Shown here: positions 1 to 34,556 of the stretch, one piece after another
How positions within the stretch are numbered: the stretch's first letter is position 1
How the letters are laid out: every line of letters starts with the position of its first letter
Origin: Candidatus Zhuqueibacterota bacterium
GTDB taxonomy: Bacteria > Zhuqueibacterota > Zhuqueibacteria > Thermofontimicrobiales > Thermofontimicrobiaceae
Length of the DNA: 34,556 nucleotides
Reading direction: 5' to 3'
Assembly (NCBI GenBank): GCA_016783825.1
Contig: JADHVV010000024.1
Span: 1-34,556 of the forward strand
Notes under the pieces: model-generated
The model's database searches: none
The model's input: the letters and a program-made list of their open reading frames with translations, nothing else
What the model was told of the DNA's origin: nothing
Program-made: the position numbers and the translations under genes

Positions 1-160
1 AGGCGAAGGCGAAGGAAAAAAAAGAATATCCTTAATCCTTGAATCTTATACCTTGCTTCGCCTTTGCCTTCGCCTCAGCCTTTTCGGTATGAAAGTTAAT
101 TGATCTGGGTTAGAAATTCTTTTGCACAAAAAACAAAGACTTTACTTGTAATACTATAAA
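1..160 (+). repeat. Dispersed non-coding element A, copy 1 (5' end cut by window)
   Basis: The segment opens with a palindrome whose arms are AGGCGAAGGCGAAGG (1-15) and two CTTCGCCT words (56-63 and 68-75). It continues to CTTGTAATACTATAA near 159. The same order of motifs recurs in the same orientation at 24466-24615: GGCGAAGG, CCTTAATCCT, CTTGCTTCGCCT, GTTAATTGA, CTTTTGCA, ACTTGTAATACTATAA. Its right edge falls exactly where the reading frame of the adjacent pseudogene's sorting domain ends, suggesting that the element replaced the end of that gene. No protein is encoded. Mobility is inferred. Confidence 0.7.
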
Positions 161-1037
161 TGGATATTTCTACAAAACCGGGTTTGGGTAAACCAAACTC
201 AATGGTGGTTTCCGGGTTGAACGGAGGGGGTAATTCTGAGATAGCGTGTAATTATCAGGGACAGCATATTTTTCCAAATCAACAGCCGTCAAAGTAACGA
301 AAACCGGTCCGTGAAAAGTGGTATCGCCATCAAGGGAAACTGGTTGCAGTTTGTAATAATATTCACCCGCTAAATCAGGTTTATCAACATAGCTGTAACT
401 GGCTCCGCTTGTGGCATCACCCCGTGCAGAGATTAGGTTGTCATTTATTTTGACATAATTTCCATTTTCTTCGTTGCTGCGGAATAAATTAAAGCCGGCA
501 CAGTTGGGTTCGGTTTCAGTTGTCCAGTAGGTCAGGATGCCATCTTGACCTACTTCCGCATAAAATGAAGAAAGCGTTATTCCGGTGGGTTGAGTCGGCG
601 TTAACGGGATGTTATTGTTAATAATCATCTGGTCTCCCAATTCCAAACGGAAAATCCAGTAATAGGGATTATCACTGCAGAACCAGTTGGTCATTTGGTT
701 GGTCGCGCCATTCTTACTGCCTAAACCGACAACCAATGGATTAGCAACAGGCGGCGATTGAGCCGGATCCAACTGACCGGGTTGAGCTAAGCATGCTGTG
801 CTCAAAAGAAATCCTGCTGGCAGCGTGTAAGCAAGCGTATAATCACCATTTTGTGACACTGTGAACTGGTAATAACCATTGGAACCATCCTTAATGATGT
901 TCACATTGGTTGGTGGCGTAACAGTAATTGTTCCGCCGGAAACGATATTACCATTGGTCTCATCATAAATACAGCCGCTGGGATCGTAATCTTCATGTCA
1001 GGGATATTGTCGCCATCGTAGGGGTTAATAGATGAGT
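141..1037 (-). pseudogene. Remnant of a secreted T9SS-sorted protein (FN3-like plus sorting domain)
   Basis: The longest open stretch (904 down to 170) reads as a carbohydrate-binding-like or SdrD-B-like module, then an FN3-like module with the signature ITLSSFYAEV, YWTTETEPNCAGFNLFRS and YYKLQPV. That order is typical of T9SS cargo in FCB bacteria. It is broken in at least two places. Upstream, homologous sequence (NPYDGDNIPD, then EDYDPSGCIYDE) continues in two different frames around 985-1000, with a TGA between. Downstream, the sorting domain begins NYP at about 228 but loses one base, so PFNPETTIEFGLPKPG continues only in another frame, and it stops near 145 at the edge of a dispersed element. 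There is no start codon or signal peptide. The open part begins only at a GTG. It was probably once a secreted adhesin or enzyme; the catalytic part, if any, is gone. Confidence 0.75.
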
Positions 1038-1632
1038 AAATCGATCAAAAAATACTAATAATCAATCAAATTGATAAATAAATTTGGATTCTTCAGGTTG
1101 ATATTAAAAGATCATCAAAAAAGTATTAAAACCTGCATTTTAGTGCGCTAATCTGTTATCAGTTTAATCTTTGTTTTTTGTGCAAAAGAATTTAACACCG
1201 CAAAGATGCGAAGCCCGCAAAGGAAAAATTGAAGGAAAGAACCTTAAAAAAAAAATTGTTAATTTAAGCCATCGATCAATTATCTTTTACTTCGCGTTCT
1301 TTGCCTGTACCCGAAGGGTGCGTCTTTGCGGTGAATTTTTTTTGTAACTTGTTGCGCTGGGATATATGTCGGATTTTAAACATAACAGAAAAAACAAGTT
1401 AACATAATAAATAACAATTAATTAAATGAAAATTAACAACTTTCTTTAAGATTTAATGCCGGAAATTGAACACAAGATCAAATAAAAAATATTCATTTTA
1501 ACAATAAATTGCATCTCATAACTCAATGCAAAATAATTAATTAAGGTGGGTAACATTCCTTCTGGCATAATAATTGGGTAGTAAGGAGGCAGGAGCAAGC
1601 CAACCAAATGAATTAACTGTGTGGGGTAAGGG
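1038..1632. other. Gene-free gap with two inverted repeats
   Basis: No credible gene is seen. Positions 1168-1193 are an exact 26-base inverted copy of 114-139, so the pseudogene is flanked by inverted repeats. Positions 1132-1148 carry the motif CCTGCATTTTAGTGCGC, a one-strand-reversed near copy of 20280-20296 and 24452-24468. Positions 1196-1333 form a palindrome whose arms each hold two CGCAAAG-like words (left 1196-1228, right 1290-1333). The remaining AT-rich 1338-1632 probably holds the promoter of the plus-strand gene at 1633, but I cannot place it. Confidence 0.5.
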
Positions 1633-3372
1633 ATGTGTGAGAGAAAAGTTACTACCAAACCAGGGGGAATTCGATCTTTTTTAGCATTATTTTTGTTACC
1701 TTTCTTTGTTCAGGCTCAAAATATTGAGTTAACCTGGTCTCCGGATCAAGCTTCTAATATCTCCTTCTTTCGTATTTACAAATCAATTGAAAACAACGCC
1801 AATTACACGCTTTTGAACACGGTAAACTTTCCGGATAGCGCTTATTTGGACAGCGATGTGAATTTTGATTCCAAATACTTTTATTCGGTGACTTCAGTTG
1901 ATGAGACTGGTAATGAAAGCGATGTTTCAAATGTTGTTACAGTTGAAATGCCGAAAGTCTATTCGTTATCAGTTTCTGTGAACCAGGAACAAGGCGGCGC
2001 TGTTACAACTGATCCGGAAAAATCAGAATACCAGGAAGGTGAACAGGTAACATTAATTGCCTCGGCAAATGCAGGGTACCTGTTTGATTATTGGAGTGGT
2101 GATGTTTCCGGTAATGATTCTGTGTTAACAATTACAATGAATTCAAACAAAACTGTTATTGCCAACGTTACTTCAAATTTTTTGAGCATAACAGGCAGCA
2201 TAAATTATGTTAATTCGGAATTGCCATTATATAACACAAATGTAAAACTCAGCGGAGAATTTAGTGATTCACTTTCTGCCGATGAAAAAGGCATCTATGA
2301 GTTTAATTCGCTTGAATCAGGCGCAAATTATTCCATTGCACCGGAAAGAAGCGTGGGCGATTATGAAACGAGCATTCTGAGTTACGATGCTGCGCTGGCT
2401 GCCAGGATTGCATTACAGATAGAAACAAATCCTACTGAAATCAGCAAAATTGCTGCAGATGTTAATGGTGATGGATTGGTTCAAATGTACGACGCATCTT
2501 TGATAGCCATGAAGGCAATCGGGCTTGAAAACCAGCCTGATTCTCGTGTCGGAGAATGGGGATTTTACCCGGCACTTCGCAGCTATGATCAATTAACAAC
2601 TGAAATCAGTGACCAAAATTTTACCGCAACAATCCGTGGTGATGTGGATGGTAACTGGCAGCCCGGTGGACCACTGCTCAAAAACAATGAAACAAAAAAC
2701 GTATATTCCTTTCTTGAAGATATTCACGCCCAACCGGGTGATTTAATTTCAATTCCGTTTGTAACATCAGGCGATAAAGACATCTTATCCTTTGACATAA
2801 GTTTGAACTATGATAATTCGTCTCTCAAGTACGTGGGATTGAAAAAAACCGATTTGATAAACGATTTTCAAATTTTTGAAAATGTATCAAATAACGGTTC
2901 CATAAAAGTTGGGGCTTTCAGCCTGAATGAAAAAACATTATCCGGTTGTTTTCTTGAGATGGTATTTGAAGTCGTGGGAGAAACCGGCAGTTCAAGCCAG
3001 GTTGATATTGAGAGTTATCGATTAAATGCGGATCCTGATTTTTACGCAACAGCTGCGGTAGTTATCGATACTGATAATTTAGCAAGCCTGCCAAATGATT
3101 ACGAATTACACAATAACTACCCCAATCCTTTCAACCCGGAAACAAATATTCAATTTGATATTCCTGAAAGCGGAAATGTATTATTAAAAATTTACAACAC
3201 GTTGGGACAGGAAGTAAAAACATTGGTTGAAGAAAAAAAGAATGCCGGGACTCATAAAGTTCAGTGGGATGGCAGGAACGAAACAGGTCAGGTTGTGCCC
3301 AGCGGATTGTATATTTATCGACTTGTTGCGGAGAATTTTTCAGCGACCAAAAAGATGTCTTTGATGAAATAA
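1633..3372 (+). CDS. Secreted FN3/InlB-repeat/dockerin/cohesin-like protein with T9SS sorting domain
   Basis: Residues 1-29 look like a signal peptide (basic start, hydrophobic FLALFLLPFFVQA). An FN3-like module follows (about 31-105), then an InlB B-repeat-like module (about 107-180, with GGAVTTDPEKSEYQEGEQVTL and YLFDYWSGD). A carboxypeptidase-regulatory-like beta sandwich comes next (about 183-235). A dockerin-like segment has two calcium-loop-like motifs, DVNGDGLVQMYD near 276 and GDVDGNW near 335. A cohesin-like beta sandwich (about 350-485; PGDLISIPF, SFDISLNYDNSSLKYVG) precedes a classic sorting/FlgD-like domain from NYPNPFNPETN to the C terminus. It is therefore expected to cross the outer membrane by T9SS and stay surface-bound or be released. 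No catalytic domain is visible, so it looks like a scaffold or adhesin. The start is the ATG with AAGGG just upstream. The next gene lies 91 bases downstream on the same strand. Confidence 0.85.
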   Translation: MCERKVTTKPGGIRSFLALFLLPFFVQAQNIELTWSPDQASNISFFRIYKSIENNANYTLLNTVNFPDSAYLDSDVNFDSKYFYSVTSVDETGNESDVSNVVTVEMPKVYSLSVSVNQEQGGAVTTDPEKSEYQEGEQVTLIASANAGYLFDYWSGDVSGNDSVLTITMNSNKTVIANVTSNFLSITGSINYVNSELPLYNTNVKLSGEFSDSLSADEKGIYEFNSLESGANYSIAPERSVGDYETSILSYDAALAARIALQIETNPTEISKIAADVNGDGLVQMYDASLIAMKAIGLENQPDSRVGEWGFYPALRSYDQLTTEISDQNFTATIRGDVDGNWQPGGPLLKNNETKNVYSFLEDIHAQPGDLISIPFVTSGDKDILSFDISLNYDNSSLKYVGLKKTDLINDFQIFENVSNNGSIKVGAFSLNEKTLSGCFLEMVFEVVGETGSSSQVDIESYRLNADPDFYATAAVVIDTDNLASLPNDYELHNNYPNPFNPETNIQFDIPESGNVLLKIYNTLGQEVKTLVEEKKNAGTHKVQWDGRNETGQVVPSGLYIYRLVAENFSATKKMSLMK

Positions 3373-3463
3373 TGGAACAAATTTTGCATGAGTGATGAAA
3401 CATTCGGATTGTTTGTTTGGCATGTAACAGCATTGAATTTTTAAATTATTATGGAGTTGTCAA

Positions 3464-5083
3464 ATGTTTAAAAGTGTAAATAAATTCAGCATAATTTTCC
3501 TGGTAACAATTATACTGCTTGCCCTGTCTTTTCAAAATGCAAAATCTATTCAAAATATCGTGCCCGAAAACAGGCGAATAGATTGGCAGCCGGGAATAAC
3601 GAGAGGGATTCCTGATTATCCTGTCAGTGAAAATGTTAAAGATTTTGGAGCGGTCGGTGATGGTATTGTTGATGACACACAATCTTTTGAAAGTGCAATT
3701 AATGCAGCTGCTGCTGGCAGCGCAGTTTATATCCCAGCCGGAACTTATTTAATTTCTTCGACACTCGAAATCGGAAAAGGAATTGTTCTCAAAGGAGAAG
3801 GTCATCAAAATTCAAAATTAAAATTTTCCATGAGTAGTGGCGGAGCATGTATAAAAATTGTAAAATGGGGAGGATCAGATTGGGCGGATATTACCTCCGG
3901 TTTCAGTAAAGGATCAAATTCAATCACCGTTTCTAATGTATCACATTTTAATGTTGGTGATTTTGTTGAAATCAGGCAGGATAACGATCCGGCTGTCTTC
4001 ACCCCGCGCAGCTCCGGAAGCGAATCATGGGGAGATGCGTGCGTAGGTCAAATTCTTGAAATTATTGAAAAATCAGGTAATACTCTTATTTTTAGCAAAG
4101 TTTTATATTACAATTATAATAGTTCAATGAATCCGCGTATCAGGAGAATAAAATTAGTAAAGGGAGCTGGAGTTGAGAATTTATATATTGAACGTGTAAG
4201 CGCAAATAATTATGGCAGTAATATCGAGCTTCTAAATGCTGCTTATTGCTGGATTAAAAAAGTTTGGAGTGAAAAAACAATTACGGCTCACGTATTTTGT
4301 TCCCGAACTTATTGTTGCGAAATTCGTGACAGCTATTTTTTTGACTCTCAAGATCATGGCAGCGGAGGAAAAGGTTATGGCGTAAGAATGGAGGAACGAT
4401 CCACTGATAACCTAATTGAAAATAATATATTCAAGCGGCTGCGTCATTCGATAGTTGTTCAACTTGGGGCAACAGGCAATGTATTCGGATACAATTATTC
4501 TAAAGATCCATTTTTTGAAGGAGGAAATAATTGGCTAATGCCTGATGTTGCAAATCATGGACATTATCCGTATTTGAATTTGTTTGAAGGAAATATAGTT
4601 CAGCAAATTTCAATTGACAATGTGCATGGTACAAACGGTCCTACGACTATTTTCAGAAACCGCATTGAAAAGGATGTCAGTCACTATCTAAGTGGAACGG
4701 AAAAATTTTCTTTTATAGAAATTGAAGATAATAATCCATATCAGAATATTATTGGAAATGAATTAGGGATAGAAAGTACGCAAGCATATGAACCGATAAA
4801 GTTGGACCCTTCAATCGCAAACTCGATTATTGTTCACGGTAATTACAACTTTAATAATAATGCTTTATTATGGGAGGCAAATATTGCGGATCATAATTTA
4901 CCAGCCTCATTATATTTAAATCAAAAACCATCCTGGTTTGGTAGTTTACCTTGGCCAGTGCTTGGGGGGGATATATCGCCAAATATGAATAAAATTCCTG
5001 CACAGCAACGGTATCAAAACAACCGATTTATTCCAGGCTCACCGTCACCCCCACAAAATTTGCGAGCAAATATTCGGTATTGA
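3464..5083 (+). CDS. Secreted pectate-lyase-like right-handed beta-helix protein
   Basis: The protein has 539 residues. Residues 1-28 form a signal peptide with a strongly hydrophobic core. Residues 58-105 match the start of the Pectate_lyase_3/GH28-like family: VKDFGAVGDG, then VDDTQSFESAI and YIPAGTYL. A long series of beta-helix coils follows, rich in N-x-I/F repeats such as NLIENNIFKRL and GNVFGYNYS. Members of this fold are polysaccharide lyases, hydrolases or epimerases; the specific reaction cannot be read here. Unlike the upstream neighbour it has no sorting domain, so it should be periplasmic or exported otherwise. A GGAG box lies a few bases before the ATG. Standing next to a polysaccharide locus in convergent orientation, it could trim or remodel the polymer; that is inference. 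Confidence 0.8.
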   Translation: MFKSVNKFSIIFLVTIILLALSFQNAKSIQNIVPENRRIDWQPGITRGIPDYPVSENVKDFGAVGDGIVDDTQSFESAINAAAAGSAVYIPAGTYLISSTLEIGKGIVLKGEGHQNSKLKFSMSSGGACIKIVKWGGSDWADITSGFSKGSNSITVSNVSHFNVGDFVEIRQDNDPAVFTPRSSGSESWGDACVGQILEIIEKSGNTLIFSKVLYYNYNSSMNPRIRRIKLVKGAGVENLYIERVSANNYGSNIELLNAAYCWIKKVWSEKTITAHVFCSRTYCCEIRDSYFFDSQDHGSGGKGYGVRMEERSTDNLIENNIFKRLRHSIVVQLGATGNVFGYNYSKDPFFEGGNNWLMPDVANHGHYPYLNLFEGNIVQQISIDNVHGTNGPTTIFRNRIEKDVSHYLSGTEKFSFIEIEDNNPYQNIIGNELGIESTQAYEPIKLDPSIANSIIVHGNYNFNNNALLWEANIADHNLPASLYLNQKPSWFGSLPWPVLGGDISPNMNKIPAQQRYQNNRFIPGSPSPPQNLRANIRY

Positions 5084-5096
5084 GTACAAAGTGCAT

Positions 5097-5171
5097 GTGA
5101 AACGTCAGATGTCAAACGTGAAACGGGAAAGACAGTATTTTATTTTTTCCGTTTCACATTTCACGTTTCAC
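5097..5171. terminator. Bidirectional terminator-like palindrome between convergent genes
   Basis: The left arm 5097-5130 holds GTGAAACG and later CGTGAAACGGGAAA. The right arm 5145-5171 holds TTTTCCGTTTCAC and CACGTTTCAC. The hairpin lies in the 111-base gap between the 3' ends of the plus-strand lyase-like gene and the minus-strand polymerase gene. A T-rich stretch flanks the inner right arm. Position and symmetry suit a shared terminator, though its doubled-word layout is the same as in palindromes elsewhere in the window that are not between convergent genes. Confidence 0.6.
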
Positions 5172-5194
5172 TTTAATTTTTAATGACTGTATTT

Positions 5195-6439
5195 TTATTC
5201 CGGTCGTATGAGCTTGGCATATAAAGTTAAATATGAAAATATGAATATTGTACCTGCAAAAATCCCTGGACGGAATAAATTTGATTCCTGAAAATTGATT
5301 ATTAAAATTACGATAATTAATAAGTGCCACAGGTATGTTTCTTTTAGTTTTATAAGATTAATAAAATAAAAGACCAACATTAGTACGAAGAGAAAGAATC
5401 CAATCAGACCGACTTCATTGATAATATCTATGTACCCGTTATGAGATTGTAAGGGCAGCCAAACAAATTCTTCATATAATATTATTAAATCAATATTTTC
5501 CATCACCCAAAAACTCTGATATCCTGCTCCGAATAACAAATGCTTATTGATTTCCCGAAACATATAATCCCATAAATCAATTCTACCAGTAAAAGTCATA
5601 TCTTTTCCAAAGGCGTTTGGAATTACACTTATGAGTTGTGGATCGGCAAACATAATACTAATAAAGATTAACAAAAAGCCGGAAATAATTACCACTGTAA
5701 AAGAATTTCCTACACCCAGCGGTTTGAAAATGGAGTCGACAAATAATAATGAACTTAAAAATAGAAAGACTAACAATGCTAAAATAGAAGTCGTACTGGT
5801 TGAACCAACCAATAAAATGAGTGAAATCATCAAAATGAAATAGGTGAAAATTTTTTCCTTATGTGAGCATTTTACATTTAATATTATAAAACATAATAAA
5901 ATACTTATTAAACTCATCTGCCCAAGATGATTTTTCGTCGAGGCAAACCCTCTCCAAGTATCAAACATAGGATCGCTAGCCCCGGGGATAAAAAGTACAA
6001 CAAATAAACTTAAGATGACATAAGGATACAGAATTAATTTGATATATTTTATTATGTTATAATCTGAACGAACATGTAATAGGAATGAGATACATATTAA
6101 CGCAACAGAGAAGATTCTAAACCATCTTTTAAAGGAGACAAAACTAAAATCAGACCAGGTTATGCTGATCAGGCACCAAATCAAAAAAAAAGAAAGAAAT
6201 TTTTCTTTTTTGATTAAGAAGTATAGTTCAGGAATTTTTGGAAAAAGAGCAAAGCAAGAAAATAAAAATAAAAAGCTATAAACAATTTGATTTATTATAT
6301 TGGAAGTACCGAAATCACCTGTTTCAGTGACATGTTCTTGAAATGGCAGAGAAGTACCAAAAAATCCAAAAAACAAAAATATGACAAATGATACTATTGC
6401 TACTTTTGAATGAATTGTATTATTTATGTTTTTTTTCAT
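5195..6439 (-). CDS. O-antigen ligase/polymerase-family membrane protein (Wzy/ExoQ-like)
   Basis: This is a 414-residue polytopic membrane protein with about ten to eleven hydrophobic segments. Family landmarks are visible: WRGFASTKNHLGQ in the first half, TFTGRIDLW before the large periplasmic loop, GAGYQSFW, and SHNGYIDIINEVGLIG, which carries the conserved His of the Wzy_C/ExoQ family. Such proteins polymerise undecaprenyl-linked repeat units in the periplasm or ligate polymer to lipid A core. With a Wzx-like flippase and a Wzc-like protein in the same locus, polymerisation is the likelier role. It is the last gene of the minus-strand locus. An 865-base repeat-filled gap separates it from the preceding gene, so it may need its own promoter. 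Confidence 0.85.
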   Translation of the reverse strand: MKKNINNTIHSKVAIVSFVIFLFFGFFGTSLPFQEHVTETGDFGTSNIINQIVYSFLFLFSCFALFPKIPELYFLIKKEKFLSFFLIWCLISITWSDFSFVSFKRWFRIFSVALICISFLLHVRSDYNIIKYIKLILYPYVILSLFVVLFIPGASDPMFDTWRGFASTKNHLGQMSLISILLCFIILNVKCSHKEKIFTYFILMISLILLVGSTSTTSILALLVFLFLSSLLFVDSIFKPLGVGNSFTVVIISGFLLIFISIMFADPQLISVIPNAFGKDMTFTGRIDLWDYMFREINKHLLFGAGYQSFWVMENIDLIILYEEFVWLPLQSHNGYIDIINEVGLIGFFLFVLMLVFYFINLIKLKETYLWHLLIIVILIINFQESNLFRPGIFAGTIFIFSYLTLYAKLIRPE

Positions 6440-6510
6440 AATTAGGCTTTTATTAATTCACATCGACTAAATTTTGTCGATATTTCCATTGTCGATATTT
6501 GGTATAAAGC

Positions 6511-6628
6511 AGTATTGGAGTGATGGATTGTTGGAGTAATGAATTTTTCAATAATGCGACAAGTCGCATCTCCGCCAACCGGCGGACGATCCAATACTCA
6601 TAAGCTCAATCACTCCATTTTTCCAATG
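6511..6628. repeat. Doubled-word palindrome with two small inner hairpins
   Basis: The left arm 6511-6541 holds TATTGGAGTGAT and TTGGAGTAATG. The right arm 6589-6628 holds the reversed words ATCCAATACTCA and AATCACTCCAT. The loop contains GCGACAAGTCGC (6556-6567) and TCCGCCAACCGGCGGA (6571-6586), each a perfect small hairpin. It lies about 70 bases upstream of the polymerase gene start, inside the gene-free stretch 6440-7304. Confidence 0.7.
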
Positions 6629-6645
6629 AATAAGTTATAATAATT

Positions 6646-6874
6646 AATCCTCTACGAGGATTTAGATTTTGGGGATTTTCCTGTTTTTACAATAATATTA
6701 CCTCTACGAGGTAATCAATTATTTACAAACTCAAGCGTGATAGTATTTTGCAGAAATTTTGTTGTAAAGAAATATCATGATAGATTTGTAAGCCATTTAT
6801 TTTGACCGAAAATATCGTAGATGTTTTATTATTGTAAAATTAATTATCTCAGCAGGTTTACATCCTCGTGGATG
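6646..6874. repeat. Short CCTCTACGAGG-type palindromes, three copies
   Basis: Positions 6646-6662 read AATCCTCTACGAGGATT and 6697-6715 read ATTACCTCTACGAGGTAAT. Both have a CTC-TAC-GAG core, and the flanking bases differ but remain symmetric. Positions 6861-6874 read CATCCTCGTGGATG, a shorter variant. Conserved core with compensating flanks suggests an RNA or DNA hairpin under selection, or a short REP-like family. No function is known to me. Confidence 0.55.
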
Positions 6875-6887
6875 AATGTCGTGAGCG

Positions 6888-7245
6888 ATTACAATTTTTG
6901 TAATCGTTCACCTGTATCAGATGTCAAAATTTTATGCTCAGCTGAATATCTTTGAAACCTTATTTTTGTCTTTTTAACCTTAGTAGAATAATGATAAGCC
7001 ACAAATTTTGACCTTATTACCTTATTATTCTCTTTAAATAAGGTAATAAGGTTGGGTGTTTGTAGATTTTGCTTATTACTAAGGTTTCAAGACAAAAATA
7101 AGGTTTTTCAAGGCAAATCTTAATTCTACTTTGTCAGATTACAAAAAAAAAATATCAATAAGCAATGTGACAAAGTAGAATTAAGATCGCAAATGTATGA
7201 TTTCAGACACAGGTGAACTGTTACCAATTTTTCTAATTCTGTGAT
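6888..7245. repeat. Nested palindrome, three levels, followed by a fourth hairpin
   Basis: The outer pair is GTTCACCTGTATCAG near 6907-6921 against CAGACACAGGTGAAC at 7204-7218. The middle pair is 6955-6999 against 7071-7105 (AACCTTATTTTTGTC and its reverse). The inner pair is a perfect 16-base match, 7011-7026 with 7037-7052. Beside the middle pair, still inside the outer pair, lies a perfect 20-base pair, 7117-7136 with 7168-7187. GATTACAATTTTTGTAATC at 6890-6908 is another short hairpin. The array separates the GT4 gene from the polymerase gene; no ORF of note is present. Confidence 0.75.
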
Positions 7246-7304
7246 CGAGATTTTTTTCTTTGTGTTTCTTTGTGTCATTAGTGTCTTCGTGGCAATTTTT
7301 TATT

Positions 7305-8450
7305 CTATTTCATTATCTGGATTAAATTTTTATATAATTCCAGAGTTTGATAACCAATGTTATTCCAGGAATATTTTTCTTTACTCAGTTTTTGAGCGTA
7401 TAATCCCATTTGCTCTAATCTATTTGAGTCGGTAACAGCAGACATTATAACTTTGGCAAGATTTTTTTCATCATTTGTTTCAAGCAAAAAACCGCTTTTG
7501 CCATGTTCAATTGTTTCAGTAAAATCACCTACCCTGGTTGCTATGACCGGTCTTCCGAATGAATAAGCCAGGTGCATTAATCCACTATGATAAATATTTT
7601 TATAAGGCAGCATAACAATATCAGATGCGATAAAATAGTTTGCCACCTTGTCAGAAGGGATGAATTCCGAATGAAAAATAATGTTATCTTCCTGATTAAT
7701 TGTTTCTATTTTTTGCTTATATTCTTGTTCCAACTGTTTTGTATGAACAGCGCCTGAAATGATCAATTTTAAATTTTTGATTTGATTTGAAGCAATTCCA
7801 AAGGCATCTAATAATAGATCCAATCCTTTATATTTTCTAATATATCCAAAAAATAATAAGACGTGGTCATCCCGATGTACGTTAAAGTTTTTTCTTGCTT
7901 CACTCTTTGAGATAGCTTTTTCCGGTAAATATATATCAAAGTTACCGTGGGGAATTACACACACCTTCTCTTTTGTTATATTAAAATTATTAGCTAATAT
8001 ATTTTTAATAAATTTTGAATGAACAACAATCGAACTTGAAAATCGATAGACAATGTTTTTTAGCAAATGATGGGTTCTGTTTTTTTCATGCGGCAAAACG
8101 TTATGTGCTGTATAAACTAAATTTATTTTCAATAAACTTAAAAACATAAAGAAAAATGTTTCAAACCCTTCTCTACGAAAAAACTGGTAATGAACCACAT
8201 CGATTCTATCCTTTAAAATAAAACATAATAACTTCAGGTGGAATTTAAAATATTTAACAGTTTTAATAAATTTGTTCTTTTCTCTTTGTTTTGATGGCAG
8301 CCAGCGCAAAACAAAAAAATTAATCGGTGTATTTATCTCCCGGTCTTCCGTTATAATGAGACGGATATCCACTCCGGCGTTTTTAATCCCATTACAAAGA
8401 CAAATCGAATAATCATTACCGACTAAAGAGTCTATCATTAATATTTTCAT
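7305..8450 (-). CDS. Glycosyltransferase family 4-like (GT-B) protein
   Basis: The protein has 381 residues with the two Rossmann-like halves of a GT-B enzyme. The N-terminal half starts KILMIDSLVGND and includes DVVHYQFF and YTAHNVLPHE. The C-terminal half carries the nucleotide-sugar-binding region: FFGYIRKYKGLDLLLDAF, ASDIVMLPYKN, SGLMHLAYSFGRPVIATRVGD and ETIEHGKSGFL. Such enzymes add one sugar from a nucleotide donor to the lipid-linked repeat unit on the cytoplasmic face. The classic E-x7-E motif is weakened: the first Glu position reads within HSGLMHLAYSFG. Donor and acceptor cannot be inferred. The flippase gene lies 152 bases upstream with a palindrome between. Confidence 0.85.
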   Translation of the reverse strand: MKILMIDSLVGNDYSICLCNGIKNAGVDIRLIITEDREINTPINFFVLRWLPSKQREKNKFIKTVKYFKFHLKLLCFILKDRIDVVHYQFFRREGFETFFFMFLSLLKINLVYTAHNVLPHEKNRTHHLLKNIVYRFSSSIVVHSKFIKNILANNFNITKEKVCVIPHGNFDIYLPEKAISKSEARKNFNVHRDDHVLLFFGYIRKYKGLDLLLDAFGIASNQIKNLKLIISGAVHTKQLEQEYKQKIETINQEDNIIFHSEFIPSDKVANYFIASDIVMLPYKNIYHSGLMHLAYSFGRPVIATRVGDFTETIEHGKSGFLLETNDEKNLAKVIMSAVTDSNRLEQMGLYAQKLSKEKYSWNNIGYQTLELYKNLIQIMK

Positions 8451-8472
8451 ATCTGATTTAATATGTTTGTTT

Positions 8473-8598
8473 AACCTGAATTATTCACAAACAATAATTC
8501 AAACAGGATTAATTTAATTAATAATAATTAGTTAAACATAAAACAATTTAAACCTGATTTATTGTCTTTTTTTCCTTAATTTGTGAATAATTCAGGTT
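8473..8598. repeat. Long palindrome between flippase and GT4 genes
   Basis: Positions 8473-8491 (AACCTGAATTATTCACAAA) and 8580-8598 are perfect 19-base inverted copies, with weaker inner matches (ACAGGATT against AAACCTGATTT). The left arm is itself self-complementary (GAATTATT with AATAATTC). The repeat begins five bases after the flippase stop, so the transcript could fold right behind that gene. A terminator role is possible, but no U-run follows directly. Confidence 0.7.
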
Positions 8599-8602
8599 AT
8601 CC

Positions 8603-10048
8603 CTAATGAATAATGCGGGTTAAATACCTAAATATGAAACCCGGGTAATCCCGAATCTCTTTGATAATCGCAAAACTGAAAATTAAATATAGCATTATAA
8701 ATATAATTTTTATAAATATAAAATCACTATTAATAAAAGAATAAATACCAATAGTGCTAATACAGATGAATGTGATTTTTAAATAATCAGCCAGCTCTAT
8801 AAAAATCTTGCATCTTAAAAGAAAAAAATAATAAACAATTTGTGATACGATATTCATTATTAATAGAGAATACACAGCGCCAATGAATCCAAAAAATGGA
8901 ATAAAAATCACACTACTGATAATATTTACAACACTTGAAACTGAATTAACTTTGACAGGTATTGAAGAATAGCCGGCAGATACGATCGAATAGCCCATTA
9001 TATTCGAGATAGCACGAAAATAAAAATTAAGCATAAGTAATGAAAAAGCCATCGATGATTGAGCATATTTTTCAGAAAACATGAGAATTATAATTTCATT
9101 TTTAAATAGAATAGAAATTATAACAAAAAAACTCATTCCGATTGACAAAATTTTCAGTGATTTGTTCATTAAATTTTCAGCATCAACTTTTTTTCCTTCT
9201 GAAAATAATGTTGATAAATTGGGGAAATAGACAATAATAAAAGATTGAAATATTTTACTAAAACCTTCCGGTATTTTTCCGGCAACGTCAAAATAGGCTA
9301 CACTAACCGGGTTAAAAAATGCCCCTACTAAAAAAACATTTATTCGTTCGCGGAGAAAAGTGAGTAAACTATTAAAATACAACGGTACACTGAATTTAAT
9401 AATTTTTCGATATGTGTTTAGATGATAATTGATATTGAGTAACGATGAAAATGAGATTATAAATAATTGACAAGTTAATGTGATAAACGATACAATAACC
9501 TCAATGTAAAGTAAATTATGTAAATTCAAGTTTTTAAAATATAGAAAAAGTAGCAAACTACTTATTCTTAATACGGCAGATGAAACCTGAACGATGGCAT
9601 ATTTCTTAAATAATTTGAGTCCTTGCATTAAATTATAGAAAAAATCACGTAAACTGAACAAAAAAAACATGATGGGAACAAATAACACAAACTGACTGAT
9701 TTGCACATGAAATAAGGGAATAATCAAATGAGACAGAAAATAAAAAAGAATACAAAAAATGAATAATGAAGTGATTCTCATTAAAATATATGGAAAAATG
9801 ATGGTATTATTTCTGATGTCACTTTCACCTGAAATAAATTTGACAATGCTTATTTCGAGACCTAAACTACTTAGTAGATTAAAAACTGCAACAATCACGA
9901 GAATTAATATGTATATACCAAAGTCTTCTTTTGAAATATACCTTGTCATTATCATCAGGCTCATAAAATGGAACACAATGCTGGACATTGTTCCAACGGA
10001 AGTCGCAGCTGAACCTTTTAAAAAATTTGATTTGAAATTTTTATCCAT
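8603..10048 (-). CDS. Wzx-like polysaccharide flippase (MOP superfamily)
   Basis: This is a membrane protein of 481 residues with about twelve to fourteen hydrophobic segments, of the oligosaccharidyl-lipid flippase type. The N terminus has the family pattern FLKGSAATSVGTM, then TRYISKEDFGIYIL and ISIVKFISG. Further on come GLKLFKKYAIVQ, FDVAGKIPEGFSKIF and FSEKYAQSS. It would move the undecaprenyl-diphosphate repeat unit to the periplasmic face. The frame is open back to a TTG at 10093, but that start lacks a good ribosome site and adds 15 residues unlike the family. I chose the ATG at 10048, though no clear Shine-Dalgarno box precedes it either. Confidence 0.87.
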   Translation of the reverse strand: MDKNFKSNFLKGSAATSVGTMSSIVFHFMSLMIMTRYISKEDFGIYILILVIVAVFNLLSSLGLEISIVKFISGESDIRNNTIIFPYILMRITSLFIFCILFYFLSHLIIPLFHVQISQFVLFVPIMFFLFSLRDFFYNLMQGLKLFKKYAIVQVSSAVLRISSLLLFLYFKNLNLHNLLYIEVIVSFITLTCQLFIISFSSLLNINYHLNTYRKIIKFSVPLYFNSLLTFLRERINVFLVGAFFNPVSVAYFDVAGKIPEGFSKIFQSFIIVYFPNLSTLFSEGKKVDAENLMNKSLKILSIGMSFFVIISILFKNEIIILMFSEKYAQSSMAFSLLMLNFYFRAISNIMGYSIVSAGYSSIPVKVNSVSSVVNIISSVIFIPFFGFIGAVYSLLIMNIVSQIVYYFFLLRCKIFIELADYLKITFICISTIGIYSFINSDFIFIKIIFIMLYLIFSFAIIKEIRDYPGFIFRYLTRIIH

Positions 10049-10124
10049 AAAGCTATTAGTATCTAAAAAGTGAAATTCTTGTCCAATGGGCAAGAAAATT
10101 TTTTCATCTATACATTCAAATAGA

Positions 10125-10193
10125 AAGGTATAGGTAAAGGCATAGGTAAAGTTTTATATTTTTCTTTACCTTTACCTCTGCCTTTACCTTATA
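10125..10193. repeat. Doubled-word palindrome (GGTAAAG type)
   Basis: The left arm 10125-10151 contains TATAGGTAAAGG and CATAGGTAAAG. The right arm 10164-10193 contains CTTTACCTTTACC and GCCTTTACCTTAT. The stem lies in the 230-base gap between the GT2 gene and the flippase gene. Its words differ from those of the other palindromes, but the plan (word, word, loop, reversed word, reversed word) is the same. Confidence 0.7.
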
Positions 10194-10280
10194 CAATCTT
10201 TAAAATTGAACCATTGTTGAAAGTATCATTGCGTAAACATCTATTCTGGTTCATCCAGGTTGGGTTTTTTCGTTTTATCT

Positions 10281-11171
10281 TCATTGATGCTTGGTGAACG
10301 TAAACCGATCTTTTAATCTCTGTATTTGTTCTTTTCGCAAATAGGAAATAAAATTTTCATTCACGGGTCGTTTATATCTCTTTATTGCCGCAAAAATAAA
10401 TCCTGACAATATGACTAAACTTCCAAAAATAACCGGTCTTTCAAGGAGTCTGCCTGCGATCCTTACTATTTCGAAAACCGGGTGATAGCCTAATACATAA
10501 TCAAGAACACCGATGCGATACCTGGCAGCTAATGAATTGCTGATCGCCGTACCGGTTGCCCGGTAATGATAGATGGCAAATTCTGCGAATGATTCTACTT
10601 CCCAGCCATTCATCCGTGTTTGGACTTCAGCAATTGCATCAACGCCGCCGAACCGGCTGGCTGTATATCCGCCAATTTTTTCAAAGCATTCTCGTCGAAA
10701 AAATTGAAACGGCCCGCCAACACTATTTTTGGCACAGTTGACTTTGTGGAATTTCCCGTTTACCAGGTCGTAGCGAGTGCCGCCTGCAATGCCCAAATTT
10801 TTATTTTGATTGAACTTCATTAATATATTTTCATAATAGGTTGAATCGAACGATACGTCAGCATCTAAATTTCCAATAAAAAAATAATCATGAGTTGTAA
10901 GCAGTTTACTTCCAAAATTGACTGCTTTTGCTTTAGAACCAAAATTTCGTGTTTGATCACCCGATGTTTGAACAAGTTCGATGAAGTCATATTTGTTTTT
11001 ATATTTTAGTACTATTTTATCTGTGTTATCAGTTGAGCCATCACTCACAATTATCCATTCTTGCGGTAATATTGATTGATTAATAACCGACTGAATCGTT
11101 TTTTCAATATATTTTTCTTCATTACGTGCAGCGGTTATCAACACATATTTGTTAAACTTGTTTTCGCTCAT
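10281..11171 (-). CDS. Family 2 glycosyltransferase (GT-A)
   Basis: The protein has 296 residues. The N-terminal GT-A domain shows TAARNEEKYIEKTIQSVINQ, then IIVSDGSTDNTDKI and the metal-binding FIGNLDADVSF (DxD-type) near residue 100. An acceptor-side segment follows, GGPFQFFRRECFEKIGGY, with the GGVDAIAEVQTR block where family 2 enzymes carry ED-like catalytic residues. One hydrophobic segment (VIFGSLVILSGFIFAAI) lies near the C terminus, suggesting membrane association. It would transfer a sugar onto the growing lipid-linked unit. Donor unknown. Confidence 0.88.
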   Translation of the reverse strand: MSENKFNKYVLITAARNEEKYIEKTIQSVINQSILPQEWIIVSDGSTDNTDKIVLKYKNKYDFIELVQTSGDQTRNFGSKAKAVNFGSKLLTTHDYFFIGNLDADVSFDSTYYENILMKFNQNKNLGIAGGTRYDLVNGKFHKVNCAKNSVGGPFQFFRRECFEKIGGYTASRFGGVDAIAEVQTRMNGWEVESFAEFAIYHYRATGTAISNSLAARYRIGVLDYVLGYHPVFEIVRIAGRLLERPVIFGSLVILSGFIFAAIKRYKRPVNENFISYLRKEQIQRLKDRFTFTKHQ

Positions 11172-11286
11172 AATAATGTTTTTAGTTTTGATAATCAGAG
11201 TCTTTCTGAAATTTGCTTAATTTGTAATCGTTCATCTGGTAACAAGACTACAACGAGATTACCCGGTTAAAAACGAAAAAATAAAA

Positions 11287-11458
11287 CCAACGGATAGAAA
11301 CAACCCAACGGATAATTAAAAAAATGATCCGGAATTCATTTTGTACTGTTTTTGTTGAATGCAAATATCTTTTTGAGCAAATTTATCAAATTTTTTAATT
11401 GTCATTTTATGTTGATTGTATTTTAAATAGCATCCGTTGGGTTGTTTCTATCCGTTGG
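11287..11458. repeat. Perfect 27-base inverted repeat with doubled word
   Basis: Positions 11287-11313 and 11432-11458 are exact reverse complements over 27 bases. Each arm contains the word CCAACGGAT twice, separated by AGAAACAA. The loop is about 118 bases of AT-rich DNA with no gene. It fills the 321-base gap between the toroid-protein gene and the GT2 gene. A perfect match this long argues for recent origin or active maintenance. Confidence 0.85.
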
Positions 11459-11492
11459 ATTTTCATTCGTTGCTATTTATCAATTTTATTTT

Positions 11493-12632
11493 CTATTTAC
11501 CTGCAAAAGCATATAATATCCATCCAAGATGATAGGGGCGACACTCCCAATTAATCTTCAGATCATGTGTGTTATTCTGATTTCTGTTTATCCCGGATAG
11601 TGATAATATATTTTCCAAATAAAGTTTATATTTATCTTTATATAAACTTCTCCAAATTACATTTCGTGACCTGTCAATAAAATCTGATCCAAGCTCATTA
11701 TTTTTATCTATCCATTTTAATCCTCTGAGAATCGAATCGCTAAAATCCAGCCCTGATACTTCGCTGAGAGCAAAGAGCGCCATGGGTGCCATACCGTTTT
11801 GATGAGTGGCAAATACTGGATATCTGCCAATCACTCTGCCTGATTTGGCGTTATAATGCCACCACCATTGTCCCAGAGTGCCTTGTAATTGGCAAATGGT
11901 GCGACCACAGTCAACTGCTGCTGCCGGAACATTTCGGTCTAATGCTTTGGCAAATGTGGACAGGGCATAAATGGGATAGACTTGGTCAGCAAAACAGCCA
12001 ATTTTGCTTCTTAATCTGCCTGCAATGTTATTGTTGAATGAGTGTCCAAACAGTCCCTTGTTGTAATAATTTCTCATCACAAGCTCATAAGTCTTAATGG
12101 TAATATTATCCCAATTTGACGGAACTTTATCAAGCGCAAGTGAAATATGAGAAAGACCAGCCAAAAACCAGGATAATTCAACCGTTAGTCCCTGCTGGGC
12201 ATCTTTATATTTAGTTAACGCATTTTCTACATCTAAATCCATACACAGTTGTTCCAATTGTTCCGGGGCAACCAAAGCGCACAACCAGAGAAGCAATCCC
12301 AGGTCACCGATCGTATCAATTTTATCTGCTTGCTCGGTTAATTTAGATAATGTATTTCTAATACTAACCGGTGTTTTACCGGTCGCCATTTTGTATTTAA
12401 AAAGTCCCAGCGCTGAGATAATCGAATACCTGTATGAAAGACCCTCTTTGGAGACATTTGTTGCTGATCGTTTAACTCTTTCGCAAAATAAATGTTGTTC
12501 AGAATCATACATATCTGTTAAGCCATTAACTGCAACTTCCATTAATTCATTCAGTAGTTCAAAATGATTCCAGTCAAAATTTTTGCTGATACGGGTTTTT
12601 GTTTGAGGAAGGCTTGGCTGCATATCTATCAT
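11493..12632 (-). CDS. Alpha/alpha-toroid protein of unknown function in polysaccharide locus
   Basis: The protein has 379 residues. It is predominantly helical and Trp-rich, and resembles proteins annotated as prenyltransferase/squalene-cyclase-like alpha/alpha toroids that occur beside DUF354 and glycosyltransferase genes. The most telling blocks are YRYSIISALGLFKY, GDLGLLLWLCAL, GQWWWHYNAKSGRVIGRYP, THQNGMAPMALFAL and the ending ECRPYHLGWILYAF. There is no signal peptide. The fold also occurs in glycoside hydrolases and sugar epimerases, so a sugar-active role is as likely as anything isoprenoid. Its ATG overlaps the TGA of the DUF354 gene (ATGA), indicating translational coupling and probably joint function. 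I would not name a reaction. Confidence 0.65.
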   Translation of the reverse strand: MIDMQPSLPQTKTRISKNFDWNHFELLNELMEVAVNGLTDMYDSEQHLFCERVKRSATNVSKEGLSYRYSIISALGLFKYKMATGKTPVSIRNTLSKLTEQADKIDTIGDLGLLLWLCALVAPEQLEQLCMDLDVENALTKYKDAQQGLTVELSWFLAGLSHISLALDKVPSNWDNITIKTYELVMRNYYNKGLFGHSFNNNIAGRLRSKIGCFADQVYPIYALSTFAKALDRNVPAAAVDCGRTICQLQGTLGQWWWHYNAKSGRVIGRYPVFATHQNGMAPMALFALSEVSGLDFSDSILRGLKWIDKNNELGSDFIDRSRNVIWRSLYKDKYKLYLENILSLSGINRNQNNTHDLKINWECRPYHLGWILYAFAGK

Positions 12633-13681
12633 AATTGCTCCAAAATAGTCTTAATTTTACCTGTGATTTTACTCAACGCCTGTGAGTTAATACCGGTTAA
12701 TTTTTGATCCAAAGATCGTTTTCTTAAAACAATTTTTGAATGAACATCATCAATACTTCTTAAAAATGTAAGCCGTTTACTTTGGGAAAGGCACTTGTCA
12801 ACCGCGCCGATTTTTCCGCCAAAAATACTATACACAGGTACTTTTAATGCAGCTGCTTCCCTGTTCATGGTGCCGCCGCCACTGATAACCAAATCGGAAT
12901 GCCAGATCAAGTCCAGTCCATTAACAGCCTTTGCAGGAATAGAAATCTTACCGCTTGAAAAATAATTTTTCCACTTTTCTTTTACATCGTTTGTTTGTTT
13001 TCCGTTTCTTGGCAGCAAAATAATTTGTGTATCATTTCTGTTTATTATTAGGTTCAAAACACTTTCAAACAACTCCTCGCCTAAATGTTTATGATAATGG
13101 GCTTCAACCGCCGGCGGACGAACCAGGATAATTATTTTTCGTTTATCAATGCCTAATTCATCAATAATATTATTATTCGGTTTAAACTTGCAAGCGTAAA
13201 CATCTTCTTTTATACCGGGATATCTGAATGTATGATCTTTATCAAAATTTACTAACTCCTCTGTGATGGCTTGCGGAATAATTATCCATTTGGGACTAAA
13301 AAAAGGCACATGGCTTGCATGCTCATAATCAAATATATCAACGGAAGGGATATTCAATAATTTAGCTGAAATTAATAGAGACCGGGAGCCATGAGCAATT
13401 GCTAAATCTGGTTTTTCTTTTAAGAGCACGGGGATTGATTGCAGTGCTCTGAACAAAATAGCGCTAACTTTAAATATCGTATTTTTTCCGTGAAGATGCC
13501 CCATTTTTCTATATTGCAATCCGTGAAGATCAGCAAGCTCACAAACCTGGAAACGATCTCTTGCAGTAATAAACACCTCAATCCCATTTTGCTCAAGTTT
13601 TTCAATGATAGGTTTGAAAAAAGGCACATGCGGTGTATTATCAAGATCAATCCAGATTTTTTTCTTTTTATTCTCTGACAA
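12629..13681 (-). CDS. DUF354-family GT-B-like protein
   Basis: The 350-residue protein matches the DUF354 family, which resembles UDP-GlcNAc 2-epimerase and GT-B transferases. It starts with IWIDLDNTPHVPFFKP, then has AIAHGSRSLLISAKLL, DIFDYEHASH, the phosphate-binding-like ILVRPPAVEAHYH, and near the C terminus SDLVISGGGTMNREAAALKVP. It presumably binds a nucleotide sugar in the cytoplasm; a glycosyl transfer or epimerisation role is inferred from the fold. It overlaps the preceding methyltransferase gene by 14 bases and the following toroid gene by four, so these three are tightly coupled. Confidence 0.8.
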   Translation of the reverse strand: MSENKKKKIWIDLDNTPHVPFFKPIIEKLEQNGIEVFITARDRFQVCELADLHGLQYRKMGHLHGKNTIFKVSAILFRALQSIPVLLKEKPDLAIAHGSRSLLISAKLLNIPSVDIFDYEHASHVPFFSPKWIIIPQAITEELVNFDKDHTFRYPGIKEDVYACKFKPNNNIIDELGIDKRKIIILVRPPAVEAHYHKHLGEELFESVLNLIINRNDTQIILLPRNGKQTNDVKEKWKNYFSSGKISIPAKAVNGLDLIWHSDLVISGGGTMNREAAALKVPVYSIFGGKIGAVDKCLSQSKRLTFLRSIDDVHSKIVLRKRSLDQKLTGINSQALSKITGKIKTILEQL

Positions 13682-14441
13682 AGTTATTCTCTTTTTTTAG
13701 TACAAAGTATATCAACTTATCATTTGAAAAATTTGTGAAAAAATTTGCTTTTTTTCCATTCAAAATATTTTTTGATGAATTAAAACACAAAAGTTCAAAA
13801 CCAATTTTTTGCGAATATTTTTTGAGATAAAAAGGATTTAAATAATGTATGAATAAATTATCCCGTACTTTATCACCTAATTCCCATGATTTATTTTGAA
13901 AAATTATTTTTTTTACCGGGTAAGTCAGAACCATCCAGATCCAGAAAATCAAACGACGACCAAATGCAAAAGCTGACCTGATCGTAAAAATAAAACAGCC
14001 CCCGGGTTTTAATATTTCGAATACATTTCTCAAAAGCATTTCGCGATTTGCTTTTCCTTGAATATTTTCAATGCCATTAAATGAGAAAAGAACATTTTGA
14101 AAAGATTCTTTCTTATAATCCATGTCCAATGCGTTTTTGACCGAAAAATTTATTTTAAGCTCCTGGTTTTTTGCGCTTAATTTGGCTTGGTTTATCATTT
14201 CCGGCACAAGATCAAAAGCAGTAATATTATACCCCATCTGTGTTAAAGCAATCGATGTTCGCCCGGCGCCGCAACCAATATCCAGAATACCTGATTTAGG
14301 ATTAAAATATTTTTTAAAAATAATTTTTTCAGAAGGAAATAATTTTGTTTTTACATATCCTTTTATAGTATCTGAATTTGAATAATAATCCTTAAGATAA
14401 GTTTCAGTGTCTTTTTGTTTCAAGATTTTTTTTCGCATCAT
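13668..14441 (-). CDS. Class I SAM-dependent methyltransferase
   Basis: The SAM-binding motif I is clear: GILDIGCGAGRTSIAL, followed by the acidic residue of motif II in ITAFDLVPEMI. Then come a motif IV-like FQNVLFSFNGIENI and a motif V/VI-like LKPGGCFIFTIRS. The C-terminal part (WIWMVLTYPVKKI) is hydrophobic and may contact membrane or lipid-linked substrate. It probably methylates a sugar of the repeat unit. The frame is open to an ATG at 14483 inside the FemAB gene. I prefer the ATG pair at 14441/14438, which follows the FemAB stop and has AAAGAAG before it, but the choice is uncertain. Confidence 0.82.
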   Translation of the reverse strand: MMRKKILKQKDTETYLKDYYSNSDTIKGYVKTKLFPSEKIIFKKYFNPKSGILDIGCGAGRTSIALTQMGYNITAFDLVPEMINQAKLSAKNQELKINFSVKNALDMDYKKESFQNVLFSFNGIENIQGKANREMLLRNVFEILKPGGCFIFTIRSAFAFGRRLIFWIWMVLTYPVKKIIFQNKSWELGDKVRDNLFIHYLNPFYLKKYSQKIGFELLCFNSSKNILNGKKANFFTNFSNDKLIYFVLKKENNFVRE

Positions 14442-14448
14442 CTTCTTT

Positions 14449-15501
14449 TTAACCAAAATGGTGATAAAGCATTTTTCCTTCAAGCCTTAACAAAGGCAAT
14501 GGAATATGCTTATTTGTAAAAGTTAATAATCTATGTATTGTATTGTTATTATTATCTGTAGAAGTTTTTTTTGTTTTTGGAAAATAATAGTAATTTAGTT
14601 GTTTGGCTTTTGTAGCCCATCGTTCTTTAAACTCGATCAGGGATTGGTTGCTGATCGATGACCTTCCAAAATCATATTTTTTTGCTCCATTTTGATGAGC
14701 AAATTTAATGGTTTCCCAGATTAATTTTTGATTGCAGCCTAAGTTCCAAAAGTTTGTATCTGAAGCGGCATATTCATAATAAAATGTATCTTTAAATTTC
14801 AACATTATGGCGGCTGCTATAATGTTGTTTTTATGTTCGATTAAAGGAAGAAACATATACCCTTTTGGTTTCAAATAGTCCCACATATTTTTAAAAAATG
14901 CATAAGGTTGTGGCGGCAAGCCATGCTTTTTCCTGATTTTGATTTCCAATTTGTAAAATTCTTTCAGGTCTTTTTCATCTTCAGAGATTCTAAAATTTAA
15001 ATTGTTTTTTACGGCTTTTTTAATTTTTCCTCGCACGCTGCTCCCATGGAAAGATTTAAATAGTTTATCCAAATCATCATCCAAATCTAATATATGTGTC
15101 GTATGAAAACTTTGTTCAAATATTTCAGTAGAATTGTTTTCAATTTTATCAAGAAATTTGAATTCCATATAGTCTAATGAATTAAATTGATTGTTGATAA
15201 ACTGAACTATTTTATCCAGTTCTTTTACTGGGAATAATGGATTGCAGTAGGATGTTAATGGCAGCGACACCACGCGTTTTCCGGTCAGAAAACTTGAAAC
15301 AAACATCAGCGGAATGACACCTTCAACTTTTTGGATTTTTTCATTTTCAAGCACGAGATAACACCGTTCATATCCATAGGTTTTTGAAACTACCTTTCCC
15401 CACAAAGAATGGTGATAGATAGTTCCATCCGGATGATTTAACACGAATTCATCCCAACGGTTATCGGTTTCCGCGTCAATTCGTTTTAGTTGAATTTCCA
15501 T
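14449..15501 (-). CDS. FemAB-like (GNAT-fold) peptidyl/aminoacyl transferase, copy 2
   Basis: The 350-residue protein resembles the FemABX family found in exopolysaccharide loci. The first half has HPDGTIYHHSLWGKVV and GVIPLMFV. The centre has RGKIKKAVKNNLNFRI and the landmark KKHGLPPQP. The second half holds the GNAT core: AAAIMLKF, YEYAASD, NQKLIWETIKFA, KKYDFGRSSI and LIEFKERW. Fem proteins transfer amino acids from aminoacyl-tRNA to peptidoglycan precursors; the polysaccharide-locus members are thought to acylate sugar amines. It is clearly paralogous to the protein at 20407-21447. A 24-base gap separates it from the upstream EEP gene and about seven bases from the methyltransferase. Confidence 0.82.
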   Translation of the reverse strand: MEIQLKRIDAETDNRWDEFVLNHPDGTIYHHSLWGKVVSKTYGYERCYLVLENEKIQKVEGVIPLMFVSSFLTGKRVVSLPLTSYCNPLFPVKELDKIVQFINNQFNSLDYMEFKFLDKIENNSTEIFEQSFHTTHILDLDDDLDKLFKSFHGSSVRGKIKKAVKNNLNFRISEDEKDLKEFYKLEIKIRKKHGLPPQPYAFFKNMWDYLKPKGYMFLPLIEHKNNIIAAAIMLKFKDTFYYEYAASDTNFWNLGCNQKLIWETIKFAHQNGAKKYDFGRSSISNQSLIEFKERWATKAKQLNYYYFPKTKKTSTDNNNNTIHRLLTFTNKHIPLPLLRLEGKMLYHHFG

Positions 15502-15525
15502 TACAGTTAATGTTTGGTTATGACC

Positions 15526-17082
15526 TTATTTTAATAGGATAAATTTTTTCATATCAATAAAATTAATCGTTTCTAATTTGTAAAAGTACAACCCGGAATT
15601 TAGTTCCGATGCATTAAGAGAGAGTTCATGACCGCCGGCTTCATACGCTTTATTAGTGATAATCTTGATTTCTTTGCCTAACATATTTATGAGCGTTATG
15701 GTTACCTCGGCTTTTTCTGGTAAATTAAATTGAATAATTGTGGAGGCATTAAACGGATTTGGATAATTTTGTCCCAGGGTGAAATGTTTGGGCGACTCAA
15801 TATTTACCTGTACGGGATTTGAAAATTCAAACTGACCATCATAATCCACCTGTTTTAAGTGATAGAAATAATTCCCGGGTTTCACATTATTATCAGAATA
15901 AGAATAGATGTGTTCTTCCGCTATTGTGCCCTGTCCGGCTTCAAATCCAATCTCCTTCCAATATGTATCGGTCGTTTTACGCTCAATAACAAAGCCATAA
16001 TTATTTGATTCCGATGCAGTTGTCCAGGATAAATTCACATTACTTGCGTTAACGGTAGCCTGGAAATTCGTCAATTCAACCGGAGTTGGCGTTCCGGTAA
16101 CAGTGAAATCCAGGTAAACCGGTAAGTGATCGGATGCATAATAGAGTGCATCAGCTACATCTGCTGACACGCTTTGGTTAGTACCGTTGTTCACATCTAA
16201 CATATAATGCAAACCATCATTGCCAAAGGTTGTATAAGTCGTTGCCACGTATTCATAAACAATGCCATCAACAACAGCTGTGGAAATAAATATCAAATCA
16301 GACCTTTTTCTCAGACCATTAATGTCGCCTCCACCAAATTCTGCAATTCTTGTAGATTGTGAATGGATGTCTGCAAAATTTTGGTTTTCATACCAGTTTC
16401 CCACTTGATTGATCGGATCGAAACTTCGTCCATCATTATCACTCAGAATGCCGGTAATCATTTCAAATCCCTGTTCTGATGTCGAATAGAAATTAAACGT
16501 ACCGCAAACAAAAAAATGAGTGCCGGTTGCTAATTCATTTAATTCACCTCTCAGCGTGGTTGACTCAGCAAATCTCTTATTTTCACTGTATGAATCATTT
16601 CCGGCTTTGAAATCCAATGAATAGACTCTGAATTCCGTTGCTTCAATAATATGAGAATAATATAAGACATATTCGCTTATATCTCGTATGTCGGTTGCTA
16701 TTTGCCGATTTGAGACAAATGTAAAAAGCTCCTGATTGTAAAATAAACAATTGTCATCACCGGGGCCATCTACAAAAGGAGCAGCAGCGTATTTATCCGC
16801 TTGATAATAATTCATGACATTGTTTAAAAAAATATCTACGCCATCCTGGGATTTAATTTCCTGAACCACCAAAATATCCGGTTCAATTTGATGTATTACG
16901 GTTCTGAAATAGGGAAGCCGTTCCAAATAACTATTATCAGGAAAATGTAAAATATTATAGGATGTAATTCTCAGCGCATCAGCAGCTGAAAATCCGGGTG
17001 AAATAAAAAATACGAGGCAAATTACAATTGTGAGTGCGAGGAGAAACACAGATTTGTACCGGGATATTTTATTTTCTTTCAT
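15526..17082 (-). CDS. Secreted EEP-fold (endonuclease/exonuclease/phosphatase) protein with T9SS sorting domain
   Basis: An ATG at 17082 with GGAGGAA seven bases upstream is the convincing start; the open frame to 17124 lacks such a site. From that ATG, residues 1-33 form a signal peptide. The EEP domain follows (about 37-325): ITSYNIL, DILVVQEI with the metal-binding Glu, and ASDHLPVY with the catalytic Asp-His. An FN3-like module (PVELTNFQAT, LSWTTASES) and a sorting domain (NYPNPFNAST to the end) complete it. One key residue is changed: the usual GDFN box reads CGTFNF, Thr for the catalytic Asp, so nuclease or phosphatase activity is doubtful. It is the only T9SS cargo inside the polysaccharide operon. 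Confidence 0.85.
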   Translation of the reverse strand: MKENKISRYKSVFLLALTIVICLVFFISPGFSAADALRITSYNILHFPDNSYLERLPYFRTVIHQIEPDILVVQEIKSQDGVDIFLNNVMNYYQADKYAAAPFVDGPGDDNCLFYNQELFTFVSNRQIATDIRDISEYVLYYSHIIEATEFRVYSLDFKAGNDSYSENKRFAESTTLRGELNELATGTHFFVCGTFNFYSTSEQGFEMITGILSDNDGRSFDPINQVGNWYENQNFADIHSQSTRIAEFGGGDINGLRKRSDLIFISTAVVDGIVYEYVATTYTTFGNDGLHYMLDVNNGTNQSVSADVADALYYASDHLPVYLDFTVTGTPTPVELTNFQATVNASNVNLSWTTASESNNYGFVIERKTTDTYWKEIGFEAGQGTIAEEHIYSYSDNNVKPGNYFYHLKQVDYDGQFEFSNPVQVNIESPKHFTLGQNYPNPFNASTIIQFNLPEKAEVTITLINMLGKEIKIITNKAYEAGGHELSLNASELNSGLYFYKLETINFIDMKKFILLK

Positions 17083-17170
17083 GATCAGTTTCCTCCATAT
17101 TTGTATAGAGCCACAAAAATACAATAAGACAACTTCAAATCAGATTGCGATGTTGTTTTTTCTTAAAAAT

Positions 17171-18163
17171 TCATTCGTTAATTTTTTTTACCTTTTCAAT
17201 TAAAACAGGAGTTGCATGTAAATAATTTGTTGTTTTGCGTTTTTGATCAATATCATTGTAAACACGGTCAACCTGTTGTGGTGTTAATCCGATAGCAGGG
17301 GCAACTTCATCGCTGGAAATTTCATGATTCTTTCCATATAAACACAGATCAAACTTATCATAAGGAATGGAGAAATAAAATTCCTCTTGTGTTTGAGACA
17401 ACGAATATGTATCTGTTGTTGGAACACTGTTTTGAATTTCCCTGGGAATTTCAAGATATTCTGCTAATTGATAAACCTGCGTTTTATACAAATGAGCTAT
17501 CGGTTTAACATCAGCAGCCCCATCACCCAATTTTACAAAAAAGCCCTGGTCATACTCCTGGAGATTGGGTGTGCCGGTAGCAGCATAGTTGAGCCGATCA
17601 GCGTGATAATATTCTAACATTTTCCGAACGCGTTGTTTGAAGTTGGTCGCAGCCACAATTTGAAGATAAGCTGATAATGACAGTCTTGCTTTTTTTTGCT
17701 CTCCCCGGGGAGATTGGACGATCACAGAAAAAGTCCGATATTGATCCGTATCTAATAGATTGGGAAGAACAATTTTAGATTTATAGGTTGCGTCGTATTC
17801 AGGAATTACACTTTTTATTGCCTCGTCTCTGTGAAAATAACATTTCAAACTTTCAAGAATCGGTGTGATATCTTCATGAATATTATTAATATCCAGGTGT
17901 TCTGCAATAAGTGAACTTAATCGTATCGTATCTGGTGAAGAATCTTTTTCAGGCATTAATAATCCAAAAACTTTGTCTTTTCCCAACGTTTTTACACAAA
18001 GCGCGCCAACAACACTGCTATCAATGCCTCCGGAGAGTGCAACTACTAATCCGCGTTTTTTAAATTTTTGAATAGTATTGCGAAGTAGTTGGGCGATGCG
18101 TTCAACCTCTTTTTCACAATCTATCTTTAACATGTCTGTAGAGAATTTTGGATTTTTATTCAT
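17171..18163 (-). CDS. NAD(+) synthase-like N-type ATP pyrophosphatase (probable amidating paralogue)
   Basis: The 330-residue protein has the PP-loop LSGGIDSS at 43-50, which adenylates a carboxylate, and the NadE signature GTPN, EYDQGFFVKLGDGAADVKP at about 197-221. It also carries the PTTDTYSLSQ block and C-terminal EHKRR-equivalent DQKRKTTNY. It has no glutaminase domain, so it would use free ammonia. It is longer than ordinary ammonia-dependent NadE (about 250-275 residues) because of extra sequence at about 105-165. Housekeeping NAD synthesis cannot be excluded. However, its place between a GNAT and sugar-modifying genes suggests an enzyme forming an amide on a sugar acid or acyl group of the polysaccharide. 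Confidence 0.75.
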   Translation of the reverse strand: MNKNPKFSTDMLKIDCEKEVERIAQLLRNTIQKFKKRGLVVALSGGIDSSVVGALCVKTLGKDKVFGLLMPEKDSSPDTIRLSSLIAEHLDINNIHEDITPILESLKCYFHRDEAIKSVIPEYDATYKSKIVLPNLLDTDQYRTFSVIVQSPRGEQKKARLSLSAYLQIVAATNFKQRVRKMLEYYHADRLNYAATGTPNLQEYDQGFFVKLGDGAADVKPIAHLYKTQVYQLAEYLEIPREIQNSVPTTDTYSLSQTQEEFYFSIPYDKFDLCLYGKNHEISSDEVAPAIGLTPQQVDRVYNDIDQKRKTTNYLHATPVLIEKVKKINE

Positions 18164-18223
18164 TTTTTAAGCCCAACGATGAAGTTATTAATTTTATTCA
18201 AACTGTTTAAATTTTGGAATATT

Positions 18224-18250
18224 ATACTCGTTAAGGGTTAAAATGTAACA
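18224..18250. repeat. TACTCGTTAAGG boundary repeat, copy 1
   Basis: ATACTCGTTAAGGGTTAAAA followed by TGTAACA. Near copies lie at 19814-19848 and 22138-22170 (same orientation) and at 22307-22346 and 27050-27095 (reversed). All lie at gene boundaries of the polysaccharide operon. This one covers the gap between the GNAT and NadE-like genes. Confidence 0.65.
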
Positions 18251-18253
18251 TTA

Positions 18254-18880
18254 TCATAAATTTCGATGAATAGAACCAAACAATTTTCTTTCCCGAAGTA
18301 ATTTCGTGGCTTTGAAACCCATTTGATAAAATTCGTTCAGAGAAATTATTTTATCATTTTTTATGTACCCGACAGCAGTTCTATATCCTTGTTTATGAAC
18401 AATATCTAATAATTTTTGTGAAAAGTATGGTAAATATCCAATTCCCCGAAATTTTGGATAAGTAAAGACATTCTCTATTATAACTGTTTTATTATTTAGC
18501 GGGTGAAAAATATTTTTATAATACTTTTTAATAATATCATTTTCTGACGGATATATTAACCATTGCAAATAAACAATATTGCCATCCACTTTAACTACAT
18601 AACAATTCCGGAATCCACTTTCATAAAAAATTATTCTTGCCAATATCTCTCTTTTATCATCTGCACCAAGAAATTCGATTGTATTTTTAATGCTCGATAG
18701 ATCATCCGAATTCATAATGGATAAATCTCCCGGTGGATCTCTTTTGATCCTTTTTTGCCTGGGAGAATTTAAATTTAATTTCACGACATAATAATAATTG
18801 ATTGAAAATATTCTTCCCATTAATAATCGAAATAGACTTCGACCATCTAATTTATTTATAATAAAGCCATATTTATGCAT
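18254..18880 (-). CDS. GNAT-family N-acyltransferase
   Basis: The 208-residue protein has a GNAT core in its second half. It shows YVVKVDGNIVYLQWLIYP (central strands), then VFTYPKFRGIGYLPYFSQKLL, which holds the acyl-CoA pyrophosphate-binding R-G-x-G-Y loop, and the terminal NEFYQMGFKATKLL typical of the last strand. The first 60 residues (KLDGRSLFRLLMGRIFSINYYY) are basic and partly hydrophobic, perhaps contacting membrane. It starts seven bases after the deacetylase gene, so the two are co-translated, which fits deacetylation of a sugar amine followed by a different acylation. Substrate not readable. Confidence 0.75.
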   Translation of the reverse strand: MHKYGFIINKLDGRSLFRLLMGRIFSINYYYVVKLNLNSPRQKRIKRDPPGDLSIMNSDDLSSIKNTIEFLGADDKREILARIIFYESGFRNCYVVKVDGNIVYLQWLIYPSENDIIKKYYKNIFHPLNNKTVIIENVFTYPKFRGIGYLPYFSQKLLDIVHKQGYRTAVGYIKNDKIISLNEFYQMGFKATKLLRERKLFGSIHRNL

Positions 18881-18887
18881 ATTTTTT

Positions 18888-19799
18888 TTAGCCCCTCATT
18901 TTACAAAAATTGGATATCTCCTCCGGTAAAACATGCCAATAAGCTCCGTCATACTTGTTTTTGACATACTTTAAAAAATCCTCATATAGAGTTACAGAAT
19001 ATTCCTCCTGCTTACATTTTTCCGTATTAAAATTCATATAATCCGGATGCGTGTTAATAAGCGCCATGCCCCCCTTTTCAACAATCCAATCTAATTTTTT
19101 TTTCCAAATACTTATTTCATTTTTTTTCAATAAAATAAATTGGGTGAAATCCTGTGCCAGTGTATAGGGAAGCTCAACATAGCCTTTACCGGTTGAACCA
19201 TTTTGTACCCAAAACGGAAAAATCGTATCGACGCCATTCGATTGTGGCTCAAAAGGATCCGTATCAAAAGTAGATGCATCGTACTCTATATTCAAATCAT
19301 GATGCCACGCCAAATTGTGATGCATGGCTGGAGAGCGAAAACCAACAGCGTTCCAATCGTTTAAATAGAAGTTGATTTTTTTTGTGCGTTGTTGAAAGAT
19401 TGCTTTGGATTTGTAAAGTTTTCCATCATGCAATAGCCCGTGGACACCAACTTCAAAATTATTTTTTTTTAATTCTTCAATAAGTGGTTTTGAAACCGGG
19501 TAGCGTTCCGGTACAAAATTAAAGGATGAACGGAATCCGGCTTTTTTTTCCAATTGCATTAATTGTAAACATTTTTTTTGCCCGCCTGCATATTCAACAT
19601 CATGAGTTAGAACGAGCGCAAATTTTTTTCCATCGGGCCAACCATCCCAATCAACCGGGGGGGGACTTGCGTTTTTACTGATTGGCCAAATATTTTTATA
19701 GCGTTGTTCTTTCCATCGAACTATTTTACTTCTGATATAGATTTGAAATTTTCTTGGAATGAGCGGTTTCAACAAATAAAATAGTTTCGTAAAATACAT
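18888..19799 (-). CDS. Polysaccharide deacetylase-like protein (NodB-type fold)
   Basis: The protein has 303 residues from the chosen ATG. The fold motifs are present in order: VLTHDVEY (motif 1 with the metal-site Asp), VGVHGLLHDG (motif 2 His-x3-His), VGFRSPAMHHN (motif 3), YDASTFDTDPFEP and ALINTHPDYM (motif 5 His). These CE4-like enzymes remove N-acetyl groups using a divalent metal. No signal peptide is convincing, so it may act in the cytoplasm on nucleotide- or lipid-linked sugars. The frame is open to a TTG at 19814, but that codon lies within the dispersed TACTCGTTAAGG repeat, so I chose the ATG at 19799. Confidence 0.82.
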   Translation of the reverse strand: MYFTKLFYLLKPLIPRKFQIYIRSKIVRWKEQRYKNIWPISKNASPPPVDWDGWPDGKKFALVLTHDVEYAGGQKKCLQLMQLEKKAGFRSSFNFVPERYPVSKPLIEELKKNNFEVGVHGLLHDGKLYKSKAIFQQRTKKINFYLNDWNAVGFRSPAMHHNLAWHHDLNIEYDASTFDTDPFEPQSNGVDTIFPFWVQNGSTGKGYVELPYTLAQDFTQFILLKKNEISIWKKKLDWIVEKGGMALINTHPDYMNFNTEKCKQEEYSVTLYEDFLKYVKNKYDGAYWHVLPEEISNFCKMRG

Positions 19800-19813
19800 G
19801 GTTTTCTTACTCA

Positions 19814-19848
19814 ATACTCGTTAAGGATTATTTTGTAACATATAAAAT
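19814..19848. repeat. TACTCGTTAAGG boundary repeat, copy 2
   Basis: ATACTCGTTAAGGATT, then TTTTGTAACATATAAAAT. It lies directly upstream of the deacetylase start, so it would form part of that gene's leader. It matches the reversed copies at 22307-22346 and 27050-27095 over about 30 bases. Confidence 0.65.
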
Positions 19849-19853
19849 ATTTC

Positions 19854-20025
19854 GTAACTATTCAGCTAAAAACAGGCCTGGCAATAAAGCACGATAAAAA
19901 AATATTTCGCAGAATAATTTATAGCAGAATGATGCTTTCTCTTTTTATTATTCTGCTATAAATTATTCTGCTACAATCTTAAAATCTGTGTTTTAAATAG
20001 TTCACATGGCTCGCTGAATAGTTAC
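19854..20025. repeat. Doubled-word palindrome inside an outer GTAACTATTCAGC inverted pair
   Basis: The outer arms GTAACTATTCAGC (19854-19866) and GCTGAATAGTTAC (20013-20025) enclose a perfect 22-base inverted repeat, 19909-19930 with 19950-19971. Each inner arm holds GCAGAAT twice. The same inner word family recurs at 31934-32102, where the neighbouring genes are unrelated. It lies in the gene-free gap 19800-20406. Confidence 0.75.
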
Positions 20026-20040
20026 AATATTTCTTTTTTT

Positions 20041-20242
20041 GTAACTATTCAGCTTTGTCAAGAGAAATCATTCTGAGGGAGCTTGCGACCGAAGCATAGT
20101 CTGTATTTCCTTATCTTTAAATGTAACTATACAGGAATCTCTCCAATGTCCATACTTTTTTAAATATTGCGAGATTCTTCACTTCCCAGCATCTCCAATC
20201 CCTTCCCTCGTTCAGAATGACATCGATGACCTGAATGGTTAC
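20041..20242. repeat. TCATTCTGA-type dispersed element, copy 1
   Basis: The outer arms are GTAACTATTCAG (20041-20052) and CTGAATGGTTAC (20231-20242). Inside, TCATTCTGAGGGA (20068-20080) pairs with CCCTCGTTCAGAATGA (20205-20220). The centre holds GAAGCATAGTCTGTATT and ACTATACAGGAATCTC. A second copy with the same motif order lies at 34418-34550 in the same orientation. No coding sequence is present. Confidence 0.7.
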
Positions 20243-20278
20243 CTGTTTTTTTAGTATGGATGTAAATCAATAAAGCAG

Positions 20279-20376
20279 GGCGCACTAAAGTACAGGCATG
20301 GAGCTAATCATCTGTTTTACCGCCATGCTCTTTGCGCCATGCATTTATGGTGACAGATATAAACAGTTAAAAAAAT
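20279..20376. repeat. Inverted copy of the 22175-22246 repeat
   Basis: GCGCACTAAAGTACAGG at 20280-20296 is the boundary motif also seen next to element A. Positions 20313-20375 read, on the minus strand, nearly the same as 22175-22246 on the plus strand (shared blocks TTTTTTAACTGT, ACCATAAATGCATGGCGC and CATGGCGGTAAAACA). The two copies flank the FemAB gene and the acetyltransferase gene in opposite orientation. Confidence 0.75.
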
Positions 20377-20406
20377 ATTTTAGTTGAATGGTACATTTGA
20401 AGCCAA

Positions 20407-21447
20407 TTATCCAACATGTTTGTACAACATATTTCCGGCTGCTTTTAAAATTGGTAAAGGCATCTTTTTGAAAAAATAATTGTACCAGCCGCTTTCTTTG
20501 TTTTTTTCGTTTACAAAATTTTTTACCGAAAAATCATATTTATAATAGTTGATCATTTTTTCTTCAGCTCCCCAGCCCAGTTTGAAGCGGCGCAGTCCTT
20601 CATTTGATATTTCTGTTTTTCCAAAATCAAAAGTATCAAAATTCTGTAAAGCATAATTTTTTATTGCTTCCCACATAACCAGGTTATTGGCTCGCAAATG
20701 CAAGTACTTTACATCTGAAGCGCCATATTTATAAATGACCGTTTTTGAAAAATGAAAAAATATGGCAGCTGCAAGACACCGATTATCTTTTTTTGCGATC
20801 AAAATATTTCCATAATTATTTTTAATTATGTTTTCATAAATATTTTTAAAAAACTGTTTCGGTTGTGGGGGAAGTCCATGTTTTTTCCTGGTGATACAAT
20901 TAAGCGCATAAAAATTATCCATTGCGTCAGATGAATTATCGATACTAACACAAACTCCTTCACGTTCAGCTTTTTTGATATTTCGCTTTGTGTTGCTTTT
21001 AAGACCTGCAAATAATGTTTTTTCATCCGAAAGAGATAATAGGTGCTGATAATATTGTAATGAACTATTTTTATCCCGAAATAACTCCGAACCACCCCGG
21101 AATTCCAAATATTTCCACCCTCCATTTTCTCCGAACACGACAATGTCATTAAGAAAATTTTTGAAATAGCTTTTGTCCGGAATAATAGGATCGCAGTGAT
21201 CAGTGAACGGTAGTGAAACAGCCCGGTTGCCGGTAATGCGGCTTTTTATTTCCATTAATGGCAGCAAAAAATTAAGCCTGTTTTTAGAGATTTCGGCAAA
21301 ATACATCGGCACATAGCCATAACTTTGATGCAACACCTTAGCCCAAAACGACGAATAAAAAAAAGATGTGTTTTTCAATGTTTTAATATGGTCATCCCAG
21401 TTTTTATAAATAATGGGATTAATATATTGTAATTTGCTTTGAACCAT
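20407..21447 (-). CDS. FemAB-like (GNAT-fold) peptidyl/aminoacyl transferase, copy 1
   Basis: The 346-residue protein shares the same landmarks as the protein at 14449-15501: FFYSSFWAKVLHQSYGY, then LPFTDHCDPI, RNIKKAEREGVCVSI, KKHGLPPQPKQFFKNIY, AAAIFFHFSKTVIYKYGASD, FDTFDFGKTEIS and LRRFKLGWGAEE, ending PLPILKAAGNMLYKHVG against PLPLLRLEGKMLYHHFG in the other. The two clearly arose by duplication and have diverged, so they may add different residues or act on different sugars. It lies in a segment bounded by inverted repeats, with a hairpin upstream in the gap to the acetyltransferase gene. It would act in the cytoplasm, with aminoacyl-tRNA as the family-type donor. Confidence 0.82.
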   Translation of the reverse strand: MVQSKLQYINPIIYKNWDDHIKTLKNTSFFYSSFWAKVLHQSYGYVPMYFAEISKNRLNFLLPLMEIKSRITGNRAVSLPFTDHCDPIIPDKSYFKNFLNDIVVFGENGGWKYLEFRGGSELFRDKNSSLQYYQHLLSLSDEKTLFAGLKSNTKRNIKKAEREGVCVSIDNSSDAMDNFYALNCITRKKHGLPPQPKQFFKNIYENIIKNNYGNILIAKKDNRCLAAAIFFHFSKTVIYKYGASDVKYLHLRANNLVMWEAIKNYALQNFDTFDFGKTEISNEGLRRFKLGWGAEEKMINYYKYDFSVKNFVNEKNKESGWYNYFFKKMPLPILKAAGNMLYKHVG

Positions 21448-21547
21448 TTAAGACTGATTTTTTAATTAAACTTAGTTGTCTTCCGGATATGGATTGAAGT
21501 TTGACTTTTGTAAACATTCACAAAGTGATGGTGAAGATAAGACTGAA

Positions 21548-21574
21548 AAATCCAATCCGCCGCGGATTGGATTT
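21548..21574. terminator. GC-centred hairpin with flanking T/A runs
   Basis: AAATCCAATCCGC (21548-21560) pairs with GCGGATTGGATTT (21562-21574). On the plus strand ATTTTTTTG follows; on the minus strand TTTTTC follows. It lies in the 194-base gap between the acetyltransferase and FemAB genes of the minus-strand operon, so it could attenuate transcription there. No plus-strand gene precedes it. Confidence 0.5.
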
Positions 21575-21641
21575 ATTTTTTTGTTTTCAACTGCGCATTC
21601 TCATCTATTCTTTTTCTACAATGTGAACGGTTACCGGTTTT

Positions 21642-22121
21642 TTAAATATCATCTATTTTCTTTAAAACTCGCGCAGGATTCCCGGCAACAATTGTATCTG
21701 GCGGCACATCCCTGGTAACGACACTGCCAGCGCCCATAATGGCATTTTCACCAACAGTTATTCCACATAACAACGTGGTGCTGGAACCAATAGATGCGCC
21801 TTTTTTGATGAGTGTGGGGACACACTTCCAGTCATCTTCGGTTTGCAATTTCCCATCGCCACTGGTAGCGCGTGGATAGATATCATTGATGAATGTAACA
21901 TTATGTCCAATAAAAACATCATCTTCTATTGTAACGCCTTCACAAATAAATGTGTGACTGGAGATTTTACAATTATTCCCTATTTTAGCGCCTTTCTGGA
22001 TTTCCACAAAACAGCCGACTTTTGTGTTGTCGCCAATCTCACATCCGTAGAGATTGACAAAACTAAAAACTTTTGTATTTTTACCTAATTTTACATCTTC
22101 CGTTATGAGTTGATATTTCAT
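21642..22121 (-). CDS. Left-handed beta-helix N-acetyltransferase (WbpD/WlbB-like)
   Basis: The 159-residue protein is built of hexapeptide repeats from start to end, for example KLGKNTKVFSFVNLYGCEIG, then DNTKVGCFVEIQKGAKIGNN, GVTIEDDVFIGHNVTFIND and ASIGSSTTLLCGITVGENA. It ends with the conserved GAGSVVTRDVPPDTIVAGNPARV. It matches acetyl-CoA-dependent acetyltransferases that modify the 3-amino group of UDP-sugars. The next upstream gene encodes a Gfo/Idh/MocA dehydrogenase of the WbpB/WlbA type, its usual pathway partner, which supports the call. The PLP aminotransferase normally between the two steps is not in the window. Confidence 0.88.
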   Translation of the reverse strand: MKYQLITEDVKLGKNTKVFSFVNLYGCEIGDNTKVGCFVEIQKGAKIGNNCKISSHTFICEGVTIEDDVFIGHNVTFINDIYPRATSGDGKLQTEDDWKCVPTLIKKGASIGSSTTLLCGITVGENAIMGAGSVVTRDVPPDTIVAGNPARVLKKIDDI

Positions 22122-22137
22122 TGTTCGCTTTCTTTGT

Positions 22138-22346
22138 TACTCGTTAAGGATTAAAATGAAACAATCACCTAATCTATTTTTTTTAACTGTTAATATCTGT
22201 TACCATAAATGCATGGCGCAAAGAGCAGAGCGCATGGCGGTAAAACATGCACTTTGCGCCATGCTCTATGCGCTTTGCTTTCGTTAATTTTTTTTTGCTT
22301 AAGAAAAGTAATGTTTTATATGTTGCAAAGTAAACCTTAATGAGTA
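22138..22346. repeat. Composite inverted repeat between dehydrogenase and acetyltransferase genes
   Basis: The outer arms are TACTCGTTAAGG (22138-22149) and CCTTAATGAGTA (22335-22346), both part of the boundary repeat. Inside, 22175-22246 is the partner of the inverted copy at 20313-20375. The centre is a palindrome, GCATGGCGCAAAG (22211-22223) with CTTTGCGCCATGC (22252-22264), and a second word AGCGCAT (22229-22235) with ATGCGCT (22268-22274). It fills nearly the whole gap. Confidence 0.75.
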
Positions 22347-22349
22347 TAA

Positions 22350-23435
22350 TTAATTCATCCCAACAGCAACGTCGTATTGTAATGGTTTTGAAACTCTGGT
22401 TTTGGGGGCAACAGACTTTTCAAAGGAAATTGGCTGTTTACCTCCGCCATTCCGAATTGATTTATTGGCAGATTCTAAAATAGAAACCACGCGCAACCCA
22501 CTGTAACCATCACTCTTAGGTTGTTTATCATTCAAACAACAATCAACGAAGTGTTCACATTCCTTTTGCAACGGTTCATATTGGTTGAGCCTCGGGACAT
22601 AAATATCACCGTAACGATATGAAAAATGAAATTCAGCAAAAGAGTTGTAATAAGGCGGCGCTTCTACTCCTTTATCATAAATCTTAATTTTTTCATTTTG
22701 GCTGATATCATCATACACGAGCATTTTTTTACTGCCAACAATTGTAATTTTTCTTATCTTATCCGGATCAAGCCAACTATTGTGAACGAAGGCGATCGTG
22801 CCATTGGGAAATGACAATGTTATGTTTGCCACGTCCTCGATTTCCGGGTTAAAATGGGCTTTGCCCTGCCCATTTACACCGATTGGAAATTCATCCAACA
22901 GGTAAAGAATTATGGACAAGTCATGAGGCGCTAAATCCCAGATTACATTGATGTCGGGCTGAAAAAGTCCTAAATTAGCGCGAACAGATCTGATGTAATA
23001 AATGTCCCCTAATTCACCGCTTTGAATTATTTCTTTAGCCTTGTTCACTGCTGATGTGTATTCAAAAGTATGTCCAACCATCAGCGCTTTGTTGTTTTTC
23101 TCAGCTAATTCAATTAATTCAACACATTGATCCACTGATGATGCCAATGGTTTTTCTACCATGACATGTTTTCCATGAGCCAAAACTTTTTTAGCCAAAT
23201 CCCTGTGAGTATAAACAGGAGTTGCAATTGCAATGGCATCAACATCAGGATTTTTTAAGATTTCATCGAAATTTTTGGTAACCATTGTGGATGGATAAAG
23301 AGATTTTATCCTGCCCAGTTTTTCATCAGCTAAATCGCAACATGCGAACACGTTACAATTGGAGAGTTGACTAAAATTTCTAATCAAATTCGGTCCCCAG
23401 TAGCCACAGCCAACAACAGCGATATTTAATTTCAC
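22350..23435 (-). CDS. Gfo/Idh/MocA-family oxidoreductase (WbpB/WlbA-like UDP-sugar 3-dehydrogenase)
   Basis: The N-terminal Rossmann domain begins NIAVVGCGYWGPNLIRNF with the GxGxxG motif. It continues VDAIAIATPVYTHRDLAKK and the family hallmark HVMVEKPLASS, whose Lys is catalytic in the family. The second domain has SVRANLGLFQPDINV and IWDLAPHDLSIILYLL with the conserved Asp/His. Such enzymes oxidise C3 of UDP-N-acetylglucosaminuronate or a related sugar before transamination and acetylation. The start is a GTG at 23435 with a strong AAGGAAAGGGG box six bases upstream, putting the Rossmann strand at the N terminus; an ATG at 23492 would add 19 residues with no good ribosome site. The partner acetyltransferase follows after a repeat-filled gap. 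Confidence 0.87.
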   Translation of the reverse strand: MKLNIAVVGCGYWGPNLIRNFSQLSNCNVFACCDLADEKLGRIKSLYPSTMVTKNFDEILKNPDVDAIAIATPVYTHRDLAKKVLAHGKHVMVEKPLASSVDQCVELIELAEKNNKALMVGHTFEYTSAVNKAKEIIQSGELGDIYYIRSVRANLGLFQPDINVIWDLAPHDLSIILYLLDEFPIGVNGQGKAHFNPEIEDVANITLSFPNGTIAFVHNSWLDPDKIRKITIVGSKKMLVYDDISQNEKIKIYDKGVEAPPYYNSFAEFHFSYRYGDIYVPRLNQYEPLQKECEHFVDCCLNDKQPKSDGYSGLRVVSILESANKSIRNGGGKQPISFEKSVAPKTRVSKPLQYDVAVGMN

Positions 23436-23813
23436 CTTGTACCCCTTTCCTTGATGATTTAATTTTTTCATCATTTTTAATCCCATCTTCATAAAATATC
23501 AATGCACTGTACTTTCTTTCAAAAGATGCAGATTCGATGAGTTGGTTTAAAAGTAATTTTATAAAACCTGGGTAATTGTGCTTTACATCATTAAATTATC
23601 TTGTGCTTGAAAGTAAATTCCATAAATCAAAAACAAAAAAGCATAACATTTGCTAATTGCAAATTGCAATGTTTCTGTGGTGCACAAAGAACATTTTGCA
23701 AAGCAGAATTGTCTTAATTTTAGTAAATACAAATGTTAATGTATAATATAAAATAGCAACGTAACTATTCCCGCAAAATTTATGCCAACTCTGTTAATTA
23801 TAAGAACATAGCT
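23436..23813. other. Gene-free gap
   Basis: I see no gene. The region is AT-rich, with short repeated AATTGCAAATTGCAAT near 23655 and two TTTGCAAA-type words nearby. A promoter for the dehydrogenase gene may lie here, but no box is clear. It lacks the long doubled-word palindromes found in most other large gaps. Confidence 0.4.
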
Positions 23814-24323
23814 CTATCTTGATGCCTGGTGGGCGATGCCCGGGGATAAGCGTTTTTCTTGTGCAAGGTCACGAACATCAATTATTTTGAATTTATGAAA
23901 AATTTGTTCTTCCTCATAAACCTTGTCGTATTGGATTTTTTTTATTTTTTCTATAATACCATTGACGACTACCCGGGCTTGAAGTGCATCAGTATCGGGC
24001 AATATAACTATTACCTCTTTAAAATCCTGTAACGACACAACATCTGTCTCCCGAACGGTGGATAGAATAATTTCAATTAATGAATTTCCATCAATCCCAA
24101 AGAATAAATACCTGTTTGCCTTTTTATCAAATTCCAGGTCTGATAAAATAATCGATAAAGGATTATTTGTTTTTTCAGCCCTTCGTTTTTCTAATGAAAG
24201 ACGTTTTTTGAACTCCTCATACAAAAAGAAATTATTTTGAGCAAGAATAAATGAGTTACGATATTTTTTGTTTTTTCTAAATTGTATTCTGTTTATAAAA
24301 TTTGTCAAAATCAATTTCACCAC
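23814..24323 (-). CDS. Degenerate GGDEF-domain protein
   Basis: The 169-residue protein has the layout of a GGDEF domain: the first-helix pattern EEFKKRLSLEKRRAEKTNNPLSI, the strand ILSDLEFDKKAN (usually DxDxFKxIND), then VRETDVVSLQDFKEVIVILPDTD, and the helix ALQARVVVNGIIEKI. The signature GGDEF/GGEEF should stand just before VIVILPDTD but reads LQDFKE, and the metal-binding Asp pair is incomplete. It is therefore very unlikely to make cyclic-di-GMP. The first 20 residues are basic and partly hydrophobic. Standing immediately after the Wzc-like gene, it may serve as a regulatory or scaffolding subunit of the polysaccharide machine. Confidence 0.7.
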   Translation of the reverse strand: MVKLILTNFINRIQFRKNKKYRNSFILAQNNFFLYEEFKKRLSLEKRRAEKTNNPLSIILSDLEFDKKANRYLFFGIDGNSLIEIILSTVRETDVVSLQDFKEVIVILPDTDALQARVVVNGIIEKIKKIQYDKVYEEEQIFHKFKIIDVRDLAQEKRLSPGIAHQASR

Positions 24324-24384
24324 CCTTCCACACTGAAATAGATACTACCTTAATTTTGAACTTATAACAGTCAAATACCACCAT

Positions 24385-24741
24385 GAAAAGCGAGAACCAA
24401 AAAAGTAACCGGGTAAGGGTAATTAGTTTATTAGGTAATTGGGAATTATTAGCGCACTAAAGTGCAGGCGAAGGCTGAGGCAAAGGCGAAGGAAGAAAAT
24501 CCTTAATCCTGTAATCTTATATCTTGCTTCGCCTCAGCCTTTTCGTTGTAATTGTTAATTGAACTGGCTTAAAAACTTTTGCAATAAAAACGAAGATTTA
24601 ACTTGTAATACTATAATAATCATAATTTATTTTTACCCAATTACCTTATTACCCACTTACCCTATTACCAAATTCCCTTTTAAATGCTCATTTTTTATTC
24701 AGCATTTTTTTCCGGTGGGCAAGAATTTGACGGTTTAGTAT
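24385..24741. repeat. Dispersed element B, copy 1, interrupted by element A
   Basis: It starts GAGAACCAAAAAAGTAAC and carries the left arm GGGTAAGGGTAATTAG, TTAGGTAATTGGGAATT (about 24408-24446). After an interruption it continues with the right arm ACCCAATTACCTTATTACCC (about 24638-24660), CTATTACCAAATT, and a tail GGGCAAGAATTTGACGG that runs into the 3' end of the Wzc-like gene. The second copy at 29398-29574 has the same arms and tail without the interruption. Confidence 0.75.
24449..24615 (+). repeat. Dispersed non-coding element A, copy 2
   Basis: It runs from TTAGCGCACTAAAGTGCAGG to ACTTGTAATACTATAA. The left palindrome arm (24466-24492) holds GGCGAAGG twice around GGCTGAGG, and the right arm 24527-24540 reads CTTCGCCTCAGCCT. 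It matches positions 1-160 in order and orientation. It is inserted in the loop of element B. Confidence 0.75.
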
Positions 24742-26982
24742 TTATATCGTTTGTTGCTTTTCCCTTATTTTGTATTTATTTTGATTTTCAGGTTTTTTCC
24801 TTCCGCTAAAACCTGTGTGATAGTATTCAAAGTATTTGGAATAATTGTTATCAGACCCCAGGTGATTGATAACAATTCCTAAAATATTACTTTTTTTCTT
24901 ACGCAAAATCTGTATCGATTTAAAAACATCTTTTGTCAACGTTTTCCTTGCTTTTACAACTATGATTGAGCCGTCTATGAGCGGGCTGATAATCCCGGCA
25001 TCATTAAAGATATTTACCGGTGGTGTATCAATAAATATGACGTCGTATAGATTTTTTAATTCCTGGATGAAACCCATTTTTGATAAAGTGACAAAAATCT
25101 CAGACGAATCGTTTGGAATGACACCGCTACTCAGTAAATCCAAATTATCAACATTGGTTGTTGCGATATTACTTTTTTCAGAGACTAAAAAATCGGTTAG
25201 CCCCGGCACTTTATTTTTTTGAAATAAAATGTGCTGAACAGGTCTTCGTAAGTCAGCATCGATCAACAGCGTTTTTAAACCACTTTGCGCGCTTGTTATT
25301 GCCAGGTTAGCCGCGATGGTTGATTTCCCTTCATTCGGATTGGTGCTGGTTACTAAAAGTGTTTGAATATCTTTATTGAGCCCGTTTAACAGCAGGTTTC
25401 TTCGCACATATTGAAATGCTTCGGATTCCATCGAGTATGGATCATAGTAGGTGATCAATTTGGTGATCATGCTACTGGTTTTTTTACCCTGTTTCTTTTT
25501 GATGCTTTTTATTTTAGCATTTTTAATTTTAGTTTTAATCGTGGGCAAAGTCCCTAACACGCTTAATTCAGTTTTTCGTTCAGTATCTTCCGCGGTTTTA
25601 ATTGTGTCGTCCAATAATTCAATCACAAATGCTAAGCTAATACCTAACATAAAACCCAACACCGCTCCGATAAACAGGTTAAGCTTTTTTGCAGGTCTAT
25701 ATGGCGCTGAAGGCGATTTTGCAGTATCTATTATCCTGATATTACCCACTTTTTCAGCTTCGGATATTTTAGCTTCCTCTTTTTTCTGTAAGAGCATAGT
25801 GTAAATGTTTTCATTTACTTTTTTGTCTCGTGAAAGTCGTGCATGCCTGAGTTCCTTATTTGGCAATGTATTGAGATTCCTTTTATAGCCATTAATGACA
25901 TTCCTGAGTGTTCTTTCCTGGGCTTCATAAGTTTGAATCTCAATTTCCAATGTGATTGATTCTTCCATGTATTTTTGTATTTGTGAAATAGGATCAATGA
26001 TGCTTTCACCTGAGGCAATTTTTAAACTCTCTTTTATTAATTTGTTTTTTATATGCTCAATTTTCCTGGTTAATTCTACCATCATGGAGTGGCTTTCTGA
26101 ATAACCCTGTAATTGAAGTTTTGTATATTGTTCCTGGAAATCAACTAATTGCTGCTTTAGTTTTTTTGTCCATGGGCTGGTAATTTTTGTTATGTTTGGC
26201 TGTAAATCTTTTCGTTCCTGGGCAAGTTTCTGTTGAATAAATTGATACCTTTCTCTTGTTGCATTTAGATCAGCAATTGTTTTATTGTAAACAATTTCTG
26301 CTTCTGTCATCCGTTTTTGGACTTCTTCGGCTTCTCTCTCAATGACTGTTACCCCACTTCTTTCTTTGAAAGTTTTCAGAGCAATTTCAGCGCTATCTAA
26401 TTGCTGCTTAAATGTTGATAATTGATCCTCAATAATCTTACGGACATTGGTTGTTTCTTCTTTTTTGTTATTCAAATTTCTTTGCTGAAAAACTTCGGCG
26501 ACAGTATTGGCGATGACTTTTGCAGCGATTGGAGAATAAGCTTCTGCTGCAATTTTTATGACCTCGGAATTTGGAACTACTTTCGCAGAAATTCTTTGTT
26601 GAATTTGATAAGAAAGGTAATTTTCCTTGTTGAAATCTTCCTGCTGAACCTTTGGCAGTGAAAACGAGTTGATGATTGCTGGGGACAGCGATTGCATAAC
26701 TTCATCTGCTAATGATCGACTTTTAAGTTCTTCAAGCTGATTAGTGATAAAACTTTTGTTGAAACGATTCTTGAAAGAATTAATAATGGATGAAGAATTC
26801 TCCTGTTCTTCAAATACAATGACAGTCTGCGCTCTGAATATTGGTTGATAAAAATGGTTATAAACTGCGGCAAGTGCAATTGCCAATATAATGCAGATAA
26901 AAATTATCCATTTTTTTCGAAATAAAACCTGAAAAAGTTTTGTTATTTCAAACTGGATGTCTTGTTCATCATTAGTTGACAT
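24742..26982 (-). CDS. Wzc-like chain-length regulator with BY-type tyrosine kinase
   Basis: The 746-residue protein has an N-terminal Wzz domain with a first membrane segment (about 29-47, KWIIFICIILAIALAAVY). A long periplasmic coiled-coil region follows, then the motif SAPYRPAKKLNLFIGAVLGF leading into the second membrane segment (about 440-460). The cytoplasmic kinase has Walker A in NPNEGKSTIAANLA (from 548), Walker A' LLIDADLRRP (about 572-581), Walker B VIFIDTPP (about 648-655), and a short C-terminal tyrosine cluster NYSKYFEYYH (Tyr 714, 717, 720, 721). All BY-kinase residues I can check are present. It controls polymer length and export in the Wzy pathway together with the SLBB protein encoded just upstream. 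Confidence 0.93.
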   Translation of the reverse strand: MSTNDEQDIQFEITKLFQVLFRKKWIIFICIILAIALAAVYNHFYQPIFRAQTVIVFEEQENSSSIINSFKNRFNKSFITNQLEELKSRSLADEVMQSLSPAIINSFSLPKVQQEDFNKENYLSYQIQQRISAKVVPNSEVIKIAAEAYSPIAAKVIANTVAEVFQQRNLNNKKEETTNVRKIIEDQLSTFKQQLDSAEIALKTFKERSGVTVIEREAEEVQKRMTEAEIVYNKTIADLNATRERYQFIQQKLAQERKDLQPNITKITSPWTKKLKQQLVDFQEQYTKLQLQGYSESHSMMVELTRKIEHIKNKLIKESLKIASGESIIDPISQIQKYMEESITLEIEIQTYEAQERTLRNVINGYKRNLNTLPNKELRHARLSRDKKVNENIYTMLLQKKEEAKISEAEKVGNIRIIDTAKSPSAPYRPAKKLNLFIGAVLGFMLGISLAFVIELLDDTIKTAEDTERKTELSVLGTLPTIKTKIKNAKIKSIKKKQGKKTSSMITKLITYYDPYSMESEAFQYVRRNLLLNGLNKDIQTLLVTSTNPNEGKSTIAANLAITSAQSGLKTLLIDADLRRPVQHILFQKNKVPGLTDFLVSEKSNIATTNVDNLDLLSSGVIPNDSSEIFVTLSKMGFIQELKNLYDVIFIDTPPVNIFNDAGIISPLIDGSIIVVKARKTLTKDVFKSIQILRKKKSNILGIVINHLGSDNNYSKYFEYYHTGFSGRKKPENQNKYKIREKQQTI

Positions 26983-26999
26983 AAATTCAATCCTATCTT

Positions 27000-27095
27000 T
27001 TATTTAAAATGTAACAATCATCAAAAATATATTTCTTGACTGTTACTTGAGAAAAGTGATGTTTTATATGTTACAAAGTAAACCTGAACGAGTAT
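27000..27095. repeat. TACTCGTTAAGG boundary repeat, reversed copy
   Basis: GTTTTATATGTTACAAAGTA, then AACCTGAACGAGTAT at 27081-27095. Nearby AAATGTAACAATCATCAAAA at 27005-27024 resembles the reversed partner, making a loose inverted pair. It lies between the SLBB gene and the Wzc-like gene. Confidence 0.6.
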
Positions 27096-27098
27096 ATA

Positions 27099-27632
27099 TT
27101 ACTGACTATACCAATACCAAACCTGTGCGACAATAGCTAATTGTGAAATGATCCGAACAACAGTTTGCCAGGCGAACCAACCATTCCTGCCAACCCGAAC
27201 AACATCCCCTGGTTTAAGCGTTGGCAAGGTTGACATAGATCTTTCATTATCAAGCATTCTTTTAAGGTTAATTTTTATCACCTGCTTCAAAACCGGTTTT
27301 CTTTTATTCACCCTCATTTTTAAAGCTTTTTTTAAATCATCAATACTAACCAAACCCCTGGTGATTTTTACTTTGCTCAGGTTTGAAAATTCTGTGGGGC
27401 CTCCTGCTTTTGAAATTATTTCCATAATATTGGTGTTGTCGGGAACGAGATATTCACCCGGTTTTTGGATTTCCCCGAAAATATGAACTGTTATCATTAA
27501 TCTTTCATCAGTGCCGATTTTGTATTGATTTCTATTAAGTACATCTTGTTGGGGCAATGCGCTAGATAATAAAAATACAAACAAAAAAACAAACACAAAT
27601 CCTGAACTAATATATGATTTTTTAAAAGCCAT
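27099..27632 (-). CDS. Short SLBB-domain polysaccharide export protein
   Basis: The 177-residue protein starts with a signal peptide (about 1-28: basic, then FVFVFLFVFLLSSA). One SLBB domain follows at about 48-140: VHIFGEIQKPGEYLVPDNT, IMEIISKAGGPTEFSNLSKV and INLKRML, then LKPGDVVRVGRNGWF. The C terminus (WQTVVRIISQLAIVAQVWYW) is one hydrophobic helix that could cross the outer membrane, as in Wza. The usual N-terminal poly-export domain (PF02563) with the PxG-rich start is missing, and there is no lipobox Cys. It is the first gene of the minus-strand polysaccharide locus and precedes the Wzc-like partner. Confidence 0.82.
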   Translation of the reverse strand: MAFKKSYISSGFVFVFLFVFLLSSALPQQDVLNRNQYKIGTDERLMITVHIFGEIQKPGEYLVPDNTNIMEIISKAGGPTEFSNLSKVKITRGLVSIDDLKKALKMRVNKRKPVLKQVIKINLKRMLDNERSMSTLPTLKPGDVVRVGRNGWFAWQTVVRIISQLAIVAQVWYWYSQ

Positions 27633-28340
27633 TTTTTGCCTCGTTGATTTTAAACAATAAAAATTTTGTCTTAATTAACCGACTCAAAAATCATACCATT
27701 TGAAACAGTGTTCAAAGAATCCGGTCTTTTGAAATAAAAAATAAAATTTGAAAAATGATTTTAAAAATTTTGGTTTGAAATAAATTGGTGATTGGGGGAT
27801 TGCTTAATGGATGGCTGTTTTTATTTTTCCTGGTGTTGTCCCTGCCCGAATCATCCCACGATAACAGGTGAGTCAATTTATTACAAATTATTAATTGACT
27901 AAACTATTATCCTATATACTACAAGCCCTTTTTAGATGGGATTTATTTTTGTGCATTATTAAGTCAAAGGAGAGAAGAATTCAGTTGTATTTTTCGGTAA
28001 GTATTATTCTAATAATTAATAATAACAATAAATTACAAACCAAACCGGGAATATGAGCAAACGCTCTTGTGCTTTTAACAGAATTTTTTATTTGAAAGTT
28101 AGCTTAACTAATGCTGAATTATTTTCAATTTAGAAATTGTTTGGTTTGAAAGTGATTTCAAAATGATATACTTTTTTTGATTGCGGATTTTGGATTTTGG
28201 AATTATTTGGTTTTAGATTAGAGTTTGCTTTTTTCCCCAATCCCAACCTGGAAAAGCTAGAACCAAAAAGAAAAAAACTCGGTTAATTAGATATATTATT
28301 TTTCATATTAAAATCAAAAACAAAGAGAAAAAAACAGTTG
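27633..28340. other. Gene-free gap upstream of the polysaccharide locus
   Basis: No convincing gene is found in 708 bases. The position suggests the operon promoter and leader. A short hairpin AGTCAATT (27871-27878) with AATTGACT (27893-27900) is visible. GCTAGAACCAAAAA at about 28256-28269 resembles the starts of both element B copies, so a worn fragment of B may lie here. I saw no JUMPstart or ops sequence. Confidence 0.4.
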
Positions 28341-28805
28341 TCATTCATCATGAGAATTCCTCTCCATATTTAATGGATTTATCGCTCTTAGTCCTGTAGC
28401 AATCACTACTTTATAAAGGGTAATATCTGTTGTTACAAAATTCCAATCCTCTTCAGAAATTAGATAAAAAGTGGCTAGTTGTAATGCGTCCAAAGTTCTC
28501 AAACCATAATCACAACCAAATCGTTTTATTAATTTTTCTGCTTCATTAATTACCGCATGACCTAAGGGATCAATATTAAAATCCTGAATCTGAATCTCAA
28601 AACCGTTTACCGCTTTTTCCAAGTCCTTCTTGCTAATTTCATTATTTCTCAATCTTCTATATAAAGCGCAATAGAACTCGATTTTCGCAAGCTCTGAAAT
28701 ATATATTTTATTTTCTTTGTTTTCTATTAAATCAGTAACAACAACTGTACCTTTTTCTTCATGAAATAATTTTATCAGGGCTGAAGTATCAAAATATAAA
28801 TTCAA
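28341..28805 (-). CDS. PIN-domain ribonuclease toxin (VapC-like)
   Basis: The 154-residue protein shows the full PIN acidic set: Asp in LYFDTSALIKLF (position 6), Glu in SELAKIEFYCAL (about 43), Asp in RTLDALQLATFYL (about 105) and Asp in FVTTDITLYKVV (about 125). These bind the metal for RNA cleavage. The start is a TTG at 28805 whose last two bases overlap the TGA of the upstream partner, with GAGGAAAG five bases before it, so translation is coupled. It should be the toxin of a type II pair; the target RNA cannot be inferred. Confidence 0.87.
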   Translation of the reverse strand: MNLYFDTSALIKLFHEEKGTVVVTDLIENKENKIYISELAKIEFYCALYRRLRNNEISKKDLEKAVNGFEIQIQDFNIDPLGHAVINEAEKLIKRFGCDYGLRTLDALQLATFYLISEEDWNFVTTDITLYKVVIATGLRAINPLNMERNSHDE

Positions 28806-29017
28806 ATTCTTTCCTCACGCATTAATAAGATATCATTAGATAATTGACCATTAAGATTCTTTAATGCATCTCTAACCTGTAAATAAGCCGAAGACGACCT
28901 CCTTTTTTTAGAATCATTTTCGCTTATTTTCAATGACAATATTATTTCATATAATGTCAATAATTTGCTAGTAGTTAAATTATTAATTTCTTTAATAGCC
29001 CTATCTCTTATTTCCAT
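28802..29017 (-). CDS. Putative antitoxin partner of the PIN toxin
   Basis: The 71-residue protein is mostly helical and highly charged, with MEIRDRAIKEINNLTTSKL, a leucine-rich middle and RSSSAYLQVRDALKNLNGQL. I do not recognise a ribbon-helix-helix or AbrB DNA-binding motif with confidence. The role is inferred from gene order: it precedes and overlaps a VapC-like gene, is small, and has a good GGAAGGGAT ribosome site. It could belong to a small helical antitoxin family. Confidence 0.65.
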   Translation of the reverse strand: MEIRDRAIKEINNLTTSKLLTLYEIILSLKISENDSKKRRSSSAYLQVRDALKNLNGQLSNDILLMREERI

Positions 29018-29397
29018 TTTTATATCCCTTCCAAATCTTATTAAAAAGCATAAAGCATAGTTATTATGAAATTGAGATAACTACAAGAGAGTTATAAGTG
29101 TCTTTCATCACTTTGGGTACAAATTTATATAATTTAAACAAAAAATGCAAGACGTTTTTTGAATTTTCAGTAATACTACAATTTTGAATTAATACATCTT
29201 TCTCAAAAAATATTTTTGCAGGCAAAGGGTAATTCATCACGATTTCGGATTTCAGAATTGTTCTGTTTTTTTTTATTCAGAATTCCGCATTCCCAATTCC
29301 GAAATCGAAATAAATAAAGGTACAAACGTAAATATTTTGTTAAGATTTTTCATGGTATTTTCCTTTCCTAAAAATTATTCTTTGTTTAATTACCTAA
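29018..29397. other. Gene-free gap with one palindrome
   Basis: The only structure I see is 29240-29307. CGATTTCGGA (29240-29249) pairs with TCCGAAATCG (29298-29307), and TCAGAATT (29252-29259) pairs loosely with AATTCCGCATT (29281-29291). The arms again hold a GATTTCGG-like word and a related second word. No gene is seen. Confidence 0.55.
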
Positions 29398-29574
29398 ACA
29401 AGAAAGCCAGAACCAAAAAGGTAACTGGATAATTAGTTTACTGGGTAATTGAGAATTTCTCATGCTGATAACTTTTTTATTACCCAATTACCTTATTACC
29501 AAATTACTTTTCGAGTGTTCTTTTCAAATTCAGTACTTGCTTGCCCAATAGGTAAGAATTTAGTTCGCTGGTGC
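29398..29574. repeat. Dispersed element B, copy 2 (uninterrupted)
   Basis: It starts CCAGAACCAAAAAGGTAAC. The left arm GGATAATTAG, ACTGGGTAATTGAGAATT (about 29427-29457) pairs with ATTACCCAATTACC (about 29480-29493). The tail TTGCTTGCCCAATAGG, AAGAATTTAG runs to the stop of the epimerase gene. The loop is only about 20-30 bases, where copy 1 carries element A. Confidence 0.7.
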
Positions 29575-30636
29575 CTATAACTTAATCCCCAATCCTGGCT
29601 TATCCGATGGTAACAAAAATCCATCCTTTAAAATAACTGCTCCCTTAAACGGATCACCAATTAAATCAAAATGTCCGTCAAGATCGGCATATTTAATGTT
29701 GGGATTGGCTAAAACAAAATGAAGCGCGGCAGCAATTCCTAACGCTGATTCATCCATGCAACCGACCATTACGTTTAAGCGGGCACCATGGGCAATCGCG
29801 TTTATTTTTAAAGACTGGGAGATGCCGCCAACTTTCATTAATTTAATATTAAACAGATCAACAAGATTTTTTGTTGCCAGGTTAAACGCATCTTTTGTTG
29901 TGATCAAACTTTCATCTGCCATGATTGGAATAGTTGAATTGGCTTTTACTTTTCCTAATAATTCCGGGTCTTCCGCTGGAGTTGGTTGTTCAATGAATTC
30001 AATATTCGCTTTTTTTACATGTTCGCTGAACCGGATGGCTTGTTTCACTGAGTATCCCTGGTTGGCATCGAACCTTAAAGCAATATTTTTCCCAGTTGCT
30101 TCGCGAACTTTTAAAGTGCGAATGATATCTGATTCAACATCCAATCCACCTTTTAGCTTAATTGCTTTGAAACCCTGTCTCACAAATTCTTTTGCTTGTT
30201 CGACTGTTTCTTGTTCCTGCAAAATACCAATGGTAATACTGGTAACAATTTTTTCCCTGAAACCACCTAATAATTTCCACAATGGGAGTCTGCAAACTTT
30301 GCCGAGAATATCAAACAGCGCCATGTCCAGGGCGGCAATGGTAGCGGGATGATCGGGAATCAATTTTCTTACTTTTTCTAAAATTAATGAATATCGTAAT
30401 GGATCAGTTTTTAATACAATAGGGGAGACGATGTTGTTAAAATCATTAATGATTAATTCTGCTGTTTCCCCTGTCACATGTTCATCCGGCGCAGCACAGC
30501 CAAAACCGACTTTACCCCGGTCTGTTTCCAGGTACATGAAAACATTAGTCGCTGTTTCGTAAGTTTCATAAGCGATGGTGTAGGGCTGTTTTAATTCCAT
30601 GGTTACCGGGTGGGTTTCAATTTTAACTATTTTCAT
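29575..30636 (-). CDS. Enolase-superfamily dipeptide epimerase / DgcA-like N-acyl-D-glutamate racemase
   Basis: The 353-residue protein belongs to the muconate-lactonising/mandelate-racemase branch. The catalytic set is complete. The KxK motif is in FKAIKLKGG, metal ligands are Asp in LRFDANQGY, Glu in FIEQPTP and Asp in MADESL, the second catalytic Lys is in FNIKLMKVGG, and the substrate-binding blocks are GCMDESALG and ADLDGHFDL. The last two are typical of L-Ala-D/L-Glu epimerases. It starts 12 bases after the DUF1611 gene. In marine bacteria the equivalent pair DgcN/DgcA N-acetylates D-glutamate and racemises the product. Either that reaction or muropeptide dipeptide epimerisation fits; the neighbour favours the former. 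Confidence 0.85.
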   Translation of the reverse strand: MKIVKIETHPVTMELKQPYTIAYETYETATNVFMYLETDRGKVGFGCAAPDEHVTGETAELIINDFNNIVSPIVLKTDPLRYSLILEKVRKLIPDHPATIAALDMALFDILGKVCRLPLWKLLGGFREKIVTSITIGILQEQETVEQAKEFVRQGFKAIKLKGGLDVESDIIRTLKVREATGKNIALRFDANQGYSVKQAIRFSEHVKKANIEFIEQPTPAEDPELLGKVKANSTIPIMADESLITTKDAFNLATKNLVDLFNIKLMKVGGISQSLKINAIAHGARLNVMVGCMDESALGIAAALHFVLANPNIKYADLDGHFDLIGDPFKGAVILKDGFLLPSDKPGLGIKL

Positions 30637-30648
30637 GGTTTTTCCTAT

Positions 30649-31722
30649 TCAGTCAATAAAACCAACCAACAAATCAACAATTTCATCAGCGCTATCGATT
30701 GTCAAATCCACTACCGGGAGATTTGTTTTTTTACGAATAATGTCGCAAGCAGTTTTTACCCGGTTTGTTGAAATATTTTCGTGGTTGATGGTAATGGCGC
30801 CCACCTTTTTCCCCGAGATAATTTCAATCGCCTGGATTTGTTTTTCAACCGGATGGAGCGGGTAACCGGGGAAACCATCGTAATCTATCCGCGCCGGGGC
30901 ATGTTGCAAAATTATCACTTCGGGACGGGCAGCAGCTAATATTTCAAAACCGCCGGGATAAGCCGGATTCATCAAACTGCCCTGTCCTTCAATAATTATA
31001 AAATCAGGATGCTTGTCGTTCCAGGCAGACCACGTCGCGTGTTCAATTTCACCAGCGACAAAATCATTGATAGTTGAATCCAGAATAAAACCGTAACGGG
31101 CGCCCTGCAACCAGGCAGTTTGCCCGGTGCCGATGAACTCTGCCGAATACCCTTTACGTTCCAACGCATTGCACAAAATTCTGGCAGTAGTTCTTTTCCC
31201 AACAGCAGAGTCAGTCCCAAGAATTGCAACTTTTATACTTTTAACCTGTTCAATTTTACCTTCAAAAAAGTGTAGTTCGTCTCGTCGGAGTGGCTTACGG
31301 ACATCTCTTATTTTTATATTTTTTTCTTTGGCGATTTGTACAATCTCAGCATCTTCGGAAAGAAAATCGTGCAGCCCGGAATCAACATTGAGTCCGCATT
31401 TAATGGCTTGAATAACCGTTTCCCGTGCTCCGTCATCTAGCTTGCCGCCATCAGGCGCCAGCCCGATTACAAAATGCGTGGCAGTCTCGCCTGACTTTTG
31501 AGCCTGCTCAAGCGCGGTTTGAAGGTTGGGAAGAATCGGTATGCCATTTGGTTTCCCTGATAAAAAGAACCCGGAGTCGATTCCTGCATTTTCAGAATCG
31601 ATCACCGAAAGAATTTTATAACGTTCTGAAAAACGGATTAACCCGTGAGCTGTTTTACCGTAAGTCGTGTGGAAAGCACCTTCGCAGTAGATGATTGCGT
31701 TGCCATCAATTTTGTTAATCAT
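30649..31722 (-). CDS. DUF1611 protein, DgcN-like D-glutamate N-acetyltransferase candidate
   Basis: The 357-residue protein matches the DUF1611 family. The N-terminal Rossmann-like part has IIYCEGAFHTTYGKTAHGL, then LSVIDSENAGIDSG, FVIGLAPDGGKLDDG and GLHDFLSED. The C-terminal P-loop-like domain starts VAILGTDSAVGKRTTARIL (Walker A-like), then FIGTGQTAWLQG, IIEGQGSLMNPAYPGG and VEKQIQAIEIISGKKV. The start ATG follows GAAAGGAAAATA. Characterised members (DgcN) acetylate D-glutamate before racemisation by an enolase-family partner, and exactly such a partner lies 12 bases downstream. Function is transferred from that pair. Confidence 0.8.
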   Translation of the reverse strand: MINKIDGNAIIYCEGAFHTTYGKTAHGLIRFSERYKILSVIDSENAGIDSGFFLSGKPNGIPILPNLQTALEQAQKSGETATHFVIGLAPDGGKLDDGARETVIQAIKCGLNVDSGLHDFLSEDAEIVQIAKEKNIKIRDVRKPLRRDELHFFEGKIEQVKSIKVAILGTDSAVGKRTTARILCNALERKGYSAEFIGTGQTAWLQGARYGFILDSTINDFVAGEIEHATWSAWNDKHPDFIIIEGQGSLMNPAYPGGFEILAAARPEVIILQHAPARIDYDGFPGYPLHPVEKQIQAIEIISGKKVGAITINHENISTNRVKTACDIIRKKTNLPVVDLTIDSADEIVDLLVGFID

Positions 31723-31933
31723 TATTTTCCTTTCTATGGGTGCAAATTATAAAACATCAAACCGAGGAGTTCGGAAAGACTTAATTTTAACGGATTAAAG
31801 AACCCAACTTAGGGTGCAATCCCATAATTTCGGAATTTGCTTGAAAAGTATAAAAAATAGTAACCATTTGTTTTATTTTAGAATAGAACTATTGTATTAA
31901 AGGTTGATTTTGTGTTTTCGAATCATTATTTAA

Positions 31934-32102
31934 ATAGCAGAATAATTTTTAGCAGAATAATAAAAAAATAGAAAAGTGTTATATTGTCAACATCCAGGTT
32001 GACATCAGCGATAGCAGATTATAATATTCAATTACTAACTTTATATAATTCCAGAACTTAAATTATTAAATAAAATTATTCTGCTATCAATCATTCTGCT
32101 AT
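31934..32102. repeat. Doubled-word palindrome (GCAGAATAAT type), second site
   Basis: The left arm 31934-31961 holds ATAGCAGAATAAT and TTAGCAGAATAAT. The right arm 32075-32102 holds ATTATTCTGCTAT and CATTCTGCTAT. The loop is about 113 bases of AT-rich DNA. It lies in the 503-base gene-free gap 31723-32225. The words match those of 19909-19971, twelve kilobases away, but the loops are unrelated. Confidence 0.8.
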
Positions 32103-32225
32103 AATAAGAATCTCCTGGTTTTTTTCTATAATTTTAATTATCCGAAATTAGTGGTTTACACCCCCAACTGATAACATCCGTTGGAAAAAAATTTACTCTG
32201 TAACTAATTATTTCGCATACCTGTA

Positions 32226-33635
32226 TCATAGCACCAAATCAAAAGAATGCGGCAGCCTGATTTTAAGTTTTCCGTTAAACAGAGAAACGCTGCCAATTAA
32301 TTCATTTTCAAATTTTAAGACGTAATATCCCGGCGCCTGATCTGTTTTTTCAAACACGCCTGTTTTGAATAAAGCTGGTATTTCTTCTTTATTCAACTCA
32401 AGTATGGAACGGGTAATGTTGTCTTTCAAAAATTGAACGCTGCTATTTGTTAACCTCCATTCCTGGTATTTTTTTTCAGCCAATAATATACCGGCTTTGT
32501 TAAATTCAAGCTGGGGAATTTCCTGCCAATCTTTATTGATCAGCCAGATTCGTTTTTTCCCGATCAAATAATTAAATTGGGATAAATAATCCAAATCGAT
32601 GCCCCAGCGTTTTGAAAGATGTTTTAATACATCTGCCACATTTGAATTGTTAGCCTGGGCAACAGGACTGAAGTCCATTGTTTTTTTTGTGGGATGAATT
32701 TTAGTGGCGGCAATTTTTCTCAACCTGACGATAAAAAATCCTTCCATTTGACTTTTTTGCGGATAAGTTCGAATTGCCTTTTTTAAATCCGGATTGAATT
32801 GTTTATTATTATAAGAAATGAGACCGTTTTGAAACTCACGCCCTGAAATGATAGGAATTTTTTCGATCTCCACAGGATATTCTTTTAATATTTTATTTAT
32901 TATTATTTCATTTTCCTCTGGCGAAATAGAGCAGGTGGAATAAACAATTATACCGTTTACTTTTGTTGCCTTAATGGCTGACACCAAAAGAAAATATTGA
33001 AGATTTGCCAGGCTGTTCATCGTTTTTATCGACCACCAACTGCTTATCTCGTCTAAATGTGACGGTAAAGTTCCCAATGCAGAGCAGGGCGCATCAACAA
33101 GAACACGATCAAAAAAACCGGGGAGCAATGTACCAATTCGCTGACCCGACAACCGCATGGTGGCATCATTTATCCCGCCGCTGCGAAGGGTGGTTACGAT
33201 TAAAACGCGCAATCTCCTGGTTGAAACTTCATTCAAAACCAACCTGCCTTTGTTTTTCATCAGCGCAGCAATTTGTGTCGATTTTGATCCGGGCGAAGCT
33301 GCCATATCCAATATTGTTTCACCCGGCTGAGGATCGAGCGCTAAAACAGGCAGTTGAGAAGCAACACCCTGGTAATTGAATTCTCCTTTAAAAAAAGGAA
33401 GTGAGTGGCTGAGTGGCAGGAAATCATTTTCTATTATTAAACCATTTGGATTTACCGGGTGTGGTTGCCAGGGAACTTCCCAATTCTCTAATTGTTGTTT
33501 AAGTGAATTTAAATTAGATTTGATCGTGTTTACACGGATGGAAGCCGGTTCCGGTTTGGCAAAAAGAAAAGATTGATATTGATTCTTGAGTGTTGTTTGC
33601 AGGTAGTTTGCTAATTCCGGGTTTGTGATTTTCAT
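32226..33635 (-). CDS. RsmB/RsmF-like 16S rRNA m5C methyltransferase
   Basis: The 469-residue protein is of the NOL1/NOP2/Sun family. SAM motif I is ETILDMAASPGSKSTQI. The two Cys expected of m5C methyltransferases are present, one in VDAPCSALGTL (motif IV) and the catalytic one in VYSTCSISPEENE (motif VI). About 160 C-terminal residues follow, with WGIDLDYLSQFNYLIGKKR and an ending resembling a PUA-like RNA-binding domain (GYYVLKFENELIGSVSLFN). This arrangement is like RsmF more than RsmB, which has an N-terminal NusB-like domain absent here. It is a cytoplasmic ribosome-maturation enzyme. The exact cytosine target is not inferable. Confidence 0.87.
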   Translation of the reverse strand: MKITNPELANYLQTTLKNQYQSFLFAKPEPASIRVNTIKSNLNSLKQQLENWEVPWQPHPVNPNGLIIENDFLPLSHSLPFFKGEFNYQGVASQLPVLALDPQPGETILDMAASPGSKSTQIAALMKNKGRLVLNEVSTRRLRVLIVTTLRSGGINDATMRLSGQRIGTLLPGFFDRVLVDAPCSALGTLPSHLDEISSWWSIKTMNSLANLQYFLLVSAIKATKVNGIIVYSTCSISPEENEIIINKILKEYPVEIEKIPIISGREFQNGLISYNNKQFNPDLKKAIRTYPQKSQMEGFFIVRLRKIAATKIHPTKKTMDFSPVAQANNSNVADVLKHLSKRWGIDLDYLSQFNYLIGKKRIWLINKDWQEIPQLEFNKAGILLAEKKYQEWRLTNSSVQFLKDNITRSILELNKEEIPALFKTGVFEKTDQAPGYYVLKFENELIGSVSLFNGKLKIRLPHSFDLVL

Positions 33636-33784
33636 ATTTTTGAAATGAGGAGATGATTGTTTATGTGACTATTATCCAGGGTATCGAGTTTCGAAATAAA
33701 ATTGCAAATTAGCTTTTTTAAACTATTAGATTTTGGAAAAGTTTTGCCACAAGTACCTTAAGCATGAATGAAAGCTATTGCACA

Positions 33785-34342
33785 TCATTTCACAATTCTC
33801 GAAATCTCTTTGAACTCATCCGTCTTTGCTTTAACAAGCAATTCGAACAACACCGATTCAGCAGTGGTAATGGTAACACCCTCATCCCGCATCCGTTCAA
33901 TTGCTGTTTTGTGATCGATTTTTGTCCTCGAAGAAACAGCGTCCCGCACCAGGTAAACCAAAAAATCGTTGGCAATCAAATCCAGCGCTGTCTGTTGAAC
34001 ACATACGTGTGTTTCAATTCCGCAAATCACGATTTGTTGAACATTTTTGTCTTGAAGCTGAATCATCAGTTCCGCAGAGCCGCAGCAGCTAAAAGTCAGT
34101 TTTTCAACGATTGGTGCATCGCCTAATTCTTCTAATATCTGTGACTCAGTTGCACCTAATCCTTCACGGTATTGTTCGGTGATAACAATCGGTAGTTTCA
34201 GCGCCTTAAATCCTTGAATCAGTTTTACAGTGTTTTCAACTACTACTTCTCCGTATCTCATCACCGCGTTTATTCGTTCCTGAATATCAATGATGAGCAG
34301 ACCTGTTGAGTCTTTCGATAAAATTGATGGATGACGTCGCAT
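33785..34342 (-). CDS. Isochorismatase-family cysteine hydrolase
   Basis: The 185-residue protein carries the triad of the family: Asp in GLLIIDIQERI (about 19), Lys in PIVEKLTFSCCG (about 80) and the nucleophilic Cys in ICGIETHVCVQQTAL, with the usual cis-peptide before it. The family includes nicotinamidases and other amide hydrolases, but the metal-binding His set of nicotinamidase is not evident, so I give no substrate. AAGGAAA lies before the ATG. The methyltransferase gene follows after 149 bases on the same strand. Confidence 0.87.
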   Translation of the reverse strand: MRRHPSILSKDSTGLLIIDIQERINAVMRYGEVVVENTVKLIQGFKALKLPIVITEQYREGLGATESQILEELGDAPIVEKLTFSCCGSAELMIQLQDKNVQQIVICGIETHVCVQQTALDLIANDFLVYLVRDAVSSRTKIDHKTAIERMRDEGVTITTAESVLFELLVKAKTDEFKEISRIVK

Positions 34343-34381
34343 TTTGTTTTCCTTGTTTCAATAATAATTCTGAAATCTTTT

Positions 34382-34550
34382 GGCAAAATAATTTAATGGC
34401 AAAATAATTAAAGATTTGTAACTGTTCAGCTATTCGTTGTATTCATGTCATTCTGAACGAGGGAAGTGATGTGGGAGGTTGGGAAGTGAAGCATAGTCTG
34501 TATTCATTTAAGTAATATAATGTGACTATACAGGAATCTCGTATTATTTC
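34382..34550 (+). repeat. Half palindrome plus TCATTCTGA-type element, copy 2
   Basis: GGCAAAATAATTTAATGGCA, then AAATAATT (34382-34409): a word written twice with no reversed partner before the window ends. Then come GTAACTGTTCAGC (34418-34430), TCATTCTGAACGAGGGA (34448-34464), GAAGCATAGTCTGTATTC and GACTATACAGGAATCTC. The latter blocks match 20041-20142 in the same order. Confidence 0.7.
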
Positions 34551-34556
34551 AAAAAA

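Follow-up and report, generated by a model that had tools for sequence, protein, structure and literature searches.

Long terminal inverted repeats, some of them dispersed, flank the Y1 genes of the TIRYT/TIRtrons described in 2013 (excerpts of PMC3733652). According to excerpts of a 2018 survey (PMC6006769), 20 of the 26 described TIRYTs belong to subclass 2.1, with a median length of 238 aa and an HTH tail, and subclass 1.2 is defined by the signature Y---Q--HH and in general lacks both typical terminal structures and IS properties. REPINs, of the REPIN/REP-RAYT system, were described in 2011 (excerpts of PMC3116915).

The locus considered here lies in a window of 34,556 nt, the whole stretch of DNA that was analysed, from a Candidatus Zhuqueibacterota bacterium. 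In the gap flanked by an O-antigen ligase-like gene (5195-6439) and a glycosyltransferase gene (7305-8450), both on the minus strand, the window carries nested palindromes, which are probably mobile elements packed together and not a folded RNA. With a probability of roughly three in four, they represent three nested and mutually unrelated mobile elements, in which a core, the miniature of a Y1 transposon, lies inside an outer element, A, and a further element, B, was added later. The core resembles REPINs and TIRtrons and is new as a miniature of a Y1 subclass for which terminal structures have been described as generally absent.

Nested inverted repeats and the outer element A

The first-pass annotation had recorded nested inverted repeats with a separate stem at 6888-7245, and all of the arms were located. 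The outer pair (6897-6933/7191-7227; 37 nt) is 73% complementary, and its strongest part is formed by the tips (6900-6918/7206-7224). The middle stem (6955-6972/7089-7106; 18 nt) and the inner stem (7011-7026/7037-7052; 16 nt, with a 10-nt loop) are both 100% complementary, and a second stem (6976-6986/7076-7086), which the annotation had merged into the middle level, is also present. The separate stem (7117-7136/7168-7187) is perfect over 20 nt and can be extended to 24 nt at 96%. Between 6700 and 7400, 30 14-mers have their reverse complement in the same stretch, whereas 500 first-order resamples contain 0.28 on average and at most 9; the longest perfect arm (20) is less telling, as the resamples reach 11 on average and 22 at the highest. 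The recurrence of the whole arrangement at other loci is a stronger argument against chance than these arm statistics.

Element A, a GTAA-tipped miniature inverted-repeat element with dispersed copies, occupies 6900-7224, with the core in its middle and B inserted on its right side, and is bounded by an 8-bp target duplication (CAATTTTT), of which the left copy (6892-6899) is identical to the right one (7225-7232). The gap sequence is matched by 73 stretches of the window's own genome, and 39 stretches around these matches were retrieved. In the aligned copies (14 rows), the common order is a tip, ~55 nt, the core, ~60 nt and a second tip, the tips being GTAAYCGTTCACC-like. The duplications were counted over 14 copies (the window, L010, L012, L013, L015, L016, L017, L019, L022, L069, L070, L071, L079 and L080), in which the 8 bases outside both tips match at 96 of 112 positions. 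Shuffled pairings of the flanks give an average of 48 and a maximum of 73, with 0 of 20000 reaching 96, and the matches fall to 50 or 58 when the frame is slid by one base. Since the 8-bp flanks match across the 14 copies far above both the shuffles and the slid frames, A is a transposed unit. The duplication is perfect in five of the 14, the window included; in L013 and L022, only 4 of the 8 positions agree. Additionally, A is found in genomes G003, G004, G005 and G008, the last of the same order as the window's genome, and in L238, labelled Deferribacteres, where it is without B and is flanked on both sides by GCAGTGTT.

Terminal inverted repeats, a target duplication and the lack of coding capacity mark A as a MITE, and MITEs with 8-bp duplications are its nearest likeness in this respect. 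GTAA tips and 8-bp duplications are also features of IS66 elements. However, no IS66 transposase was found in the window's own assembly (82.8% complete). IS66 transposases occur in 14 of 40 genomes, and the tip match is only partial (GTAACTGTTCAGC), beside one IS66 gene (L121).

Further repeats are present near A and elsewhere in the window. On its left, A is adjoined by GTGAGCGATTAC, an inverted copy of its own tip (6881-6894/6898-6911) with the duplication CAATTTTT between, which may represent one end of an earlier A copy that became a target again. Directly upstream of A lies a further inverted repeat (6685-6709/6815-6839; TTTTACAATAATATTACCTCTACGA, 88%). TTACC/GGTAA unit repeats with inverted partners are found at 24416-24663 and 29427-29538, and positions 1-159 form a long direct repeat with 24472-24616. 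A 55-nt inverted repeat (20296-20375/22178-22264; 93%, CGCCATGC...), with its arms about 1.8 kb apart, encloses the ORFs 20407-21447 and 21642-22121, and a TAGCAGAATAAT palindrome family is represented at two sites (31925-32122 and 19909-19994).

The core and its Y1 relatives

The core (6955-7106) is interpreted as the non-autonomous remnant of a Y1 (IS200-like) transposon, the ends of which are joined by the 10-nt loop; the same arms bound Y1 genes. Its outermost stem pairs the left arm (6955-6972) with the right arm (7089-7106) perfectly over 18 nt. Inside it, the middle motif AACCTTAGTAG (6976-6986) pairs with 7076-7086 and is conserved in alignment A2, with 92.5% of cells paired in this helix (helix 2), and the inner stem pairs ACCTTATTACCTTATT (7011-7026) with 7037-7052 perfectly over 16 nt. 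The inner palindrome had previously been read as inserted into the middle one; instead, both travel together as one core, with the arms as Y1 transposon ends.

The exact inner-stem pattern is present in at least 112 stretches in named genomes, whose titles include Bacteroidota, Planctomycetaceae, KSB1, Ignavibacteria, Kapaibacterium, Neomarinimicrobiota and Caldithrix. Among the matches listed, the AACCTTAGTAG stem lies beside the inner pattern in most and the outer AAACCTTATT stem in many, and some are down to one arm. Over 35 chosen core copies, paired columns have a mean identity of 84% and unpaired columns of 53%. The L010 element is matched in 10 of 40 genomes (own included), several of which hold the core part alone, and the core is found without A in G008 and other genomes, members of several other phyla included. 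Within the window's own genome, the core also lies inside an outer element D (GTAAAACCTCAGTTAC) in L025, L027, L031 and L032, and inside an outer sequence E (GGGGG-AATT...) in L023 and L035. A further nesting level is seen in L018, where a copy of A plus core lies within a CCAACGGAT palindrome of a repeat family also present at window positions 11283-11462. Core arms also form serial arrays, with seven arms over 5 kb of L156 (a Mariniphaga record) and three at 172-nt spacing in L090 (G004); an integron-like cassette array was therefore considered, and was set aside because the intervals are largely other repeats.

The parent of this family is represented by L253, a Bacteroidales record in which 483 nt separate the arms and a single frame, encoding a 159-aa Y1 protein (P0001), fills the loop. 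P0001 matches PF01797 (E 2.5e-18) and, in NCBIfam, IS200/IS605 (NF033573), with no REP_Tyr_transpos match at E 0.001. Y1 homologues were searched over the class (63 genomes including the window's own), and 30 loci were listed. Arms are present at all five close homologues fetched (L264-L268; 59-71% identity), a count that leaves out one further close fragment (G047:C26); they lie at both ends in L264, L265 and L267, and at the right end only in L266 and L268. Among the same 30 loci, arms were found at none of the 25 distant homologues (L269-L293; 25-39% identity), where the inner motif is weakly matched once in L288 and a few loci match single motifs with two mismatches. P0001 and the proteins of L264-L268, the six that are arm-bearing, form one clade among 31, with a support of 100/100. 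The Y---Q--HH signature is carried by P0001 and four of its five arm-bearing homologues (L268 is internally truncated), and by 28 of the 31 rows overall.

The link between gene and palindrome is visible within the window's own genome. In L027 (G000:C171), the longer inner loop reads MKVEYNNLDTHFVFSMLNQPENHKKETFADDYEQFIKHYHETLQKN, in which the transposase is reduced to its start and its end, joined in frame, and a short ATGAAAG, perhaps the old start codon, is kept in the loop of L025, L031 and L032. Based on L253, the arm-bearing homologues and L027, the core palindrome is thus regarded as two Y1 transposon ends joined by gene loss. Such loss, leaving a palindrome, is documented for the family; for the window copy, it would follow from homology. 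A Y1 match is present at 4 of the at least 112 named-genome loci, complete elements being excluded by design because the search pattern demanded a loop of ≤30 nt.

Alternatively, the Y1 link could be secondary, the core palindrome being of other origin and one Y1 lineage inserting in its loop; insertion sequences that insert into REP sequences are known, such as ISPpu9 (excerpts of PMC8450116). This possibility is disfavoured because the frame fills the 483-nt loop of L253 and leaves no room for separate transposon ends. The association between arms and Y1 genes is, moreover, clade-wide, and L027 reflects an internal deletion rather than the interruption of a palindrome; a secondary link is therefore considered very unlikely.

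No intact Y1 of the arm-bearing clade was found in the window's own assembly (82.8% complete). The one intact Y1 gene of this genome (C183; L260, the same as L287), which encodes 147 aa, was rejected as the engine of the core, as it lies outside the arm-bearing clade and is surrounded by other palindromes, of a family (GAATAGCCAC...) unrelated to the core. A degenerate own-genome Y1 (L261) has motif-like pieces only and is not counted as arm-bearing.

The first-pass annotation had itself named one conserved folded RNA as the alternative, to be recognised by relatives that share the complete structure with compensatory changes. Relatives do share A and the core, and the stems are well kept, with 86.5% of cells paired in alignment A1 (14 A copies); covariation in the 35 diverse cores of A2 is 0.094 compared with 0.078 when shuffled (2 of 500 as high). 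However, the compensatory changes are not above shuffles in A1, where two-sided changes affect 8 pairs compared with 8.4 and the score is 0.079 compared with 0.075. The excess in A2 is judged weak and non-specific because two-sided changes are concentrated in spacers with poor pairing (helices 3 and 4, 46-58% of cells) and are as numerous in slid controls. Furthermore, copies are found at unrelated sites with target duplications. A conserved RNA was rejected on the covariation in A1 and on a search of Rfam, which gave no match in the window, and is regarded as extremely improbable.

Order of the layers

Serial insertion had also been proposed for the outer and middle levels. This is well, though indirectly, supported, as the core is found without A, and D both with and without the core, but a search of 40 genomes with joined consensus flanks yielded no core-free A, and the core-into-A step consequently has no empty site. 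The absence of a core-free A, together with the position of the core near the exact centre of A and the weak pairing of the A flanks outside the core (77.6% of cells in helix 2), would also suit a single element, in which the GTAA tips would be the true ends, the ACCTTA arrays of the core sub-terminal sites of the same DDE transposase, and only B inserted. Against this stand the cores without A tips in the window's own genome and many others, also around Y1 genes, and the D tips that exist without the core, and a single element is considered unlikely. In L305 and L314 (own genome, C100 and C54), the D tips surround a different palindrome, and the D outer tips seem to have been combined with several centres. 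If the core is a separate insert, it would have entered A once, early, with the composite spreading afterwards, and this is favoured over A having been built around the core. The inserted unit lacks a sharp border, since A and E copies share, by eye, some sequence beyond the core.

The insertion of B, in contrast to that of the core, is seen with its empty site. Element B (7124-7180), a short inverted-repeat element with TTCTACTTTGTCA tips, is missing from most A copies, and the same four bases, a TTAA target duplication, lie on its left (7120-7123) and right (7181-7184). The view of the separate stem as a serial insertion was borne out in the 14-row A alignment, where B is present in the window copy and L009, and the site is uninterrupted in nine rows (L010, L012, L013, L015, L016, L017, L018, L026 and L033), reading ATTAAG in L013; L014, L019 and L022 are too diverged at the site to judge. 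All 14 rows of alignment A1 are without B, seven of them from other genomes. A third filled A copy, L011, holds a shortened B. Outside A, the window copy and L009, the latter with a degraded right end, have unrelated flanks, and an A already carrying B therefore seems to have moved.

The B family is dispersed, with 82 tips at ≤1 mismatch in the window's own genome compared with 18 for the reversed control. The four bases on both sides are identical in all 13 copies that were read at both ends, which shows that B makes a 4-bp target duplication; the tetramers are TTAA in nine, CTAA in L034 and L044, ATAA in L039 and TTAC in L047. Most B copies (L030, L034, L036, L039-L044, L046 and L047) hold a TGTCATTCC...GGAATGACA palindrome in the loop, which is another nesting step, and the window copy and L028 are without it. 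For an autonomous B, no tip pairs 800-2500 bp apart were seen by eye in the own-genome tip list.

In the proposed mechanism, the core would be a non-autonomous miniature of a Y1/HUH transposon, whose long arms, each built of arrayed ACCTTA motifs, would be the ends that formerly bounded the transposase gene; loss of this gene would have left the near-perfect palindrome. Movement of the core would probably have occurred as a single-stranded hairpin, cut by a Y1 enzyme in trans. At an early stage, the core would have come to lie mid-way in the GTAA-tipped miniature A, with its 8-bp target duplications, and a DDE-type enzyme, possibly an IS66-like one, would have copied the composite; the duplications are observed, and the enzyme is postulated. 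In an ancestor shared by the window copy, L009 and L011, B would later have inserted in A, 13 bases from the core, producing a TTAA duplication. The layers are ordered, A plus core being common to several genera and B recent, and the miniature of a single-strand transposon would be carried within a double-strand one and so spread by means of two engines.

A broader proposal, which we consider doubtful, is that a subclass-1.2-like Y1 clade uses long inverted ends made of ACCTTA arrays and conserved from Bacteroidota to Planctomycetota, and that its miniatures preferentially enter the apices of palindromic elements extruded as single-strand hairpins. If so, nested palindromes would be a regular product of a Y1 enzyme, with DDE transposases spreading its miniatures.

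Comparison with known Y1-associated systems

A search of the open-access literature, with subscription journals outside its scope, found no description of the core repeat. As P0001 carries the subclass 1.2 signature, the arm-bearing clade with its miniatures is considered new within subclass 1.2. A probable DNA substrate and mobile derivatives can now be assigned to a Y1 subclass reported to be generally without terminal structures, and the activity of this subclass becomes testable in vitro because such a substrate is supplied.

The Y1 proteins of the core family resemble those of IS200/IS605 in matching PF01797 and NF033573. However, their ends are complementary to each other and have no small sub-terminal hairpin each. 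In this respect, the arms of L264 fold alone at -2.3 and -9.1 kcal/mol, and together at -65.5 kcal/mol.

Analogous to REPINs, the core is a non-autonomous inverted doublet that can form one hairpin, is dispersed as a unit and has a matching Y1 enzyme, and each of its arms contains GTAG (within AACCTTAGTAG), as do the GTAG-tagged REPs. In contrast to REPINs, its arms measure some 70 nt, not 20-40, and have no clear hairpins of their own, as in the left arm of L264. Additionally, P0001 is not named a RAYT by NCBIfam and thus does not classify as a REP-associated enzyme.

As in TIRtrons/TIRYTs, a Y1/HUH gene is bounded by long inverted repeats, which are also dispersed without the gene. Many TIRtron/TIRYT repeats share the trait of a GGGGWSAS motif. 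The core family differs in that its arms are ACCTTA arrays, its Y1 proteins have 147-159 aa, with P0001 (159 aa) below the TIRYT median of 238, and the subclass 1.2 signature, and its miniatures form complete palindromes from end to end and occur in several phyla.

With TnpA-Y1 of subclass 1.2, the arm-bearing proteins share Y---Q--HH, WQ and a length near 148 aa. Contrary to what has been reported for this subclass, the arm-bearing clade possesses long arms and dispersed miniatures.
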